From the NCBI GenBank assembly GCA_025060615.1, contig JANXBS010000017.1, positions 1 to 64,000 on the forward strand: a stretch of DNA of 64,000 bases. The letters are read 5' to 3'. The DNA is from Anaerolineae bacterium (GTDB taxonomy: Bacteria; Chloroflexota; Anaerolineae; DUEN01). Position 1 is the first letter of the stretch; each line of letters opens with the position of its first letter. Below the pieces are notes generated by a model. That model saw only the letters and a list, made by a program, of their open reading frames with translations, did no database searches and was not told where the DNA came from. This document shows positions 1-64,000 of this stretch, in pieces. Position numbers and translations under genes: made by a program.

Positions 1-39
1 AAGCTCCACCACGTCCGTCTCCCACTGCCCGAAGAGCGC

Positions 40-531
40 GCTTCAATCCCCACCGATCCGCGAGAGGATACTGAAAGCCTGAAGATGATGGAGATCGACG
101 ACGCGCACACGTATGCTTCAATCCCCACCGATCCGCGAGAGGATACTGAAAGACGAAGGAGCTGTTGCGGCTGGTGCTGGACCGCAAGATGCTTCAATCC
201 CCACCGATCCGCGAGAGGATACTGAAAGCTGATACACTGCCGGGACTTCCAACAGCCGCAACAAAGCTTCAATCCCCACCGATCCGCGAGAGGATACTGA
301 AAGCCTCAAGAGGGTGCAGCGCGCCTCCGAGATCCTCCGATACGGCTTCAATCCCCACCGATCCGCGAGAGGATACTGAAAGACATAATGGGCAGTCTTA
401 TTGCTTCCGTCGGCATCCGCTTCAATCCCCACCGATCCGCGAGAGGATACTGAAAGTGATAGATACCTTCCCCCAGCACCCTTTTGGAGAATGGCTTCAA
501 TCCCCACCGATCCGCGAGGGGATACTGAAAG
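40..531. CRISPR. CRISPR array, 7 repeats and 6 spacers, continues past the left edge
   Basis: Seven 38-bp repeats begin at 40, 115, 191, 266, 345, 419 and 494. Each starts GCTTCAATCC and ends GGATACTGAAAG. The six complete spacers are 37, 38, 37, 41, 36 and 37 bp and show no similarity to each other. Bases 1-39 look like a further spacer, so the array extends outside the window. The repeat at 494-531 has one change (GAGAGG to GAGGGG), as often seen at the end away from the leader, which would put the leader to the left. Orientation is uncertain: the plus strand ends ACTGAAAG and the minus strand ends ATTGAAGC, and both resemble the 8-nt crRNA tags of type I and III systems. No cas gene lies in the window, so the type cannot be set. 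Confidence 0.97.
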
Positions 532-558
532 CGGAGATATCACAGATTTTGGCGATAG

Positions 559-984
559 TCATCCCGCTTCCTCCAGTGCCCGCAGAAATTCGGCAGGCCC
601 CACGATCCGGATGCCCTCAAAGTAACCGAGTACCAGCAATTCCTCGCCCCCGGTCACAATGTAATCTGCCCTGACTGCCACTGCTGCTTCCAGCACCATG
701 CTGTCTGTCTGGCCCCGACAAACCTCAATTTGTCGTTCGGGGACCACCGGGATACCGCATGTGAGAAGCAAAGCCACAACGGTTGCGATGTCGGTCTCCG
801 TAAAGTGATATTTGCAGCGGATGCGGGGAAGGGAAAAGACCGTGACCAGTTCTACCAAAATGGGGAAAGAATAGACTGCCTGATAGGCTCTATCCCGCAG
901 ATGGGTAACAATCGGAACTACGCTCCCCATGGGCTTGACGATGGCCCAGATAGGAATGCTGGTATCAATAACGGCGCAAATCAA
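559..984 (-). CDS. PIN-domain toxin-like protein (COG1569-like)
   Basis: A protein of about 141 residues with PIN-fold features: an early VIDTS strand with the first Asp, a conserved Glu in ILVELVTVF, and a third acidic residue in TDSMVLEAA followed by RADYIVTGGEELL. PIN proteins are usually metal-dependent RNases acting as toxins. Family members normally read TGD at the last motif; here it is TGG, so one metal ligand may be missing or moved. No ATG fits well. A TTG at 984 gives a normal PIN start (MICAVIDTS) and overlaps the end of the upstream small gene by 20 bases, as in toxin-antitoxin pairs. A longer form starting at 1041 would add residues unlike the family. The gene ends 27 bases from the CRISPR array. 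Confidence 0.7.
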   Translation of the reverse strand: MICAVIDTSIPIWAIVKPMGSVVPIVTHLRDRAYQAVYSFPILVELVTVFSLPRIRCKYHFTETDIATVVALLLTCGIPVVPERQIEVCRGQTDSMVLEAAVAVRADYIVTGGEELLVLGYFEGIRIVGPAEFLRALEEAG

Positions 985-1153
985 GGCGCTCTTTCGCTCC
1001 AGCCAGGTCGTGGACGACTTCTTCCTCGCTCCAGCAGGCATTTACTTCAGCCATCTTCGCCAGAAGGCTGTCAAATCGCCCCAGGATCTCCTGCTCCTGG
1101 AGTAGCTGAAAGCGCAGATAGTCCTCGTAGGGAATCCGGCGTAGCCTCCTCAT
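965..1153 (-). CDS. possible antitoxin partner of the PIN protein
   Basis: A 62-residue charged protein. Its C-terminal part (WSEEEVVHDLAGAKERL) resembles the helical, toxin-binding tail of small VapB-like antitoxins, and it overlaps the PIN gene by 20 bases, so the two are probably translationally coupled. No DNA-binding AbrB, RHH or Phd domain is recognisable. The ATG at 1153 has no Shine-Dalgarno sequence ahead of it (an AGGAGG lies just inside the frame), so the true start is uncertain. A neighbouring reading frame (1071-1256) is open further upstream, which leaves room for a longer or frameshifted ancestor. The role rests mainly on position. Confidence 0.5.
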   Translation of the reverse strand: MRRLRRIPYEDYLRFQLLQEQEILGRFDSLLAKMAEVNACWSEEEVVHDLAGAKERLDLRRY

Positions 1154-1351
1154 GTTCGATGGCGTAGGTATGGATCAGGGCGCAATAGAGTGCCATATGG
1201 AGCGCAGCCGGAATCCCCTTATCGGCAACCTGGGATGTACTTGACCACCCCTGCAAAAATATGTATCATCTTTCCCGCTCCCTCTCAGATGAACAGGAAA
1301 GCAAATCTCTAAACATTTCTCAAGTCTATAAGAAATAGTAATAAGGAAGTT

Positions 1352-3154
1352 ATGAAGGCCTTCTTTCGCTTTTTTCTAGCTTTGGTCCTTCTCTGGCTGC
1401 CACTGCTTGCACAAAGCGCTTCGGCACAGCCCACAGGGCAAACTTATACCGTCAACACGCTTTCAGACAACACGACGGACGACAACTTTTGCACCTTACG
1501 CGAGGCTATCCTTGCCGCAAATAACGCAAACCCCATCATTTACAATGGAAACTGTGGTGCACCGAGCAACGGTGATGATACCATCATTTTTGCCTTGAAC
1601 GGCACCATTACCCTCAGTACGAGGCTGCCGAGTGTTCAGGACGCCTCTACAACCGGGAAACTGACCATTGACGGCGATGGGGACATCGCTATCAGCGGGA
1701 ATAACAACCTACAGATCATGAGTGCGAGCATTGGCGCAAACCTCACCCTGAAAAACCTGACGATCACCCAATCAGGAGGCCCTTATCTCGGCTCCGGCCT
1801 ATTCAATAACCGCGGAACGGTGAGCCTCATCAATGTGACCTTCTCCGACAACAAAGGGCAAGCGATTTACAACTGGTTAGGAACGTTAGACATTCGGGGC
1901 AGCACTTTCCACAATAACGAAGAGAGTGTAGTAATTCGTAGCGACATGGGCGTAGTGAACGTGAAAGACAGCCGCTTTTTCAATAACCGCAAAGGGGTAA
2001 TTCGTATCGATGGAAGCGCGGAGAATGTGAGCATACTGAATGTGAAAGACAGCATATTTTCCAATAACGAGACCTCTGGCTCCGGAGGGGCTATTGATCT
2101 TTACTTAGCTGAGGCGACCATTGAGGACACCCGCTTCTCAAACAACACAGCAGCCGGAGGCGGTGGCGCTATCCAAGCTGTCGGAAGTAAACTAACGCTC
2201 ACCCGGGCCGAGTTCTCTAATAACAAGGCTAGAAACGGCGGGGCTCTCCATATCCTCGCCGGCGGCAGCCCAACCCGAATGAGCGAGGTAGCGATCCGCG
2301 AGAGCACCTTTGCGGGCAACGAAGCCTCAGAAGGCGGAGCCATTGACCTTTACGGCAAGCTCGACATAGCCTCTTGCCAGTTCTCCGGCAACAAGGCAAA
2401 AGCCACCGGCCCCAACACGGGGAAAGGCGGCGGAATTCAGAGCCGGCCTGGGAGCACGTTAAGCGTGGATGGCAGCTACTTCTTGAACAATCAAGCGGAC
2501 GTAAGGGGCGGTGCTCTGGTCAATAACGGCACAATGACCGTTCGAGAAAGCGCTTTCTTGGGCAATCAAGCTAATTATGGTGGAGGGATCGCCAACATCA
2601 ACGGCAAAGGTACAATCGTCAATAGCACTCTTGCCAATAACGATGGCACCTCCGGCGATGGCATCTATGCCCAGGGAGAGGAACTGAAGGTGATCAACAG
2701 CACCGTCTCCGGCAACAACGGCCAGGGCATTCGCCTAGAGAGCGGGACGTTGATCCTCCAAAACACCATTGTCGCTAACCATGCTGACGGCGATTGCATC
2801 AAGACCGGCGGTTCGCTGAGCGACAGCCGTCACAACCTGATCGAAAGCAGCATATATATATATACATGCGGGTTGAGCCATGGGAGCGACGGCAACCTTG
2901 TGGGACGCGATCCTCAACTCGGCTCGCTAACCGGTTCACCTGCTTATCTGCCCCTGCAGGTGGACAGCCCCGCAATTGATGCCGGGGACAACACAATTTG
3001 CGCCAGCTCGCTCGTCAACAATCGATCGCAAAACGGGGTGACCCGCCCTGTGGACGGCGATGGGAACGGAGTAGCCGTCTGCGACATCGGAGCTTATGAG
3101 CTTGCCCAGGGGATAACCCGGCTTTTCCTACCTTTGATCACGCGCTCACCCTAG
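1352..3154 (+). CDS. secreted parallel beta-helix protein with CTLREAI start motif
   Basis: A 600-residue exported protein. Residues 1-26 form a signal peptide (hydrophobic core LALVLLWLPLLAQ, likely cut after ASA). The mature protein begins with a CTLREAILAAN segment, the signature seen at the start of many bacterial polymorphic beta-helix proteins. It then repeats short strands of the type FSNN and GGAI that build a right-handed parallel beta-helix. Near the end is SPAIDAGDN followed by DIGAYE, the usual closing block of choice-of-anchor Q proteins, and the chain ends ITRLFLPLITRSP. Such proteins are surface adhesins or polysaccharide-binding or -cleaving proteins; no catalytic motif is visible. 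The start has AAGGAAG eight bases upstream. A TA run at 2852-2864 lies inside the frame. Confidence 0.85.
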   Translation: MKAFFRFFLALVLLWLPLLAQSASAQPTGQTYTVNTLSDNTTDDNFCTLREAILAANNANPIIYNGNCGAPSNGDDTIIFALNGTITLSTRLPSVQDASTTGKLTIDGDGDIAISGNNNLQIMSASIGANLTLKNLTITQSGGPYLGSGLFNNRGTVSLINVTFSDNKGQAIYNWLGTLDIRGSTFHNNEESVVIRSDMGVVNVKDSRFFNNRKGVIRIDGSAENVSILNVKDSIFSNNETSGSGGAIDLYLAEATIEDTRFSNNTAAGGGGAIQAVGSKLTLTRAEFSNNKARNGGALHILAGGSPTRMSEVAIRESTFAGNEASEGGAIDLYGKLDIASCQFSGNKAKATGPNTGKGGGIQSRPGSTLSVDGSYFLNNQADVRGGALVNNGTMTVRESAFLGNQANYGGGIANINGKGTIVNSTLANNDGTSGDGIYAQGEELKVINSTVSGNNGQGIRLESGTLILQNTIVANHADGDCIKTGGSLSDSRHNLIESSIYIYTCGLSHGSDGNLVGRDPQLGSLTGSPAYLPLQVDSPAIDAGDNTICASSLVNNRSQNGVTRPVDGDGNGVAVCDIGAYELAQGITRLFLPLITRSP

Positions 3155-3251
3155 GAAGTCTGCAATCACCCTAGAGAGAGGCTCGTGCTAAGCCAATCCC
3201 TTGCTCGATCTCTTTCACTCGCCCGGAACTATCGGTCATCCAGGAGCCTCC

Positions 3252-3824
3252 ATGGCCCGACAGGTCCTGTTCGAGCACCGTACATCTACTGGCCAACTCA
3301 TTCGCATCATCCAGGGCGACCTCACTGAGGAGCCGGTAGATGCCATTGTCAACGCTGCCAACGAATACCTGACCCACGGCGGTGGCGTCGCTGGCGCCAT
3401 CGCCCGCAAGGGTGGTCCCGAAATCCAAGCCGAAAGTGATCGCTGGGTACGCGAACACGGCCCAGTCCGCACAGGCACCGCTGCTATTACCACCGCCGGC
3501 CGCCTCCCCGCCCGCTACGTCATCCACGCCGTTGGCCCTATCTGGCGCAACCGCGGCGACGAGGATGCCCTCTTAGCCTCTGCGGTCACCTCGGCGCTGA
3601 CCCTGGCCGCCGAACACGAGGTCCGCTCCATCTCGCTGCCTGCCATCTCCTCCGGTATCTTCGGCTTCCCCAAACCTCGGGCGGCGCGGGTCATCTTAGA
3701 TGCCGTAGACACCTTCCTGCAAGCTCACCCTGACGGCCCGATCCAAGAGGTGAACCTGTGCAACATAGATGACCTGACGGCGCGCCTGTTCCTAGAGGAG
3801 GCGCAGCGACGCTATCATCAATGA
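3252..3824 (+). CDS. macro-domain protein (ADP-ribose-1''-phosphate phosphatase or deacetylase type)
   Basis: A 190-residue protein formed by one macro domain. The ADP-ribose-binding signature is clear: GDLTEEPVDAIVNAANEYL, then GGGVAGAIARKGG, then SLPAISSGIFGFPK. Macro domains of this type hydrolyse ADP-ribose phosphate, O-acetyl-ADP-ribose or protein mono-ADP-ribosylation in the cytoplasm. The ATG at 3252 is chosen because AGGAG lies 6 bases upstream and the protein then starts at the usual place. An in-frame start at 3201 would add 17 unrelated residues. No clear operon partner; the next gene has its own promoter. Confidence 0.9.
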   Translation: MARQVLFEHRTSTGQLIRIIQGDLTEEPVDAIVNAANEYLTHGGGVAGAIARKGGPEIQAESDRWVREHGPVRTGTAAITTAGRLPARYVIHAVGPIWRNRGDEDALLASAVTSALTLAAEHEVRSISLPAISSGIFGFPKPRAARVILDAVDTFLQAHPDGPIQEVNLCNIDDLTARLFLEEAQRRYHQ

Positions 3825-3854
3825 GCGCGACGGACCTCAGCTTGGACACCCGTC

Positions 3855-3883
3855 TGGACAGCCGGTGGGTCTTCGGCTATAAT
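3855..3883 (+). promoter_or_regulatory. sigma70-type promoter of the glnE-like gene
   Basis: TGGACA (3855-3860), a 17-bp spacer and a perfect TATAAT (3878-3883). Transcription should begin near 3890, only a few bases before the ATG at 3894, so the message is probably leaderless. The ATG at 3882 overlaps the -10 box and cannot lie in this transcript. Confidence 0.7.
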
Positions 3884-3893
3884 GCCCCTACAT

Positions 3894-6800
3894 ATGGACA
3901 CACCAAATGCCGATCATCGTGATCCGTTGCGCAAGGGATTGGGTGACGACGAAGCGCTCAGATCGCTCGCATCGGTTCGGGTGGCTGATGGGCATGCCGC
4001 CAAACATCGCCTGTATCGTCTGGCTGAAGCCTCTGAAACATGCCGCGCGCTCGATCAATGCCTTCCCGCCTTGCTGGCCGCCCTCAGCGACATCGCGGAC
4101 CCTGATCGCGTCTTGGTAAACCTGGAGCGGCTCGCCCACAGCGTGACGGATCGGCATGCCCTCTTCCAATACTTGGCCCAGAACCCGCGTGCCATTGAGA
4201 TCCTGGTGACCCTCTTTGCAGGCAGCCAGTTCCTCACCGAGATCTTGCTGCGCAACCCCAACGCCCTCCCACGGCTGGTCGAGTACAAGCGCCTGGCCCG
4301 CCTGAAGAGCGTGGGACAACTCGCCGCCGAAGCCCAGGCGGCTCTAGCGCCCTATACGGCAGTGGATGATCAGCTCGACGCGCTACGACGCTTTCAGCGC
4401 TGGGAGCTGTTGCGCATCGGCGCGTGCGACCTGCTTGGCCTGCTCGATTTACCCAGTGTGACCGCCCAACTCTCATGCCTGGCCGACAGCCTGGTCCGCG
4501 TGTGTCTTATCATCGCCGCCCAACAGACCCACACCGCTGTGGATGGCTTCGCCGTCCTTGCGATGGGAAAACTAGGAGGCGGAGAGCTGAACTACAGCTC
4601 AGATATTGATCTACTGTTCATCGCCGCATCGCAGGCTTCGGCATATCATGCGCTTGGCCAGCAGCTGATCGAGGCGCTAACCCGCGTTACCTCTGAAGGA
4701 TTCCTCTACCGGGTGGACATGCGGTTGCGCCCCTGGGGGACCAGCGGCGCGCTGGTCACCTCACGAGACGGATACATCTCTTATCTGCGCCGTCATGCTC
4801 GGCTGTGGGAAAAACAGGCCCTTCTCAAAGCGCGCGTGATCGCCGGCGACGAGAAAATCGGAAACGAGTTCCTGCGCCAGGCAGAGCCATTGCTCTTCAA
4901 TTGCGCTCGCGAGGAAATCCGCGCCGACGTCCGAGCGCTCAAACAGCGCATCGAGGCAGAGCTGCGCCGAAATGGAGGGGGATGGGGCGAAGTCAAGCTG
5001 GGCATCGGCTCCATCCGCGATGTCGAGTTCGTCGTCCAATATCTGCAACTGATCCACGGTGGGCAGTGTCCCCATGTGCGCAGCCCTAACACGCTTGACG
5101 CCCTTGTGCGGCTGTTCGCCGCCGGCTTCCTCTCGGCCGCCGATTACCGGGTGCTAGTTGATGGGTATACGTTCCTGCGCACGGTGGAACATCACCTGCA
5201 GATGATGCACTACCGGCAAACGCATCGGCTGCCCGATGACCACGAACAATTGACTCAACTCGCCCTACGACTGGGCTTCGAGGGAAGCTTGGCCGGCGCT
5301 CGCTTCCTTACCCGCTACCAGCAGCACACCGCGGCGATCCGCGCGGTGTACGAACGTTATCTGGAGGCTGAAGACCCCATGGCACCAGACCCACCGGCTC
5401 ATCCTCCCATCCCCAACAGCTATCACCACCTGGCGCGCATGGACCCCTCTTACGCGACGACGTTCAGCGCTGAGGAAATCCGACATCATAGCGAGTTGGC
5501 CGAGCGGCTCAACGATGAACATCTGGTGGAGGTGGAAGCCATCCCGCTGGATGATCGGCGTTGGCGCGTCACCATTGTGGCTTACGACTACTTGGGCGAG
5601 CTCTCACTGATCTGCGGGCTACTGTTCGTGTACGGCTTCAACATCCTGGATGGCGACATCTTCACTTACGAGCCGGCCACCGCCTCGACAGTTTCAACCA
5701 TCTCAGGCTATCGGACCCGACGACGACGTCCCTCACCAACAGCGGACACGCGACGGAAAATCGTGGACGTGTTCACTGTACGATCAGAGCTGGCCGAAAT
5801 CCCGGCTGATATCTGGGCGCGCTATACAGATGATCTAGCTGCCCTGCTGCGAGAGCTCCAGGCCGGCCGGCAGCGAGAGGCGCAGGGCGCTTTGGCCAAA
5901 CGGATCGCCACCGCCCTGCGCGAGGCCCCCGGTACCACGGCCACGCTCTACCCAGTGGACATCGAGATCGACAACTCCAGCTCCGAGCGGTACACGGTCC
6001 TCCACATTGACGCTCCCGATACCATTGGCTTCCTTTACGAGTTCACCAACGCCCTAGCGCTCAACGGCATCTATATCGCCCGGGTAACGGTGAGTTCCGT
6101 GGGCGCGCGAGTGCGAGACACCCTCTACGTCACCGATGCGCGTGGGCAAAAGATCATTTCCCCCAACAAGCAACGCGAGCTACGCGCTGCCACAGTTCTG
6201 GTGAAACATTTCACCCGGCTGCTACCCCACTCGCCCAACCCCGAACTGGCCTTGTTACACTTCCAAGAGCTCCTCGGGCAACTGTTCGCGCGCCCCAATT
6301 GGCCGGACGAGCTCGTCTCACTAGAACGGCCCGAGGTCCTGGAGGCGCTTGCCCGTCTACTCGGCGTCAGCGATTTCTTGTGGGATGACTTCCTGCGCAT
6401 GCAGTACGACAACCTGTTCCCGCTCGTGCGCGACGTAGGCGCGTTGGCTGTGGCCAAGCCCAAAGCCCAGCTGCAGGCCGAGCTAGAGGCCGCGCTGCAA
6501 GCGGCCCCCGATTATGAGGCCCGACGGGCAGCTCTGAACGCCTTCAAAGACCGCGAGATGTTCCGCATTGACATGCGGTACATCCTGGGGCACATCACGG
6601 AATTCGGCCAATTCTCGGCAGAGCTGTCTGACCTCGCCGAGGCCGTCGTGGACGCGGCCTATCGCCTTTGCCATGAAAAATTGCAAGCTCAGTTCGGGAC
6701 GCCTTGCCTCGAGGACGGCGCGCCCTGTCCAATCGCTGTTTGCGGGCTGGGCAAGTGCGGTGGACGGGAGCTAGGGTTCGCCTCGGACATCGAGCTGATG

Positions 6801-7577
6801 TTTATCTACGCTGGCAACGGTCAGACCACCGGCCCTCATGTCATCACCACGGCCGAGTTCCTTGAGAAGCTGGTCCAGGAGTTCCTGCAGACGATCCAAG
6901 CGAAGCGGGAAGGCATCTTCGAGATAGATCTGCGGCTGCGCCCGTATGGGCGGATGGGCAGCCTGGCAGTGTCGCTGGAGGCCTTTCGACGTTATTTCGG
7001 CCCGGGCGGGCCGGCGTGGGCCTACGAGCGACAGGCGTTGGTAAAGCTACGCCCCATTGCCGGCGATGAGGCGCTGGGCCGGCAGATCGTAGCCCTGCGC
7101 GATGAATTCGTCTACAGCGGCGAGCCTTTCGATGTCGCTGCCATGCGCGCCATGCGCGAGCGCCAGCTTCGCCATCTCGTGGCCGGCGGCACCATCAACG
7201 CCAAGTTCAGCCCTGGGGGGTTGGTAGACCTGGAATATCTAGTACAGGGTTTGCAGATACAACATGGCCACCGCGACCCCACCCTGCGTCTGACCAATAC
7301 ACGCGAGGCGATGGCAGCACTGGCAGCGGCGGGGATCCTCTCGCCGGAGGACTACGCACGGCTGCGCGAGGCGCATATCTTCCTGCGCCGGCTGATCAAC
7401 GCGCTGCGCATGGTGCGCGGCAACGCCCGAGACCTGACCATCCCTCCGCCCACCAGTGAGGAGTTCGCATTCCTGGCTCGCCGCTTGGGATACGGAAGCG
7501 AACTCGCCCGGCTCCAAGAAGACTTAACCCGACATACCACAGCGGTGCAGGAGCTGAGCGTGAAGCTACTGGGATAG
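3894..7577 (+). CDS. glnE: glutamine synthetase adenylyltransferase-like protein with two internal ACT domains
   Basis: A 1227-residue protein. Domain order: nucleotidyltransferase 1 (AMGKLGGGELNYSSDIDL, about 219-240), GlnD/GlnE linker helices (GIGSIRDVEFVVQYLQ, about 365-385), an ACT-like domain (about 540-600, YDYLGELSLICGLLFVYGFN), a second ACT domain (about 699-750, DAPDTIGFLYEFTNALALNG), nucleotidyltransferase 2 (CGLGKCGGRELGFASDIEL, about 946-970) and a second linker block (about 1100-1124). The two half-enzymes match the adenylyl-removing and adenylyl-transferring halves of GlnE, which modify glutamine synthetase. The E. coli enzyme has about 945 residues and no ACT domains; the extra 280 residues here are the ACT pair, resembling GlnD. 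The second catalytic motif is DxE instead of DxD. glnA follows 135 bases downstream. Start at 3894 because 3882 lies in the -10 box. Confidence 0.88.
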   Translation: MDTPNADHRDPLRKGLGDDEALRSLASVRVADGHAAKHRLYRLAEASETCRALDQCLPALLAALSDIADPDRVLVNLERLAHSVTDRHALFQYLAQNPRAIEILVTLFAGSQFLTEILLRNPNALPRLVEYKRLARLKSVGQLAAEAQAALAPYTAVDDQLDALRRFQRWELLRIGACDLLGLLDLPSVTAQLSCLADSLVRVCLIIAAQQTHTAVDGFAVLAMGKLGGGELNYSSDIDLLFIAASQASAYHALGQQLIEALTRVTSEGFLYRVDMRLRPWGTSGALVTSRDGYISYLRRHARLWEKQALLKARVIAGDEKIGNEFLRQAEPLLFNCAREEIRADVRALKQRIEAELRRNGGGWGEVKLGIGSIRDVEFVVQYLQLIHGGQCPHVRSPNTLDALVRLFAAGFLSAADYRVLVDGYTFLRTVEHHLQMMHYRQTHRLPDDHEQLTQLALRLGFEGSLAGARFLTRYQQHTAAIRAVYERYLEAEDPMAPDPPAHPPIPNSYHHLARMDPSYATTFSAEEIRHHSELAERLNDEHLVEVEAIPLDDRRWRVTIVAYDYLGELSLICGLLFVYGFNILDGDIFTYEPATASTVSTISGYRTRRRRPSPTADTRRKIVDVFTVRSELAEIPADIWARYTDDLAALLRELQAGRQREAQGALAKRIATALREAPGTTATLYPVDIEIDNSSSERYTVLHIDAPDTIGFLYEFTNALALNGIYIARVTVSSVGARVRDTLYVTDARGQKIISPNKQRELRAATVLVKHFTRLLPHSPNPELALLHFQELLGQLFARPNWPDELVSLERPEVLEALARLLGVSDFLWDDFLRMQYDNLFPLVRDVGALAVAKPKAQLQAELEAALQAAPDYEARRAALNAFKDREMFRIDMRYILGHITEFGQFSAELSDLAEAVVDAAYRLCHEKLQAQFGTPCLEDGAPCPIAVCGLGKCGGRELGFASDIELMFIYAGNGQTTGPHVITTAEFLEKLVQEFLQTIQAKREGIFEIDLRLRPYGRMGSLAVSLEAFRRYFGPGGPAWAYERQALVKLRPIAGDEALGRQIVALRDEFVYSGEPFDVAAMRAMRERQLRHLVAGGTINAKFSPGGLVDLEYLVQGLQIQHGHRDPTLRLTNTREAMAALAAAGILSPEDYARLREAHIFLRRLINALRMVRGNARDLTIPPPTSEEFAFLARRLGYGSELARLQEDLTRHTTAVQELSVKLLG

Positions 7578-7633
7578 GCTAGGATTTATGCACCTTGTAC
7601 AAACGCCCTGTCGCGATTTTGGCCACTCTATGG

Positions 7634-7663
7634 TTGGCAAACCGCCATCCCCCGCGGTATAGT
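7634..7663 (+). promoter_or_regulatory. candidate promoter of glnA
   Basis: TTGGCA (7634-7639), an 18-bp spacer and TATAGT (7658-7663), about 50 bases before the glnA start. It would let glnA be expressed apart from the glnE-like gene. Confidence 0.5.
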
Positions 7664-7712
7664 GCTCAGGTAAAAATTTTACGAGAATCCGTTGGGCGAA
7701 AGGAGCGTCGAG

Positions 7713-9143
7713 ATGCCACTTCAGTGTCACACCCCAGAGGATGTTTTGGCCGTCATCCGAGAACGGGATATCCAAATCGTAGATGTCCGCTTCATTGACA
7801 TGCCCGGTATCTGGCAGCACTTCTCAGTGCCGGCCAAGGCATTTGATATGAGCGCCTTCACCGAGGGCCTTGGGTTTGACGGGTCATCTATCCGCGGCTT
7901 CCAGCAGATCCAAGAAAGCGACATGCTGTTGGTCCCCGACCCGACCACTGCCTTCTTGGATCCTTTCACCGCCGTGCCGACGCTGGTGCTCATCTGCAAC
8001 GTGCGCGATCCGATCACCCGCCAGAACTACACCCGGGATCCGCGCTACATCGCGCAGAAGGCAGAGGCATACCTCCGGAGCACAGGCATTGCAGATGTCA
8101 GCTACTGGGGTCCCGAGGCCGAATTCTTCGTCTTCAATGACATCCGCTACGGACAGGACGTCAACTACGGCTTCTACTATATTGACTCGATCGAAGGAAG
8201 CTGGAACACCGGTAAGGAAGAAAACCCCAACCTCGGCTACAAACCCCGCATTAAGGAGGGATACTTCCCGGTGCCGCCCAGCGATGTCTTACAGGACATC
8301 CGCACCCAAATGGTGCTGACCATGATCGAAGCGGGCATCGAGGTCGAGGCGCATCACCATGAGGTGGCCACTGGCGGGCAATGCGAAATTGATATGCGCT
8401 TCTGCACCCTGACCCAGATGGCCGACAATCTGATCAAGTACAAGTACATCGTGAAGAACGTTGCCCGCAAGAACGGCATGACGGCCACCTTCATGCCTAA
8501 GCCGCTCTTCGGCGATAACGGCTCAGGCATGCACTGCCATCAGAGCCTTTGGAAGGACGGCGTGAACCTGTTCTATGATGAAAACGGCTACGCCGGTCTA
8601 AGCCAGTTGGCTCTCTATTATATCGGCGGCATCCTTAAGCACGCGGCGGCTCTACTCGCCTTCTGCGCGCCAACGGTTAACTCATACCACCGCCTGGTAC
8701 CAGGCTTTGAGGCGCCGATCAACCTGGTATACTCGCAGCGCAACCGTTCCGCCTGTTGCCGTATCCCTATGTACTCGCAGAATCCAAAATCAAAGCGCGT
8801 AGAGGTGCGCTTCCCAGACCCCTCGTGCAACGGCTATCTGGCCTTCGCCGCGATGTTAATGGCCGGCCTCGACGGCATCCAGAATCAGATTGACCCCGGT
8901 GAGCCTATCGACAAGGACCTGTATGACCTGCCACCGGAAGAAGCCGCGCGCGTCAAGTCCACTCCTGGTTCCCTGTCCGAAGTGCTCGACGCGCTAGAGG
9001 CAGATCACGAGTTTCTGCTGAAAGGGGATGTCTTCACGCCGGACGTGATCGAGGTTTGGCTGGAGTACAAGCGCACTCGCGAGGTGGACCCGATCCGCCT
9101 ACGCCCCCATCCGTACGAGTTCCACCTGTACTTCGATATCTGA
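7713..9143 (+). CDS. glnA: type I glutamine synthetase
   Basis: A 476-residue cytoplasmic enzyme forming glutamine from glutamate, ammonia and ATP. Family blocks are present: FDGSSIRGF near the N-terminus, [10 protein letters not shown], the ATP-binding [17 protein letters not shown], and the [20 protein letters not shown] block. The adenylylation loop reads [11 protein letters not shown] with the target tyrosine at residue 404, so the protein can be a substrate of the GlnE-like protein encoded just upstream. The ATG at 7713 is preceded by AAAGGAG; an in-frame TTG at 7692 would place this ribosome site inside the gene. A hairpin follows the stop codon. Confidence 0.97.
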
Positions 9144-9150
9144 TCCACCT

Positions 9151-9178
9151 CGATGGGACGGGAGCACCCGTCCCATCG
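9151..9178 (+). terminator. hairpin after glnA
   Basis: CGATGGGACGGG and its exact complement enclose a 4-base loop just after the glnA stop. The T-tract is poor (GGCCATTTG), so termination may be partial. It also separates glnA from the thrS promoter. Confidence 0.6.
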
Positions 9179-9183
9179 GCCAT

Positions 9184-9211
9184 TTGACAACTTCCTCATA
9201 CTGGCTATACT
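9184..9211 (+). promoter_or_regulatory. promoter of the thrS leader
   Basis: TTGACA (9184-9189), a 16-bp spacer and TATACT (9206-9211). The transcript would start near 9218, at the beginning of the T-box leader. Confidence 0.65.
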
Positions 9212-9217
9212 TCACTA

Positions 9218-9485
9218 CAACTGAAGATAACGAACGCGTGGACCGGGACGAGTATGCGGATCGTCTGGCGTCAGAGAGGGAAGGCCATCGGCTGTGAGCC
9301 TTCCTCGTCAGAGGCTGCAGAAAACCCCCCGGGAGTGGGCTTCTGAAACCGCCTGAAGGCGGGAGTATGAGGCTCCGGTAGGCACCGTTACAGGCCTGAA
9401 AGGGACCGCCGCAGTTGGCGATCCGAAATTGGGTGGAACCGCGTGGATGGCCCTCCTCGCCCCAAGGTGAGGAGGGCCGTTTGAT
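9218..9485 (+). promoter_or_regulatory. T-box leader sensing tRNA-Thr
   Basis: The leader contains the T-box antiterminator core TGGGTGGAACCGCG (9430-9443), followed by a strong hairpin (GGCCCTCCTC, 9449-9458, pairing with 9469-9478) and a short T-rich run. Stem I carries the GAGTA motif and an AGAGAG/GTGAG apical pair as in other T-boxes. The candidate specifier is ACC (Thr) at 9324-9326. It is offset by one base relative to the trp leader at 34471, so an AAC reading cannot be fully excluded on position alone, but thrS directly downstream favours ACC. The TGGA bulge would pair with a tRNA ending UCCA. Uncharged tRNA-Thr is expected to prevent termination and raise thrS expression. Confidence 0.9.
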
Positions 9486-9512
9486 TCACGGAAGTTGGTC
9501 AGGAGAGCCAAA

Positions 9513-11318
9513 ATGACAGCTCAGAAGAACGATGAAAGACAAGGACAGGACCAGGATTTCCTTTACAGATTGCGTCATTCTACGGCCCATGTGATGGCTG
9601 GTGTGGTGCTGGAGCGATTTCCCGACGGCAAGATCGCGATTGGCCCACCTATCGAGAACGGATTCTACTATGACTTCGACCTGCCGCGCCCGCTGACCCG
9701 AGAGGACTTGGAATGGATCGAGGCGCGCATGCGCGAGGTGATCGCCCGTGACTACCCCTTCGTGCGGCGGGTCGTCTCGCCAGAGGAGGCGCGCCGGCTG
9801 TTCGCCGATCAGCCGTACAAGCTGGAACTAATTGATTCGATACTGGCCGCTGGAACGGACGAATACGGTGAAAAGGCGCAAGGGAACACCGAGCTGACGA
9901 CTTACCGGCACGGAGACTTCGAGGATCTCTGCCGTGGCCCTCACCTAGAGCGCACTGGCCAGATCCCCATCGACGGCTTCAAGCTGCTCAACGTCGCCGG
10001 TGCTTATTGGCGCGGCGATGAACGCCGCCCCATGTTGCAACGGATTTATGGGACGGCCTGGCCCAGCAAGGCAGAGCTGGAACGTTACCTAACCTGGCTC
10101 GAAGAGGTAGAGCGGCGCGATCATCGCCGGCTAGGCAAGGAACTGGACCTCTTCTCCACCAGCCCCGAGCTGGGGGGCGGCCTGATCCTGTGGCATCCTA
10201 AGGGAGGGCTCATCCGCTACCTGGCTGAGGAGTTCGCCCGGCAAGAGCATCTCAAAGCCGGCTACGACTTCGTGTTCTCGCCGCACATCGGCCGATCATG
10301 GCTATGGCAGACAAGTGGGCACCTCGAGTGGTATCGAGAGAACATGTACTCACCCTTAGATATCGAGGGACAAGAGTATTACCTCAAGCCGATGAATTGC
10401 CCATTCCACATCCTGATCTACAAAAGCCGATTGCGCTCGTACCGCGACTTACCACTGCGCTTTGCTGAGTGGGGCACGGTCTATCGCTACGAGCGCAGTG
10501 GCGTGTTACATGGCCTGCTGCGAGTGCGCGGCTTCACCCAAGACGACGCCCATCTGTTCTGCCGGCCTGATCAGATGCCAGAGGAAATCGACCGGGTGCT
10601 CAATTTTTGCCTGTTCATTCTGCGTTCCTTTGGCTTCGAGGAATTTCAGGCCTATCTGGCTACGCGCAATCCGGAAAAAGCCGCCGCCGAGCCCGAAGCG
10701 TGGGAAGCCCCCACGGAGGCGCTGCGAGCAGCCTTGGAACGTGCAGGAATCCCCTATCAGATTGACGAGGGTGGAGCCGCCTTCTACGGGCCGAAGATTG
10801 ACCTCAAGCTGCTCGACGCACTGGGACGCGAGTGGCAGTTGAGCACGATCCAGTTTGATTTCGTCCTGCCAGAGCGCTTTGGACTGACCTACATAGGCGA
10901 GGACGGGGCCGAGCACCGGCCGTATATGATCCATCGGGCGCTATATGGCTCGATGGAACGCTTCTTCGGCGTGCTCATCGAGCACTACGGTGGAGCCTTT
11001 CCCGTCTGGCTGGCGCCAGTACAGGCGCGGCTCATTCCCATCGCCGACCGCCATGTGACCTACGCCCGCGAGGTCGCAGCCAGACTCAAGGAGGCCGGCC
11101 TGCGCGTGGAGGTGGACGACTCCAACCAGCGCATGAATGCCAAGATCCGCGACGCTCAGTTACAAAAGGTCCCGTACATGCTGGTGGTGGGTGATCGCGA
11201 GATGGCAAACGGCACAGTGGCCGTCCGCCTGCGCACTGGCGAAGACCGAGGGCCTATGCCCGTAGAAGATTTCCTGAAAATGGCCTGCCAAGTGATCGCG
11301 GCCAAGGCGCTGATCTGA
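9513..11318 (+). CDS. thrS: threonyl-tRNA synthetase lacking the TGS domain
   Basis: A 601-residue class II synthetase that charges tRNA-Thr. It starts directly at the editing domain (HSTAHVMA, then DLCRGPHLERTG with the zinc-type Cys/His residues of the editing site). The class II core follows (MNCPFHILIYKS, then VYRYERSGVLHGLLRVRGFT), and it ends with the anticodon-binding domain (LAPVQARLIPI to the C-terminus). Typical bacterial enzymes have about 640 residues with an N-terminal TGS domain, which is absent here. The ATG at 9513 has AGGAG eight bases upstream. Expression is controlled by the T-box leader ahead of the gene, and a terminator follows. Confidence 0.97.
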   Translation: MTAQKNDERQGQDQDFLYRLRHSTAHVMAGVVLERFPDGKIAIGPPIENGFYYDFDLPRPLTREDLEWIEARMREVIARDYPFVRRVVSPEEARRLFADQPYKLELIDSILAAGTDEYGEKAQGNTELTTYRHGDFEDLCRGPHLERTGQIPIDGFKLLNVAGAYWRGDERRPMLQRIYGTAWPSKAELERYLTWLEEVERRDHRRLGKELDLFSTSPELGGGLILWHPKGGLIRYLAEEFARQEHLKAGYDFVFSPHIGRSWLWQTSGHLEWYRENMYSPLDIEGQEYYLKPMNCPFHILIYKSRLRSYRDLPLRFAEWGTVYRYERSGVLHGLLRVRGFTQDDAHLFCRPDQMPEEIDRVLNFCLFILRSFGFEEFQAYLATRNPEKAAAEPEAWEAPTEALRAALERAGIPYQIDEGGAAFYGPKIDLKLLDALGREWQLSTIQFDFVLPERFGLTYIGEDGAEHRPYMIHRALYGSMERFFGVLIEHYGGAFPVWLAPVQARLIPIADRHVTYAREVAARLKEAGLRVEVDDSNQRMNAKIRDAQLQKVPYMLVVGDREMANGTVAVRLRTGEDRGPMPVEDFLKMACQVIAAKALI

Positions 11319-11329
11319 GAGCAAAAGTA

Positions 11330-11363
11330 GGGGCACAGCGCGACCGTGCCCCACTGATCTTTT
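11330..11363 (+). terminator. terminator after thrS
   Basis: GGGGCAC (11330-11336) pairs with GTGCCCC (11346-11352), followed by a T-rich ATCTTTTC run, 12 bases after the thrS stop. The remaining 150 bases up to the next gene show no clear promoter. Confidence 0.75.
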
Positions 11364-11520
11364 CAAACATCCTCTAGATGGTATTTCCAAGCCCTATAGA
11401 GCAGGCAAAAAACTCGTAGAGACAAGGCGTCGCTTTGGAAATAGCACACTTTGGCGCTCCGAACTGATCCCTTAGAGGTTGCGACCTCGACCTGCCCATC
11501 GAAGGCTGAGAGGTGGAATC

Positions 11521-12435
11521 ATGCAGGACTTCGACTATATAGCCCCCCACAGTGTCCTTGAGGTGATCTCACTCCTGTCTAGAAACGGGGATCAAGCCCG
11601 CATCTTGAGCGGTGGCACGGATCTCCTGGTACAGTTACGCGAGGGGCGGCGCAACGCCACGCTTCTGATAGACATCAAACGGATTCCAGAGGTAAACGAG
11701 CTCTCTTATGACCCCGTCACAGGGCTGCGATTGGGTGCAGCTGTAACCTGCCATCGCATCGGCCGAAACCCAGCTATCGTCCATGTCTATCCCGGCCTGA
11801 TGGATGCTATCTCGTTAATCGGGGGGGTCCAAATCCAAGGGCGGGCGAGCATAGGTGGCAACCTCTGCAATGCATCGCCTGCGGCTGACTCAATCCCGGC
11901 CCTCATCGTTCACAAGGCCACTTGCGTCATCGCAGGTCCCTACGGATATCGGGAGGTCCCGGTTGAAGAGTTTTGCATCGCCCCTGGCCAGACTATCCTG
12001 CAGCGCGGCGAGTTCCTGGTCTGGCTGCAGATCCCTCCGCCGCAGCCTGGATTTGGGGCCGCGTATTTGCGCTTCACTCCGCGCAACGAGATGGACATCG
12101 CCGTGGTAGGTGCAGGAGCCTCCGTCATCCTGGATGAGAGCCACGCCTCATTTGTGTCAGCCCGGATTGCCCTAGGCGCAGTGGCGCCAACGCCGCTTTT
12201 TGTGCCAGAGGCCGGCGAATGGCTAGCCGGCCGCCCGGTCTCCGCCGAAGCCATCGAGGAGGCAGCCCGCATTGCGCAGGCGGCTGCCCGTCCCATCACC
12301 GATATGCGTGGGACGGCCGCTCAGCGCAGACATCTCTCGGCGGTGTTGACCCGCCGCGCGCTGGAGCGGGCAATCCAGCGGGCGCGCGAAGGAACAGCAT
12401 CTCCAAGCGCACCTTATTTTATGTCAAGTCATTAA
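11521..12435 (+). CDS. molybdenum hydroxylase, FAD-binding medium subunit (CoxM-like)
   Basis: A 304-residue flavoprotein subunit of a xanthine dehydrogenase-family hydroxylase. The FAD-binding segments are visible: ILSGGTDLLVQLREG near residue 30, and QIQGRASIGGNLCNASPAAD near residue 105. It passes electrons from the iron-sulfur subunit to an acceptor. The ATG at 11521 follows GAGAGGTGG; an upstream in-frame start at 11479 lacks a good ribosome site. The small and large subunit genes follow at short spacing, giving a medium-small-large operon as in cox-type clusters. Confidence 0.92.
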   Translation: MQDFDYIAPHSVLEVISLLSRNGDQARILSGGTDLLVQLREGRRNATLLIDIKRIPEVNELSYDPVTGLRLGAAVTCHRIGRNPAIVHVYPGLMDAISLIGGVQIQGRASIGGNLCNASPAADSIPALIVHKATCVIAGPYGYREVPVEEFCIAPGQTILQRGEFLVWLQIPPPQPGFGAAYLRFTPRNEMDIAVVGAGASVILDESHASFVSARIALGAVAPTPLFVPEAGEWLAGRPVSAEAIEEAARIAQAAARPITDMRGTAAQRRHLSAVLTRRALERAIQRAREGTASPSAPYFMSSH

Positions 12436-12446
12436 AGGAGTGCCCT

Positions 12447-12947
12447 ATGTCCAGGAAGATCCTCGTACATACCCGTATCAATGGGGAAGAGGTAGAGTTC
12501 CTGTGTGAGCCTCGACAGAGCCTGCTGGAGATCTTGCGCGAGGTGCTAGGGTTAACGGGCACCAAGCAGGGTTGCAACAACGGCAACTGTGGCGCATGCA
12601 ATGTCATCCTGGACGGCGTGCTGGTCAACTCCTGTCTGGTCCTGGCCGTTGAGGTTGAGGGGAAGTCGGTGACTACTATCGAAGGCATCGCCTCACCAGA
12701 GGGACTCCACCCGCTTCAGCAGAAGTTTTTGGAGCATGCTGCCGTCCAGTGCGGCATTTGCATACCGGGGTTTATCATAGCCGCCAAGGCACTGCTGGAT
12801 CAGAATCCGCATCCTACCGAGCTAGAAGTGCGGCGCTGGCTGGCAGGCAACCTCTGCCGCTGCACGGGCTACGACAAGATCGTGCGAGCAGTGCTTGACG
12901 CAGCGAGCTCCATGCGGGCATCCGCTTGTTGTACCAGCGTTTGTTAA
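12447..12947 (+). CDS. molybdenum hydroxylase, 2Fe-2S small subunit (CoxS-like)
   Basis: A 166-residue ferredoxin-like subunit. The plant-type 2Fe-2S cluster motif (GCNNGNCGACNVILDG) lies near residue 43. The second, four-helix cluster motif is split between QCGICIPGF and CRCTGYDKIV. It carries electrons from the molybdenum site to the flavin subunit. The ATG at 12447 is preceded by AAAGGAG. It lies 11 bases after the FAD subunit gene and 20 bases before the large subunit. Confidence 0.95.
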   Translation: MSRKILVHTRINGEEVEFLCEPRQSLLEILREVLGLTGTKQGCNNGNCGACNVILDGVLVNSCLVLAVEVEGKSVTTIEGIASPEGLHPLQQKFLEHAAVQCGICIPGFIIAAKALLDQNPHPTELEVRRWLAGNLCRCTGYDKIVRAVLDAASSMRASACCTSVC

Positions 12948-12967
12948 AAGTGAGCGAGGGAAGAAGG

Positions 12968-15268
12968 ATGATGAGGACGATGGACCAAGAGACCAAAACG
13001 GAGGAAGGCAAGCAGCGAGCTTATCGTGTGATTGGGACGACTCCTATCCGCTTCGATGGCGTTGACAAGGTCACTGGCCGGGCGCTTTACGGCGCCGACA
13101 TTCGCCTACCAGGGATGCTCTACGGCGCCGTGTTGCGCAGCCCTCACGCGCACGCCCGGATCCGCTCAATCGACACCCGTCAGGCCGAGGCACTGCCTGA
13201 GGTCAAGGCAGTGGTCACTGCGGCCGACCTGCCGGATCTTGAGGATAAAATGGCGGCGGTGGGGGAAGCCTCAGTGGTCAACCTACGCTATCAGAGCAAT
13301 AACGTACTAGCGCGAGACAAGGTGCTCTACCACGGGCACGCGATAGCTGCCGTGGCTGCGACCAACCCTCATATCGCTGAGGAGGCACTAGCGCTGATCA
13401 AAGTCGAATATGAAGTCCTGCCGCCGGTGTTAGACGTGCGAGAGGCCATGCGCGAGGACGCCCCAATCCTTCTCGAAGATCTGCGTACGGAAGAGCTGGG
13501 TCACAAGGGCGACAGGCCCACCAACGTCGCCAAGCACCTACGACATCAACGAGGCGATCTTGAGAAAGGATTCCAGGAGGCGGCGGTAATCGTCGAGCGC
13601 GAGTTTTTCACCGCCACCGTCCACCAAGGCTATATCGAGCCTCAAAACGTCGTTGCCCTCTACAACACCGACGGCCAAGTGACCATCTGGTGCAGTACCC
13701 AGGGGGCCTTTGGCGTGCGTGACCAGGTCTCTGAGATCCTACAGATCCCCGTCTCCCGGATCCGGGTGATCCCGACCGAGATCGGTGGCGGATTTGGCGG
13801 CAAAAACAGCGTCTATCTTGAACCGGTGGCGGTGTTGCTCTCGAAGAAGAGCGGTTATCGGCCGGTGAAGCTGGTGATGAGCCACCGAGAGGTCCTGGCA
13901 GCCACCGGCCCTACTGCGGCCTCGTACATTCGGGTCAAGATGGGGGCCGATCGGAATGGCCGGATCACGGCCGCCGAGGCGTACCTGGCTTACGCAGCTG
14001 GTGCCTTTCCCGGCTCGCCTGTAGATGCCGCGATGACGATCATCTTCGGCCCATATCGGATCGAAAACCTCCGAATTGACGGCTACGATGTGGTAGTCAA
14101 TCGGCCAAAGACCTCAGCCTATCGGGCACCGGGCGCGACCAACGCCGCCTTTGCCTGCGAGACAGTGGTAGATGAGCTGTGCGAGAAGTTGGGAATGGAT
14201 CCGATCGAATTCCGACTCCTCAACGGTGTCCGGGAGGGCGATCGGCGGGCCGACGGGCCTGCTTACCCGCGCATCGGCTATTTAGAGACGCTGCAGGCAG
14301 CTAGAGCGCATCCACACTACACAGCCCCGCTAGAAGGCCCTCATCGGGGCCGCGGGGTAGCGTCGGGCTGCTGGCTCAACTACGGCGGCAAATCCAGCGC
14401 CTCGGCCCACGTCAACGCTGACGGGACTGTGACCCTGGTGATGGGTTCAGTAGACATCGGGGGTGGCACTCGCACAGCCATTGCCATGCAACTGGCGGAA
14501 ACGCTGGACATCCCCCTCGAGGATATCAAACCGCGTATGGCTGACACCGACTCCGTTGGATACACCGAGGGAACCTATGGTAGCCGAACGACCTTCGCCA
14601 CCGGCTGGGTCGCCTACGAGCTAGGCCAAAGCCTAAAACGGCAACTCATTGAGCGGGCCGCACAACTTTGGGAGGTAAGCCCGGATCAAGTGACCTACGT
14701 TGACGGCGTCTTTTCGGCCAACGGAGAACGCCTCACCTTCAAGGAGCTGGCGGCTCGGCTGGATGAGACGGATGGCCCAGTAGTGGCCAGCGCGGCGATC
14801 CATGCCCGACGGGAGGGCCCAGCCTTCACCACACACATCGTAGATGTGGAGGTGGACCCGGAGACCGGCAAAGTCCAGATCCTGCGCTATACCGCCGTAC
14901 AGGATGTCGGCACTGCGATTCATCCCACCCTGGTCGAAGGCCAGATCCAAGGCGCAGCAGCTCAGGGCATTGGCTGGGGATTGAACGAAGAGTACGTCTA
15001 CGACGAAGAAGGCCATCTGGTCAACGCCAGTTTCTTGGATTATCGCATCCCTACCTGTATGGACCTGCCGATGATAGACACCGTCCTCGTCGAGGTGCCA
15101 AACCCGAACCACCCATATGGGGTGCGCGGCGTGGGCGAGGTTTCCATCGTGCCGCCGCCGGCGGCCATCGCTAACGCAATCTATCGGGCAGTGGGCGTGC
15201 GCTTGAATGTGCTGCCCATGTCGCCTGCCCGCATTCTGGAAGCACTCTGGCAGCGAGGGCAAACATAA
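12968..15268 (+). CDS. molybdenum hydroxylase, molybdopterin-binding large subunit (CoxL/XdhA-like)
   Basis: A subunit of about 766 residues binding the molybdenum-pterin cofactor. It shows the GGGFGGKNSVYLEP cofactor loop, SAYRAPGATN, and near the end GVRGVGEVS with the catalytic glutamate of the xanthine oxidase family. The AYXCSFR active-site loop of form I carbon monoxide dehydrogenase is absent, so it is more likely a hydroxylase for an aldehyde, purine or N-heterocycle; the substrate cannot be read from sequence. The start is taken at 12968 (GAGGG upstream); 12971 and 12980 are alternatives. The MoaD-like gene follows after 24 bases. Confidence 0.9.
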   Translation: MMRTMDQETKTEEGKQRAYRVIGTTPIRFDGVDKVTGRALYGADIRLPGMLYGAVLRSPHAHARIRSIDTRQAEALPEVKAVVTAADLPDLEDKMAAVGEASVVNLRYQSNNVLARDKVLYHGHAIAAVAATNPHIAEEALALIKVEYEVLPPVLDVREAMREDAPILLEDLRTEELGHKGDRPTNVAKHLRHQRGDLEKGFQEAAVIVEREFFTATVHQGYIEPQNVVALYNTDGQVTIWCSTQGAFGVRDQVSEILQIPVSRIRVIPTEIGGGFGGKNSVYLEPVAVLLSKKSGYRPVKLVMSHREVLAATGPTAASYIRVKMGADRNGRITAAEAYLAYAAGAFPGSPVDAAMTIIFGPYRIENLRIDGYDVVVNRPKTSAYRAPGATNAAFACETVVDELCEKLGMDPIEFRLLNGVREGDRRADGPAYPRIGYLETLQAARAHPHYTAPLEGPHRGRGVASGCWLNYGGKSSASAHVNADGTVTLVMGSVDIGGGTRTAIAMQLAETLDIPLEDIKPRMADTDSVGYTEGTYGSRTTFATGWVAYELGQSLKRQLIERAAQLWEVSPDQVTYVDGVFSANGERLTFKELAARLDETDGPVVASAAIHARREGPAFTTHIVDVEVDPETGKVQILRYTAVQDVGTAIHPTLVEGQIQGAAAQGIGWGLNEEYVYDEEGHLVNASFLDYRIPTCMDLPMIDTVLVEVPNPNHPYGVRGVGEVSIVPPPAAIANAIYRAVGVRLNVLPMSPARILEALWQRGQT

Positions 15269-15292
15269 AGGTTTGATCAAGGAGCGAATGAC

Positions 15293-15559
15293 GTGCCTGT
15301 GGTGTGGATTCCCGCCTTGCTGCGCGAGCTCACCGGCGGGCAGGAACAAGTGGTCGTGCCCGGCGAGACAGTACGGCAGGTGATCGAGAGCCTGGAGGCT
15401 CGCTTTCCGGGCATCCGGGAACGGTTGATGGAGGGAGATCGGTTACGGCCCGGCCTCGCCGTAGTGGTAGATGACGAGGTAAGCCGAGAGCGGTTACGCC
15501 ACCGTTTGACTGAGACGAGCGAGGTGCACTTCGTGCCGGCGATCAGCGGAGGTAAATGA
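15293..15559 (+). CDS. MoaD/ThiS-like sulfur-carrier protein ending GGK
   Basis: An 88-residue ubiquitin-fold protein of the MoaD family, which supplies sulfur for making molybdopterin. It starts with GTG at 15293 after GGAGCG. The C-terminus reads AISGGK: the diglycine that must become a thiocarboxylate is followed by one lysine, whereas standard MoaD ends exactly at GG. Its position right behind the molybdenum hydroxylase genes fits a cofactor role for that enzyme. It could instead be a MoaD-like carrier that needs trimming. Confidence 0.82.
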   Translation: MPVVWIPALLRELTGGQEQVVVPGETVRQVIESLEARFPGIRERLMEGDRLRPGLAVVVDDEVSRERLRHRLTETSEVHFVPAISGGK

Positions 15560-15580
15560 CGACTTTACCCAATTGACCCC

Positions 15581-16504
15581 TTAATTGCGAGGATCCGCTG
15601 CATCGCGCAAGCCATCGCCTATCAGGTTGACGGCCAAGATCGTCAAGGTCAAGGCGATCCCCGGCGCAGCGGCGATCCAAGGGGCTTGTCGCAGGTAAAG
15701 GCGTCCCTCATTCAGCATTGCCCCCCATTCCGGCACTCCAGGCGGAGCCCCCAACCCCAGGAAGCTGAGCGCTGAGGCATTGAGCATGGCCCATCCCGCC
15801 TGTAGGGTTGCGATGACGATTATCACACCGGCTATGTTGGGCAAGATGTGCCGGATCAGGATACGGCTTTCCGTACATCCCACGGCCCGTGCCGCCGTTA
15901 TATATCGCATCCGTCGCGTTTGCCTCACTGCGCTACGCACCACGCGCACGGCGGTCGGCAGCCCAGCCAATCCTACTCCCAGAGCAGTGCCTTCTATCCC
16001 CGGTCCGATTACTGCGACGATCAACAGCGCCAGCAGCAAGTACGGGATCGCTAAGATGACATCGGTGAGACGGCTGATGAGCTCGTCCATCACTCCGCCG
16101 AAATAGCCGGCGAGCAAGCCCAACAAGGTCCCTGGCAGGATGGCTATAATCGTGGCGATCATCGCCGCGCTGAACGTGAGCCTGCCCCCGTACAGCACCC
16201 GGCTCATCACATCGCGTCCGAACATGTCAGTCCCTGCTAGGTGAGCCCGGCTGGGCGGTCGCAGCGCCGCCTCCAGGTGGACGGCCATAGGGTCAGCCGG
16301 CGCGATGAGGGGCGCCATTAAGGTCGCCGCGCCGATCAAGGTCAGCATAGCCAGGGCGATGAGCGCGGCCCGATTACGTCGCACCGGCCGGCGGGGAGGG
16401 AAGGCCGCTGGCCATGGCCGCGGGATGGGACGCCGAGTGGGGATTGGATATGGCCGTATAGGCGGCCGGCGATCGTCAGCCAGCGGAGGAGGGGAAGCGG
16501 TCAT
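15581..16504 (-). CDS. peptide/nickel-type ABC transporter permease (DppC-like)
   Basis: A 307-residue inner-membrane permease of the DppC/OppC family. It has a proline- and arginine-rich cytoplasmic start, a first membrane helix (AALIALAMLTLIGAATL) and the family block HLAGTDMFGRDVMSRVLYGGR. The permease core carries AARAVGCTESRILIRHILPN, the EAA loop that contacts the ATPase. The start at 16504 overlaps the stop of the upstream permease by ATGA. A longer open frame to 16771 runs over that gene and is discounted. No ATPase gene is present in this cluster. Confidence 0.92.
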   Translation of the reverse strand: MTASPPPLADDRRPPIRPYPIPTRRPIPRPWPAAFPPRRPVRRNRAALIALAMLTLIGAATLMAPLIAPADPMAVHLEAALRPPSRAHLAGTDMFGRDVMSRVLYGGRLTFSAAMIATIIAILPGTLLGLLAGYFGGVMDELISRLTDVILAIPYLLLALLIVAVIGPGIEGTALGVGLAGLPTAVRVVRSAVRQTRRMRYITAARAVGCTESRILIRHILPNIAGVIIVIATLQAGWAMLNASALSFLGLGAPPGVPEWGAMLNEGRLYLRQAPWIAAAPGIALTLTILAVNLIGDGLRDAADPRN

Positions 16505-17421
16505 AGGCGGACACGTGGGTCCAACAGCCACTGGGCGAGGTCGGCTAACAGGTTCGCAAAGGTGTACGTGGCCGCGCCGAGCAGCACCACCCCCTGTACT
16601 ACCGGCAGGTCCTGGGCCAGGATGGCCTCTACAGCCAGACGCCCCAGCCCCTGCCGCACGAACATCGCCTCTGTGATGGCTGCGCCGCCGAGCAAAAAGC
16701 CGAACTGAAGAGCAGCCATGGTCAACACCGGAGGCAGCACGAGCGGCAGAGCGTGGCGGATCAGCAGCCATCGCGCAGGCAGGCCTTTGGCATGGGCTGC
16801 GACCATGAACGGCTCAGCCCATGTCTCGATCAGCCCGTTACGGGTCAAGCGGGCGATGGGGCCAGCCGCAGTCGTCCCCAGCACCAGCGCTGGCAGGATC
16901 AGATGACGCCCTCCATCTTGGCCAACGGCCGGCAGCCATCCCAGTGTCAGGCTGAACAGCCAGATCGCCAGCAATCCAGACCAGGCAATAGGCGTGGAAA
17001 GGCCTACTAGGGCAATCGCCATGCTCAGGCCGTCTATCCAAGTGCCGCGCCAGACGCCGGCGGCGATCCCCATCGTTACACCAAGGGCGATTGCCACCCC
17101 CATGGCGCTCACCGTGAGCTCCAACGTGCGAGGCCATTGCTCGGCTAACAGACGAGCTACTGGCTGGCCATTCACCCACGATCTGCCCAGGTCCCCGTGT
17201 AGCAGGTCCAGCAGATACGAACCGTACTGAACCAGCCAGGGGCGATCCCAGCCTAGAAGGGCACGCCGGGCTGCGATCGCCTCCGCGGAGGCTCCTGACC
17301 GGATCAGCAGCAGCGTGGCCGGATCACCGGGCAAAAGATGAATTGCTGCAAACGAGAGGGTCGCGGCTCCCCATAGGACAGGCAACATCGCCAACAGGCG
17401 CCGGGCCAGAAACCATAACAT
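16501..17421 (-). CDS. peptide/nickel-type ABC transporter permease (DppB-like)
   Basis: A 306-residue membrane protein of the DppB/OppB family, starting MLWFLARRLLAMLPVLWGA with the usual first helix and then the periplasmic HLLPGDPATLLL motif. The EAA loop is present in AAHAKGLPARWLLIRHALP. It pairs with the DppC-like permease through a 4-base overlap. The binding protein gene ends 23 bases upstream, so the three form one transcript. Confidence 0.92.
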   Translation of the reverse strand: MLWFLARRLLAMLPVLWGAATLSFAAIHLLPGDPATLLLIRSGASAEAIAARRALLGWDRPWLVQYGSYLLDLLHGDLGRSWVNGQPVARLLAEQWPRTLELTVSAMGVAIALGVTMGIAAGVWRGTWIDGLSMAIALVGLSTPIAWSGLLAIWLFSLTLGWLPAVGQDGGRHLILPALVLGTTAAGPIARLTRNGLIETWAEPFMVAAHAKGLPARWLLIRHALPLVLPPVLTMAALQFGFLLGGAAITEAMFVRQGLGRLAVEAILAQDLPVVQGVVLLGAATYTFANLLADLAQWLLDPRVRL

Positions 17422-17444
17422 ATCAGACTCCGGTCTCGACAGGC

Positions 17445-19046
17445 CTAGCGGGGCTCCAGGGTCACATCCACTAGCCAGGGGAACCAGCCACGGGCGTCGT
17501 AGCGAAGCCCCTTCACCCGCGCGCTGGCCACATTCAGGTTCACGTAATCACGAATCGGCAGGATGAGTGCCGCCTCCATAATCCTGTTCTGGACCTGGCT
17601 GTACAGTTGGCGACGGATCGCTGGATCCGCCGTACGCGCGCCCTGGTCCAGCCACTCGTCCAGTTCCGGATCAGCCACCTTCGACCAGTTAAAAGCCGCA
17701 TCTGAGCGGAAGAAGCTGCGCAAAAGATCAGGATCAGTGCCCGACAGGAAGAACGGGATCAGATGAACGGCGCCGCTGCGCCCAGCCTCCAGCAAGGCAC
17801 CATAGGGCACTTGTTGCGCGCTCAGTTCGATGCCAAGCTCTTGCCACTGCGCTTGCAAGAGTTGTATCACTTCCGGCACGTATCCAAACCCCATGATCAC
17901 GGCCTCCAAGCGAAGCGGCTGGCCATTCTTCTGTCGGAGCTCGCCCACCTGCAGCCATCCAGCCTCATCTAGCAATTGCGTTGCCCGCGCCGAATCATAA
18001 GGATACATTGTCTCCACGGCGGGATCATAGCCTAAAGTGACGCGTGTCAGCGGGCCATAGGCCACTGGCGACAGCCCGCCGAAGACAGAGCTGACGATCG
18101 CCGCCCGATCGGTGGCGTACAATAGGGCTTGACGCACGCGCACGTCATCGAGAGGGGGGCGCATCGTGTTTAGGAAGAATTGGAGGGACATGCCGGGGAT
18201 CGGCACGGCGAGGAGCTGGAAGCGTGGGTCTTGGGCCAGACGCTGCGCGTCCAGCGGCGGCACTTCCCCCATCACGTCTGCCTGTCCCGACTCCAGAGCT
18301 ATAGCGCGGGTGGCGGGATCTGTGTAAAAGCGGAAGATGATCTCGTCCAGATAGGCCGGGCCCGAATGAGAAAACACGCGTGGCCCCCATTGATAGTCTG
18401 GATTGCGAGCCAGCGTCAGATGATCGTTTGGAATATACTCGACGAAACGGAAGGGGCCAGTGCCCACCTGGTGAAGCTGGTAGTCGGTTCCCCACTGTCG
18501 CAACGCTGTCGGTGAGGCTATCCCTAAGTAGACCTGGCTCAGGCTGTCCAACAGGGGCGCAAACGGTTCTCGTAAGTGAATAGCGACAGTGTATCCGTCG
18601 ATCACCTCGGTTCGCTCGTAAGGTCCCAGCATGAACACGGCCTTCTGCGACTTCGTGTTGGGATCAGCGATGCGATCTAGATTGACTTTAACCGCCTCGG
18701 CGTTGAAAGGTGTTCCGTCATGGAAACGCACGTCGCGGCGGAGGGTGAAGGTATAAGTCCGCCCATCTTCAGAGATAGTCCACGACTCGGCTAGGCCGGG
18801 CACGAATTCGCCGGTGGCGGGGTCCTGGTAGATCAGGGTATCGTATACACTGGTGAGCGGGATGCCCAGCTCAGAGGAGGCGTTTACGTGAGGATCAATC
18901 CCTGATGGGGCGAGCGTAAGCCCGTAGACCAACCGGCGCGGCGCCGGCGTCGCTGGCATACAGGCGAACAACAGTGCGACGAGCAAAGCCAGAGATGCCC
19001 AGGTTAGTCCGATGCTCTTTCGAGCGGGAAAAGATGAGGCTCTCAT
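17445..19046 (-). CDS. ABC transporter substrate-binding lipoprotein, SBP family 5
   Basis: A 533-residue extracytoplasmic binding protein for peptides or related solutes (SBP_bac_5). The signal peptide ends in a lipobox (LLFAC) so the protein is membrane-anchored. Family segments include LAESWTISEDGRTYTFTLR, DVRFHDGTPFNAEAVK and VRQALLYATDRAAIV. The ATG at 19046 has a strong GGAGGTG; an in-frame GTG nine bases earlier overlaps this ribosome site. The ligand cannot be inferred. It is the first gene of the dpp-like cluster, which ends facing the molybdenum hydroxylase operon. Confidence 0.92.
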   Translation of the reverse strand: MRASSFPARKSIGLTWASLALLVALLFACMPATPAPRRLVYGLTLAPSGIDPHVNASSELGIPLTSVYDTLIYQDPATGEFVPGLAESWTISEDGRTYTFTLRRDVRFHDGTPFNAEAVKVNLDRIADPNTKSQKAVFMLGPYERTEVIDGYTVAIHLREPFAPLLDSLSQVYLGIASPTALRQWGTDYQLHQVGTGPFRFVEYIPNDHLTLARNPDYQWGPRVFSHSGPAYLDEIIFRFYTDPATRAIALESGQADVMGEVPPLDAQRLAQDPRFQLLAVPIPGMSLQFFLNTMRPPLDDVRVRQALLYATDRAAIVSSVFGGLSPVAYGPLTRVTLGYDPAVETMYPYDSARATQLLDEAGWLQVGELRQKNGQPLRLEAVIMGFGYVPEVIQLLQAQWQELGIELSAQQVPYGALLEAGRSGAVHLIPFFLSGTDPDLLRSFFRSDAAFNWSKVADPELDEWLDQGARTADPAIRRQLYSQVQNRIMEAALILPIRDYVNLNVASARVKGLRYDARGWFPWLVDVTLEPR

Positions 19047-19250
19047 TACTTTCACCTCCGGTGTCAGTTAGTGTGGTTAATGCTAGCCTATTGTATCATG
19101 ACTGCCTGGTGCTCACGATTGTTACAGCGTGTCAAACCTTGAGACGTAGTGATCCTAGTACGGTAGCGCGCTATCCAGTTTTTGCCCTAAGGGAGCCTCT
19201 TTTCTAACATCGTCTTCGCCTTCTAATATGGGCTCTTGGCGCAAACACCC

Positions 19251-19279
19251 TTGACAAGCTTGCGGAAGTACGCGATAAT
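19251..19279 (+). promoter_or_regulatory. promoter of the LacI-family gene
   Basis: TTGACA (19251-19256), a 17-bp spacer and GATAAT (19274-19279), about 70 bases before the regulator start. The -10 box overlaps a long inverted repeat. The rest of the 300-base gap to the divergent dpp-like gene shows no other strong signal. Confidence 0.75.
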
Positions 19280-19307
19280 CGAATCGCTTCGACTAAGCGT
19301 TTCGATT
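19277..19307 (+). promoter_or_regulatory. inverted repeat, likely operator of the LacI-family regulator
   Basis: Two 13-base arms (AATCGAATCGCTT at 19277-19289 and AAGCGTTTCGATT at 19295-19307) match in 12 of 13 positions around a 5-base centre. The site covers the -10 box and start point, where a repressor would block transcription. It is longer and has a wider centre than a classic LacI operator, so an RNA hairpin is an alternative. Confidence 0.55.
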
Positions 19308-19349
19308 GATTGGTTCTTGCGACACTCTCTGCGACCTTTAGAGGTGACT

Positions 19350-20417
19350 ATGCCCACGATGTTAGATGTGGCCAGAAAGGCCGGCGTGGCCCTAAGCACG
19401 GTCTCCTATGCCCTAAATGGTACACGCCCAATCTCCGAAGAGACTCGCCGGCGTATCTTCGCGGCAATAGAGGAGCTCGGATATCGGCCACATGCCCTTG
19501 CGCGCGGCCTAGCTAGCAAGCGCAGCAGGATCATCGCTCTGCTCTTTCCCACACCAGAGCGTGGTTTTGGTATCACAGAACTCGAGTTTGTCACTAGCGC
19601 AGCCGATGCCGCCAAAGAAAGAGGATATCATCTGATCCTATGGCCAACCGGAATACACGATCTAAGCGAACTAGAACGGTTAACCCAGCAGGGTCTAGCA
19701 GACGGCGTAGTGGTCATGGAAGTGCATATGAACGATGAGCGTATTAACCTGCTACGCAAGAATGGTGTCCTCTTCAGCATGATTGGGCGTTGTACAGACC
19801 CTACTGGCATCAGCTATGTAGACATCGACTTTGAGTGGAGTATGCAGGAGGTAGTTCGCTATTTATCTGCATTGGGACACACCCATATAGCCTTTCTGAA
19901 CCAATCCCAGGCGGCATTTGACGCAGGCTATGGCCCAGTCGTGCGCACTCATATCGGTTTCAGGCGGGCAGTGCAAGATGCCGAGTTGAATGGCATCGCG
20001 CGATTTTGTCGCGCTGCGCCATGGGCCGGATATGAAGCATTCAATGAGCTGCTAACAGAATGCCCTGATCTGACTGCTATCGTGACCATGAACGAGCGAG
20101 CGATTCCTGGAATCATGCAAGCCATCGCCGACCGTGGTTGGCACATCCCCGAGGATTTTTCGTTGGTTGGAATTGCCTCATCGGCGCGCCTAGCTGAGAT
20201 GACAATTCCCCCTTTGACGACAGCAGATGCCCCTATTGCTGAGATGGGTCGTCTAGGGGTTGAACTGTTGATCAATCAATTGGAGGCCCAGGAACGGAGC
20301 ACTTCGCAGATGTTGTTGCCGTGTTCTCTCGTCATACGCGGCAGCTCCGGCCCCAGCCGCCGGAGACCTAGTATGTTGAAAAGATCTACGATTGGGAGCC
20401 AAGAGATCGCGCTTTGA
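19350..20417 (+). CDS. LacI-family transcription regulator
   Basis: A 355-residue regulator. The N-terminal helix-turn-helix and hinge helix are typical: MLDVARKAGVALSTVSYALN, then ISEETRRRIFAAIEELGYRP. A periplasmic-binding-like effector domain follows, with late family blocks IPEDFSLVGIASSARLAEMT and LTTADAPIAEMGRLGVELL. The ATG at 19350 follows AGAGGTG. It probably represses its own promoter and the sugar transporter and glycosidase genes behind it in response to a sugar. No second copy of the operator was seen ahead of the transporter genes. Confidence 0.9.
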   Translation: MPTMLDVARKAGVALSTVSYALNGTRPISEETRRRIFAAIEELGYRPHALARGLASKRSRIIALLFPTPERGFGITELEFVTSAADAAKERGYHLILWPTGIHDLSELERLTQQGLADGVVVMEVHMNDERINLLRKNGVLFSMIGRCTDPTGISYVDIDFEWSMQEVVRYLSALGHTHIAFLNQSQAAFDAGYGPVVRTHIGFRRAVQDAELNGIARFCRAAPWAGYEAFNELLTECPDLTAIVTMNERAIPGIMQAIADRGWHIPEDFSLVGIASSARLAEMTIPPLTTADAPIAEMGRLGVELLINQLEAQERSTSQMLLPCSLVIRGSSGPSRRRPSMLKRSTIGSQEIAL

Positions 20418-20584
20418 CGTGAACACAAAAGGCTTGTGGCAGACGGGCTTTGTTCTGTAGCGCCTGCCTTACTTAGTGTTCAACCTAGTAATAGGCCTTT
20501 AGGCTTCAGACCTTAGTAGTAGCCATTCGGTTTTCGCAAGGTGGCAAGCCAGTGCCACCAACTACCCGAAAGGAGGGTTTTACC

Positions 20585-21922
20585 ATGAGCTCGGTATACA
20601 AGACTTCTCGACGTCATTTCCTGAAGCTTTGTGTGGGAACTACAGGAGTGTTGGCATTAGCCGCTTGTGCTCCAATCACACCGCCGACAGCGCCTACTGC
20701 AGCCCCGGCCCCCTTACCTGCAGAGAAGCGTGTCTTCAAGGTATGGCACTATGAAGTCGGATATGCCATGGGGGATTCATGGGCTGACGCCATGGAAGAC
20801 TTCAAAGCCATGCATCCGGATGTCGAGCTCGTGTTCGAGGAGAAGACCTTTGAGCAGATCATGGAAACTGCCCGGATGATCCTGAGCTCTCAGGAAGTGC
20901 CGGATGTCATGGAAATCAACAAAGGCAACGCCACAGCCGGTTTATACTCTAAAGAAGGGCTGCTCACCGACCTTACGGAAGTCGCCAAGGAGCGTGGCTG
21001 GGACAAGATCCTAAGCCCGAGCGTGCAGACTACCTGCCGCTACGATGAAAATGGGATCATGGGCTCGGGGAAGCTGTACGGCGTCACCACCTACGGCGAA
21101 TTCGTCATGGTCTACTACAACAAGGACATGTTTAAGCAGCATGGAGTGGAAGTACCCACCAGCCTGGAAGAATTTGAGGCTATCGCTGACAAGTTCCTCG
21201 CCGAGGGGATCACCCCCTTAACCCTGGGTGCCGCCGACCTGTGGCCGCAGACCCATAACTGGCAGGAGCTGCTTCTCTACAAGGCCGACCGGGAGCTGAT
21301 CAACAACTTCCAGTTTCTTAAAGGCGAGGTCGATTTCCATGGCCCGGCTTTCTCTTTCGCCGCTGAAAAGTTCGCCGAGCATATTAGAAAAGGCTATTAT
21401 GGCCCCAATGCCAATGCGGTGAGTTATGTCGATGCCAATTCCGTCTTCTTCCAGGGCAAGGCTCCTATGAACCTGACGGGCACTTGGGCGTTCGGTGAAT
21501 TCATGAAGCAGATCAAGGACTTTGACTGGGGTATGTTCCTCATGCCCGGCAAGAAACTGAACACTGGTTCCGGCGGCAATCTCTGGATCGTGCCAGCTCA
21601 TGCTAAGAACAAAGATTTGGCTTACGATTTCATTGACTTGACCTTGGCCAAGAAAGCCCAGACGGTCCTAGCCAACGCCGGCGGCATTGCGCTCAATGCC
21701 GATCTCTCCCAAGTCACGGATCCAAAAGTACGCGAACTAAACGCCCTCTTTGCCACCATCATCGAGAACGACGGTCTAGCCTTCTACCCTGACTGGCCCG
21801 TGCCCGGCTATCTGGATATCCTGGGCGGTTGTCTCCAGGATCTGATCGCTGGTATAAAGTCCCCTGCGGAATTCAACGACTGCATCGCCGGCCCCTACAA
21901 TGAATACAAGGCATCCCTATAG
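20585..21922 (+). CDS. sugar ABC transporter substrate-binding lipoprotein with Tat-type signal
   Basis: A 445-residue family 1 solute-binding protein (CUT1 sugar class). The signal peptide has a twin-arginine motif (SRRHFLKLC) and a lipobox (ALAAC), so it is probably exported folded and then lipid-anchored. The mature part has the MalE-like pattern, including YNKDMFKQHGVEVPTSLEEF and FFQGKAPMNLTGTWAFGEF. The ATG at 20585 follows AAAGGAGGG. A long hairpin separates it from the permease genes. The ligand is probably a glucoside or xyloside given the GH31 enzyme at the end of the cluster. Confidence 0.92.
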   Translation: MSSVYKTSRRHFLKLCVGTTGVLALAACAPITPPTAPTAAPAPLPAEKRVFKVWHYEVGYAMGDSWADAMEDFKAMHPDVELVFEEKTFEQIMETARMILSSQEVPDVMEINKGNATAGLYSKEGLLTDLTEVAKERGWDKILSPSVQTTCRYDENGIMGSGKLYGVTTYGEFVMVYYNKDMFKQHGVEVPTSLEEFEAIADKFLAEGITPLTLGAADLWPQTHNWQELLLYKADRELINNFQFLKGEVDFHGPAFSFAAEKFAEHIRKGYYGPNANAVSYVDANSVFFQGKAPMNLTGTWAFGEFMKQIKDFDWGMFLMPGKKLNTGSGGNLWIVPAHAKNKDLAYDFIDLTLAKKAQTVLANAGGIALNADLSQVTDPKVRELNALFATIIENDGLAFYPDWPVPGYLDILGGCLQDLIAGIKSPAEFNDCIAGPYNEYKASL

Positions 21923-21973
21923 TAGCTGTAGGGGCGCAAAATCCTTGCGTTCCTACAGCAGAGCATAGTGAGA

Positions 21974-22016
21974 AATTCAAGGCAGTGCTCTTGACATGAG
22001 AGCACTGCCTTGAATT
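21974..22016 (+). promoter_or_regulatory. long perfect hairpin between binding protein and permease genes
   Basis: Two exact 17-base arms (21974-21990 and 22000-22016) surround a 9-base loop. There is no T-tract, so it is unlikely to be a full terminator. It could protect the 3' end of the binding-protein message and lower permease expression. Its right arm ends 11 bases before the permease ATG. Confidence 0.8.
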
Positions 22017-22027
22017 AGGGAGGACCC

Positions 22028-22924
22028 ATGACGCACAAAGGTTCTTCCCTATATAGAGGATATGCACTGTTTCTGCTGCCAGGCGTCCTCGCCTTTCTGG
22101 TCCTTATCCTATTTCCTTTCCTGGCCAATATTGGGCTCTCTTTTACCAAGTGGTCAGGGGTGGGCAAACCCGTTTGGATCGGCTTAGCCAACTACGAGAG
22201 GGCGATCAGCGATTCCTCTTTTTGGGCTTCATTTAAGAATAATCTGCTCCTGATCGTGGCTATGACCATCATCCCGACCATCGTCGGGCTGTTCCTAGCT
22301 GCATTTCTCTTTGACTACATCGCCGATAAATTTGGCCAGGGCGTTGCCAGCATCTTCCGCGCTGGCTTCTATTTGCCCCAAATCATCCCTTTAGTGGTAG
22401 CCGGCATTGTCTGGAGATGGATCTACCAACCACAGTGGGGAGCCCTGAACGGGCTGTTGAGGTTCTTAGGGCTCGATTCGCTGGCTCGCCCTTGGCTAGG
22501 GGATCATTCTACCGCCATGTATGCGGTCATGGGAATGATGGTCTGGTTTCAGATCGGCTATCCTCTGGTCATCTTTATGGCTGCTTTACAAAGGATCGAT
22601 CCCGAATTGTATGAGGCAGCCGCGCTCGATGGTGCCTCCTGGTTACAGAAGTTCTTCCGTATCACTATCCACCTTATTCGACCGGAAATAGCTGTAGTGG
22701 TTTTGACCACCGCCATCCATGCCCTGAAGATCTTTGCTCCCATCTATTCTATGACCAGAGGCGGGCCGGGGAAAGCGACCATTGTCGCCTCTTACTTTTC
22801 TTATCAAAACTTCTTTGAGCGTTCCAACGTAGGATATGGTGCAACAATAGCAACGATACTGACCCTCATCATCGTTTTGCTTACCATCGGCTTCATCCTT
22901 GCGCAAACACGACGAGAGGAATAG
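22028..22924 (+). CDS. sugar ABC transporter permease (MalF-like)
   Basis: A 298-residue CUT1 permease with about six membrane helices. The first is ALFLLPGVLAFLVLILFPF. The EAA loop that docks the ATPase is YEAAALDGASWLQKFFRIT. The ATG at 22028 has AGGGAGG just upstream. It partners with the next permease gene 14 bases downstream; no ATPase gene is in the cluster, so a shared MsiK-type ATPase is likely encoded elsewhere. Confidence 0.93.
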   Translation: MTHKGSSLYRGYALFLLPGVLAFLVLILFPFLANIGLSFTKWSGVGKPVWIGLANYERAISDSSFWASFKNNLLLIVAMTIIPTIVGLFLAAFLFDYIADKFGQGVASIFRAGFYLPQIIPLVVAGIVWRWIYQPQWGALNGLLRFLGLDSLARPWLGDHSTAMYAVMGMMVWFQIGYPLVIFMAALQRIDPELYEAAALDGASWLQKFFRITIHLIRPEIAVVVLTTAIHALKIFAPIYSMTRGGPGKATIVASYFSYQNFFERSNVGYGATIATILTLIIVLLTIGFILAQTRREE

Positions 22925-22938
22925 GGGAACTTCCAAAT

Positions 22939-23781
22939 ATGGTCAGCAAATCCCTAATCGCTGATGGAGTGAGCAAATCGCTTTCCTTGGTTATTCTGAT
23001 TGTGCTGTTGTTGGCCGTGCTTTCTCCCTTTGCTATCATAACATTCAACACGTTTAAGACCGAGGCCGAGTTATATACCCGTGGCCCATTGAGCCTGCCC
23101 AAAAGCCTTGATCTGACAACCCTCCGAGAGACATGGGCCAGGGTGGATTATACGACCAAATTAATGAACAGCTTGGTCATCAGCACAGCAGTGGCGTTCT
23201 TAGCTGTCGGATTATCATTGCTTAATGCCTACGCCCTGGGGATAGGGCAGATCAGAGGGAGAGCGTTTCTTCTTGTGCTCTTTATCCTGGCCATCACCCT
23301 GCCAGAGGAAGTACTTGCCTATCCTTTGTACTATTTCTTCAAGTCAGTTGGGCTGTATAACACCCGCCTGGCCGTCATCCTGGTCCTTACAGTGCTTCAC
23401 GCCTCCTATGGCACGTACCTGCTGACTTCGGTGTTCAGCGTATTCAGCAGAGAGCTGATTGACGCGGCAATGATTGATGGGTGCAACAAACTACAGCTAT
23501 TGTTTAAGATCATCGTGCCACTGAGCAAGCCATCGCTCTCGGTGCTTTTTGTGTTCTTCTTCATCTGGACATGGAATGCGTTCTTCCTACCGTTGATCTT
23601 CCTTGTCTCCAATACGAAGCAGACGGTTCCGCTCGCCGCCGCTGTATTTCAGACTCAACATGAGACGCTTCTCACCCCTCAGAGCGCGTCAGCTTTCCTC
23701 GGTGTTCTCCCTTGCCTCATTTTCTTTGTCCTCTTCCAGAGGACGCTGACAAAGGGCATTACAGTGGGAGCACTCAAGTAA
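22939..23781 (+). CDS. sugar ABC transporter permease (MalG-like)
   Basis: A 280-residue CUT1 permease of the MalG type. It begins with a membrane helix (LVILIVLLLAVLSPFAIITF) and a periplasmic segment. It carries the EAA loop IDAAMIDGCNKLQLLFKIIV and ends with the common KGITVGALK tail. It follows the MalF-like gene closely and precedes the GH31 gene by 23 bases, so uptake and hydrolysis are co-expressed. Confidence 0.93.
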   Translation: MVSKSLIADGVSKSLSLVILIVLLLAVLSPFAIITFNTFKTEAELYTRGPLSLPKSLDLTTLRETWARVDYTTKLMNSLVISTAVAFLAVGLSLLNAYALGIGQIRGRAFLLVLFILAITLPEEVLAYPLYYFFKSVGLYNTRLAVILVLTVLHASYGTYLLTSVFSVFSRELIDAAMIDGCNKLQLLFKIIVPLSKPSLSVLFVFFFIWTWNAFFLPLIFLVSNTKQTVPLAAAVFQTQHETLLTPQSASAFLGVLPCLIFFVLFQRTLTKGITVGALK

Positions 23782-23804
23782 ATTCCTCAATAAGGAGCAT
23801 AACC

Positions 23805-25808
23805 ATGATGGGCTTTCGTCAGGAAGGGAATTCCCTTGTTTGGGAACAAGATCACGAAACTGTGCGTATTGAGCCGTGGGGCCCTAATGGCCTGAGAGTG
23901 CGAGCTACGATGATGCCAGAGATCCGCGATGACCTGCCAGGTGCGCTGCTAGACCCTACCGCGACGAAGGCGCGGATCGAGGTCAGCGAGAGGCGCGCGG
24001 CCATCTACAATGGCGTCATCGCTGCTGAAATCGTTGTTCCAGATGAGGGCCAGGCCGGTGGCAATGTTCAGGCGACCATTCGCTTCTTGCACAACACCAC
24101 CGGCGCTGAATTGCTGGCTGAAGCGCCGTCGTATTTTCCTCGACCGCCAGCACGGCAGTTCAAGCCTGTAGGAGGCGATCTTTTCCATGTCCAAGCGCGG
24201 TTCAAGGCCTATGACGGCGAGCGGCTCTATGGGTTGGGCCAGCATCAGCACGGCCGGCTGGATCAGAAGGGGATTGTGGTTGACCTGTATCAATACAATA
24301 CCGAGGTCTGTATCCCCTTCGTACTATCGAGCCGAGGATATGGCTTCCTATGGAACAATCCGGCCGTGGGGCGAGTGGAATTGGGCCGGAATCAGACCCG
24401 TTGGGTAGCTGAGGCGACGCCGCAGATGGATTACTGGATCACGGCTGGCGATACGCCGGCGGAGATCATGGCCCGCTATGCCGACGCTACCGGTCATGTG
24501 CCACTCTTACCGAAGTGGGCAGCGGGTTTTTGGCAATCTAAACTGCGCTACCGCACCCAGGAGGAGTTGCTCTCCATCGCGCGAGAGTACAAGCGTCGTG
24601 GCCTGCCCTTGTCGGTCATCGTTATAGACTTCTTCCATTGGACAAAACAGGGGGATTGGCAATTCGACCCCAAGTGCTGGCCAGACCCGGCAGAGATGGT
24701 ACGCGAATTAGAGGAGATGGGTGTCAAATTGATGGTTTCCATCTGGCCCACCGTCAACCCGGCCAGCGCCAACTTCGAAAAGATGCGGCGGTGTGGATTA
24801 CTGCTTCGCACCGAGCGCGGCGTTCCGGCGATGATGCTCTTCACGGACACTGGGTTTGAAAGCCCCGTATACGTACACAACTACGATCCTACCCATCCGG
24901 AGGCGCGGCGCTTCATCTGGGAGCGGGCGCGTGAGGGCTACTACCGACATGGGATCAAGCTCTGGTGGCTCGATGCTTGCGAGCCGGAGATCCGCCATGG
25001 AGACCATGGGCATCTGCGTTTCCATATCGGCAATGGCTTGGCAGTAGCAAACATTTATCCCCTGATGCATCAGCGCGCCTTCTACGAGGGGATGCGCGCC
25101 GAGGGGGAAGAGGAAATCATCACCCTCTGCCGGTCAGCGTGGGCGGGAAGCCAGCGGTATGCGGCGGCGGTCTGGTCCGGGGACATCCGGTCTACCTTCG
25201 AGGCACTGCAGGCTCAGGTCCCCGCTGGGATGAACATTGGCCTGAGCGGCATCCCCTGGTGGACCACGGATATCGGCGGCTTCCTAGATGGTGACCCTGA
25301 ATCGCCTTACTTTCGCGAACTCATCGTGCGCTGGTTCCAGTACGGTGCTTTCTGCCCACTCTTTCGCTTACATGGCTTTCGGAAGCCAACCAGCGGCTGG
25401 CACACTGGGGGTCCCAATGAAGTATGGTCCTTCGGCAGCGAAGCCTATGCCATCATTAAAGAACTGCTCTTCCTGCGCGAGCGATTGCGACCTTACATTA
25501 TGGAGCAAATGCGCTTGGCTCATGAGCAAGGCATCCCGCCGATGCGCCCGCTCTTCTTCGACTTCCCCGAGGACAAAGACAGCTGGGCTATAGAGGACCA
25601 GTTCATGTTCGGACCTGACCTGCTTGTAGCCCCAGTACTCCACGAGGGAGCTCGTCGCCGCGAGATCTATTTGCCTAACGGAGCGACCTGGGCCGACGCT
25701 TGGACGGGCGAAGCGTTTGATGGCGGTCGGTGGATCAGGGCCGAGGCTCCATTGGAGCGAATCCCCCTTTTTCTACGCGAGAACGCAAAGTTGCCTATCC
25801 GCGTTTAA
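23805..25808 (+). CDS. GH31 glycosidase (alpha-glucosidase or alpha-xylosidase)
   Basis: A 667-residue intracellular enzyme of glycoside hydrolase family 31; no signal peptide. The nucleophile block is WWLDACEPEI with Asp390, and the acid/base block is AAAVWSGDI with Asp460. The N-terminal beta-sandwich and the pre-barrel GLGQHQHGRLDQKG are typical. The substrate loop is nearer to alpha-xylosidases than to maltases by general look, but this is a weak call. An in-frame start at 23712 overlaps the permease; the ATG at 23805 has AAGGAG nearby. It would cleave the sugar brought in by the upstream transporter. Confidence 0.92.
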   Translation: MMGFRQEGNSLVWEQDHETVRIEPWGPNGLRVRATMMPEIRDDLPGALLDPTATKARIEVSERRAAIYNGVIAAEIVVPDEGQAGGNVQATIRFLHNTTGAELLAEAPSYFPRPPARQFKPVGGDLFHVQARFKAYDGERLYGLGQHQHGRLDQKGIVVDLYQYNTEVCIPFVLSSRGYGFLWNNPAVGRVELGRNQTRWVAEATPQMDYWITAGDTPAEIMARYADATGHVPLLPKWAAGFWQSKLRYRTQEELLSIAREYKRRGLPLSVIVIDFFHWTKQGDWQFDPKCWPDPAEMVRELEEMGVKLMVSIWPTVNPASANFEKMRRCGLLLRTERGVPAMMLFTDTGFESPVYVHNYDPTHPEARRFIWERAREGYYRHGIKLWWLDACEPEIRHGDHGHLRFHIGNGLAVANIYPLMHQRAFYEGMRAEGEEEIITLCRSAWAGSQRYAAAVWSGDIRSTFEALQAQVPAGMNIGLSGIPWWTTDIGGFLDGDPESPYFRELIVRWFQYGAFCPLFRLHGFRKPTSGWHTGGPNEVWSFGSEAYAIIKELLFLRERLRPYIMEQMRLAHEQGIPPMRPLFFDFPEDKDSWAIEDQFMFGPDLLVAPVLHEGARRREIYLPNGATWADAWTGEAFDGGRWIRAEAPLERIPLFLRENAKLPIRV

Positions 25809-25927
25809 ATAGCAACTTCGCTACTGCGGCAGGTACCTATACTTCTATTCATCTACTGCAAACCGGAAAGAAGGTGATTTGACTCTATTTTGCCATATTA
25901 AGCCTAACAAGCAAGCACCACATGCAC

Positions 25928-25956
25928 TTGACACCGCAAAGCCCGTTTGGTATAAT
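25928..25956 (+). promoter_or_regulatory. consensus sigma70 promoter of a small RNA
   Basis: TTGACA (25928-25933), a 17-bp spacer and TATAAT (25951-25956): both hexamers and the spacing are the exact consensus. There is no open reading frame behind it, only a folded transcript that ends in a terminator. Confidence 0.9.
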
Positions 25957-25961
25957 GGCAA

Positions 25962-26180
25962 AGGGAAAGGCATGAAAAGCTTCCTTATCCCTATGATGCC
26001 GTAAGCGAAGTGGGAGCTGAGGCAGGGAGTGTCCATGTGCTGAACTACGGAAACAGAGGGGTAAAATCCCTCTATGAGGTAAAGCATATGGCACACTGAG
26101 GAGAGAACAGGCTGGGAGCCTGAGCTCGTATGGAAGCCCAAAAGCCTCGGTGGAAGCGGATGGCACACCGAGGTTTTTGT
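25962..26180 (+). ncRNA. ssrS: structured small RNA, candidate 6S RNA
   Basis: A transcript of about 218 bases from a consensus promoter to a terminator (CCTCGGTG 26145-26152 with CACCGAGG 26166-26173, then TTTTTG). It can fold into one long rod. GCUUCC (25979-25984) closes on GGAAGC (26132-26137). A central region is largely unpaired, with a small hairpin on its 3' side (CAGGCU 26108-26113 with AGCCUG 26117-26122). A 13-bp stem (26029-26041 with 26083-26096, one bulge) and an apical hairpin (AGAGGG 26055-26060 with CCCUCU 26068-26073) complete it. This layout is that of 6S RNA, which binds the sigma70 polymerase. It is not like tmRNA, RNase P RNA or SRP RNA. A novel small RNA remains possible. 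Confidence 0.6.
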
Positions 26181-26204
26181 TGCTATATGTTATTATGCTA
26201 TAAT
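26177..26204 (+). promoter_or_regulatory. candidate promoter of rpsU
   Basis: TTGTTG (26177-26182), a 16-bp spacer and TATAAT (26199-26204), about 60 bases before rpsU. The -35 box overlaps the T-tract of the small RNA terminator, so the two units are packed end to end. Confidence 0.55.
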
Positions 26205-26265
26205 GGAAACGGACACCAAACGCTATCGTGTAAAAATATCCGGACATAGAAGGAGGTGAGTCCCC

Positions 26266-26466
26266 ATTACAGTTGAGCTGCGACCAGGAGAATCTGCGGA
26301 TAGTCTCCTGAAACGGTTTCGGAAAGCGGTAACAGAAGAGCGGATCCTGAGCACAGTACGCAAAAAGCGCTGGTTCACCCCCAAGAGCGAACTCAGGCGT
26401 CTAAAGCGCAAGAAGGCCATCCGCAAAGCCCGTCGAGCAGCTCGTAAGCGAGCTGAGCTAGAGTAA
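26266..26466 (+). CDS. rpsU: ribosomal protein bS21 with an ATT start codon
   Basis: A 66-residue basic protein of the small ribosomal subunit. The sequence (MTVELRPGESADSLLKRFRK, then KKRWFTPKSELRRLKRKKA) matches bS21 from the first residue on. The codon at the expected start is ATT (26266). A strong AGGAGGTGA (26251-26259) lies at the right distance. In this frame a TGA within that ribosome site closes any upstream extension, and no ATG, GTG or TTG exists at a usable position. ATT starts are known for infC, where IF3 rejects them and thereby regulates translation. infA follows 75 bases downstream. Confidence 0.88.
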   Translation: MTVELRPGESADSLLKRFRKAVTEERILSTVRKKRWFTPKSELRRLKRKKAIRKARRAARKRAELE

Positions 26467-26472
26467 ACCCAG

Positions 26473-26503
26473 AAGGGCGCGTCCCTGCCTTGAGGTGGAA
26501 GTG
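26473..26503 (+). promoter_or_regulatory. hairpin between rpsU and infA
   Basis: AAGGGCGC (26473-26480) pairs with GCGCCCTT (26496-26503). No T-tract follows, so it may be a processing or pausing site and not a full stop. Confidence 0.5.
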
Positions 26504-26541
26504 ATGCGCCCTTAGGTCCGACTGTCGAGGAATACCGCGCG

Positions 26542-26781
26542 ATGGCGAAGACAGAGGAGAAAATCTCGGTTGAGGGCACGATCGTAGAAGCGTTGCCCAA
26601 CGCTACTTTTCGCGTCGAGCTTGACAACGGCCACGAGATCCTGGCCTACCTGTCAGGCAAGATGCGTAGACACTACATTCGGGTTCTCTTGGGCGACCGC
26701 GTGCGGGTCGAGCTTTCACCGTACGATCTTACGCGCGGGCGAATCACATTCCGCTTTAAAACCCCCAGCCGGACGAGCTAA
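26542..26781 (+). CDS. infA: translation initiation factor IF-1
   Basis: A 79-residue OB-fold protein that binds the ribosomal A site during initiation. The family pattern is clear: [20 protein letters not shown], then [20 protein letters not shown], then [20 protein letters not shown]. It is slightly longer than the usual 72 residues because of a short tail. The ATG at 26542 has GAGGA about 12 bases upstream. It is probably co-transcribed with rpsU. Confidence 0.95.
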
Positions 26782-26795
26782 GTCCTTAGCATGCA

Positions 26796-26825
26796 GCACG
26801 ACAGGCCTTAACTTGTCTGTTGTGC
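26796..26825 (+). terminator. weak hairpin after infA
   Basis: GCACGACAG (26796-26804) pairs with CTGTTGTGC (26817-26825) with one G-T pair, 15 bases after the infA stop. There is no T-run, so its action as a terminator is doubtful. The rest of the gap to 26966 shows no clear feature. Confidence 0.35.
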
Positions 26826-26965
26826 GTTCGATCTTGTATCCTAGCATTCCAACGGTAACGTGTAACGTTCTTGCCGGCAGCCTCTAATCCCGTACAGGCG
26901 CGATGCTGGTATCTATCTTGGGTTGTCTGATTCAGTAACGTAGCAAAGGCCAGAGGAGGTTAAGG

Positions 26966-27295
26966 GTGACCACGACAATTCAAGCTGAGATCGCCCGTCT
27001 TGAACAAGAACTGGCCGAAGCTAAGGAGAAGCTCGCAGCCGTCGAGGAGTGGCTGACCGAGCGCCCTGACTTCGGCTTGGGTCAGGGCGGGGCCATGCTC
27101 TACGAATGGGAGATGAACCTGGCGGAGCGTGAGCGCTTACAGGAGAAGATCGCCTCGATTCAGGAGGCCCTCGAAAAGGCGCGCAAGGGGCTGTATGGCA
27201 TCTGTGAAGTATGTGGTCAGCCCATTCATCCTGAGCGTCTGGCCATCCTGCCTGATACCAAGCTCTGCGTGAAATGCGCGGCTTCGAAGCGTTAA
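26966..27295 (+). CDS. DksA/TraR-type zinc-finger protein
   Basis: A 109-residue protein. A long coiled-coil occupies residues 5-75 (IARLEQELAEAKEKLAAVEE, later LAERERLQEKIASIQEALEK). It is followed by a four-cysteine zinc finger (YGICEVCGQPI and KLCVKCAAS). Proteins of this shape enter the RNA polymerase secondary channel and adjust transcription in stress. The acidic residues at the coil tip cannot be matched with confidence. The GTG at 26966 follows AGAGGAGG. A strong terminator lies just downstream. Confidence 0.88.
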   Translation: MTTTIQAEIARLEQELAEAKEKLAAVEEWLTERPDFGLGQGGAMLYEWEMNLAERERLQEKIASIQEALEKARKGLYGICEVCGQPIHPERLAILPDTKLCVKCAASKR

Positions 27296-27325
27296 TGGCC
27301 GATATTTCCCACCGATGGGAAATTG

Positions 27326-27363
27326 GGGTTTGGCGGGTGGCATTGTCGCCCGCCAAACCCTTT
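27326..27363 (+). terminator. terminator after the DksA-like gene
   Basis: Two exact 12-base arms (GGGTTTGGCGGG at 27326-27337 and its complement at 27349-27360) are followed by TTTCTCC. It lies between convergent genes and would also limit read-through into the nuclease gene. A smaller hairpin (ATTTCCC/GGGAAAT) sits just before it. Confidence 0.85.
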
Positions 27364-27393
27364 CTCCTGGCGTTAGGGTTCAAGGGCAGATGG

Positions 27394-28221
27394 TCAAAGT
27401 ACAGCCTCTGTGATGAACTCCAGCTCAGGGCTGAGGTCAAAGTCTTCGAGCCGGATCTCGTAATCTGTCTCATCAAAGCTATCAGCTCTGATGCCGCGTC
27501 GGCACAACGAACGATAAGGGCAGTAACGGCACCGTCGCCTATCATCGGTCAGGGTGAAGTGATCTTCTGCTAGCCCCGCGATTTCGTGAATCAGCCCCGT
27601 TAAGTAATCGCCGTCTCGCCGGTGCTGGGTTGAGCTGTAGGCGAAGCGTTCAGGCGCTTGCGGAAACTCGGCAAACCAGTAGATCATCTCCACTTGTTCC
27701 GGCTGAACGGGCTGCCCTCCGTTCAAGTGGAAGCCGGCCAGGACCAGTAAATATGGATATACCTGAGTCTGCAGCCGCCTCGCTAGCCACTCACGAGGAG
27801 GCCGCCGGCGATATGTCTTCCAGTCTACGATCACCATCCGCTCGCCTGGCTCCACAGCGATCAGATCATACTTAGCGACCAAGCGGTGGCTGTAGATCGG
27901 GGCGGAAAGGATGACTTCGGGATAGCGTAGGTCCGGTAGGTCCGCTGGCGCGCCTGTCAGGTAGTGATGCCACCAACGGCCCAATTCAGCATCCGCCGCC
28001 ATGCTCGAGAGCTGCGCCGACGGAAAGTTAAGCAGATGTTGGTGGATTAGCCGGTGGAAAGCCTCTCCCTGTCGTAGACATCGCTCATATTCAAGCGCTG
28101 GCTCAGCTTCGACCGCGGGCCAAGCTAGGTGATGCAAGTAACGCAACTGGAAACGCCGTCGGCATTCCACGTAGTCTTGGAGGCTGGCTTGGCTGAACTG
28201 GAAACCATCAGGCAATGCCAT
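27394..28221 (-). CDS. RecB/Cas4-type PD-(D/E)XK nuclease
   Basis: A 275-residue nuclease of the RecB C-terminal type. Catalytic motifs: AKYDLIAVE, then MVIVDWKTYRRRP (the D-x-K core) and the helix QTQVYPYLLVLAG. An early cysteine (YVECRRRFQLRYL) and a late group (CRYCPYRSLC) would hold a 4Fe-4S cluster, as in AddB and Cas4. The gene starts 14 bases inside the end of the UvrD-type helicase, so the two are coupled and probably form a helicase-nuclease for DNA end processing. The nearest CRISPR array is 27 kb away, so a Cas4 role is unlikely. Confidence 0.88.
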   Translation of the reverse strand: MALPDGFQFSQASLQDYVECRRRFQLRYLHHLAWPAVEAEPALEYERCLRQGEAFHRLIHQHLLNFPSAQLSSMAADAELGRWWHHYLTGAPADLPDLRYPEVILSAPIYSHRLVAKYDLIAVEPGERMVIVDWKTYRRRPPREWLARRLQTQVYPYLLVLAGFHLNGGQPVQPEQVEMIYWFAEFPQAPERFAYSSTQHRRDGDYLTGLIHEIAGLAEDHFTLTDDRRRCRYCPYRSLCRRGIRADSFDETDYEIRLEDFDLSPELEFITEAVL

Positions 28222-30454
28222 CGGTTCGCCCCTCCCACCATTTCCAGAGGGCGGTCAATGGGACGGCTGCCGATTGCGGGCGTTCCGGTCGGCCTGTGTT
28301 CCAAGTGATGAGGAGCTCTTTTCGGGCCCGTGTAATCCCCACGTATAACAAACGCAACCGTTCGGCCACATAGCCGAGTCTTGCTTCCTGAGTGGCCTTC
28401 CCTTCGACATACATCTCTTCGCCTCTTTCATTGGCCTGTTCCAGCGCTCGCAATTGAGCCAGGGCCTCAGCCTCTAGGTTCAATCCATCGCGTACAAACC
28501 ACTTTTCCGCGATGAATTGGTCCCCAGGCAAGCCTGAAGGGAAATCGTAGCTGTTGACCGAAAGTAGGTAGACTCGGTCGAACTCTAACCCCTTCGCTTT
28601 ATGGATGGTGGCGACTACCACCTTGCCCTTGTGCCGCTCTGGGTCAAACCCGATGTCGTCCTCACTCAGGCCCAGAAAGCGGCGATCGTTCTCAGCGATC
28701 ATCTTCAGCTCTTGGGCTAACTCCGGGAGGCGCCACGCAGGATTGGCCTCGCTGGCCTGACGCATCGCCGATGCCAGCCTGTAAGCGATGGCCAGATCGG
28801 ATGGCTCGTGGAATAAGTCCTGAGCCAGGGTCAGGATCAGCTGATCCACCGGCAACGCGGTGGCTTTCTGCCAGCGCCTCACCCGCTCACGGAATTCGAT
28901 CAACCGCTGGCGTATAGTTGTCTCTTCTGTGCAGAGCTTCAGATCGTCCAGCCAATCATGCCCAGCTCGCGGCCACAGGTAATCTTCGACCCTGGAGCAG
29001 CGGCTAAGCCATCTAGCGATCCGTTCTGCATCCGAGCTCGTTTGGTCGTTCCCTCCACATAGTTGCCAGGCCCGATAGGCTTTCTCCAGCCCGCTCGGCG
29101 AGATCGGATCGGCCAAATAGCTCACGATGTCGCCCAGGATCCCAGCCGCCTCACGCGTGGCCTGAGAGCTGCGGAGCAACTCTACGTATTTCAGATTGTG
29201 GCGTTTCAACTCGTCCACCACCTCAAAACCGCGCTCGTTACGTGGCACCAACACGGCCACCGTCGCCTCTGGATGCTGGGGAAGCCAGCGGGCGAGTGAT
29301 TTGACCACGTGTTGGATCTCCTCATCCCGGTTATACCCTCGGCGACTGATCCAGATGCGGCCGGCCGAATCCGGCGGGTTGGGCTGTGGGTCATCAGGCG
29401 GAGCTGGCTCGATCAGCGGGGGTAACAGAGCGTCGCGAACGGCCTCTAAAGGATGTGTCTCCTGCGTCCAGGAGATCAAGCGGTTCGCCAGGTGGATGAT
29501 GCTTCGGGTGGAACGCCCAGAATTGGGAAGCTGGCAGGCCTTCACACCTGGCTCGCGTAGGAAATCTCGTAAAAACCTGGGATTGGCCGTGGTGAAGGTC
29601 TCATAGATAGCCTGGTTAGGGTCGCCGACGCGCACCCAGTTGCCATGAGGACTGGCCAGCAGCCGGAGGATCTTCTCTTGTAAGCGGCTGCTGTCCTGCG
29701 CCTCGTCCTCCAAGATAAACGGCCAGCGACGCCGCAGCCGTTCTAGATAGGCGCGATCGGTTTCCAGTGCCTGCAGCGCCAGGCGGATCAAGTCGTCGAA
29801 GTCTACGGCACCGCGATGGTTGAGTGCGCGCTGATATTCAGCATAGATAGCCCATCCCATTTCGGCCAGCGGCAGGGGCATCGGAAATGCATCTAGGCGG
29901 GCGCGCACTTCTGCTGGGGTGAGTTGGAGGTCCTTGGCTTGTCGGATGAAGCTGCTTGCGACCTCGCGCATCAGCTCTGGCCAATCCTTGTTGCGCACTC
30001 TCTCGCGACTGCGCCCTTCCAAGTCGGGGGACAGGAAGCTATCGGCTATGTGCGGATGATCACGCACCCAGGTGTCTACGGCATCCTGCAGAATCTGCCC
30101 TGCAAGATGCTCATCCACGATCTGAAAATCATCCGCCAGCCCGACCAGGGCAGGGCGCTCCCGTATGATGTCGTGAGCCAAGCCATGCAAGGTGCGCACA
30201 CGGTAGCCGAAGTAAGGCAACAGCCCACGCTGTTGGAGGAAGCTGGCCACTCGCTGGGCAAAGCTGTTCACGGCGGAGTTAACTAGGGTGACGATCAACA
30301 CCTCCTGATCTTCTTCAAGCACGCCGCTGGCGATCAACTGAGCAGCCAGATAACTCAGCGTGTGGGTTTTGCCGCTGCCGGGCACGGCAGCGACTCCCAT
30401 CCAGCCGCCGGTATATGCCAGCACTTCCTGCTGTTGATGACGGGGCTTAAACAT
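28208..30454 (-). CDS. UvrD/Rep-type superfamily 1 helicase
   Basis: A 748-residue DNA helicase. Motifs in order: Walker A (VAAVPGSGKTHTL, about residue 22), motif II (FILEDEAQDSS), motif III (RVGDPNQAIYETF), motif V (VVVATIHKAKGLEFDRVYLL) and motif VI (LRLLYVGITRARKELLITW). The ATG at 30454 follows TGGAGG; an earlier in-frame start at 30469 lies upstream of this site. The gene overlaps the remains of another helicase at its start and the nuclease gene at its end. It likely works with the nuclease in recombinational repair, in an AddAB-like way. Confidence 0.93.
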   Translation of the reverse strand: MFKPRHQQQEVLAYTGGWMGVAAVPGSGKTHTLSYLAAQLIASGVLEEDQEVLIVTLVNSAVNSFAQRVASFLQQRGLLPYFGYRVRTLHGLAHDIIRERPALVGLADDFQIVDEHLAGQILQDAVDTWVRDHPHIADSFLSPDLEGRSRERVRNKDWPELMREVASSFIRQAKDLQLTPAEVRARLDAFPMPLPLAEMGWAIYAEYQRALNHRGAVDFDDLIRLALQALETDRAYLERLRRRWPFILEDEAQDSSRLQEKILRLLASPHGNWVRVGDPNQAIYETFTTANPRFLRDFLREPGVKACQLPNSGRSTRSIIHLANRLISWTQETHPLEAVRDALLPPLIEPAPPDDPQPNPPDSAGRIWISRRGYNRDEEIQHVVKSLARWLPQHPEATVAVLVPRNERGFEVVDELKRHNLKYVELLRSSQATREAAGILGDIVSYLADPISPSGLEKAYRAWQLCGGNDQTSSDAERIARWLSRCSRVEDYLWPRAGHDWLDDLKLCTEETTIRQRLIEFRERVRRWQKATALPVDQLILTLAQDLFHEPSDLAIAYRLASAMRQASEANPAWRLPELAQELKMIAENDRRFLGLSEDDIGFDPERHKGKVVVATIHKAKGLEFDRVYLLSVNSYDFPSGLPGDQFIAEKWFVRDGLNLEAEALAQLRALEQANERGEEMYVEGKATQEARLGYVAERLRLLYVGITRARKELLITWNTGRPERPQSAAVPLTALWKWWEGRTDGIA

Positions 30455-31432
30455 TGGCTGCCTCCACACCTGCCGGTATGTGTCGCAGCATGCGGTCTAT
30501 GGCCTGTAGGAGCGGCCCCTTGGATTCGAAGCCTTGCTCATCCAGTCGGCTCAACCCCAGGTAGACCTTGCGCCGGCAACGCCGGATCAGGCCCAAAACC
30601 AGGCAGCACAGCGCGTCCTGCCTGGCCTCGAACTCATCAGCATCGGTCCATACTCGGTGCATAGGCCAATGGCGGCTGAGCACATATGGATGAGTGAGTG
30701 GCTGGTAGAGTCGCTCCCACCATCCTCCGCTGCCGATGTCAAGCCAAAACTGGTAATCTACCGGTCGGTTGCTCATTAGAAAGGTGTAGGCTGGCAATAA
30801 CCACACCGCGTCCTGAGGTAGGGCCTGCCAGGCGCGCACGTATTGGGCGGCGAGCACGCCGCTCTGCACCATCTGGACGTACTCGCGCCCCACTTGATCC
30901 GATTTCATGGCATTTGCCGTTGCCCAGCGAAACTTTCGGGCCGACTCGATCAGGTTGGCGGCGGGACGTCATCGAAATATCCCTGATCCAGCAATGGGTT
31001 GACTAAGCGGGCCATGAAATACTGGGCCGTCTCCAAAGTCAGGAAGGTGGGCGGCAGCCTGGGCTGGCCAAAGCCGGCCTTTTCGGCGATGAGTGGCCAG
31101 AAGAGATCCACCATGCGCTGTGCTAGGCCGCCAACGGTGAGGATGGTCGGCTGGCCCCCAGCTATCAGATTGGGATAGCGCAGGAGCTCCTGATAAGGCA
31201 TAGCCAGGGCGCGCTGGGGCACCAGGATCAGAACAGACTCGGCTGGCACGCCCATCGCAAGCAGGTGCCATAGGCGTGCCACACCTGCAGTCGTCTTGCC
31301 AGTGCCGGCAATTCCTTCGAGAAAGACCTTACTCTCCAGGGGAAGCTCGGCCAGGGCGGTCTGCTCGTCGCTCAAGGCGAAGCGGGCTACCCGGCTAACT
31401 GTTTCACTGGGATGCAAAACGGATTGGGTCAT
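30447..31432 (-). pseudogene. broken helicase: internal deletion plus frameshift
   Basis: Two open stretches belong to one former gene. The first (30950-31432) starts MTQSVLHPSE, holds a Walker A motif (LEGIAGTGKTTAG) and stops after FDDVPPPT. The second, in another frame (30447 to about 30955), continues as AANLIESARKFRWATANAM. It ends with a helicase motif VI-like block (RRKVYLGLSRLDEQGF). A one-base change near 30957-30965 would join them. Even joined, about 325 residues remain; the DEAQ, GDxxQ and motif V regions are missing, so several hundred residues were deleted at the join. The ATG at 31432 overlaps the stop of the oxidoreductase gene (ATGA). The next helicase starts within the last 8 bases. 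Confidence 0.75.
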
Positions 31433-32418
31433 ATTGCTACTGGTTGGCCCGTGCGAGCGGACTGAAGCAGCGCATCGATCGAGCGCATGTTGGCGATGGC
31501 GTCCGCCGGCGTGACCGGCAACGGCTCACCCTGCAGCACTGCTCGCCCGAACGCCTCGATCATCAACTGATACTCGTCAGCCGGGCCGAACTCCAGCGTC
31601 TCTATCTGGCCGTCGCGCTGAATGTGAATCTGCGTCTTGCCCAACCCGTGCAGAAAGGATACCGGCACGTCAATCCGGCCCCTCTCGCCGATAAGGGTCA
31701 TAGTCTGGCCACCTGAGGCTCGAAATGAGCACTCGAAGATGAGATGTTGATCTCTCGGAAAGCGCAAGATGCCGGTTAACGTCTCGTCCACACCGGTGCC
31801 GGTGAACACCGCCGATGCCATCGCTCGCAGGGGTTCACTTCCCAATAGCAGACGGGTGAGGCTGATCGGATAGCATCCTACGTCCATCAGCGCGCCCCCG
31901 CCCATCTCAGGAAACCAGCGTATATTGTCCGAATACGGCATGAAGAAGCTGAAGCCGCCGCGCACCACTTGGATGGGACCCACAATGCCGTCATCCACTA
32001 GTCGCTTCAGATGTGCCGTTTGCGGGTGGAAGCGATACATGAACGCCTCCAGCAAAACCACGCCAGCCTCGGCGCAGACTGACACCATTTGCTCGGCTTC
32101 CTGAGCATTGAGAGCGAACGGTTTTTCGCACAACACGTGCTTGCCCGCGCGGGCGGCCTTAATGGTCCACTCGGCGTGCAGGTGGTTGGGCAGGGGAATG
32201 TAGACGGCATCTACATCGGGGTCAGCCAGCAGCTCGTCGTAAGAGCCGTAGGCGTGGGGGATGTTCAGATCAGCGGCCCACTGCCTGGCCTTCGCCAACG
32301 AGCGCGAGGCGATGGCATATGGCTCGGCGTTGGCGGCGGCATGAAACCCACGGATCAGGTCCCTTCGTACGATATTGGCGCATCCCACAATTCCGAAGCG
32401 CAGTTTCTTCGCCGGCAT
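31429..32418 (-). CDS. Gfo/Idh/MocA-family NAD(P)-dependent oxidoreductase
   Basis: A 329-residue enzyme with an N-terminal Rossmann fold (RFGIVGCANIVRRDLIRGF) and the family motif GKHVLCEKPFALNAQEAEQM. The second domain carries GGGALMDVGCYPISLTRLLL. Members oxidise or reduce hydroxyls of sugars and inositols. The start at 32418 follows GGAGGAAACC; the longer open frame to 32562 runs into the GH127 gene in another frame. It lies 26 bases behind the arabinofuranosidase gene and probably handles its product. Its stop overlaps the start of the broken helicase gene. Confidence 0.92.
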   Translation of the reverse strand: MPAKKLRFGIVGCANIVRRDLIRGFHAAANAEPYAIASRSLAKARQWAADLNIPHAYGSYDELLADPDVDAVYIPLPNHLHAEWTIKAARAGKHVLCEKPFALNAQEAEQMVSVCAEAGVVLLEAFMYRFHPQTAHLKRLVDDGIVGPIQVVRGGFSFFMPYSDNIRWFPEMGGGALMDVGCYPISLTRLLLGSEPLRAMASAVFTGTGVDETLTGILRFPRDQHLIFECSFRASGGQTMTLIGERGRIDVPVSFLHGLGKTQIHIQRDGQIETLEFGPADEYQLMIEAFGRAVLQGEPLPVTPADAIANMRSIDALLQSARTGQPVAI

Positions 32419-32444
32419 GGTTTCCTCCACCCATTGTCTTTCGT

Positions 32445-34328
32445 CTACCGTCCACCTTCCCGCATCCAGACCGTCATTGCGCAGGGGCCACGGTTGTTCC
32501 AGGCATAGTAGGGGATAGCGGTCAGCGTGACCGAGCGCACAGCCGGCCGCGTAGCACTCCACGGGTGGTATAGCGGTCCTTCCGGCTCAACGGGGACGGC
32601 TCCAGCCGCGATCAAGACGGTAACGCCGCCCAGCAGGTCCGGCCGATGGTGCGCCGCGATCTCGCCCTGAGGATCCAGCAAGGCGTCCAGCACAGAGAGG
32701 CCAGGGTTATCGTGCGCTTCCAGGCAGTACACAATGGGACCACGCTGGAGGGCCACGCTGCAGCGGTTTTCGGCCGCCCTTGGGTGGCTGACCATCACCG
32801 TGGGCGACATCTCCAGTGAGAGCCGCACGCGATCGGCCGGTTGCCAGACGCGTCGCAAAGCTAGATAGCGGCCTGGCGTTGCAGTGACATCAGCAGATTG
32901 GCCGTTGACCGTCACCGAGGCACGATTGGCCCAGGCGGGCACACGCAGATGCAAGGTGAACTCGATAGGCCGCGCAGGCGTGACCGTCAATTCCACATCC
33001 CCATCCCACGGATAGCGCGTAGTCTGCGAAAGCCGCAACCCTGTGCCGTCGGCCAGTCGCCAATCCAGATCGTTGTTGTCATACAGGTGCACCCATACAC
33101 CATCCTCGCTGATGCTATAGAAATAGCCGGGCAGCGAAGCCAGCAGACGCTGCACGTTAGGGGGACAACAGGTGCAATCATACCACGGTTGGCGCTCGTA
33201 CAGCCCGCGCCGTGCCCAGGGGTACCAGGGATCTCCCTCACCTTGGCCGTCGTAGCTCAAAGGATTCACATAAAAATAGCGGGACCCATCCAGGGAGACG
33301 CCGGCGAGGAAGCCGTTGTACAGGGTGCGCTCTAGCAGATCGGCGAAGCGAGCCTCCCCGTTCAGCGTCAGCATTCGCCAGTTCCACATGATGCTGGCGA
33401 TGGCGGCGCAAGTCTCAGCGTACGCGCGCGCGTTAGGAAGCTCGTAGTCCTTGCCCAAGGATTCGCCGACGTAGCGGCCGCCGGCGCCGCCCGTGATATA
33501 CACCTTGGCTTGGGTGAAATTTTGCCATTGCCGTTCCAGCGAAGCGAGATAAGCGGGATCACCCATCTCCGCGTAACAGTCGGCGCCGCCGCAGCAGAAA
33601 TACAGCGCCCGCACTGCGTGGCCCTCGATCTTCTGAAACTCGGACAGCCGTTGGTTATCCAGCAAAAGGCGCGCCAACTCTAGATAGCGCGCCTGCCCGG
33701 TTTCCCGATACAGCTCAATCAGGGCCATCTCCACCTCTGGGTGATGATCAAAGGCTCCTGGCAGATTAGGAATCACCTGGCACAGATGATCAGCGAAGCG
33801 CAAGGCACAGTCAAGGAGTTTGGTGGAACCGGTGGCGCGATGGTGCGCGACCGCCGCCTGAAACAGATGGCCGGCGCAATACAGCTCGTGATCCGTCTCC
33901 AAGCGAGTGTAGCGCTGATGGTAGCGATCATCCACATAGTAGGTGTTGAGATACCCATCTTCACGTTGGGCGGGCAGGATGGCGTCAATTGCCTCGTCTA
34001 GTAATTGTTGGATTTCAGGGGCCTGCTGTGATTGAAGGACGAAGGAGGCCGCTTCCATCCACTTATAGATATCGCTATCGGTAAAGACCAGGCCTCGGCG
34101 GGGGACATTTTTGGCGCCGTAGATGCGGCGGAAGTTGTCTATCACGCCGTGCTCCTCCAGCAAACGATACATGGTGGGAAGGCTGGTGTGCACGTTAGCC
34201 TCCAGCCGAGGGCGCCAGAACCCCTCACGCAAGCGGACGGCTCGAATGGGCACAGCTTTTAATCGAACATACGGAGATGCAGCCGTATGCGTAACACCGC
34301 GCTCATGAGGAGAAAGGGTGGCAACCAT
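32445..34328 (-). CDS. GH127 beta-L-arabinofuranosidase-like protein
   Basis: A 627-residue protein of glycoside hydrolase family 127 (DUF1680). These enzymes use a zinc-bound cysteine as nucleophile. The expected residues are present: Glu305 and Cys307 in AYAETCAAI, and Cys387-Cys388 in YDCTCCPPN. The alpha/alpha barrel and the C-terminal beta-sandwich are of normal length, and no signal peptide is seen, so it acts on short arabinosides inside the cell. The ATG at 34328 follows TTGGAGG. A good promoter lies just upstream, divergent from the trp leader promoter. Confidence 0.92.
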   Translation of the reverse strand: MVATLSPHERGVTHTAASPYVRLKAVPIRAVRLREGFWRPRLEANVHTSLPTMYRLLEEHGVIDNFRRIYGAKNVPRRGLVFTDSDIYKWMEAASFVLQSQQAPEIQQLLDEAIDAILPAQREDGYLNTYYVDDRYHQRYTRLETDHELYCAGHLFQAAVAHHRATGSTKLLDCALRFADHLCQVIPNLPGAFDHHPEVEMALIELYRETGQARYLELARLLLDNQRLSEFQKIEGHAVRALYFCCGGADCYAEMGDPAYLASLERQWQNFTQAKVYITGGAGGRYVGESLGKDYELPNARAYAETCAAIASIMWNWRMLTLNGEARFADLLERTLYNGFLAGVSLDGSRYFYVNPLSYDGQGEGDPWYPWARRGLYERQPWYDCTCCPPNVQRLLASLPGYFYSISEDGVWVHLYDNNDLDWRLADGTGLRLSQTTRYPWDGDVELTVTPARPIEFTLHLRVPAWANRASVTVNGQSADVTATPGRYLALRRVWQPADRVRLSLEMSPTVMVSHPRAAENRCSVALQRGPIVYCLEAHDNPGLSVLDALLDPQGEIAAHHRPDLLGGVTVLIAAGAVPVEPEGPLYHPWSATRPAVRSVTLTAIPYYAWNNRGPCAMTVWMREGGR

Positions 34329-34375
34329 GCTCTCTAACCTCCAAGGTGAGATTTATGCGGCATGTGGTGTTGTGG

Positions 34376-34403
34376 ATTATAGCATAGGCTGACCATATGT
34401 GAA
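34376..34403 (-). promoter_or_regulatory. promoter of the GH127 gene
   Basis: Reading on the minus strand: TTCACA (34403-34398), a 16-bp spacer and TATAAT (34381-34376), about 50 bases before the start codon. It is divergent from the trp promoter and 32 bases from it. Confidence 0.65.
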
Positions 34404-34435
34404 CTCGACCCTTGCCACTGGGTTTCTCGCCACGG

Positions 34436-34464
34436 TTGACAAGTTACAACATGTGTGGCATAAT
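34436..34464 (+). promoter_or_regulatory. promoter of the trp operon leader
   Basis: TTGACA (34436-34441), a 17-bp spacer and CATAAT (34459-34464). Transcription would begin near 34471, giving a leader of about 385 bases before trpE. Confidence 0.8.
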
Positions 34465-34470
34465 TTTCGC

Positions 34471-34823
34471 AGCTTGATAGCCTGAACGACGATGAACCGG
34501 AAGAGTAGCTGCCGCAACGGGCTTCAGAGAGCCAGGGCAAGGTGCGAGCCTGGTAGCTACGTCGGCAGTGAATGGGCCGGGGAGTTGGGGACCCAAAGGG
34601 CAACCAAGTAGGCTCCTCCGGAGACTCCACCGTTATCTGGGAGCTGGGTATCGGGCAGCTTCCAAGGGGGAGGTTGGCCCTGTACCTGTAGAGTGAGGCT
34701 GGCGATGGGATTTCATCATGCTTCACGATCAGGTTTTTATCTCGATCGCCGGCCTAAGCAGGGTGGCACCGCGGGGAATGTTCATTTATCCTCGTCCCTG
34801 AGTGAAGGGACGAGGATTTTTTT
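34471..34823 (+). promoter_or_regulatory. T-box leader sensing tRNA-Trp
   Basis: Stem I holds the AGAGTAG side of the specifier loop and the AGAGAG and GGTGCGAG apical elements. The specifier TGG (Trp) sits at 34573-34575 directly after GTGAA. The antiterminator core is AGCAGGGTGGCACCGCGG (34757-34774). Its TGGC bulge pairs with a tRNA ending GCCA, which matches the G73 discriminator expected of tRNA-Trp. The terminator is a 10-bp hairpin (34790-34799 with 34806-34815) followed by seven Ts (34817-34823). Uncharged tRNA-Trp should switch on the whole operon, including trpS. Confidence 0.95.
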
Positions 34824-34855
34824 ATAGGATAGTCTCTCGGCAAGGGGAAAAGGGG

Positions 34856-36346
34856 ATGTATCATCCAACACTGGACGAGTTCAAGCGGCTGGCTGAGCAT
34901 GGAAACCTAGTGCCGGTATACCAAGAACTGCCGGCCGATCTGGAGACCCCTGTCTCCGTCTACATCAAGCTGCGCAACGGCGGGCCCTCTTTCCTACTGG
35001 AGTCGGTAGAGAAAGGCGAACAATTGGGACGCTACTCGTTTATTGGCGTGCAGCCGCCGCTGATGATGCTGAGCAAACGAGACCGGGTATGGCTGACCTC
35101 CGGCGCCGGGGCGATCCTGGAGGAAAAGCTCGGCACCGACCCATTCACCGAACTGCAGAGGCTCCTGGAGCGCCGTTGCCCAGTAGGGGCGAGGCAACAC
35201 TTCGCCCTGCCCCGCTTCACCGGCGGCGCGGTCGGTTATTGGGGCTATGATACCGTGCGCTTCATCGAACGACTGCCGGAGACCGCTGTGGACGACCGGC
35301 CAGATCTGCCTGACGCGGCCTTCTTGCTGGCCGACAATCTGGTGGTCTTCGATCACGTGCGCCATCGGCTGCTGGTGATCGCCAATGCCCGCCTGGAGGG
35401 AGACCTGACCGCGGCTTATGCCGAGGCGGTGGCCCGCATTGAAAGCGTGGTGAGCCAGTTACGCCAGCCGTTGCAGATCGCGCCTCCACCGAAAGTGAGC
35501 TCTGACGCCCGGTGGGAATCTAACGTGACTCAGGCGGAATACGAGGCAATGGTGCGGCGGGCCAAGGAATACATCGCCGCCGGCGACATCTTCCAGGTAG
35601 TGCTCAGCCAGCGCTTGCGCCGTCGCACCCAGGCAGATCCGTTGACCATCTATCGGGCGCTTCGCATGCTGAACCCATCACCCTACATGTTCTTGCTGGA
35701 GATGCCAGGGGATGTGCGGTTGATCGGGTCGTCGCCGGAGATGCACGTGCGGCTAGAGGGGCGGATCGCGACGCTCCATCCCATCGCCGGCACACGCTGG
35801 CGAGGTGCTACGCCGGAAGAGGACGCCCGCCTGGCCGAGGAGCTGCTCGCTGATCCCAAAGAGCGGGCGGAACATGTGATGCTAGTGGACTTGGGACGCA
35901 ACGACCTAGGTCGTGTGTGTGAGTATGGCACGGTAAGGGTTCCCACCATGATGGCTATCGAGCGATACTCTCACGTCATGCACATCGTCTCAGACGTGCA
36001 GGGGGTGATACGGCCAGGGATGAACGCGTTCGACCTGCTCAAGGCCACATTCCCGGCCGGCACGGTCTCCGGCGCGCCCAAGGTGCGGGCGATGGAGATC
36101 ATCGAGGAACTGGAGGGGATCCGCCGTGGGCCGTACGCTGGGGCTGTAGGGTACGTAGACTATGACGGCACCATGGATACCTGCATCGCTATCCGCACCA
36201 TCGTCATGCGAGGGGACTTATGCGACATCCAGGCTGGCGGCGGCATTGTCGCCGACAGTGACCCGACCTACGAGTTCAATGAGTCGATGAACAAAGCCCG
36301 CGCCCTGGCCCTCGCCGTGGAGCAGGCGGAGCGCGGGCTGGTGTGA
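34856..36346 (+). CDS. trpE: anthranilate synthase component I
   Basis: A 496-residue enzyme that, with TrpG, turns chorismate and glutamine into anthranilate. The N-terminal part carries the LLES motif (SFLLESVEKGEQLGRYSF), the usual tryptophan feedback site. The chorismate domain shows IFQVVLSQRL, HPIAGTRWRG, LVDLGRNDLGRV and the final GGGIVADSDP. The ATG at 34856 follows AAAAGGGG; the in-frame start at 34802 lies inside the terminator of the T-box. First gene of the operon. Confidence 0.97.
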   Translation: MYHPTLDEFKRLAEHGNLVPVYQELPADLETPVSVYIKLRNGGPSFLLESVEKGEQLGRYSFIGVQPPLMMLSKRDRVWLTSGAGAILEEKLGTDPFTELQRLLERRCPVGARQHFALPRFTGGAVGYWGYDTVRFIERLPETAVDDRPDLPDAAFLLADNLVVFDHVRHRLLVIANARLEGDLTAAYAEAVARIESVVSQLRQPLQIAPPPKVSSDARWESNVTQAEYEAMVRRAKEYIAAGDIFQVVLSQRLRRRTQADPLTIYRALRMLNPSPYMFLLEMPGDVRLIGSSPEMHVRLEGRIATLHPIAGTRWRGATPEEDARLAEELLADPKERAEHVMLVDLGRNDLGRVCEYGTVRVPTMMAIERYSHVMHIVSDVQGVIRPGMNAFDLLKATFPAGTVSGAPKVRAMEIIEELEGIRRGPYAGAVGYVDYDGTMDTCIAIRTIVMRGDLCDIQAGGGIVADSDPTYEFNESMNKARALALAVEQAERGLV

Positions 36347-36397
36347 GACGGGATTTATCATGTGTCGCGGTGTAGGTAAGTTTAAGGAGGGACGGCT

Positions 36398-37462
36398 ATG
36401 GAACGGAAACGGGTGCTAACTGGCGATCGGCCTACGGGCAAGATGCACCTGGGCCATTACGTGGGCAGCCTGGCTAATCGAGTGCGCCTACAAGATCAGT
36501 ACGAATGCTTCTTCCTCATCGCCGACTTGCACATGCTCACAACCCGCCCGGAAAAGGCGCATATCGAGGAGATCGCCGACAACGCGCGCGAGATGGTGCT
36601 GGACTACCTGGCTGTCGGTATTGATCCAGCTAAGTCCACCATCTACCTGCAATCGGCGATCCACGAGGTGTACGAGCTGAACCTGTTCTTCGAGATGCTG
36701 GTGACTGTGCCGCGGCTGAGCCGGCTTCCTAGCCTGAAGGATATGGCCCGCGCTGCCGATCTGACCGAGATGCCCTTCGGACTCCTGGGGTATCCGGTGT
36801 TGCAGGCGGCTGACATCCTGATGCCGCGCGCTCATCTCGTGCCTGTCGGCAAAGACAACGAGGCACACGTCGAGATCACACGGGAGATCGCCCGCCGCTT
36901 CAACTACCTGTATGGCGAGGTGTTCCCCATCCCTGAGGTGATGATCGGCGATGTGCCCACACTGGTAGGCACTGACGGCCAGGCCAAGATGTCTAAGTCC
37001 CTAAACAACGCTATCTTCCTGTCTGATGACGCAGCCACGGTACGCAAGAAGGTCTTCAGCATGTACACCGATCCCAACCGCATCCGGGCGGACATCCCCG
37101 GGCGGGTGGAAGGCAACCCCGTTTTCATTTATCATGACATCTTTAACCCGAACAAGGCCGAAGTGGAGGACCTGAAGGAGCGCTATCGCCAAGGCCGAGT
37201 AGGTGACGTGGAGGTGAAGGAGAAGCTCGCCATCGCCCTCAACCACTTCTTGGACCCGATCCGTGATCGTCGTGCCGAGTTCGCCGCCCGCTCCGGTTAC
37301 GTGGACGAGGTGATCTACGATGGCACGATGCGCACACGCAAAGAGGCCCAGGAGACGTTGATGCTGGTCAAAAAGGCCATGGGGTTGACCGGTGTCTGGA
37401 ACCGGATCAGCCGTAAGGCGGAGGAGGCGAAGAAGAGGCGAGAACGAGTGGTGAGTGGATAA
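36398..37462 (+). CDS. trpS: tryptophanyl-tRNA synthetase
   Basis: A 354-residue class I synthetase. The HIGH-type motif is in [19 protein letters not shown] (about residues 7-25) and the KMSKS loop is [14 protein letters not shown] (about residue 196). A complete protein of normal length. The gene sits between trpE and trpG, so the synthetase for the end product is controlled by the same tRNA-Trp sensor as the biosynthetic enzymes. Confidence 0.97.
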
Positions 37463-37496
37463 GGCAACGAGCCACGAGGCGACGGAGGAGGAGACG

Positions 37497-38081
37497 ATGA
37501 TCGCGGTGATAGACAACTACGATTCGTTTACATACAATCTAGTGCAGTTCTTGGGTGAGTTGGGGGCGGAGCTGAAAGTCTGGCGCAATGATCAAGTGAC
37601 CGTGGAGGAGATCGCGGCGGAGAATCCCTCGCATATCGTGATCTCGCCGGGGCCAGGCACGCCTGAGAGGGACAGCGGCATCTCCAACGAGGTCATTCGC
37701 CGGCTGGGACCGACCACACCGATCCTGGGGGTATGCCTGGGACAACAATGCATCGGGTACGTGTTTGGCGGCCGAGTGGTGCGAGCTTCTCGCCTGATGC
37801 ACGGCAAAACCTCGGCGATCTATCACACAGGCAAGGGGATCTTCGAGGGGATCCCTAGCCCCTTTACGGCCACGCGCTACCACTCGCTCATCGTGGCCGA
37901 GCCAGTACCAGACGAGCTGGAGGTGACCGCCTTTACCGCCGAGGGGGAGATCATGGGGCTACGCCATCGCCGGTATCCGATCTTCGGCGTCCAATTCCAC
38001 CCGGAATCCATCCTCACACAGTACGGCCACGACCTGTTGCGCAATTTTCTCTGCGTGAAGCAACAAGGGAACAAGGGATGA
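37497..38081 (+). CDS. trpG: anthranilate synthase component II (glutamine amidotransferase)
   Basis: A 194-residue class I amidotransferase that delivers ammonia to TrpE. It begins MIAVIDNYDSFTYNLVQFLG. The nucleophile cysteine lies in LGVCLGQQCIGY, and the His-Glu pair is in GVQFHPESILT. The ATG at 37497 follows GGAGGAG; the in-frame start at 37455 would overlap trpS. The same protein often also serves p-aminobenzoate synthesis. Confidence 0.96.
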   Translation: MIAVIDNYDSFTYNLVQFLGELGAELKVWRNDQVTVEEIAAENPSHIVISPGPGTPERDSGISNEVIRRLGPTTPILGVCLGQQCIGYVFGGRVVRASRLMHGKTSAIYHTGKGIFEGIPSPFTATRYHSLIVAEPVPDELEVTAFTAEGEIMGLRHRRYPIFGVQFHPESILTQYGHDLLRNFLCVKQQGNKG

Positions 38082-38100
38082 GGCGACGAGGGGAAAGACG

Positions 38101-39120
38101 ATGAAAGAGGCGATCGCGAAGCTGCTAGAAGGCAAGGACCTGTCGCTGGCCGAGGCGGAGGCGGCGATGGATATGATCATGGCCGGCGAGGCTACTCCCG
38201 CGCAGATCGGCGCCTTTCTGGTGGCCTTGCGCATGAAGGGCGAGACGATCGAGGAGATCGCCGGATGTGCCCGCTCCATGCGCCGGAATGCAGTGCGCGT
38301 GCACGCGCGGCATGATGGCATCCTAGTGGACACCTGTGGCACGGGCGGCGACCGGTCAGGGACGTTTAATATCTCCACCACAGCGGCTTTCGTCGTCGCC
38401 GGCGCGGGCGTTCCTGTGGCCAAACACGGCAACCGATCTGTGTCAAGCCATTGTGGCTCGGCCGATGTGATGGAAGCATTGGGAGTTAACCTGCAACTCA
38501 GCCCGGAACAGGTGGCGCGTTGCATCGAAGAGGTCGGCATTGGCTTTTTGTTCGCCCCTAACTTTCACCCGGCGATGAAGCATGCCATCGGACCGCGCCG
38601 CGAGCTGGGCGTCCGCACCGTCTTTAACATCCTAGGGCCGCTCACCAATCCGGCCTTTGCCACCCATCAGGTTTTGGGCGTATATGACCCGACGCTCACA
38701 GAGGTCATGGCCTACGTGCTGGCAGAGATGGGAAGCAAAGCCGCTTTTGTCGTGCACGGCGCAGCCGGGCTGGACGAGTTATCCACGACGGGGGTTAACC
38801 GGGTCAGCCGCCTCTGGAATGGGCGTGTGGAGACCTTCGAGCTAGATCCGACGGAGCTGGGCCTGCCCAGAGCGCGCTTGGAGGACCTAGCAGGCGGCGA
38901 TGCCCAAGAGAACGCGACGATCTGCCGGCGCATCCTTTCCGGCGAGGAGAGGGGCCCGCGCCGCGATGTGGTGCTCCTGAATGCGGCAGCTGCGCTGGCC
39001 GCGGAGAGCGGCGATTGGCGGGCAGGATTAGAGCAGGCGGCGGCGGCCATTGATTCGGGCGCCGCGCTGGCCAAGCTCGACGCGTTCGTGGCGTTCACCC
39101 AATCGCTGGGGGCCCTGTGA
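38101..39120 (+). CDS. trpD: anthranilate phosphoribosyltransferase
   Basis: A 339-residue enzyme joining anthranilate to phosphoribosyl pyrophosphate. The PRPP site is VDTCGTGGDRSGTFNISTT, followed by KHGNRSVSSHCGSADVMEAL. Further family blocks are FAPNFHPAMKHAIGPRRELG and TVFNILGPLTNPA. Complete length, with AGGGG ahead of the ATG. It lies 19 bases after trpG. Confidence 0.97.
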   Translation: MKEAIAKLLEGKDLSLAEAEAAMDMIMAGEATPAQIGAFLVALRMKGETIEEIAGCARSMRRNAVRVHARHDGILVDTCGTGGDRSGTFNISTTAAFVVAGAGVPVAKHGNRSVSSHCGSADVMEALGVNLQLSPEQVARCIEEVGIGFLFAPNFHPAMKHAIGPRRELGVRTVFNILGPLTNPAFATHQVLGVYDPTLTEVMAYVLAEMGSKAAFVVHGAAGLDELSTTGVNRVSRLWNGRVETFELDPTELGLPRARLEDLAGGDAQENATICRRILSGEERGPRRDVVLLNAAAALAAESGDWRAGLEQAAAAIDSGAALAKLDAFVAFTQSLGAL

Positions 39121-39132
39121 CTGGAAGGGACC

Positions 39133-39990
39133 ATGGGCAAACGAAGAACACGGCTGTTACAGGCCCGAGGCGAGATCCTCGATGAGATTATGCAATGGAA
39201 GCGGCAAGAGCTGCCTAAACGCCAGCGGGAGACGCCCATCGCCGACCTGCAGGCCATGGCAACGGTAACACCGCCTCCCCCCGATTTCGCCACAGCGCTG
39301 CGTCCCCCCGATGGCCCACGCGGCACTCGCCTGATCGCAGAGATCAAACGTGCCTCACCCGTGCGCGGGCTGCTCTGCCGAGATTTCGATCCCGAGGCGC
39401 TGGCGGAGACGTACGCCCGCAACGGTGCCGTAGCCATCTCGTGTCTAACCGACAGTCGGTTCTTTCAGGGCGATCTCTCCCATTTGGTGCTGGCCCGCGA
39501 GCGGCTGAAGGCCATCGGCCGGCCATTACCTTTTCTGCGCAAGGATTTCATCTTTGATCCGTACCAGGTGTTGGAGGCGCGAGCGGCTGGCGCGTCGGCG
39601 ATTTTGCTCATCGCTGCTGTCCTCAGCGATCGCGAATTGCGCAAGCTGATCGCCGAGGCGCGCCAGTTGCATATGACTCCGCTGGTCGAGGTGCATGACG
39701 AGGCAGAGGTGGACCGCGCGCTCGCGGCGGGAGCGACGGTCATTGGCATTAACAACCGTGACCTGCGCACTTTCCGTGTCGATCTGGAGACGACAGCCCG
39801 CCTGCGGCCGCGCATTCCACAGATGTGTATCGTGGTGGCCGAAAGCGGGATCCGTTCCGCGGACGACGTGCGTCGCCTGCGAGATATGGGCGTGGACGCG
39901 ATCCTGGTGGGGGAGGCATTAGTCAGGGCCGATCCAGCAGAACGGGTGGCTCTGATTCGCGCCCTAACGACAGCCGGGATGTCGAGGTGA
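39133..39990 (+). CDS. trpC: indole-3-glycerol-phosphate synthase
   Basis: A 285-residue TIM-barrel enzyme that closes the indole ring. The key segments are LIAEIKRASPVRG, FLRKDFIFDPYQVLEARAAG, GINNRDLRTF and VVAESGIRSADDV. The chain is about 20 residues longer than usual at the N-terminus (MGKRRTRLLQARGEILDEI). It starts at 39133 after GGAAGGGACC, 12 bases behind trpD. Confidence 0.96.
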   Translation: MGKRRTRLLQARGEILDEIMQWKRQELPKRQRETPIADLQAMATVTPPPPDFATALRPPDGPRGTRLIAEIKRASPVRGLLCRDFDPEALAETYARNGAVAISCLTDSRFFQGDLSHLVLARERLKAIGRPLPFLRKDFIFDPYQVLEARAAGASAILLIAAVLSDRELRKLIAEARQLHMTPLVEVHDEAEVDRALAAGATVIGINNRDLRTFRVDLETTARLRPRIPQMCIVVAESGIRSADDVRRLRDMGVDAILVGEALVRADPAERVALIRALTTAGMSR

Positions 39991-39994
39991 CCCA

Positions 39995-40720
39995 TTGACC
40001 GGAACGCTGTTAAATATCGTCACCGTAGTGATCGGGAGCTTGTTAGGCACAATCCTGGGCAACCGCCTGCCGGACAAAATGCGACAGACGGTGATGAGCG
40101 GCCTGGGGCTGATGACAGCCGTCGTCGGCATGCAAATGGCATTGGGCACGCGTAACGTGCTCTTAGTCATGGGCAGTGTGCTCGTCGGCGGCGTCCTAGG
40201 TGAGTGGTGGCAAATCCAGGAGAAGCTAGAAGCGGTCGGGCGATGGCTGGAGGAGCGTGTCGGAGGCGCGATGGGGGCTGGCGACGAGCGTTCCATCACC
40301 CGCGCCTTTGTCACCGCTAGCCTGGTCTTCTGCATTGGGCCGATGACCATCCTGGGCTCGATCCAGGATGGGCTGACGGGCGATTACAGCCTGCTCGCCA
40401 TCAAGTCTATGTTGGATGGCTTCGCTGCGCTGGCCTTCTCGGCTACCTTAGGGCCAGGGGTGATCCTCTCGGTGCTCACGATCCTGGTCTTTCAGGGCGG
40501 CATTAGCCTGGCTGCGATGAGCATTGGCAGCGCGCTGGGCACCGTCACCCGGCAGACGCCCTGGGTGATTGAGATGACTGCGGCCGGCGGCGTGTTGATC
40601 CTAGGTATCTCCCTCATCCTGCTGGACCTGCGCCGCATTCGCGTGGCGAACCTGCTGCCGGCCATCGTCATCGCCCCGCTGGCCCAGCTCTTGCTAGAGA
40701 GGTTGGGGATCAGCTTGTGA
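39995..40720 (+). CDS. DUF554 integral membrane protein inside the trp operon
   Basis: A 241-residue protein with about six or seven membrane helices. It matches the DUF554 family (YdfK/YqgA type): TGTLLNIVTVVIGSLLGTIL, ITRAFVTASLVFCIGPMTIL, and GSIQDGLTGDYSLLAIKSML. The family has no firmly established function. A TTG start at 39995 follows GAGGTGACCCA. It fills the space between trpC and trpF with gaps of 4 and 18 bases, so it must be co-expressed with the pathway. Transport of tryptophan, indole or anthranilate is a reasonable guess from position only. Confidence 0.88.
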   Translation: MTGTLLNIVTVVIGSLLGTILGNRLPDKMRQTVMSGLGLMTAVVGMQMALGTRNVLLVMGSVLVGGVLGEWWQIQEKLEAVGRWLEERVGGAMGAGDERSITRAFVTASLVFCIGPMTILGSIQDGLTGDYSLLAIKSMLDGFAALAFSATLGPGVILSVLTILVFQGGISLAAMSIGSALGTVTRQTPWVIEMTAAGGVLILGISLILLDLRRIRVANLLPAIVIAPLAQLLLERLGISL

Positions 40721-40738
40721 ACGGTTGAGCTTGCCTTT

Positions 40739-41389
40739 ATGAAGGTCAAGATCTGTGGGATCACGAATCTGGAGGATGCCCGAGTGGCGGTGGCCGCTGG
40801 GGCTGACTTCCTGGGCTTTATCTTTTACCCTCGCTCGCCCCGCTACGTGACACCGGAGCGGGCCGGGCAGATCATCGCCGCGCTCCATGCGGAGGGATTG
40901 ACCGCGACCACGGTAGGGGTGTTTGTTGACGCGCCGTTGGCGGAGATCGAGCATACCATGCAGGTGGCTGGACTGGACCTAGCTCAATTGCATGGAGATG
41001 AGCCGGTGGCTCAGGTACAGGCGCTGGGCGGGCGCGCTTTCAAAGCGTTGCGGCCTCACTCTGGCAACGATGTCGAGGCCGATATGCTCTCATATCTCTC
41101 CGTTGCGCCCGACGCGGCCTGGGTGCCCCAGTTGCTCGTGGACGCGTATCATCCAAGCGCGTACGGGGGCACAGGCCAGATCGGTGACTGGCGGCTCGCT
41201 CAGCTCCTGGCGCGGCGATGCGCGCGGCTGCTGTTAGCAGGTGGCCTCACTCCAGACAACGTGGCGCAGGCGATTGCCGAGGTGCGGCCCTGGGGGGTGG
41301 ACGTGAGCAGCGGCGTCGAGGCGAGCCCAGGGCGCAAAGATCACGGACGTGTGCGGGCGTTCATCGCCGCCGCCCGCGCTGCCGGCTGA
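40739..41389 (+). CDS. trpF: phosphoribosylanthranilate isomerase
   Basis: A 216-residue TIM-barrel enzyme. It begins [20 protein letters not shown] with the catalytic cysteine. Further landmarks are [30 protein letters not shown] and the phosphate-binding end [16 protein letters not shown]. The ATG at 40739 has only a weak ribosome site (GGTTGAG), so translation may depend on coupling with the gene before it. Confidence 0.96.
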
Positions 41390-41427
41390 GGCAGGGGGGA
41401 ACATTGGCAAGCGATGGGAGAACCAAC

Positions 41428-42675
41428 GTGAAACAGAGGACGGGCGACCGTTTCCATCCCTGGCAACAGCCTGATGAGCGGGGCTGGTTCGGCCCGTATG
41501 GCGGGCGGTTTGTGCCGGAGACGCTGATGCCAGCGCTGGAGGAGTTGGAAGAGGCCTACCGAGAGGCCATGCAAGACCGCGGCTTTCGGGAGGAGCTGGA
41601 TCACCTGTTGCGGACCTATGTCGGGCGTCCGACGCCGCTCACCTTCGCCCGCCGGCTGAGCGCTCACCTGGGCGGTGCCCGCATCTACCTGAAGCGCGAG
41701 GACCTGGCTCATTCCGGCGCGCACAAGATCAACAATGCGCTGGGGCAGGCGCTGCTGGCGCGCCGCATGGGGAAGCGGCGCGTTGTAGCGGAGACCGGCG
41801 CCGGCCAGCACGGCGTGGCGACGGCGACCGCCTGCGCCCTCCTGGGCATCGAGTGCGTGATCTACATGGGCACGGTGGACATGGCCCGCCAGCGTCCTAA
41901 CGTCTTCCGTATGAACCTTTTAGGCGCCACAGTACGGCCGGTGGAGTCAGGCAGCCAGACGCTGAAGGATGCCATCAATGAGGCTATCCGCGACTGGGTG
42001 ACCAATGTGCGTACAACTCACTACCTGCTCGGATCGGCATTGGGACCGCATCCATATCCAATGATAGTGCGCGATTTTCAGAGCGTCATCGGCCACGAGG
42101 CTCGCCAGCAGATCTTGGACGTGGAAGGGCGATTACCGGATGCGCTGGTGGCTTGCGTGGGCGGCGGCTCCAATGCCATCGGCCTCTTTTACCCGTTCAT
42201 TGACGACAGAGAAGTACGTCTGATCGGCGTGGAGGCTGGCGGCCTCGGCATCGCCTCAGGCCGGCATGCCGCCCGTTTCGCCGATCCGGCTATGGGTCGG
42301 CTCGGGGTGCTGCATGGCACCAAGTCTTTCGTATTACAAACGGAGGACGGGCAGATCGCGCTCACCCATTCTATCTCGGCTGGGCTGGATTATGCCAGTG
42401 TAGGCCCGGAACATGCGTTGCTGCGTGAGGTCGGCCGGGCGGAATATACCTATGCTACCGACGACGAGGCGTTGGCTGCCTTTAAGCTGCTTTGCGAGCT
42501 GGAGGGGATCATCCCCGCGCTGGAATCGGCTCACGCCATCGCCCACGTGGTCAAGCTGGCCCCCGCTATGCGCGCCGACCAGATCATCCTGGTCAACCTC
42601 TCCGGCCGCGGCGATAAGGACCTCGACACGGTGATGCGGGCGATGGAAGAGCAAGGGAGAGGAGGCCCACCATGA
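41428..42675 (+). CDS. trpB: tryptophan synthase beta chain
   Basis: A protein of about 415 residues that joins indole to serine. The PLP lysine is in the block [20 protein letters not shown], followed by [20 protein letters not shown]. The phosphate loop is [12 protein letters not shown]. It is a TrpB1-type chain with the usual opening [20 protein letters not shown]. Two starts are possible: GTG at 41428 with GGGAG upstream, or TTG at 41404 with AGGGGGG upstream, which adds eight residues. Its stop overlaps the trpA start (ATGA). Confidence 0.96.
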
Positions 42676-43496
42676 GGCACGGCGGGGTCGAGCGCATCGC
42701 AGCGACGTTCGCGCAGGCCCGGGAAGAAGGGCGAGCCGCGTTTATGCCGTACTATGTCGTCGGGTATCCTGACCTGCCGACGAGTCTGGAGGTCATGATC
42801 GCCTTGGTGGAGGCCGGCGCGGACATGATCGAGGTGGGTGTCCCCTTCTCCGATCCTTTAGCTGATGGCCCGACGATCCAAGCCGCGACTCAGCTCGCCT
42901 TGGAGGGTGGCGCTTCGTTGGCTGACGCGCTGCAGATGGTGTATCAATTGCGTGAGCGAGGGGTGACTATTCCGCTTATCTTGATGGGCTACTACAACCC
43001 GTTTCTAGCCTATGGCGTGGAGGCTCTGTGCCGAGACGCGGCTGCGACGGGCGTAGATGGCTTTATCGTCCCTGATCTGCCTCCAGACGAGCGGGACGGC
43101 GAGGAGATGATCGCCTGCTGCCAAGAATATGGCTTGGCCTTCATCCCCCTGCTGGCCCCCACCTCAACGGCGGGCCGTATCCGACTGGTGACGCAGGTGG
43201 CCAGCGGCTTTGTCTACCTGGTGAGCGTGACAGGCATCACCGGCGCGCGGGATCGCCTGCCGGCCGATCTGGAAGCATTTGTGAATCGGGTACGCTCTGC
43301 CACCGAAAAGCCGCTGGCGGTGGGATTTGGCATCTCCACGCCAGAGCAGGCTGCACGGGTGGCTGAGATTGCGGATGGCGTGGTGGTGGGGTCAGCGCTA
43401 GTGAAGCTGGGGTTGAGCGAGGAGCCGGTCTCACGCGTTCGGGAGTTGGCCGCGTCCCTGGCGCAAGGTGTTCATCGCGTGGTGACGCAGAGGTGA
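42672..43496 (+). CDS. trpA: tryptophan synthase alpha chain
   Basis: A 274-residue TIM-barrel subunit that splits indole-3-glycerol phosphate. The catalytic residues are in [20 protein letters not shown] (Glu) and [14 protein letters not shown] (Asp). Later landmarks are [13 protein letters not shown] and [14 protein letters not shown]. Coupled to trpB through a 4-base overlap. Last gene of the operon; an inverted repeat follows. Confidence 0.97.
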
Positions 43497-43530
43497 GGTT
43501 TTCTCGAGTCCTCCTCCAAGGACAAAGCAA

Positions 43531-43564
43531 AGGCTGAATCACTCATGCATGAGCCATCCAGCCT
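43531..43564. terminator. inverted repeat between convergent trpA and tatA
   Basis: AGGCTG (43531-43536) and CAGCCT (43559-43564) flank an imperfect stem closed by CTCATG/CATGAG (43542-43553). It lies between two genes that meet tail to tail and may end both transcripts. There is no clear T-run on the plus strand. Confidence 0.45.
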
Positions 43565-43586
43565 CGAAAAGCGAACTTGATCTCCG

Positions 43587-43772
43587 TCAAGAGGCGACGT
43601 CTTGCCTTTGAGCGCGTGATTCGGTCTGCTCGTTCTCCTCTCGTAAAGCCCTGCGGAAGTCGCGGATGCCGCGCCCCAATGCCCCTCCGAGGTCGGCCAA
43701 ACGGCCGGCGCCGAAAATCGCCAGGACGATCACCAGAATGATGATCAGCTCGGTCGGCCCTAAAGTTGGCAT
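43587..43772 (-). CDS. tatA: Sec-independent translocase subunit TatA/TatE
   Basis: A 61-residue protein with one N-terminal membrane helix ([20 protein letters not shown]), the FG hinge, an amphipathic helix ([20 protein letters not shown]) and a charged tail. It forms the pore part of the twin-arginine export system. The ATG at 43772 follows GGGGGGAGCTGGAT; a longer open frame to 43850 lacks family similarity in the added part. Two binding lipoproteins in this window carry twin-arginine signals and would be clients. No tatC nearby. Confidence 0.9.
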
Positions 43773-43832
43773 ATCCAGCTCCCCCCTTACAGTCACCGCT
43801 CTCAGGCCTGCGGCAAACATTGGCCAGCTTTG

Positions 43833-43861
43833 ATTATAAACCTGATACACCTGATCGGCAA
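43833..43861 (-). promoter_or_regulatory. promoter of tatA
   Basis: On the minus strand: TTGCCG (43861-43856), a 17-bp spacer and TATAAT (43838-43833). The start point would lie some 55 bases before the tatA ATG. Confidence 0.6.
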
Positions 43862-43917
43862 GTCACAGTTTTCCCAAGAAAAGCGTTGCCTTCTGCCACG
43901 CTGTCTAGGAGGATGAG

Positions 43918-45471
43918 ATGCCATCGGTCTCTGTTCGGGACGCACAGGCTCCCCTGATCCTTACGCTAGATATCGGCACGTCCTCCCTGCGCGTGCTGTT
44001 GTTCGATGCTCAAGGACGTCAGGTGTCCGGCGTAGAGGCGCGCACGCAGTACACTGTTCACACCACCCCTGATGGCGGCGCCGAACTAGACCCACAGGCC
44101 GTGCTGGCAGCTGCCATCGAGTGTTTCGATCAGGCCTTGGCTCAGGCTGGCGATCGGCAGGCTCAGATTGCCGGCGTTGGCGCATGCAGCCTGGCGTCAT
44201 CACTGGTGGGCGTCGCCGGCGAGGAGGCAGTGACGCCCGTCTACATCTGGGCAGATACTCGCCCGACGCCAGATGCGGAGGCCCTAAGGGCGGCATTAGA
44301 CGAGAAGGCCGTACACGATCGCACCGGCTGTGTGATTCACGCCAGTTACCTCCCTGCTCGCTTTCTGTGGTTACACCGGACGCGACCTGATCTGCTCGCT
44401 CGCGCGCAGCGCTGGATGTCCATCAGTGAGTATCTCTACTGGCGGCTGTTGGGGGAGATCACCTGCAGCCTATCCATCGCCTCCTGGACAGGGCTGCTCG
44501 ATCGCAGGCAACTGACTTGGGATCGCGAGTGGCTGTCACGGCTGCCAATTGTGGAATCACAGCTCTCCCCGTTGAGCGATGTGGATGTGCCATTACGGAT
44601 CAGACGGCCGGAGTTCGCGCGACGCTGGCCGGCCCTGGCCCAGGTGCCCTGGTTTCCCGCGGTAGGAGATGGCGTTGGTAGTAACCTCGGCTCAGGCTGC
44701 ACGACGCCGCGACGGATCGCTGTCAATGCGGGCACCAGCGGAGCGATGCGGGTGGTGATCCCCGGCACGCCTGAACGCGTTCCAGATGGACTTTGGTGCT
44801 ATCGGGTAGACCGCCACTACAGCTTACTTGGCGGAGCGCTGAGCAATGTGGGCAATGTCTTCCAATGGCTCCGCCAGACGCTGCAACTGGGCTCGCCGGA
44901 GGAGATCGAGCGGCACCTGGCCGAGGCCGAGCCGGATGGGCATGGGCTGACAGTGCTTCCCTTTCTGGCCGGGGAGCGTGCCCCCGGATGGGCCGGCCAT
45001 GCTCGCGCTGCGTTTGTTGGCATCGGATGGCACACGCGGCCGTTGGACTTGTTGCAGGCCGGCCTGGAGTCAGTGGCATATCGCTTTGCGCTTCTCTATC
45101 ACTTGCTGGAGCCAACGGTGGCCGGCGCGGGGGAAACAACGGGCGAAGAGGAAGCAGCGGGGAAGGATAGGAGAGGGGCCGGCCCCGAGGTGATCGTCTC
45201 CGGCGGGGCGATGCTGAGTTCGCCTGCGTGGACGCAGATCCTATGCGATGTGTTGGGCCGACCTGTCATCACTTCTGCTGAAACTGAGGCAACCAGCCGC
45301 GGCGCCGCGCTGCTGGCGCTGAAGGCGTTGGGCGTGATCAAAGAGGTGGACGAACTTCCGGCAGCGCTAGGCCGAGTTTTTCACCCGTGCTCAGAACGTC
45401 ATCGCCGTTACCAGGAAGCCATTGAGCGACAACGACGGCTGTATGAACTGCTGATCGGCGTTCGGAAATGA
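43918..45471 (+). CDS. FGGY-family carbohydrate kinase (gluconokinase- or xylulokinase-like)
   Basis: A 517-residue sugar kinase. The ATP-binding fold starts with LTLDIGTSSLRVLLFDAQG, and the second half has NAGTSGAMRVVIPG and EVIVSGGAMLSSPAWTQIL. The early DIGTSSLR segment looks closest to gluconokinases, but FGGY specificity cannot be fixed by eye. The ATG at 43918 follows AGGAGGATGAG. It meets the end of the minus-strand catabolic cluster tail to tail and may phosphorylate a product of that pathway. The linker TTGEEEAAGKDRRGA near residue 410 is an unusual charged insertion. Confidence 0.88.
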   Translation: MPSVSVRDAQAPLILTLDIGTSSLRVLLFDAQGRQVSGVEARTQYTVHTTPDGGAELDPQAVLAAAIECFDQALAQAGDRQAQIAGVGACSLASSLVGVAGEEAVTPVYIWADTRPTPDAEALRAALDEKAVHDRTGCVIHASYLPARFLWLHRTRPDLLARAQRWMSISEYLYWRLLGEITCSLSIASWTGLLDRRQLTWDREWLSRLPIVESQLSPLSDVDVPLRIRRPEFARRWPALAQVPWFPAVGDGVGSNLGSGCTTPRRIAVNAGTSGAMRVVIPGTPERVPDGLWCYRVDRHYSLLGGALSNVGNVFQWLRQTLQLGSPEEIERHLAEAEPDGHGLTVLPFLAGERAPGWAGHARAAFVGIGWHTRPLDLLQAGLESVAYRFALLYHLLEPTVAGAGETTGEEEAAGKDRRGAGPEVIVSGGAMLSSPAWTQILCDVLGRPVITSAETEATSRGAALLALKALGVIKEVDELPAALGRVFHPCSERHRRYQEAIERQRRLYELLIGVRK

Positions 45472-45505
45472 CCAATGCCGCAATCTTTTTTCGATACAGA
45501 CAGGG

Positions 45506-46258
45506 TCAAAACGTGATGGTCAGCCCGCCATCCACAGTGATCACTTGACCCGTGATGTACGAGGCATCGGGGCCAGCCAGAAACCAAGCGACGCCGGCGA
45601 TCTCCTCGGGTCGTCCAGCTCGCCGCAGGGGAAGGTGATGTCCCCGAACGTAATTTTGGAGGAACCACTCCGTCTCTAGCTCATTGACGCCATTGACTAC
45701 GCTCATGGGCGTGTCCACAAAGCCCGGTGCGATGGCGTTGACCAGGATCCCACGGTCGGCTAGCTCCAGCGCCAGCGCTCGGCAATATTGGTTGAGCGCA
45801 GCCTTGGCCATCGCATAGGCGCTACCGCCTCGCTCCACCCGCTCGCCGTGGATCGAGGTGATATGGATGATGCGCCCCCCTTCTATCATCAAAGGCACCG
45901 CCATGCGCGTCAAGTGAATCGCGCCGTTCACCATAACATCGAATGGCTTGCGCCACTCGTCCAACGGGGAAACGATGGGATCGCTGGTGAGATAGATGCC
46001 TGCGCAGTTGACCAACACGTCCAACCGGCCCCAATGCTGCCGGATGGCCTCGCCGATGCGCTCCGCTGTGGCTGGATCGCTGTAGTCGCCAGGGCAGACC
46101 AGGTGGTGGCCCGCCGGGAGCGAATCACGCACGGCCTCGAGCTCTCTTGCTCGCCGCGCCGTGAGGCAAACATCACACCCCTCTTGGGCGAAGCGGATCG
46201 CGGTCGCCTTGCCGATGCCCGAAGAAGCACCTGAAATCAGAGCCTTCTTTCTGTCCAT
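45506..46258 (-). CDS. short-chain dehydrogenase/reductase
   Basis: A 250-residue classical SDR. The nucleotide-binding motif is ALISGASSGIGKATAIRFA, then LVNCAGIY. The catalytic residues are in IIHITSIHGERVERGGSAYA with the YxxxK pair in SAYAMAKAAL. It ends DASYITGQVITVDGGLTITF, as is usual for sugar-alcohol or ketogluconate reductases. The start follows ATAGGAGGAA. It is the last gene of the long minus-strand locus, with a 162-base gap before it that holds only a small hairpin (GTGGAG/CTCCAC). Confidence 0.9.
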   Translation of the reverse strand: MDRKKALISGASSGIGKATAIRFAQEGCDVCLTARRARELEAVRDSLPAGHHLVCPGDYSDPATAERIGEAIRQHWGRLDVLVNCAGIYLTSDPIVSPLDEWRKPFDVMVNGAIHLTRMAVPLMIEGGRIIHITSIHGERVERGGSAYAMAKAALNQYCRALALELADRGILVNAIAPGFVDTPMSVVNGVNELETEWFLQNYVRGHHLPLRRAGRPEEIAGVAWFLAGPDASYITGQVITVDGGLTITF

Positions 46259-46420
46259 CGTGTGAATATTCCTCCTATAGGTGAGAAGCTAAAATAACGG
46301 GTTTTGTGGAGTGGAACCCTCCACGCCACCCCATTCGGCCAGGAAAGAGCATTCCTTTGTCTTCTTATACCCTACGTTCAGGAGCAGGCAGATGCCCCTA
46401 CGGGGGTGATGCGGTGTAGT

Positions 46421-47329
46421 TTACCGGCCGGCATAGATGGTGACGCGCGTCTCAATGGCCTGACCGGGATCGAGGACTGAACATTGTCCCAGCCGAGCTG
46501 CCTCGTTCACCGAAAGCGGCATCGCCGTGCAAGGCTCCAGAATGGCGACGTAGTGATCGTCGAAGCCGCCATAGGAGGCGAAATACCAGGCGTAGGGAAA
46601 CACGCGTCGATCAAAGATGTAGACGAACGTGAGATCACGATGAGCGCTCCGCCACGCCATCCGGCCGTCCTGGAGATCGTAAAGGAACAGGAAGTCCACC
46701 GTCCCCTCTTTAGGGGGTATGATGTCGGCCCGCTGTCCCTGGATCGTCGGCCAGGGGAAAGGCGCTACATCGGTCCAGCGAGACCATTGGGGATCTGCCA
46801 CCCGGGCTGTCCGTGCCGGACATTCAATCCGATCCCCTGGCTCGATCGCCAGAGCGGCGTGCAGCTTCCACAGGAAAACGCGCCGCTCGCTCGTAGGGTT
46901 GTAAATGCGATAATCTAGGTCCAGATACGGCCCATCCGAGCGCAGCTCCATGCGTCGCCGATACTCCAGACCACATAAAGGCAGCGTGCCGGACAGGACA
47001 AGAGCACTTCCCTCGATGCGATGATCGAGCGCCATCGTCCACAGCTCTCCGTGGTCAGGGCTATCCACCCCGTTCAGCAGCTCTGGGATGTCATTGGGAA
47101 GCAGCTCATCAATTCCGCCATAGAAGTTTGGGTCATATGCGCTGCCCGGCGGTAGCTTTTCCAACCTTAAGCGCGCATTTCGCCACAGGAATTGATGACC
47201 TGTGGCCAAGTCCACCAAGCTGACCACACGTCCGCCCACGCTCGGGGCCACGTCCACCTGTAGAAAGCGGTTTTCCAGACGCACCAGAGGCGTCCCATCC
47301 AGTGAAAGGTCTTCTCGAATCCCAGTCAT
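46421..47329 (-). CDS. galactose mutarotase-like (aldose 1-epimerase superfamily) protein
   Basis: A 302-residue protein with the beta-sandwich pattern of the galactose mutarotase superfamily: LENRFLQVDVAPSVGGRVVS near the start, GGIDELLPNDIPE, and FLWKLHAALAIEPGDRIE. Classical catalytic His/Glu positions cannot be assigned with certainty, so it may be a sugar-binding or epimerising enzyme of unclear specificity. It sits 6 bases behind the racemase-like gene and within the catabolic cluster. Confidence 0.75.
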   Translation of the reverse strand: MTGIREDLSLDGTPLVRLENRFLQVDVAPSVGGRVVSLVDLATGHQFLWRNARLRLEKLPPGSAYDPNFYGGIDELLPNDIPELLNGVDSPDHGELWTMALDHRIEGSALVLSGTLPLCGLEYRRRMELRSDGPYLDLDYRIYNPTSERRVFLWKLHAALAIEPGDRIECPARTARVADPQWSRWTDVAPFPWPTIQGQRADIIPPKEGTVDFLFLYDLQDGRMAWRSAHRDLTFVYIFDRRVFPYAWYFASYGGFDDHYVAILEPCTAMPLSVNEAARLGQCSVLDPGQAIETRVTIYAGR

Positions 47330-47335
47330 AGAAGG

Positions 47336-48007
47336 TTACCCCTTTCTGCTGAGCACAGCCTTCGCCCGTTCGATCGCCAGACGAGGGCTGGACAAAATGG
47401 GCACGCTCTTTTCAGCAGGCCCTAGGGCTTCGAGGGCCCGCGCCATCGAGGCTTGCGCCAGCACGACGACCTCGTTACGGCTTGATAACTCTAACACCGT
47501 CGCCCGCACAAGCCGGTCGTGAGTCTCAAGATCTCCAGCGCGGAGGGCCGTGTAAGCCCCCTCACATAGCATTGTCTCTACCTCGACCTGTTTGCCAAGC
47601 GCGGCCGCCCGAGTCCGCACTAGCTCCGACGTGGGCTTGAGCGTAGTGGAAACCGTGGCAGCGACGCCAATGCGCCGGCCCAGCGAGAGCGCCTGATCTA
47701 CCATCGGCTCGTCCACTTTGAGCACAGGGATATCCACTAGCGCTTGTGCTATATCGGCACAGGGCGAAATGGAAGAACAAGTGAGCTGAACTACATCAGC
47801 TCCGGCCTGCTCTGCCGCCATCGCGTGCTCGGCAACCCGGTGGTGAACGAAGGGGGTCAGACCGCCAGCAGCCAACACCGCTCTCAGCAAGACCTCATCG
47901 GCGATATGCCAGACCTCCACGTCGTCATCTAGGATCTCTTGGGCCAACTCGGTGAAAAGCCCAACTAGTGCGGGCATCGTGTGCACAAAGACTAGTTTCT
48001 TGGTCAC
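47336..48007 (-). CDS. Asp/Glu/hydantoin racemase-family protein
   Basis: A 223-residue protein of the Asp/Glu racemase superfamily, which uses two cysteines as acid and base. The first is in VVQLTCSSISPCADIA; the second expected cysteine is in VETMLCEGAYTALRAGDL. The family contains amino-acid and hydantoin racemases and maleate isomerases. The start is taken as GTG at 48007, with AAGGGG upstream; the open frame runs back to 48049. In this cluster it might invert a carbon next to an amino or acid group. Confidence 0.8.
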   Translation of the reverse strand: MTKKLVFVHTMPALVGLFTELAQEILDDDVEVWHIADEVLLRAVLAAGGLTPFVHHRVAEHAMAAEQAGADVVQLTCSSISPCADIAQALVDIPVLKVDEPMVDQALSLGRRIGVAATVSTTLKPTSELVRTRAAALGKQVEVETMLCEGAYTALRAGDLETHDRLVRATVLELSSRNEVVVLAQASMARALEALGPAEKSVPILSSPRLAIERAKAVLSRKG

Positions 48008-48029
48008 AGGATTTCCCCTTCTTTCCATC

Positions 48030-49787
48030 TCACTGCCTTGAAGCCACACGCTCCATTAACACCTGCTTTCTCTCCAGGATGCGTTTCACCAGTGAATCGT
48101 AACTGTTGCTGAACTCGGTCAGCGTGTTTCGCACTGGCGTCCAGGCGGCTACTGCATCCTCGTCCTCCAAGGCTAAGATCTGTCTTGGGCGAAAGCGATC
48201 CTGATCGGTCATCCCCCAGGCTGGATCGGCCACGTAGTATGCCTGCTTGAAGATCTCGCTATGAGCCAGCACTTCCAAGACGGCCGTTGGCACTGGCTCC
48301 TCGATCCGCCGAGGATCTAACGCAATCCCTCTTCGGCAGTCAAAGGCCCGGCGCACGTTGGGGAAGACTGTGATAATAGAAGTGCCCAACGCTTCGGTGA
48401 TGTCGGGGAAGGCTGAAGGGAGCGACTCATACCCATCTCCCTCATAGACGCGCAGCGAGGCGATTAGCGGTCGTATACGCCGGAGATCAAAGCCTTTCGC
48501 TTTCATCCAGGCATACAGCCGCTTAAGGATGGCTACACCGGACCAGGCCGCGGCCTCACGCGCTGCTGCCTCGCTGATGCCGTGGCGAGATAGCTCGCCC
48601 AAGTTGGAGAGCAGCTCATCGCGAACCGGGTAAGCGAGACGACCGCTCATGTGAGCCAGCGTGGAAAAGATCGCCGCCCCCTCTTGGATTACCTCAGCGA
48701 AGCGCAGGTGCTGGAAGAGGCCAAAGTTGACCGTGATGGTCACACCGATGCCGCGCCGAGTGAGGACTGAGCATGCCTCCAGGCCGGCGCGGGTCGCCGG
48801 CAGTTTGAAGACGACGTTGGGGACGCCACCGTCCAGTTTGCATTGCAGCTCCTCGTAGATGGCGAGGGCATCGGCCACCATTGTCGCCGCATCGCCGTGT
48901 TTGTGCGGATTGACCTGTAAGCTGACGCAGCCCATCTCACCCTCAGTGAGCAGGAAGATGGGACGCAACAGGCGCATATTGGCGAAGACGATCTCTAAGG
49001 TGACCCTCCTAGCCAGCGCGTCATGGTCCGCATCGGGGTGGGCAGCGAGGATCTCATCTACGATGAGCGTCCAATAGCCGGGATCGGCAGCCCAGGCGAT
49101 GTCCACCAGGGTGGGATTGCAGGTCACGAACGAAGCCCCCAGGTAGAGGGCATAAGGTAGGAAAGCCGCGTAATCGTTGCTGATTTCTGTTATTGTCTCT
49201 CCGGCCAGGCGCATCTCTGCGATACGGCGTAGGTTGCTGCGTGCTAGTTCAGCACTCAGGTTGGTCAAGTACTCACCGACCGAGTTACCGATCAGCGCCC
49301 GGGCCTCTGCTTCGGGATTGGCCACACCTTCAGCCTTGAGGCGGGCAACAGCCTCTCGACGCTCGCTGGACAGGAACTCAAGGGCAACATGAGGAGCGCG
49401 GGATGAGAGGCTCGCCGTGAAAGCGTACGCCTCCCTTGCCAGAGCGGCCACCTGCTCATCGGTCAAGGCCAACTCGCCGTGAAAGGCTGGATTCTGCAAG
49501 TTCCAACGCGGCAGAAACGAGGAGAGCGCCAGAAACAGGCGAGCCCCGAAACGCAAGAACGCTTCTTGACGCGGTATAACTGCGCTGTCAAACTCGTGTT
49601 GAATCCGCTGCCGAAGCCAGTTCCAAGTGAAGCGAAACCGTCCTGGCGGGGTGAAGAATATCAGGCCGTCCAGCGCCTGTTGCGTTTTGCCTTGCTGGAT
49701 CATCCTCAACAACTCTTCGTTGGTAAACGCTTCCCATTGTTGCCGCTCGGCACGAATCCGTTCTTTCAAAAGCTCTGGAATGCTCAT
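48030..49787 (-). CDS. transaldolase-like protein with a long N-terminal extension
   Basis: A 585-residue protein. The region from about residue 215 to 510 resembles the transaldolase barrel: LGASFVTCNPTLVDIAW, CVSLQVNPHKHGDAATMVAD, and VVFKLPATRAGLEACSVLTR with the Schiff-base lysine. Normal transaldolases have 220-390 residues; here about 200 extra residues precede the barrel and about 80 follow it. The N-terminal part is helical and not recognised. The ATG at 49787 follows TGGAGG. It probably splits or transfers a three-carbon unit of the sugar handled by the locus. Confidence 0.75.
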   Translation of the reverse strand: MSIPELLKERIRAERQQWEAFTNEELLRMIQQGKTQQALDGLIFFTPPGRFRFTWNWLRQRIQHEFDSAVIPRQEAFLRFGARLFLALSSFLPRWNLQNPAFHGELALTDEQVAALAREAYAFTASLSSRAPHVALEFLSSERREAVARLKAEGVANPEAEARALIGNSVGEYLTNLSAELARSNLRRIAEMRLAGETITEISNDYAAFLPYALYLGASFVTCNPTLVDIAWAADPGYWTLIVDEILAAHPDADHDALARRVTLEIVFANMRLLRPIFLLTEGEMGCVSLQVNPHKHGDAATMVADALAIYEELQCKLDGGVPNVVFKLPATRAGLEACSVLTRRGIGVTITVNFGLFQHLRFAEVIQEGAAIFSTLAHMSGRLAYPVRDELLSNLGELSRHGISEAAAREAAAWSGVAILKRLYAWMKAKGFDLRRIRPLIASLRVYEGDGYESLPSAFPDITEALGTSIITVFPNVRRAFDCRRGIALDPRRIEEPVPTAVLEVLAHSEIFKQAYYVADPAWGMTDQDRFRPRQILALEDEDAVAAWTPVRNTLTEFSNSYDSLVKRILERKQVLMERVASRQ

Positions 49788-49803
49788 CACGATGCCTCCA
49801 TGG

Positions 49804-50625
49804 TTAGGCTTGTCCCCACGCGCTGCGGATAAAAGCTGCCGCTGCTGCTACCCCATCTTGGCCTTGACGGGATGCCTCCTCCATGCAGATCCAGCCATCC
49901 CATCCCGCCTGCTTCAGACGTCGGAACAGAGGGAGAAACGGGGTAATCCCCGTGCCCAGCAAGACGTGCCGTAAGGCCCCACGCGTCGCCGTATCCGAGG
50001 CGTGCACCGTCGCCACGCGATCCACTACCTGATCAAGCAACGCTAGAGGATCTTCGGCGAAAGCAGCGGCGTTGCCCGTATCGAAGTTGATCTTCAATCC
50101 CACTCCAGCGGTACGATGGACGATCTCAAGGAAGATGTCGGGGGGCTGCGAGAAATCAGTGTACTCCCAGGCCCCTGGCTTGGCGTGATTCTCGTAGACG
50201 GGGGTCACGCCCATGCCGCGCGTCCGCTCGACCAACCGTACCAGCCCCTCGACAGCCCATGCAATGCCATCGTCGCGGCCAACGGTTGGGTGGGCCTGGC
50301 CGGCTGTAACGCGCACGAACTCAGCTCCCAACATAGCGGCGACCTCCATCGTTTCCTGAGCCAGAATAAGCTCGCGCGCTCGGCATGCCGGGTCAGGATG
50401 GGTGAAATCCGGGTAGGTGGTCACCATCGCCACACGTATTCCTTCCCCTTCGATCTGACGGCGCAACGCGGCCACGGCCGATGGTGAGCGATCGCGGACG
50501 AACAAAATGCTGAGATCGATAGCATCCAGCCCTAGGCTGGCTCCCATGCGCGCCCACTCCACCACCGTCATGCGGCCGGCGATGATGTCGTCGAAAAACG
50601 AAACGGGCAGGCAGCTCAGCTTCAT
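49804..50625 (-). CDS. xylose isomerase-like TIM-barrel protein (sugar phosphate isomerase/epimerase)
   Basis: A 273-residue protein of the AP endonuclease 2/xylose isomerase-like family. The barrel shows metal-binding positions in VYENHAKPGAWEYTDF, INFDTGNAAAFAEDP, TVHASDT and the final GWICMEEASRQG. Such enzymes isomerise or epimerise sugars, keto-sugars or inositol derivatives. It lies 16 bases ahead of the transaldolase-like gene. The other TIM barrel of this type (51893) is only distantly similar, so the two probably act on different intermediates. Confidence 0.85.
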   Translation of the reverse strand: MKLSCLPVSFFDDIIAGRMTVVEWARMGASLGLDAIDLSILFVRDRSPSAVAALRRQIEGEGIRVAMVTTYPDFTHPDPACRARELILAQETMEVAAMLGAEFVRVTAGQAHPTVGRDDGIAWAVEGLVRLVERTRGMGVTPVYENHAKPGAWEYTDFSQPPDIFLEIVHRTAGVGLKINFDTGNAAAFAEDPLALLDQVVDRVATVHASDTATRGALRHVLLGTGITPFLPLFRRLKQAGWDGWICMEEASRQGQDGVAAAAAFIRSAWGQA

Positions 50626-50706
50626 TGCAGTTCTTCACTCCCAAGGTGGATAAACGAGTTAGCAAAGACTGTCTCGTCACTCTATTAACCTTCATTGCCT
50701 CGCTAC

Positions 50707-51837
50707 TCAGTCATCCTCTTTCCACCGCATATTCGCGGCGTACTCTTCGGCGATCTTACGCATGTCCCAATAAAAGCTGGGGATATCAGCAGGCGCCCAT
50801 GTGTCGTCTATGATGCATACCGGGATGCCGATGGTATCTGGGGCCAAGGTTTCCATCATATACCGGAAGTTGGCGAGCATTTGCTCCGGTGTCTCCCCGA
50901 AGTCGAACATGACCTCGATCAGCCCCCACCCAGCGAATACTTGTCGCAGCTCCGGAAACTCTTTGTAGCTGTAGCGATAGGAACAGTTCAGCCCCTTTAG
51001 CTTGGGGGTGTGGGCTGTGTAGAGCCATTTGCAGGGGTGGGGGCCGCAGTTGTGGAGCAGACCACTGCCCCAAGGAGCGTACAGACGATTGTTATAGGGA
51101 ATGCTGAACTCTCGAAAGATCTCTGGCCCAATGGTGGCGCACACATCGTCGCTGACAAAGCTCTTGTATTTCTCTGGTGCCCAGATAGGGTCGAAGTCAA
51201 TGCCCGTCATGCGCTCGATGCCGCCTACCGCATCCACGATGGCGTAGTACAGCTCAAGCTGAACGTCGGTGACCATGTTGAGTAGGTAGTGCATGGCCTG
51301 TGGATTGTCATAGAAGCCGGTGTAGAGCAGATTGGTGTCGAGCAAGTCTTTGCACGTGTTAAGAGGGCCGCCGCTGTCAATCCCTGTGATGTAGACATCC
51401 GGCGGCAGGTTTTCGGCGTGGTAGCGCAGCCGCTGCAGGTTCTGCGGCGCGAGGCCGGCGTCTAGCCCCGGCTTCTGCAGTGTATACACCTGCTCTAGAT
51501 CAGCGATGATGTGCCCTCCCGTCCCTGGCGGCTGGTTGGGATCATCACTCCAGTACGGCTCCATGCCGAACATGGTGGCGATGGTCATGTAACCGAACGT
51601 GACTCGGGCGAACGGGATATAGTCATCGGGGATCAGTGCTAGCGACCTGCGGATGATCTCCAGGTTGACCTGGAACTGGATCTCTGTGCTCTCATACTGC
51701 TCGCGCAGGGTATAACCACACGAGGGGTTGAGCCACAGGATTACCGGGATGTGATCTACCCGCCGGTAGTCCCATAGACGACGTCGCAGCTCTTTGCGCT
51801 GCTCGATCTGATCGTGATCAATGTCCAAATGGATCAT
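50707..51837 (-). CDS. URO-D-type methyltransferase-like protein
   Basis: A 376-residue protein of the uroporphyrinogen decarboxylase superfamily. The block GSGLLHNCGPHPCKWLYTAH has the His-x-Cys pattern followed by a later Cys that binds zinc in the corrinoid methyltransferases of this family (MtaA/MtbA type and relatives). It lacks the N-terminal arginine pattern of true heme-pathway HemE, so a methyl-transfer role is favoured. It sits in the same transcript as two MttB homologues. No corrinoid-binding protein gene is in the window. Confidence 0.75.
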   Translation of the reverse strand: MIHLDIDHDQIEQRKELRRRLWDYRRVDHIPVILWLNPSCGYTLREQYESTEIQFQVNLEIIRRSLALIPDDYIPFARVTFGYMTIATMFGMEPYWSDDPNQPPGTGGHIIADLEQVYTLQKPGLDAGLAPQNLQRLRYHAENLPPDVYITGIDSGGPLNTCKDLLDTNLLYTGFYDNPQAMHYLLNMVTDVQLELYYAIVDAVGGIERMTGIDFDPIWAPEKYKSFVSDDVCATIGPEIFREFSIPYNNRLYAPWGSGLLHNCGPHPCKWLYTAHTPKLKGLNCSYRYSYKEFPELRQVFAGWGLIEVMFDFGETPEQMLANFRYMMETLAPDTIGIPVCIIDDTWAPADIPSFYWDMRKIAEEYAANMRWKEDD

Positions 51838-51892
51838 ACGCTAGCCTCTGGCTTTCAGCCCTCGACAGTTAGCAATTGTCCTTCGTCGGTAG

Positions 51893-52708
51893 CTATATCA
51901 AGGTCCGCATGTAGGACACCGTCTGCTCGGCAGCGGTGTCTGGATCTGGTTGGGCTAACAGTTCCGCCGAGAGGAACCCCTGATAGCCAAGCTCACGTAG
52001 TGTGGCCACGATAAGGGGAAAGGGAATGAGGCCGCTCCCCGGCGGCCGGCGATGGTTATCGCCCAAGTGTATATGCCACAGGCGGCCGGCTGCCATAGCA
52101 CGCCGAAACGGCTCCGTCCACGAGCTCTCCTCGATGTTAGCGTGGTACGTGTCGAGCAATAGCCCTAGGGCTGGGTGGGCCACCTCGTCGAGAAACGCCA
52201 ACCCCTCATCGGCATTTCGGATGAGGTCCATCTCGTAACGGTTCAGCGGCTCCAGGACCAGGCGAACACCGCGGGCGGCTGCCTCGTCGGCTGCCGAGCG
52301 CAACAAGGCGATCAGCCGGCCACGTGCCCCATCGCCAACAGTTGCAGCGCGGCCCCGAAAGCTGCCGATGGTGACGAGAGGGGCACCTATTGCGGCGGCG
52401 AAGCTGATCAGTTCGTGCAAGCGAGCCTCCGCTTGCTGAGCCTTTACCGGGTCAGCATGGAGCAGGGTCAGGCCCGTTGCGAAGGCGATGGCGCCACTCC
52501 CCACCGCTGCAGCAGCCAGGCCGTATTGGTTGAGCGCAGCGCGTATGGCACCGGCATCGAGCTGCGCCGGATCACACGTCATCAGCTCCACGCCATCCAC
52601 ACCCAGACGGGCTGCCTTCGCCAACTTCTCCTCGAAGGTGCCACTAAGGAGTGCTACCGGCACGATCGGTTGGACCTCGGGTGTCTGAATCGCCAGAGAG
52701 AGTTTCAT
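51893..52708 (-). CDS. xylose isomerase-like TIM-barrel protein (sugar phosphate isomerase/epimerase)
   Basis: A 271-residue TIM-barrel protein. Metal-site regions are VLEPLNRYEMDLIRNADEGL, LGLLLDTYHANIEESSW, LWHIHLGDNHRRPPGSG and GFLSAELLAQPDPD. The pattern matches tagatose/fructose 3-epimerase and IolE/IolI-like enzymes. Its ATG overlaps the stop of the aminotransferase gene (ATGA), suggesting tight coupling with that enzyme. Confidence 0.87.
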   Translation of the reverse strand: MKLSLAIQTPEVQPIVPVALLSGTFEEKLAKAARLGVDGVELMTCDPAQLDAGAIRAALNQYGLAAAAVGSGAIAFATGLTLLHADPVKAQQAEARLHELISFAAAIGAPLVTIGSFRGRAATVGDGARGRLIALLRSAADEAAARGVRLVLEPLNRYEMDLIRNADEGLAFLDEVAHPALGLLLDTYHANIEESSWTEPFRRAMAAGRLWHIHLGDNHRRPPGSGLIPFPLIVATLRELGYQGFLSAELLAQPDPDTAAEQTVSYMRTLI

Positions 52709-54060
52709 CCTCTAAGGACCTCCATTTCAAACGCCTGCATAGAGTCGTGCAAAATCGCCATCATCTCGTCTATCTGCGCCTTCGTAGTGATGAGCGGCGG
52801 CGCCATGAGGATGGCATCGCCGGCCACGCCGCGCACCATGCCCGTACAAGGGTACGTCACCAGCCCGCGCTCGAAGGTCAGCCGATTAAACAGGTGTGCG
52901 ACCTCGCGCTGCGGCGGGAAAGGCTCCTTGGTCGCCTTATCGCGCACGAACTCGAAGCCCACCATCATGCCGCGGCCGCGCACATCACCTACGGTGCGGT
53001 ATTCGAGCAGACTTTGCAACTGTTGCAGGAAGTACTCGCCGACGACGCAGGCGTTTTCGACCAAGTTGTGCTTTTGGATATAACGGATGGTTTCAATCGC
53101 AGCCGTCATGCCGACAGCGCTGGCGTTCAAAGTATGGCCAGCGCGAAAGTGAGCGTTGGCAGCCCGCAGCGTCTCCCACAATTCGTTGCGCGCGATGACA
53201 GCCGCTACCGGATAGTGGCCACTAGTCAATGACTTGGAAAGGGCGATGATGTCAGGTGTGGTGTCCCAATGCTCGATTCCCCACCACTTGCCCGTGCGCC
53301 CCAATGCCGTCATCACCTCATCGGCGATGAAGAGGACATTATATCGGTCGCAGATCTGGCGGATGATCTGAAAGTAGCCATCCGGCGCCGGGCAGACGCC
53401 CAGTGCCGCTCCCACCACTGGCTCAGCGATGAACGCGGCCACATTCTCTGGCCCGGCTTGGCAGATGGCATCTTCCAGCACACGGGCGCAGAGCAGATTG
53501 CACTCCGGGTAGGTCTTCTCGAAATAGCAGCGGTAGCAGAACGCCGGCGGGATCTTGGGCATATCGCGAAACATCGGGGTGAACATCCTGCGCCGACCCG
53601 TGTGGCCGGAGATGCTCACCGAGAAGATATTATCGCCGTGAAACGCCTGCCAGCGGCCGATGATAATGTGCTTGGAGGGCTGCCCCTTGACGACCCAGTA
53701 CTGTCGAGCTAAGCGAGCAGCGTCGTCAGTAGCATCACTGCCGGTGACGGTCATCCAGACTTTGCAGTTGTGGCGCAACTCACCAGGTGCCAACTCGGCC
53801 AGGAGATCGGCCAGCTCCAACAGCTTTTCATTAGAGAAGACGTGAGCCGGATAGAAGGAATAGGCTTCAGCTTGCTTCGCCATAGCGGCAGGGATCTCCT
53901 TCACCCCGTGTCCTACGGACGTCACCACGGAGGAGCCGCCAGAGCCATCAATGTAACGTTTACCATTCGTATCCCAAAGGTAAATCCCCTCGGCCCGCGC
54001 GATGATGGGATAGGGCCAATCCCAACGGCGTTGCACCGCTACCTCGTTTGGTCTACTCAT
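52705..54060 (-). CDS. class III PLP-dependent aminotransferase
   Basis: A 451-residue transaminase of the ornithine/GABA/beta-alanine type. PLP-binding residues: TVTGSDATDDAARLARQYW near the phosphate, VLFIADEVMTALGRTG with the pyridine-binding Asp, and the Schiff-base lysine in DIIALSKSLTSGHYP (residue 276). These enzymes act on omega-amino groups, including amino-sugar and amine substrates. The ATG at 54060 follows AAGGAG at good distance; a GTG six bases earlier is less likely. It links nitrogen removal to the sugar and methyl genes around it. Confidence 0.92.
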   Translation of the reverse strand: MSRPNEVAVQRRWDWPYPIIARAEGIYLWDTNGKRYIDGSGGSSVVTSVGHGVKEIPAAMAKQAEAYSFYPAHVFSNEKLLELADLLAELAPGELRHNCKVWMTVTGSDATDDAARLARQYWVVKGQPSKHIIIGRWQAFHGDNIFSVSISGHTGRRRMFTPMFRDMPKIPPAFCYRCYFEKTYPECNLLCARVLEDAICQAGPENVAAFIAEPVVGAALGVCPAPDGYFQIIRQICDRYNVLFIADEVMTALGRTGKWWGIEHWDTTPDIIALSKSLTSGHYPVAAVIARNELWETLRAANAHFRAGHTLNASAVGMTAAIETIRYIQKHNLVENACVVGEYFLQQLQSLLEYRTVGDVRGRGMMVGFEFVRDKATKEPFPPQREVAHLFNRLTFERGLVTYPCTGMVRGVAGDAILMAPPLITTKAQIDEMMAILHDSMQAFEMEVLRG

Positions 54061-54079
54061 GTTCACGCACTCCTTAACA

Positions 54080-55531
54080 TTACTGAGTATAATCGCTGGT
54101 CGCTCTTTTCAGAGCGCGCTCTAATGCTGCATCGGCGCCGGGCGGCAAGGGAACCGGACCGGCCGTTGCGAGAATCTCCTCCACGCGTTCGTGAGCGACC
54201 TCGTGGATCATCTTCGCCCCGGCTTGTTCCCACTCCTGGATGGTCTGGCGGCGGAACAGGCGCGGGAAGAACAGTTCCCGGCGAAAATAGCGCACGGTAT
54301 GATCGTGACCGAGGAAGCTTCCCCCGTAACCCACCTCTCGGATTACATCTAAGGCCAGCGTATCTTCGTTGATTTCAATGCCGGCTAGGATGCGTCGGAT
54401 CATATGCACCAGCTCATCACAGATCACCACCATCTCTCGTGATCCGTATTGTCCCCAGGAGAGGGTCCCCAGGCTCTGGTTGAGGGTCATGCCCGCCAGC
54501 CCGTTAAGCAGCATGCTCATCATGGCTTCGCTGGCCGCCTCGGCATCTGGCACTTTCGCTTCGACACCGCCGCCCAGCCCATAGATGGGAAGTTGATAGT
54601 GACGAGCGATCTGAGCGGCAGCGATCTTGCCCAGGTTCTGCTCTGGGCTACCATACGTGCACTGTGTCGTAGCCATATCGAAGACGTCGGTGTCAGGCTT
54701 CAGGACGACAGGGGCCCCGGGGCAAACCAATTGCGTCAACGTCAGACCGAAAAGTACCTCGGCCAGGGTGAGGGCTAGCGTGCCGGCGACAGTGGCCGGG
54801 CCGGTAGCACCCATCAGAGGGCCGGGTGAGTACAAGATGGGCACCCCGGCCAGCACAGCGTCTACGATCCCCTCATTCATGACGGTAACCTTGAGTGGCG
54901 AGATCGGGGTGACGATCCCCATCACGCTAGGCTTCTGCCGCAGGGCCTCTTCTCCACCCGAAACCGCTGCCGTCATCTCTAGAAGGTGCTCTGTAAAGCG
55001 TCGATCGAGGATGTTGATGACCGTGGGCTTGGTGGTGTTACGGAAGATAGCATCAAAGTCGTGGAAGAAGATGTGGTTCGTTGGCATATCCGCCGACATG
55101 CACAGGGTCTGCACAAAGTCAATATTGGGGAGCGCATGCCCCAGGCGCGTGTTGAGGATCATGTCCTGCTTGGTGGGCTGGCGTGGGCGCCACAGATCGT
55201 AGTCAAAGAAGAGAGGCTCCGAGGTCCCGCCCATACCGTAATAGACGCGACCCGGCTCCAGGAGCAAGTCCATCGCTGGATCATTACGGCCGTATAGGAT
55301 AAATGAGCGTGGCGCCGATCGGATAGCCGTCTCGATCATGTCTGATGGCACGCGAATCACACGGGCTTCCCGATCTACCCAAGCACCACCCTTCTCGAAA
55401 AGATCGAGGAACAGGTCTGACTCGCTAAGGACACCCGGGTTCTCCAACAGGGAAAGCGCGGCCTGATGTACCTGTTCAACTTGGCTTTCTGTCAGGATGT
55501 TTAGCATACCACCCTTCATACCAGTTTTCAT
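54080..55531 (-). CDS. MttB-family methyltransferase (non-pyrrolysine)
   Basis: A 483-residue protein of the trimethylamine methyltransferase (MttB) superfamily. Typical parts: MNILTESQVEQVHQAAL-like opening, VYYGMGGTSEPLFFDYD, and SFLGHDHTVRYFRRELFFPR near the end. The frame runs full length with no in-frame TAG, so it belongs to the pyrrolysine-free group, whose studied members demethylate quaternary amines such as glycine betaine, proline betaine or carnitine. The ATG at 55531 follows GAGAGGG. A second, diverged homologue lies directly upstream. Confidence 0.9.
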   Translation of the reverse strand: MKTGMKGGMLNILTESQVEQVHQAALSLLENPGVLSESDLFLDLFEKGGAWVDREARVIRVPSDMIETAIRSAPRSFILYGRNDPAMDLLLEPGRVYYGMGGTSEPLFFDYDLWRPRQPTKQDMILNTRLGHALPNIDFVQTLCMSADMPTNHIFFHDFDAIFRNTTKPTVINILDRRFTEHLLEMTAAVSGGEEALRQKPSVMGIVTPISPLKVTVMNEGIVDAVLAGVPILYSPGPLMGATGPATVAGTLALTLAEVLFGLTLTQLVCPGAPVVLKPDTDVFDMATTQCTYGSPEQNLGKIAAAQIARHYQLPIYGLGGGVEAKVPDAEAASEAMMSMLLNGLAGMTLNQSLGTLSWGQYGSREMVVICDELVHMIRRILAGIEINEDTLALDVIREVGYGGSFLGHDHTVRYFRRELFFPRLFRRQTIQEWEQAGAKMIHEVAHERVEEILATAGPVPLPPGADAALERALKRATSDYTQ

Positions 55532-55594
55532 GGAAGCCCTCTCTTTGTTGTTCAGCGCATGCGGATGACAACAGGATGGGTCAGTCACTCTCCT

Positions 55595-57037
55595 TCACTC
55601 GTTGCACAACATGGACAGATACGGCGCGTCCGGATCGCCGCCCAACTTCTGCCACGCTTCCGCGAAAATGCGCCGCACTTCGCAGATGGCATCTGCAGGT
55701 GGCTTGTATGCATAGCTGGCCAAACGGCCCAGGATCTCCTCGCGGGCGCGTTGACGCGCTGTCTTCCCATATCCTCCCTGGAACGTATGCCACGTCGTAC
55801 GGTCCAGGATGCGCGGGAACCAGTAAGTCGAACGATAGTGATCTAAGGTTGTGTTTGCACTAACGTAGCCTCCAGAGACTCCTTCGCGGATTTCCTCAAT
55901 CCAGCAGTTGGGATCGGTAGGTGGAATACCGCGAGCCAGTTGCTCCAGGGCGTCTCGTAGCTCAACATCGGCGACCATCTGCTCAGGGCTGAAGATATCA
56001 TCGAAGCTGAGCACCCCAGCGTAGTGCAGATCATCGCACCCGGTCAAGACGCCAAACGTCCCTGCCATCGCCTTTTCCATACCAGCCTGCAGGCCCGGAC
56101 GCTTAGCTTGCGTGCCTAGCATCATCGAATAGCCAGCCGCAGGGTTGTAAAAGCGAGTGACCTGGCTACTGGCCCAGAACATCCACGCACACTCAGGCAT
56201 TCCACCTACAATGGCCAGTGTGTGCAGATCAAACGGGAACATACCCACGGTGAAATGTACCGGCTTGCCACCACTCACGATGTGAAGCGTCACAGCACCA
56301 CCTAATGCCTCAGCGATTGAGAGCACCCATGCAGAGCGGGGATGGATCGGCGCGGAAGCTCCGACAGCCGGATAAGTGGTGACCCAAAACCGTTGCCAAC
56401 GATCGGCAAACTGTACAGCAATGTCGAACTCGTACCCCGCTAATCGGAGTGGACTAACCGGAAACATACCAGCACTGACAATAGGTCGTCCCATCGTCTC
56501 TGCCATAGCTAGCAAATACGGCAAGGCCTCTGGTGGATGCAGGGTGTGCAACGTAGGAGGACCATCTAGGAATTCAGCACCGATCCGGTACTCCATGATC
56601 GCTTGCAGTTGTTGAGGCACATCGCGCGGCACACCTGGCACATAGCTGCCAATCCCAACATCCCGCATGACCTCGACGCATTTAGTCGCCTCGATCAGAT
56701 AGGCCGTGGACATCAATGTGATTTCATCAGTATGTGGGCTGTGATAGTACTGGCACATGTCGCCGACCCCAATAGTAAGACGGCCATCGGACGGGCGATT
56801 GGGCGCAGGCTGCCATGTTTGACGGATCGAGGCGAGTTGTCTTTCGACAAAAGCAGGCTCGAAAAAGGCGCGGTTCCCCGTGATATGGACTCCCTCCTTT
56901 GCCAGGGCATCCAATGCTTTTTCATTAGCGACTTCCAGGCCGATCTCGTGCAGCACCCTTAAGGCTGCGCAGTGCATACGCTCAATCTCGTCGGTGGTAA
57001 AATGAACCAACCCAGCAACAGTCTCAGCGAGCCACAC
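55595..57037 (-). CDS. second, diverged MttB-family protein
   Basis: A protein of about 480 residues, related to the MttB family along its length: LVHFTTDEIERMHCAALRVL at the start, MCQYYHSPHTDEITLMSTAY, and VSANTTLDHYRSTYWFPRI near the end. Similarity to the neighbouring MttB protein is low, so the pair probably has different partners or forms a heteromer. No in-frame TAG. The GTG at 57037 has GGGAGG at good spacing; a TTG at 57067 would add ten residues. Confidence 0.8.
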   Translation of the reverse strand: MWLAETVAGLVHFTTDEIERMHCAALRVLHEIGLEVANEKALDALAKEGVHITGNRAFFEPAFVERQLASIRQTWQPAPNRPSDGRLTIGVGDMCQYYHSPHTDEITLMSTAYLIEATKCVEVMRDVGIGSYVPGVPRDVPQQLQAIMEYRIGAEFLDGPPTLHTLHPPEALPYLLAMAETMGRPIVSAGMFPVSPLRLAGYEFDIAVQFADRWQRFWVTTYPAVGASAPIHPRSAWVLSIAEALGGAVTLHIVSGGKPVHFTVGMFPFDLHTLAIVGGMPECAWMFWASSQVTRFYNPAAGYSMMLGTQAKRPGLQAGMEKAMAGTFGVLTGCDDLHYAGVLSFDDIFSPEQMVADVELRDALEQLARGIPPTDPNCWIEEIREGVSGGYVSANTTLDHYRSTYWFPRILDRTTWHTFQGGYGKTARQRAREEILGRLASYAYKPPADAICEVRRIFAEAWQKLGGDPDAPYLSMLCNE

Positions 57038-57136
57038 TTGTGCGCCCTCCCAAATGACATGGGTCAAAACCAGCCTCTGATACTTACCAGCAGAGCTAAG
57101 GTGGCCAGCCTACCGTGCAAGCTCCCTCAGAATCGC

Positions 57137-58012
57137 TCAGCCTTTGAGCCCCGTGGTCACGATTCCCTGCACGATGAACCTCTGAGCCAGGAAGAACAGG
57201 AGGATGCAAGGTGCCACAAACATCACACTGGCAGCCATCTGAAGCGAAAGTTCACCCCCACCGCGGAACGAGCGTAGGTAGTTCACCCCCAGGGCCAGCG
57301 TGTACATGTTGCTATCGCTCAAATAGATGAGAGGGTTAAGGAAATCATTCCAGTTGTACATGAACGAGAAGATCGCCACTGTCGCCAGGGCTGGCTTGGA
57401 CAAGGGCAAAATGATCCGCCGGTAGATCAGGAACTCGCTGGCGCCGTCCACCTTAGCCGCCTCGTCCAGTTCCAGGTTGATGGTCAAGAAGAACTGTCGC
57501 AGCAAGAAGATGGAAAATGCCGGCCCGAAGTAGGGGGGGAGGACGAGAGGCAGAAACGTGTTCACCAGATGCAACAACTTGAACATGATGAAAGTGGGCA
57601 CCATCGTCACGGGGTAGGGGATCATCATCGTCGCCAGGACAACGACGAACAAGACATCGCGGCCGGGAAATCGCAAGCGTGCGAAGGAATACGCTACGAG
57701 CGATGCTGACAAAACCTCACCGATCACCGCTAGGCTAGTCACGATCACACTGTTCTTGAAAAAGGTTAGGAACGGTATTAACCGGAACACATGTGGGTAA
57801 TTGTCCCATACGAACACCCTGGGGATAAATTCGGGCGGGAACTTGATACCTGCACCAGGAGGCTTTAGTGAGGATGAGAGCGTCCACAGGAAAGGCAACA
57901 AGATGGCCATGCCTAGGATGCTTAGCAGTGTGTAGATGAAAGCCTGACGGATTGCCCTTCTCACGATCCGTTGCCAGGAACGCCTTCGTCGGCCAATGGA
58001 AACCGTAGCCAT
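57137..58012 (-). CDS. sugar ABC transporter permease (MalG-like)
   Basis: A 291-residue CUT1 permease. First helix: FIYTLLSILGMAILLPFLW. The EAA loop is DEAAKVDGASEFLIYRRIIL, and the end has the normal GIVTTGLKG tail. Its ATG overlaps the stop of the partner permease. No ATPase gene is present in the cluster. Confidence 0.93.
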   Translation of the reverse strand: MATVSIGRRRRSWQRIVRRAIRQAFIYTLLSILGMAILLPFLWTLSSSLKPPGAGIKFPPEFIPRVFVWDNYPHVFRLIPFLTFFKNSVIVTSLAVIGEVLSASLVAYSFARLRFPGRDVLFVVVLATMMIPYPVTMVPTFIMFKLLHLVNTFLPLVLPPYFGPAFSIFLLRQFFLTINLELDEAAKVDGASEFLIYRRIILPLSKPALATVAIFSFMYNWNDFLNPLIYLSDSNMYTLALGVNYLRSFRGGGELSLQMAASVMFVAPCILLFFLAQRFIVQGIVTTGLKG

Positions 58013-58965
58013 CAGCGACCTCTTCCGAAACTACCCTCGTAATGCACCCACAGCGTGGAAGAACGCAGCAAGATCAGGGTACAGGCCATGATGATCAAAA
58101 ACAGAATCCAGGCCATCGCCGAAGCATATCCCATTTCGAACCAGTTAAAGGCGTTTTTATACAAGTAGAGCAAATAGAACAGCGTTGCATTAGCAGGGCC
58201 ACCGCCGGTCATAATGTACGATTGTGTAAAGGTCTGGAACGTGCCGATCACGCCCATGATGAACACGAACAGAAGAGCTGGAGAGATCATAGGCAATGTG
58301 ATCTTCCAGAAGCGCTGCCAGCTTCCAGCGCCATCTATCTCGGCTGCCTCGTAAAGGGACTGAGGAACTCCTTGTAAGGCTGCCAAGAAGATGACCACAT
58401 TGCCACCGATCCCCCAGAGGCTCATCAGGACGAAGGCCCAGAGAGCCCATCGAGGACTGCCCAACCAGTTCGGCCCTGGAATCCCCACTAGCGATAGCAG
58501 ATAATTCAGGACACCGAACCGGAAGTTGAAAATCCAAGCGAAGACAATCGCAACAGCCACGCCGGAGATAACAGAAGGCAAGTAAAAAATGGTCCGAAAC
58601 AGCCCAGAGGCGACGATCTTCTGATTGAGCAACACAGCCACTCCCAGCGCTGCCGCGATCCCCAGCGGCACGCTGATCGCGGTATAGACGACCGTCACCT
58701 TCAGCGAGTGGTAAAAAAGCTCATCGGTGAACATGCGCTGGTAATTCGCGAGCCCTATCCATAGCGGCGCTTGAATCACCTTGTACTGTGTGAAGCTGAG
58801 ATAGAGCGAGGCGATCATCGGGCCAGCCAGGAAGATCACGAATCCGAGAATCCACGGGCTGAGAAAAAGGTAACCTATCAGGGATTCACGTTGGCGATTG
58901 GTCAGGCGAAATAGCCGGCGACGGGCCACGACGGATGGCCTCGGCTCTACTTCCACGCCCATCAT
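58012..58965 (-). CDS. sugar ABC transporter permease (MalF-like)
   Basis: A 317-residue CUT1 permease with the opening LIGYLFLSPWILGFVIFLAG, a periplasmic loop and the EAA loop YEAAEIDGAGSWQRFWKITL. The ATG at 58965 follows GGAGGAAAAGGACAG; the longer frame to 59067 has no ribosome site. It is separated from the beta-propeller gene by 185 bases that show no clear signal. Confidence 0.93.
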   Translation of the reverse strand: MMGVEVEPRPSVVARRRLFRLTNRQRESLIGYLFLSPWILGFVIFLAGPMIASLYLSFTQYKVIQAPLWIGLANYQRMFTDELFYHSLKVTVVYTAISVPLGIAAALGVAVLLNQKIVASGLFRTIFYLPSVISGVAVAIVFAWIFNFRFGVLNYLLSLVGIPGPNWLGSPRWALWAFVLMSLWGIGGNVVIFLAALQGVPQSLYEAAEIDGAGSWQRFWKITLPMISPALLFVFIMGVIGTFQTFTQSYIMTGGGPANATLFYLLYLYKNAFNWFEMGYASAMAWILFLIIMACTLILLRSSTLWVHYEGSFGRGR

Positions 58966-59150
58966 CTGTCCTTTTCCTCCCAGACTCCACCTGGCGGCTG
59001 ATTGGCTCCGGAAGGAAACACTCTCCGCACCACTTCTGCGGGTTTCCTTATCTACTCTCCTCAACATCCTCTTGTCCTTTTCATCCCCATTCGGAAAAGA
59101 GGAAAGTGAAGAGCGCTATAGATTATAGATAAGGCTATTAGGTGGTCTCA

Positions 59151-60119
59151 TCAGCGCGAGAATTCGATTTCGTATTCGGATATGCCACGCATGAAGAATC
59201 GAGCGCGTTGACCGGCCAGTTTGTCAGTGCCTTTTACTCCATCGTCCAAGCCTATAACTTGTGGATACCAGGCTCCTCCATCCAGCACCTTCAGCGGTTG
59301 TGACCATGAGAGAGGATCCGCCAGATCCGATGAGAAGCTTATGTAAATCCCCTCTTGAATCCAACCTGCCCCACGGGCCCTGTTGAGAAGCATCACATAT
59401 TGCTGCAGGTATACGTTCCAGTGTACGGACGGCCCCCAGAACGCATCACAGTCATCCCGCTCCCACTCGGTGAAGACGTCAAATATCGGGGTCACGCGCC
59501 CACCTAGCCCGGGCTCCATCCACTCTCCTTGATGCCACTTCCAGACATGGCCCACCGGATTGTCCCGATGCTTCCACTCCATCCGGGCTATAGCAATCCC
59601 CTGCTCTTTGGGGTTGCCTGCATAGTTCGCAAACAGGAAATACAAATAGCGTTGCTCCGGATCAAGAAACACGCAGAAATCACCATGTCCTCCAGCGAAG
59701 TACTTGTTCTTCGCGTCGCATCGGAGTGTCTCGGGTCTCGCTTCCAATACGAAACCAAGGTCAGTCCACGTGGCTCCGTTGTCGACCGACCGCGCTGCTC
59801 CGATCTTGGGGGCGGTCAGGTTGGTTCCAGGACAAAGCCCGAGCGGTTCATGGTGGTACCATCCATATAGCGTTCCATCATCTGCACGCCATACCGCCTC
59901 TATCCATCGGCCACCGTTTAGCGTGTTATCGAAGGTAACCGGTTCCGCCGGCCCCAGATCGAACAAACTCGGCCCACTGGCGCGATATGGATGGCCGGCA
60001 GAGTTAAACAGGTAGAGCACATCTCCGTCCCAAAAAGCAGGGCTGTTGGAATCGGTAGCCGCCGGGAACTGAATCCGAGATACAGAATGCAAACGAACAC
60101 CAGGAAGTCTGTTGTCCAT
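59151..60119 (-). CDS. predicted beta-propeller protein, glycosidase-like
   Basis: A 322-residue protein without a signal peptide. Repeated aromatic and acidic strands (SPAFWDGDVLYLFNSAG, RWIEAVWRADDGTLYGWYHH, DNGATWTDLGF, DAFWGPSVHWNVYLQQYVML) suggest a five-bladed propeller like that of families GH43, GH32 or GH117. A firm family cannot be given and the catalytic acids are not assigned. It lies between the binding protein and permease genes, an unusual place for an enzyme. The ATG at 60119 follows AGAGGG; 60125 is an alternative start. Confidence 0.65.
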   Translation of the reverse strand: MDNRLPGVRLHSVSRIQFPAATDSNSPAFWDGDVLYLFNSAGHPYRASGPSLFDLGPAEPVTFDNTLNGGRWIEAVWRADDGTLYGWYHHEPLGLCPGTNLTAPKIGAARSVDNGATWTDLGFVLEARPETLRCDAKNKYFAGGHGDFCVFLDPEQRYLYFLFANYAGNPKEQGIAIARMEWKHRDNPVGHVWKWHQGEWMEPGLGGRVTPIFDVFTEWERDDCDAFWGPSVHWNVYLQQYVMLLNRARGAGWIQEGIYISFSSDLADPLSWSQPLKVLDGGAWYPQVIGLDDGVKGTDKLAGQRARFFMRGISEYEIEFSR

Positions 60120-60172
60120 TTTCATCCCTCTTTTTGCAAGCTTTTCGAAGACCATATTGCTGCTTGAGTATC

Positions 60173-60244
60173 TTCAGACTTCCGAGGCCTTAATGGGCGG
60201 TGCCATCTCTGAAAATGGCTCCTCCCAAGCCTCGGAAGTCTGAA
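60173..60244 (-). promoter_or_regulatory. long compound hairpin behind the sugar-binding protein gene
   Basis: Exact 16-base arms (60173-60188 and 60229-60244) enclose 40 bases with a second small hairpin (GCCAT/ATGGC, 60202-60219). On the coding strand it follows the binding protein stop by 28 bases and precedes the beta-propeller gene by 53. It resembles, in place and size, the hairpin at 21974, and no strong T-run follows. Confidence 0.75.
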
Positions 60245-60272
60245 CAAGAAAACGCAAGGAAGCAGAGCACTT

Positions 60273-61646
60273 CTATGCCCGTGCCAACTCTTCGTCCACT
60301 TTAGGACAAGCAGCTGCAGCGGCCTCAGCAGCCGTTTTCTCTCCTGTAAACACTAAGTCCAGCTCAGCTTGAATCAATCCGCTGATCTTGTCCCATTTGG
60401 CTCCTGCACCGGGGATGCGAAACCGATCCGGCTCTGTCGCTATGACTATCAATGGCTCGTAACCGAGCTCCTTGTTCGTCTCGGTGTTAAATGTGTCTAG
60501 CAATTGCCTAAGCGGTGGGATAGTGGGGGTGGCTGGGTCAATAGTGCGGTTCAGGATGAAGTCCCGCATGTACAACCACCCGATATTCGGCTTCTTGGTC
60601 TGGGATGACATAGACCAGCACCAGAAGTGCTCATACCAGATGCGGCCACCGTTGTTTGCCCTAGGCGAAAGCACCGCCTTCCAGTTTAGGCCCTGTTTCC
60701 TCGCCTCTTTCAGTTGCCCTACATCCCATGTGTTACCAAGATACATGGAGACCATTCCGGTCTGGAAGGAATTCAAGCTGCCCTGCATTGCCTGCAGTTC
60801 GGCAGTGGGAATGGCCACTTTATCTACGTTCACCAGGTCGGCCCAGTATTGGATGGCCTCTATAGCTGCCGCCTCGGTTAACGTGCACTTGGTCTCGTCT
60901 TTATTGAAGACGTCGCCGCCATTTGACCAGATCCAATACAGCCACGGCACGAACCAAAGGTCGAAAACCAATCCCCACTGTTCCGGCGTTCCGTCGCCGT
61001 TGCTGTCCACTGTGAGCGCCTTCGCCGTCGCCCTTAAGTCGTCCCATTTCCATTCCGAGTTGGGATCCGGCAGGCCAGCCTTCTGGAAATGGTCAACGTT
61101 GTAGTAGACCGAGATCGGACCGGGCATGAAGCCGATGGAAAAGGCGTAGACGCTGTCTTGCCAGCTCCCTCCCAGCTTGGCCGCGGGCAACAGGTCATCC
61201 TTCTTGACCTTGTCATCCCTCTCGAAAAACGGATCTAGGTTCAGGAGCACGCCATTGGCAGCATAGGGCTGCACGTAGCCCTCCCACATGTCGAACAGGT
61301 CAGGCGGCGTGCCAGCAGCAATGAGGGTTTGTAACTTTTCGAAGTAGTTCTGCCCGGCCGGCAGCAGCTCCTGGACGACCTGGACGCCAGGATACGTCTC
61401 CATGAAAGAAGCATTGAACTTCTCGCGTAGCTCCACTTCTGGAGGCGTGTAGCAGCAAACGAAGACCTTTAGTTCCCCTCCTTCATAACTAGTGGATTGG
61501 GCCTCTGCGCCCACCTTTTCCTCAGCAGCAGGTTGGGATACCTCGGTTGCAGGCGCACAGGCGGAGAGAAATAGACCGGCAGAGCCAATCCACATCCATT
61601 TCAGCATCTGCCGACGAGATAACGGTTGCGAAAACAGACCAGACAT
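60273..61646 (-). CDS. sugar ABC transporter substrate-binding lipoprotein with Tat-type signal
   Basis: A 457-residue family 1 solute-binding protein. The signal carries a twin-arginine motif (LSRRQMLKWMW) and a lipobox (LSAC). The mature part shows LREKFNASFMETYPGVQVVQ and ISVYYNVDHFQKAGLPDPNS. The ATG at 61646 follows AAAGGAGGAG; the open frame to 61817 overlaps the glycosidase gene and is discounted. It is the uptake sensor for the catabolic locus. The ligand is not known. Confidence 0.92.
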   Translation of the reverse strand: MSGLFSQPLSRRQMLKWMWIGSAGLFLSACAPATEVSQPAAEEKVGAEAQSTSYEGGELKVFVCCYTPPEVELREKFNASFMETYPGVQVVQELLPAGQNYFEKLQTLIAAGTPPDLFDMWEGYVQPYAANGVLLNLDPFFERDDKVKKDDLLPAAKLGGSWQDSVYAFSIGFMPGPISVYYNVDHFQKAGLPDPNSEWKWDDLRATAKALTVDSNGDGTPEQWGLVFDLWFVPWLYWIWSNGGDVFNKDETKCTLTEAAAIEAIQYWADLVNVDKVAIPTAELQAMQGSLNSFQTGMVSMYLGNTWDVGQLKEARKQGLNWKAVLSPRANNGGRIWYEHFWCWSMSSQTKKPNIGWLYMRDFILNRTIDPATPTIPPLRQLLDTFNTETNKELGYEPLIVIATEPDRFRIPGAGAKWDKISGLIQAELDLVFTGEKTAAEAAAAACPKVDEELARA

Positions 61647-61717
61647 GTCTCCTCCTTTACTAGCGGGGCCAATCCCCAAAAGCTCGAATTTGCCTTTGTA
61701 ACCCGCATATCTGCAGC

Positions 61718-64000
61718 TTAATATCCCACTCGAACCTCCACCGCCTCCGTCACATGGCCTAAGTCGATCACCTCCTTTGTAACGTGAAACTCGCGATGCG
61801 GCAAGCCATTGACCCACACTCGGCGGATGGGCAAGCTTTGCGGATGACGTACCCGCAGGCGAATCTGCCGGGGCGGGTTACGCCGCGGCGGGTCCAGCCT
61901 GACCACAATGTGGCCGGTAGCCACCTGTGAGACGATCTCCAGGCTCGTCTCACCGAAGTGGGTGAGCGCCTTCGTGACCCGCATCGTCTTACCTTCCTCA
62001 AACCAGGCACGGGGAATGGCCTGGCCAACGAACAACTCGTCGCCATGCTCAGCCAGAAACATCAGACGCAGCCAGTACGTCGAGTTGGCTTCATCTGACG
62101 ACTTAAAATGATCGCCCATCCAGTCAGCCAATGTGGGTAGGGGGTGCTCGGTCAACATCCGGGTATCGGGATAAAACGCTGCTGCGAAGGAGTTAAAGTA
62201 CACCCGCAGGTAGTGCTCCGGCTCATCCCGCCACAAGTAAAGTAGCGGGAAGATGAGCAGATTTGGTTGCATAGAAAAGCCGCCCCAACTAAACCACTGC
62301 CGCTCAAAGTCCTCAGGTTGATACCCGTAGCGCTCTGAGAGGAAGAGGTTGTCTTCGTAGTCCTCGATAATCCAGCGCGCTGCCAATTCATCGGGGGCGA
62401 TCAAGCCGCAGTAGACCAGGTGCACAGCCCCTTCCAATACCTCGCGCAACCAACCAAAGTCGCGTCCTCGCCGCTCCAAACGCGAAGGGAAATGAGGCAC
62501 CCATGTCCCATCACGCAAGCGCACGACCGGTGAACGTACGCACGCCTCGAAGAAACCGGCCCGCAAGTCTCGCCCGTAAGCCACTGCCTCTTCCTGCAAG
62601 CGTTTTCCTTCCGGATGCCCAATTTCGGCCAAGACATCCGCAGCAGCGCGAAAGCCCAGATAGGCATAAGCGTTGGTAGACAGCCAGGTCCAGTAATCGG
62701 TTACGTCCTCCAAGGATCCTGGGGGCAGGAAACCGTAGTGGATTGGCCGCTTCCCTAGCGCGTCGAGCTTCATAGTCGCCTGGCGCTCACGGATGATCCA
62801 CTCGCACCCCTTGACCAGCGCCGGAGCGACTCGCTTCAGCCACTCACGATCCCGGGTATAACGGTAATGCTCAGCCAGACACCACAGCACCCATCCCTGG
62901 TTTCGGTTGTAGCCGGCCATTTCGTAACCGCCGGAGCCGTAGAAGACCCCTTCGGCGCTCTGATAGTTGCCTGGCAATGGCACGGTTCCCTGGTAATCCA
63001 CATAAAGCTGTAAACAGCGTTCTGCCTCTTTGGTATACCCCCGGCGATCCAGATCACTGATGACCATACATCCCTCGTCAGGGAAAGAGCCGTAGCGGAA
63101 GCCGCCGCAACGAGCCACCATCCGATCGCTACCTGGCTCGCGATCGTTCACGATGAGCATGTGCATCAAGTGCGTGCGATAAAAGTCGTTGAGCGTCGCG
63201 TTGGGTGTTTCGATCTGGGCGCCCTGGGCGATGCGCCGTCGCCAGAACTCGATCACATGAGCCTTTTCAACCTCATACTCCAATTCGCGCAGGCGGACGA
63301 TCTCATCAGATGCAGCGAGCTGGACAAAGGGGATTTTCACATAGATCGTGTGGCTGCTTTTCCCTGCCAGCGTCACTTCGTAGGTGAAGCCATCCTCACA
63401 TGGATGCAGCACGCCAGCACCATTCATATCAAACAAGTAGCGTAGACGCTCACCTGCCTTAGTTTGGGCAAGGATCAACCCATCACGCGTCGTCAACAGC
63501 TCAGCAACCTGGTCCACCTGCGAGGCCAAGGGCAAGCTCACTCGAACTGGCTCTTGTGACAGGTTTGTGAGACGAAAACGCACCATCGCCACTACGGGAT
63601 CATCGCCCATGTGCTCGCTCGCTATATCGCCGAATAGCCAAATGGCGTAGGCCTCTTGCTCGTAACAAAGATCGCCTTGCACCCATGTCGTGCGGATGAT
63701 AGGCAGATAGCCGTCAAGCAAAGAACGATCGCCCGGTTCCGCTATAGGCAGACCAAACCGAAAACGCAGCTCCTGACCATCCCAACCCAGACGCGGCGTG
63801 TCTTTGCCAGGCACGCGTCGGATGAAGTTCTCGGCCAGGAAGATGTCGCCAGAGGGATCTACGCCGAACTTCTGTCGGCCCCCCTCGCATCCCAACACGA
63901 AGTAAAAACGGCGCTTCGGAGGCATGTCACTCCAGGCGCGTTCCCAACTCTGCTCCGGCATCTCAACCACACGTTGATAAATCGTCTTGCTATGCCGATG
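61718..64000 (-). CDS. alpha/alpha-barrel glycosidase-like protein, N-terminus outside the window
   Basis: At least 750 residues are seen; the frame stays open to base 64000, so the ATG at 63970 may be internal. An N-terminal beta-sandwich (DPVVAMVRFRLTNLSQEPVR) is followed by an (alpha/alpha)6-type barrel. That part has RCGGFRYGSFPDEGCMVISD, YEMAGYNRNQGWVLWCLAEH and a long tryptophan-rich C-terminal part. This layout fits intracellular glycosidases or phosphorylases of the GH63/GH78/GH94-like clan, but no family is certain. It starts the transcript that contains the transporter and methyltransferase genes, and ends 72 bases before the binding protein. Confidence 0.75.
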   Translation of the reverse strand, partial: HRHSKTIYQRVVEMPEQSWERAWSDMPPKRRFYFVLGCEGGRQKFGVDPSGDIFLAENFIRRVPGKDTPRLGWDGQELRFRFGLPIAEPGDRSLLDGYLPIIRTTWVQGDLCYEQEAYAIWLFGDIASEHMGDDPVVAMVRFRLTNLSQEPVRVSLPLASQVDQVAELLTTRDGLILAQTKAGERLRYLFDMNGAGVLHPCEDGFTYEVTLAGKSSHTIYVKIPFVQLAASDEIVRLRELEYEVEKAHVIEFWRRRIAQGAQIETPNATLNDFYRTHLMHMLIVNDREPGSDRMVARCGGFRYGSFPDEGCMVISDLDRRGYTKEAERCLQLYVDYQGTVPLPGNYQSAEGVFYGSGGYEMAGYNRNQGWVLWCLAEHYRYTRDREWLKRVAPALVKGCEWIIRERQATMKLDALGKRPIHYGFLPPGSLEDVTDYWTWLSTNAYAYLGFRAAADVLAEIGHPEGKRLQEEAVAYGRDLRAGFFEACVRSPVVRLRDGTWVPHFPSRLERRGRDFGWLREVLEGAVHLVYCGLIAPDELAARWIIEDYEDNLFLSERYGYQPEDFERQWFSWGGFSMQPNLLIFPLLYLWRDEPEHYLRVYFNSFAAAFYPDTRMLTEHPLPTLADWMGDHFKSSDEANSTYWLRLMFLAEHGDELFVGQAIPRAWFEEGKTMRVTKALTHFGETSLEIVSQVATGHIVVRLDPPRRNPPRQIRLRVRHPQSLPIRRVWVNGLPHREFHVTKEVIDLGHVTEAVEVRVGY

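Follow-up and report, generated by a model that had tools for sequence, protein, structure and literature searches.

The window analysed here, a 64,000-nucleotide stretch of an Anaerolineae genome (contig JANXBS010000017.1), carries an open reading frame that is best explained, from profile and structure-model matches, as glnE, encoding a predicted bifunctional glutamine synthetase (GS) adenylyltransferase/deadenylylase, with glnA immediately downstream. Between the two halves of this GlnE lies a pair of ACT domains of the kind found in GlnD; GlnE proteins with this arrangement are termed ACT-GlnEs. The features of the locus are as follows.

3882–7577, + strand: glnE ORF of 1231 aa; GlnD-type ACT module between the deadenylylase and adenylylase halves
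4086–5366, + strand: N-terminal half (deadenylylase, AR-like), aa ~69–495; 1v4a match, PF03710 205 bits
4596–4613, + strand: catalytic SSDIDL (D241, D243); 63/63 ACT-GlnEs
4716–4718, + strand: third acidic residue of the first half, D279; 63/63 ACT-GlnEs
5424–5525, + strand: pre-ACT helical segment, aa 515–548; TIGR01693 and hhalign matches, helices in the AlphaFold model
5526–5861, + strand: ACT1, aa 549–660, pocket motif D569-x-x-G572; AlphaFold model
5958–6230, + strand: ACT2, aa 693–783, pocket motif D713-T714-x-G716-F-L; PF24931, 5.5e-07
6234–7574, + strand: C-terminal half (adenylylase, AT), aa ~785–1231; 3k7d match, PF03710 167.5 bits
6786–6794, + strand: catalytic D969-I-E971 of the second half; 63/63 ACT-GlnEs, E. 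coli alignment
6927–6929, + strand: third acidic residue of the second half, D1016; 63/63 ACT-GlnEs
7692–9143, + strand: glnA, adenylylatable-type glutamine synthetase (type I); TIGR00653, 680.7 bits
8922–8924, + strand: codon of the target tyrosine within DKDLYDLP; residue 404 counted from the ATG or 411 counted from the TTG

The original prediction had placed the reading frame at 3894–7577; its stop end stands, but the true start is 3882, 3894 being the fifth codon (M5), and the residue numbers given with it are 4 too low because the start was taken at M5. In a Pfam search, PF03710 matches the ORF twice (4200–4877 and 6342–7085), and two GlnD_UR_UTase helical domains are found besides these two GlnE domains. 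NCBIfam PRK11072 (bifunctional GlnE) scores 536.9 bits, above its 487-bit cut-off; the full GlnD profile TIGR01693, including the HD domain, scores 59.2 bits against a cut-off of 519.4, with the ACT part alone matched. By these matches the protein is a GlnE, not a GlnD PII uridylyltransferase. Both halves are recognised by structure as well as by the two PF03710 matches: in a structure model of aa 60–1231 (pTM 0.55, with the relative placement of domains uncertain), the first half aligns with 1v4a, the deadenylylase domain of E. coli GlnE (Z 39.0, rmsd 2.6 over 407 residues), and the second with 3k7d, its adenylylase domain (Z 38.1, rmsd 3.6 over 465 residues). The acidic catalytic set is kept in both halves, D241/D243/D279 and D969/E971/D1016 being unvarying in 63/63 ACT-GlnEs, although the second-half motif reads DxE here and DxD in E. 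coli GlnE.

Because both halves superpose on their E. coli counterparts, the additional module can be placed at their junction, which in E. coli GlnE is occupied by a linker and central regulatory region (domain layout: PMC12409994). The whole module, a pre-ACT helix followed by two ACT domains, spans aa ~515–783, about 270 residues. Positions 622–844 of TIGR01693, corresponding to the GlnD ACT pair, are matched at aa 515–770, and a profile–profile comparison (hhalign) of the module with four GlnD C-termini gave a probability of 99 and an E-value of 5.5e-18 over 220 columns; as in GlnD, a helical segment precedes ACT1. An AlphaFold model of aa 500–812, built from 61 relatives, contains two complete ACT folds (mean pLDDT 90.6, pTM 0.87), with a disordered loop of ~28 residues (about aa 597–625) in ACT1 before its last strand (626–635). 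The domain search and structure prediction that had been proposed as checks thus bear out the original prediction of two ACT domains of the GlnD kind between the nucleotidyltransferase halves. ACT2 was matched by PF24931 and PF01842 in Pfam; ACT1, which had no match in the single-sequence Pfam search, was seen through the GlnD profile comparison and the AlphaFold fold. The range first given for ACT1, residues 540–600, does hold ACT sequence but is too short for a domain that extends over aa 549–660 and is interrupted by the loop. GlnD models match the module region in 61/61 relatives, and this agreement with the profile comparison and the fold prediction rules out a chance ACT similarity. The module profile matched nothing in E. 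coli GlnE and nothing significant among PDB sequences. The best explanation of the kinship with GlnD, which includes the pre-ACT helix, is that GlnE may have acquired the C-terminal sensor module of GlnD at the hinge between its halves.

The predicted substrate is encoded next door. The end of glnE and the TTG start of glnA (7692; ATG at 7713) are 114 bp apart, both genes being on the + strand, in agreement with the expectation that glnE lies directly upstream of glnA, and the DKDLYDLP loop of GlnA retains the target tyrosine at residue 404, a number that holds when counted from the ATG. The tyrosine loop is present in 38/38 GlnAs adjoining an ACT-GlnE (window included) and in 1/30 GlnAs of genomes in the class that lack GlnE (Fisher p about 2e-18, uncorrected for phylogeny), the latter being mostly of a shorter, loop-less type. 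A GlnA with the loop was also found in 20/21 genomes comprising carriers with a non-adjacent glnA and three carriers of a single-half variant described below, the exception by pattern being G333. glnA adjoins glnE in 24/45 loci with enough flank, mostly divergently, and the gene order in the window is therefore one of several. The one loop-bearing case among the 30 (L174) comes from a single-contig genome without GlnE (G205), whose GlnA keeps a DVDLYELPPEE loop.

A scan of genome contigs yielded 416 relatives. The best 80 of these are mostly from Anaerolineae, with others from Calditrichota, a few titled Planctomycetota, Thermoanaerobaculia, Spirochaetales and further groups; complete copies among these 80 are arranged half–ACT–ACT–half in frames of about 1180–1420 residues, and one locus (L095) has a broken glnE frame. 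Viral copies of ACT-GlnE were not found. GlnE is rare in the phylum (9/301 genomes) and occurs in 49/297 genomes of the class, where, fragmentary matches aside, the match coordinates of GlnEs with both halves on one contig give a half spacing of roughly 2.0–2.3 kb, compared with about 1.5–1.6 kb in ACT-less Planctomycetota GlnEs. Among 20 Planctomycetota loci, the ACT profile matches the 5 whose halves are widely spaced and none of the remaining 15. In a tree of first halves, 26/26 ACT-bearing rows fall on one side of a branch with support 100/98.9, and the Planctomycetota carriers are nested beside the lineage of the window; this topology suggests that the ACT pair may have been inserted once and later transferred laterally. 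The shared order in complete copies and the single ACT clade rule out a local oddity or an assembly join.

Three proteins from other Chloroflexota classes (L024:5180–7774, L025:5156–7168 and L026:5499–8129) consist of the same ACT pair and, after it, an adenylylase half, with no deadenylylase half. They fall within the ACT-GlnE clade of the second-half tree (100/99), in which the Planctomycete rows L249, L250, L252 and L253 were disregarded, having been entered as first halves from loci cut short. GlnD was not found in the three genomes, in which GlnA still carries the tyrosine loop. These proteins are possibly one-way GS adenylylases and suggest that the ACT module may be functionally tied to the adenylylase half.

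The textbook example of a bicyclic relay is the GlnD–PII–GlnE–GlnA cascade of E. coli. Enterobacterial GlnD responds to glutamine and PII passes on its state, and adenylylation by GlnE requires unmodified PII (PMC6316151). The original prediction that E. coli GlnE takes its signal from PII therefore holds insofar as PII is needed, but adenylylation there is also glutamine-dependent, alongside PII (PMC6316151). GlnD is considered to sense glutamine through its ACT domains (PMC3173338). In the genome of the window, a TIGR01693 search found no GlnD, the absence that it had been proposed to check, the sole match outside glnE being an HD-domain stretch; canonical PII (at least 60 bits) was likewise not found, the sole PII-family match above cut-off scoring 27.9 bits. 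With GlnD and PII not found, one protein may replace the three-protein relay.

We propose, with a probability of roughly 60%, that ACT-GlnE condenses the enterobacterial bicyclic cascade into one protein, the balance of adenylylation and deadenylylation being set by the ligand of the ACT pair. When nitrogen is plentiful, glutamine or another amino acid would bind the ACT interface and rearrange the hinge between the halves, which would favour transfer of AMP onto Tyr404 of GlnA by the C-terminal half and restrain the N-terminal, deadenylylating half; falling glutamine would reverse this balance, and in Chloroflexota the cycle would run without PII uridylylation. The proposal accounts for what is observed: the two folds and their acidic residues, the GlnD-type module, the single clade, the GlnA loop and the missing relay. 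From these we infer the ligand, the direction of control and, in Chloroflexota, regulation without PII.

The main competing account is that GlnE is controlled in the ordinary way, by a divergent PII-like protein and an intrinsic glutamine response, with the ACT pair tuning or stabilising the enzyme. The E. coli enzyme, which uses both PII and glutamine (PMC6316151), offers a precedent, and weak PII-like proteins exist that could act on GlnE, among them the 27.9-bit protein of the window genome, whose gene lies beside a cation/proton antiporter gene. A survey of carrier genomes bears on this account from both sides. It covered 52 handles, 46 of them from Chloroflexota with one duplicate (G220 = G320), so that 45 were counted. 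Six of the 45 Chloroflexota carriers keep canonical PII, a counterpoint to PII-independent control, as do 6/6 of the non-Chloroflexota carriers in the survey, 3/6 of which have GlnD; on the other side, 39 of the 45 are without canonical PII and GlnD was found in none (0/45). Across the class, hand counts from the listed matches put PII (60 bits or more) in 11/49 GlnE carriers and 55/248 non-carriers, so that GlnE and PII are independent in these 297 genomes, which argues against ordinary control and equally rejects a link between GlnE presence and PII absence. We regard ordinary control as unlikely. Whether one-protein control extends to a self-contained circuit across many Anaerolineae, with glutamine sensed through the GlnD-type ACT pair and GlnA modified in both directions without PII or GlnD, we would put at even odds. 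That the ACT pair strictly takes the place of GlnD in all lineages is ruled out by Planctomycetota, where 8/8 ACT-GlnE genomes encode a full GlnD and the module thus adds to the relay rather than replacing it. In the window genome, a double cyclic-di-AMP receptor protein (L003:305–1003 and 1474–2109) is encoded near the cation/proton antiporter and PII-like genes.

The nature of the ligand raises a second alternative. E. coli GlnE answers glutamine without ACT domains, so the pair in ACT-GlnE could have another ligand, such as another amino acid, and feedback would then come from a different nitrogen-metabolism end product. Many amino acids are bound by ACT domains, and the solved paired-ACT neighbours of the module are the regulatory domain of a threonine dehydratase with an amino-acid ligand (9d2r; Z 7.9, rmsd 3.4, 138 residues), which also counts in favour of the main proposal, and aspartate kinase. 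We consider this alternative quite improbable, since the entire module with its pre-ACT helix is akin to GlnD in sequence; by analogy with GlnD the ligand is probably glutamine, which stands as a candidate, its identity lying beyond what AlphaFold and family membership can tell. The glycine of the β1–α1 loop is a hallmark ligand-site residue of ACT domains, discussed for GlnD and ACR proteins (PMC3173338). Across 63 ACT-GlnEs, D569 is 100% and G572 98% conserved, D713, T714, G716, F717 and L718 are each 100% conserved, and conservation in ACT2 as a whole (71%) exceeds that in the catalytic halves (60% and 67%). A ligand-free structural or dimerising spacer, for which one might cite the likeness to the ACT-like domains that plant transcription factors such as GL3 and maize R carry and the purely predicted status of the ligand, is highly improbable given this conservation of the pocket residues and of ACT2.

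The proposed one-protein control by an ACT pair can be set against known systems. E. coli GlnE has the same two homologous halves in the same order, the catalytic motifs and the GlnA tyrosine target, but nothing in it matches the ACT module, and it is controlled by PII and PII-UMP. GlnD shares the pre-ACT helix and ACT pair at its C-terminus (TIGR01693 622–844), whereas in the window GlnE the module is internal and joined to GS-modifying halves, with no HD domain. The same helix-plus-ACT arrangement occurs in L-GDH180 of Mycobacterium smegmatis (9hv0 residues 472–616; Z 8.2, rmsd 3.4, 132 residues), which is otherwise a large glutamate dehydrogenase with no nucleotidyltransferase. In the open-access papers searched we found none joining glnE with an ACT domain, although an earlier description is possible, and none joining PII protein, Chloroflexi and GlnD. 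The parts are each known; their combination, a GlnE with the GlnD ACT pair, conserved as a clade that lacks GlnD, seems to be undescribed. As E. coli GlnE is already glutamine-dependent, the glutamine response itself is not new; the new feature is the dedicated sensor module inside GlnE. The ACT-GlnE clade makes it testable whether covalent GS control runs on a single regulator and provides a natural comparison for ACT control of GlnD; it also hints at nitrogen sensing in Anaerolineae that surveys of PII would overlook.

Several neighbouring and related loci were also recorded. A macro-domain protein gene (3201–3824; PF01661, 3e-42) lies on the same strand 57 bp upstream of glnE; it was rejected as a GlnE partner, no homologue being present near glnE in related loci. 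Positions 40–547 hold a CRISPR-like array of seven repeats of about 37 nt at a spacing of 74–79 nt, and the ORFs called within it are probably spurious translations. Finally, L027:5048–7480 encodes a fatty-acid desaturase domain (PF00487, 2.4e-22) fused to a GlnE-like nucleotidyltransferase stretch (PF03710, 2.2e-08).

Follow-up and report, generated by a model that had tools for sequence, protein, structure and literature searches.

In the stretch of DNA analysed here (64,000 nucleotides of contig JANXBS010000017.1 from an Anaerolineae bacterium, in the following the window), the gene rpsU for ribosomal protein bS21 very probably starts with ATT, behind an extended Shine-Dalgarno (SD) sequence (Table 1). 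The best explanation as a whole, to which we assign a probability of roughly 0.6, is an AUU start combined with a long SD, rendering bS21 output sensitive to initiation factor IF3. A sequence-only reading had proposed the ATT start from a strong SD at the correct distance and an in-frame TGA that excludes upstream starts, and all three points were borne out at the locus. Behind this TGA the codons read GTC CCC ATT ACA GTT GAG CTG CGA, and the stop-to-stop frame (26260-26466) translates to V-P-I-T-V-E-L-R-P-G-E and so on. The Ribosomal_S21 profile PF01165 matches it with 48.8 bits (cut-off 27; E 5.6e-13) over domain positions 1-55 of 55, beginning at residue 4 of the frame, one residue past the ATT. 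From the TGA to the conserved VELRPGE there is no ATG, GTG or TTG, and only GTC and CCC precede the ATT. The distance from AGGAGG to the ATT is 9 nt, a normal SD spacing, and the ATT is the only start codon normally spaced from AAGGAGGTGA. A duplex model gave -18.5 kcal/mol for the SD-antiSD pairing, calculated with the 16S tail of relatives (read in five of the eight genomes searched); 16S was not found in the genome of the window (G000).

Table 1. Features of the rpsU locus in the window.
Feature	Position	Strand	Basis
rpsU (bS21), 66 codons + TAA	26266..26466	+	PF01165 profile match; single copy
Predicted ATT start codon of rpsU	26266..26268	+	sequence; cross-genome alignment; codon choice
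Extended Shine-Dalgarno AAGGAGGTGA	26250..26259	+	10-nt complement to relatives' 16S tail GGATCACCTCCTTTCT
In-frame TGA within the Shine-Dalgarno, shuts the frame 5' of the ATT	26257..26259	+	sequence
rpsU stop TAA	26464-26466	+	sequence
Probable extended -10 element of rpsU TATGCTATAAT	26194..26204	+	read by eye; putative assignment
infA (IF1), ATG start, next gene 3' of rpsU	26542..26781	+	PF01176, E 2.2e-27

Other starts in the window were considered and rejected. Initiation at ATG 26203 with read-through of the TGA is out, since the probable -10 element covers part of this ATG and since each of the three readable genomes of the window's family (f1) has the TGA within its SD. The mRNA start predicted from TATGCTATAAT would lie at about 26211, 3' of the same ATG, though the output of a consensus promoter scan did not contain this element. 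GTC 26260, GTT 26272 and CTG 26278 are out by their SD spacing. The rpsU leader had no credible match in Rfam and did not fold more strongly than shuffled sequences (z -0.42). For comparison, SD energies of other genes in the window were -7.5 kcal/mol for infA and -13.4 kcal/mol for a DksA/TraR-type gene. The genome (73 contigs) holds one copy of rpsU, with a predicted N-terminus of MTVELRPGESADSLLK or TVELRPGESADSLLK when read from the ATT; the corresponding N-terminus in the genus g126 would be MSVELRPGESQESLMR.

The ATT start is strongly supported because the comparison of aligned rpsU starts, suggested as a check by the sequence-only reading, holds across genomes. In a sample of 396 genomes of the class, the aligned start is ATT in 28 and ATA in two; these 30 genomes, a lower bound since rpsU was read in only part of the sample, belong to 13 genera in four families (f1, f19, f30 and f38); the remaining families have ATG, GTG or TTG at this position. 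The ATG or GTG that would have spoken against the ATT was found in none of the three readable genomes of the window's family (a fourth member, G003, gave no rpsU match and is hence unscored). ATT at the same position was also present in the separate public records JAGHDS010000507.1 and CP059258.1, whose bS21 is 82-95% identical, and agreement between separate records rules out a read or assembly error as the source of the ATT. Among 25 loci from a named collection, the aligned ATT was detected in these two records and in JASGTU010000132.1, QEUY01000105.1 and JADLFO010000349.1, and the others showed ATG at the aligned site or NTG one codon earlier.

Of 60 relatives searched as whole genomes, 57 had a bS21 protein match, at 67 places including the window, with ATG as start at 26, GTG at 18, TTG at 13, ATT at 7 and CTG at 2 (one unread, in G008; G015 and one copy in G025 were scored as ATG by eye), and ATT in four of the 40 families read. 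In pattern searches of the class sample, a pattern with fixed ATT matched 22 of the 396 genomes, and one with an open start (A/G/T, T, any) matched 100 genomes at 104 places, of which 13 had ATT and the rest ATG, GTG or TTG save for one GTA; ATC, ATA, GTT and TTT did not occur at these 104 places. The single GTA (G177) turned out to be an artefact, with an ATG two codons upstream. Of 20 chosen genomes searched at the protein level, 19 matched, and these supplied two more with ATT (G358 and G388) and two with ATA (G205 and G363). In the phylum, an ATH pattern, whose reach over rpsU outside the class may be limited, matched one of 400 genomes, the window's own. One genome (G056) holds two rpsU copies, one started by ATT (L031) and one by ATG (L227). 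The best rpsU start at L243 (G037) and L247 (G051:C515) is CTG behind AAGGGGGTGA or AAAGGAGGTGA, a rare start in the same gene family, and L238 (G008) has an in-frame TGA at the second aligned rpsU codon. The sequence-only reading had also pointed to the position of rpsU beside infA; this adjacency is present in the window, but in a motif search only part of the ATT genomes showed infA as a neighbour of rpsU, and infA itself starts with ATG.

Codon choice and SD position also bear on a reading in which translation in f38 and f30 begins at a GTG inside the SD and the ATT is an ordinary isoleucine codon. Among the 16 loci tested, 10 (those of families f38 and f30) carry such a GTG in frame, three codons ahead of the ATT or ATA, and the interchange of ATT and ATA within one genus would be synonymous if the GTG were the start. 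However, no SD serves the GTG (-2.5 to -6.6 kcal/mol), in contrast to the ATT or ATA, for which 15 of the 16 loci gave -17.0 to -23.8 kcal/mol (-9.7 in G040). Moreover, a TGA stands at the position of the GTG in the window's family and in f19, the GTG is out of frame in G040, and ATG-type relatives have their ATG exactly at the position of the ATT in the alignment. ATC is likewise absent at the site: the first codon of 27 distinct ATT/ATA rpsU genes is ATT in 25 and ATA in two, whereas the internal isoleucine codons of the same genes are ATC 65, ATT 27 and ATA 8. The absence of ATC has a chance of about 1e-6 when 13 genera are treated as independent, which makes the case look too strong, the genera being related and a single genus supplying 15 of the 27 genes. 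We therefore regard the GTG start as very improbable and retain the ATT.

On an rpoB tree (28 rows, 27 scored; G388, in which no rpoB was found, and the fragmentary G245 are absent), the start changed at least nine times between ATT/ATA and NTG, an approximate count given weakly supported deep branches and the long branch of G040. The ATG genome G116 neighbours the ATT/ATA genus g126, and the ATT genome G358 neighbours the ATG genome G255, both with support 100/99. Sister genera thus differ in ATT and ATG, so not every lineage requires the weak start. Such frequent switching (nine changes), together with the GTG, TTG and two CTG starts among rpsU genes, would also suit a simpler explanation, namely that AUU merely sets a fixed low synthesis or drifts neutrally since the start codon hardly matters behind so long an SD. 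The weak start is nevertheless stable within groups, with ATT in all three readable f1 genomes and ATT or ATA in all 15 genomes of g126, though ATG is one substitution away; ATC starts are absent in the rows read, and ATT was seen at none of the 28 rplT starts read in the class, so that we consider a fixed low rate or drift unlikely. Apart from this, open frames of 1279-1334 codons run antisense across rpoB in six genomes (L198, L200, L201, L204, L205 and L207).

The ribosomal protein gene rplT served as control. Of 60 relatives, 57 had a match to it, and 28 of the 30 loci fetched were read, with ATG at 12, GTG at 9 and TTG at 7; no ATT start was detected among these 28, the loci of G000 and G001 being unread. 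Unlike ATT, GTG and TTG are thus common in the class and as such no sign of special control. For rplT, SD energy averaged about -10.9 kcal/mol (over 24 rows, of which G050, G025 and the second G015 row had been misread, and including a 3 kcal penalty for non-NTG rows), compared to group means of -16.0 to -18.0 kcal/mol for rpsU genes with ATG, GTG, TTG or ATT. By predicted pairing energy, an extended SD is a mark of rpsU in the class Anaerolineae, ATT or not, and since the SDs of ATG-type rpsU are equally strong it is not a compensation special to ATT. A scan of the window's own genome for an SD followed by ATH gave 147 sites where the reversed pattern gave 86, and was too noisy for naming further ATT genes.

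That rpsU SDs are exceptional throughout the class whatever the start brings in self-regulation by bS21, in which 30S subunits lacking bS21 would start more readily from the extended rpsU SD and the AUU would sharpen this response by barring replete ribosomes from initiation. For Flavobacterium johnsoniae, PMC9976891 reports that rpsU stands out by pairing below -13 kcal/mol and is translated better by ribosomes without bS21; the window's rpsU, with -18.5 kcal/mol, lies below this threshold, although the program used here differs from that of the paper. However, the mechanism in F. johnsoniae depends on the 16S tail being sequestered, as happens in Bacteroidia, while Anaerolineae use SDs widely (58%; excerpts of PMC10783764), and in E. 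coli bS21 aids rather than hinders SD pairing, as stated in part of PMC10931766. In addition, self-regulation alone leaves the ATT unexplained. We therefore regard it as an unlikely main cause, but it is compatible with control by IF3, and both can hold.

For the preferred reading, an AUU start with IF3-sensitive output, the following course is proposed. rpsU would be translated from AUU, and the very long SD-antiSD helix would hold the 30S subunit at the start, where the weak AUU codon-anticodon match would slow the passage of the bound 30S to initiation and allow IF3 to reject it, in the manner of infC. The yield of bS21 per mRNA would be low, judging from the presumed start efficiency, and output would most likely rise when IF3 per 30S falls, alongside that of IF3's own AUU-started gene. 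bS21 output may thus depend on the condition of the initiation machinery, and bS21 and IF3 both act on the 30S platform during initiation. infC was found in all 30 genomes searched, and in 20 of them no NTG codon occurs from the upstream stop to the conserved RxN motif. In all four f1 genomes, including G000, an ATT is the sole candidate among ATT, ATC, ATA and NTG codons (L111, L109, L110 and L113), and gene callers using only ATG, GTG and TTG could misplace the infC start of this family. With infC likewise started by ATT in the genome of the window, discrimination by IF3 is plausible here. infC apparently has ATT in ATG-rpsU genomes as well, e.g. G116 and G097; the ATT of infC therefore does not track that of rpsU. 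In a survey of codon-anticodon pairing (PMC10158994), IF3 accepted nothing but Watson-Crick pairs at the first two bases and was laxer at the third, a leniency that suits ATT and ATA more readily than an exchange in the first two bases. In S. aureus, AUU or AUA behind an extended SD yields about 10% of the AUG output in poor medium (section of PMC13009471), and in Streptomyces IF3 represses the non-canonical start of sigR behind AGGAGGTG (passages of PMC5472188). IF3-dependent control of rpsU is a serious possibility, with chances slightly short of even. More tentatively, several Anaerolineae families may have repeatedly brought the bS21 gene under the IF3 start-codon regulon, with bS21 and IF3 co-tuned by AUU-type starts with strong SDs and the exchange of ATT and ATG acting as an evolutionary switch into and out of this control.

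No description of an ATT-started rpsU was found in the literature searched, which was chiefly freely accessible and covered by title, abstract or passage. To our knowledge, rpsU is the first ribosomal protein gene with an AUU start and a supporting SD, and we know of only few proven bacterial AUU starts, in a factor, an enzyme and small regulators. The rpsU of Anaerolineae joins the known AUU-started, SD-supported genes. The closest is infC of E. coli, B. subtilis and S. aureus, for which the published excerpts describe an AUU or AUA start and autocontrol by IF3, and which shares with rpsU the AUU behind a strong SD and the codon set AUU/AUC/AUA; as the product of rpsU is a ribosomal protein, control by IF3 would putatively act in trans. 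Conserved non-AUG starts directed by an extended SD are likewise reported for Staphylococcus cvfC1 (AUU) and ccpN (AUA), whose products are a small protein of unclear function and a transcription repressor rather than ribosomal proteins (PMC13009471). In the sections available of PMC5472188, Streptomyces sigR also keeps a non-canonical start behind an SD within one group, but its start is GTC and its product a sigma factor. The rpsU of Flavobacteriales is the same gene with an SD of at least nine pairs and autoregulation by bS21; unlike in Anaerolineae, the host ribosomes hide the antiSD, and AUU and Chloroflexi are absent from the main text of PMC9976891. In E. coli pcnB, AUU limits expression (cited in part of PMC1780047), but the product is not a ribosomal component. 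Near relatives with ATT or ATG rpsU offer a natural series for asking if selected genes are controlled in trans by IF3, and which effects bS21 stoichiometry has. In practical terms, gene callers that accept only ATG, GTG and TTG as starts can set the rpsU start wrongly, or miss the gene, in such genomes.

Two further features of the window were detected. A T-box leader (RF00230, 106.7 bits) lies at 34483-34802, and a likely small RNA gene at 25928-26182, just 5' of rpsU. For the latter no credible Rfam match was obtained, and a consensus scan found a perfect TTGACA-17-TATAAT promoter at 25928-25956, followed by a strongly folded stretch of 220 nt (z -5.45) with a stem and T run at its end (about 26180). 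The promoter and the 3' part of this candidate are kept in G002 with 89-90% identity.
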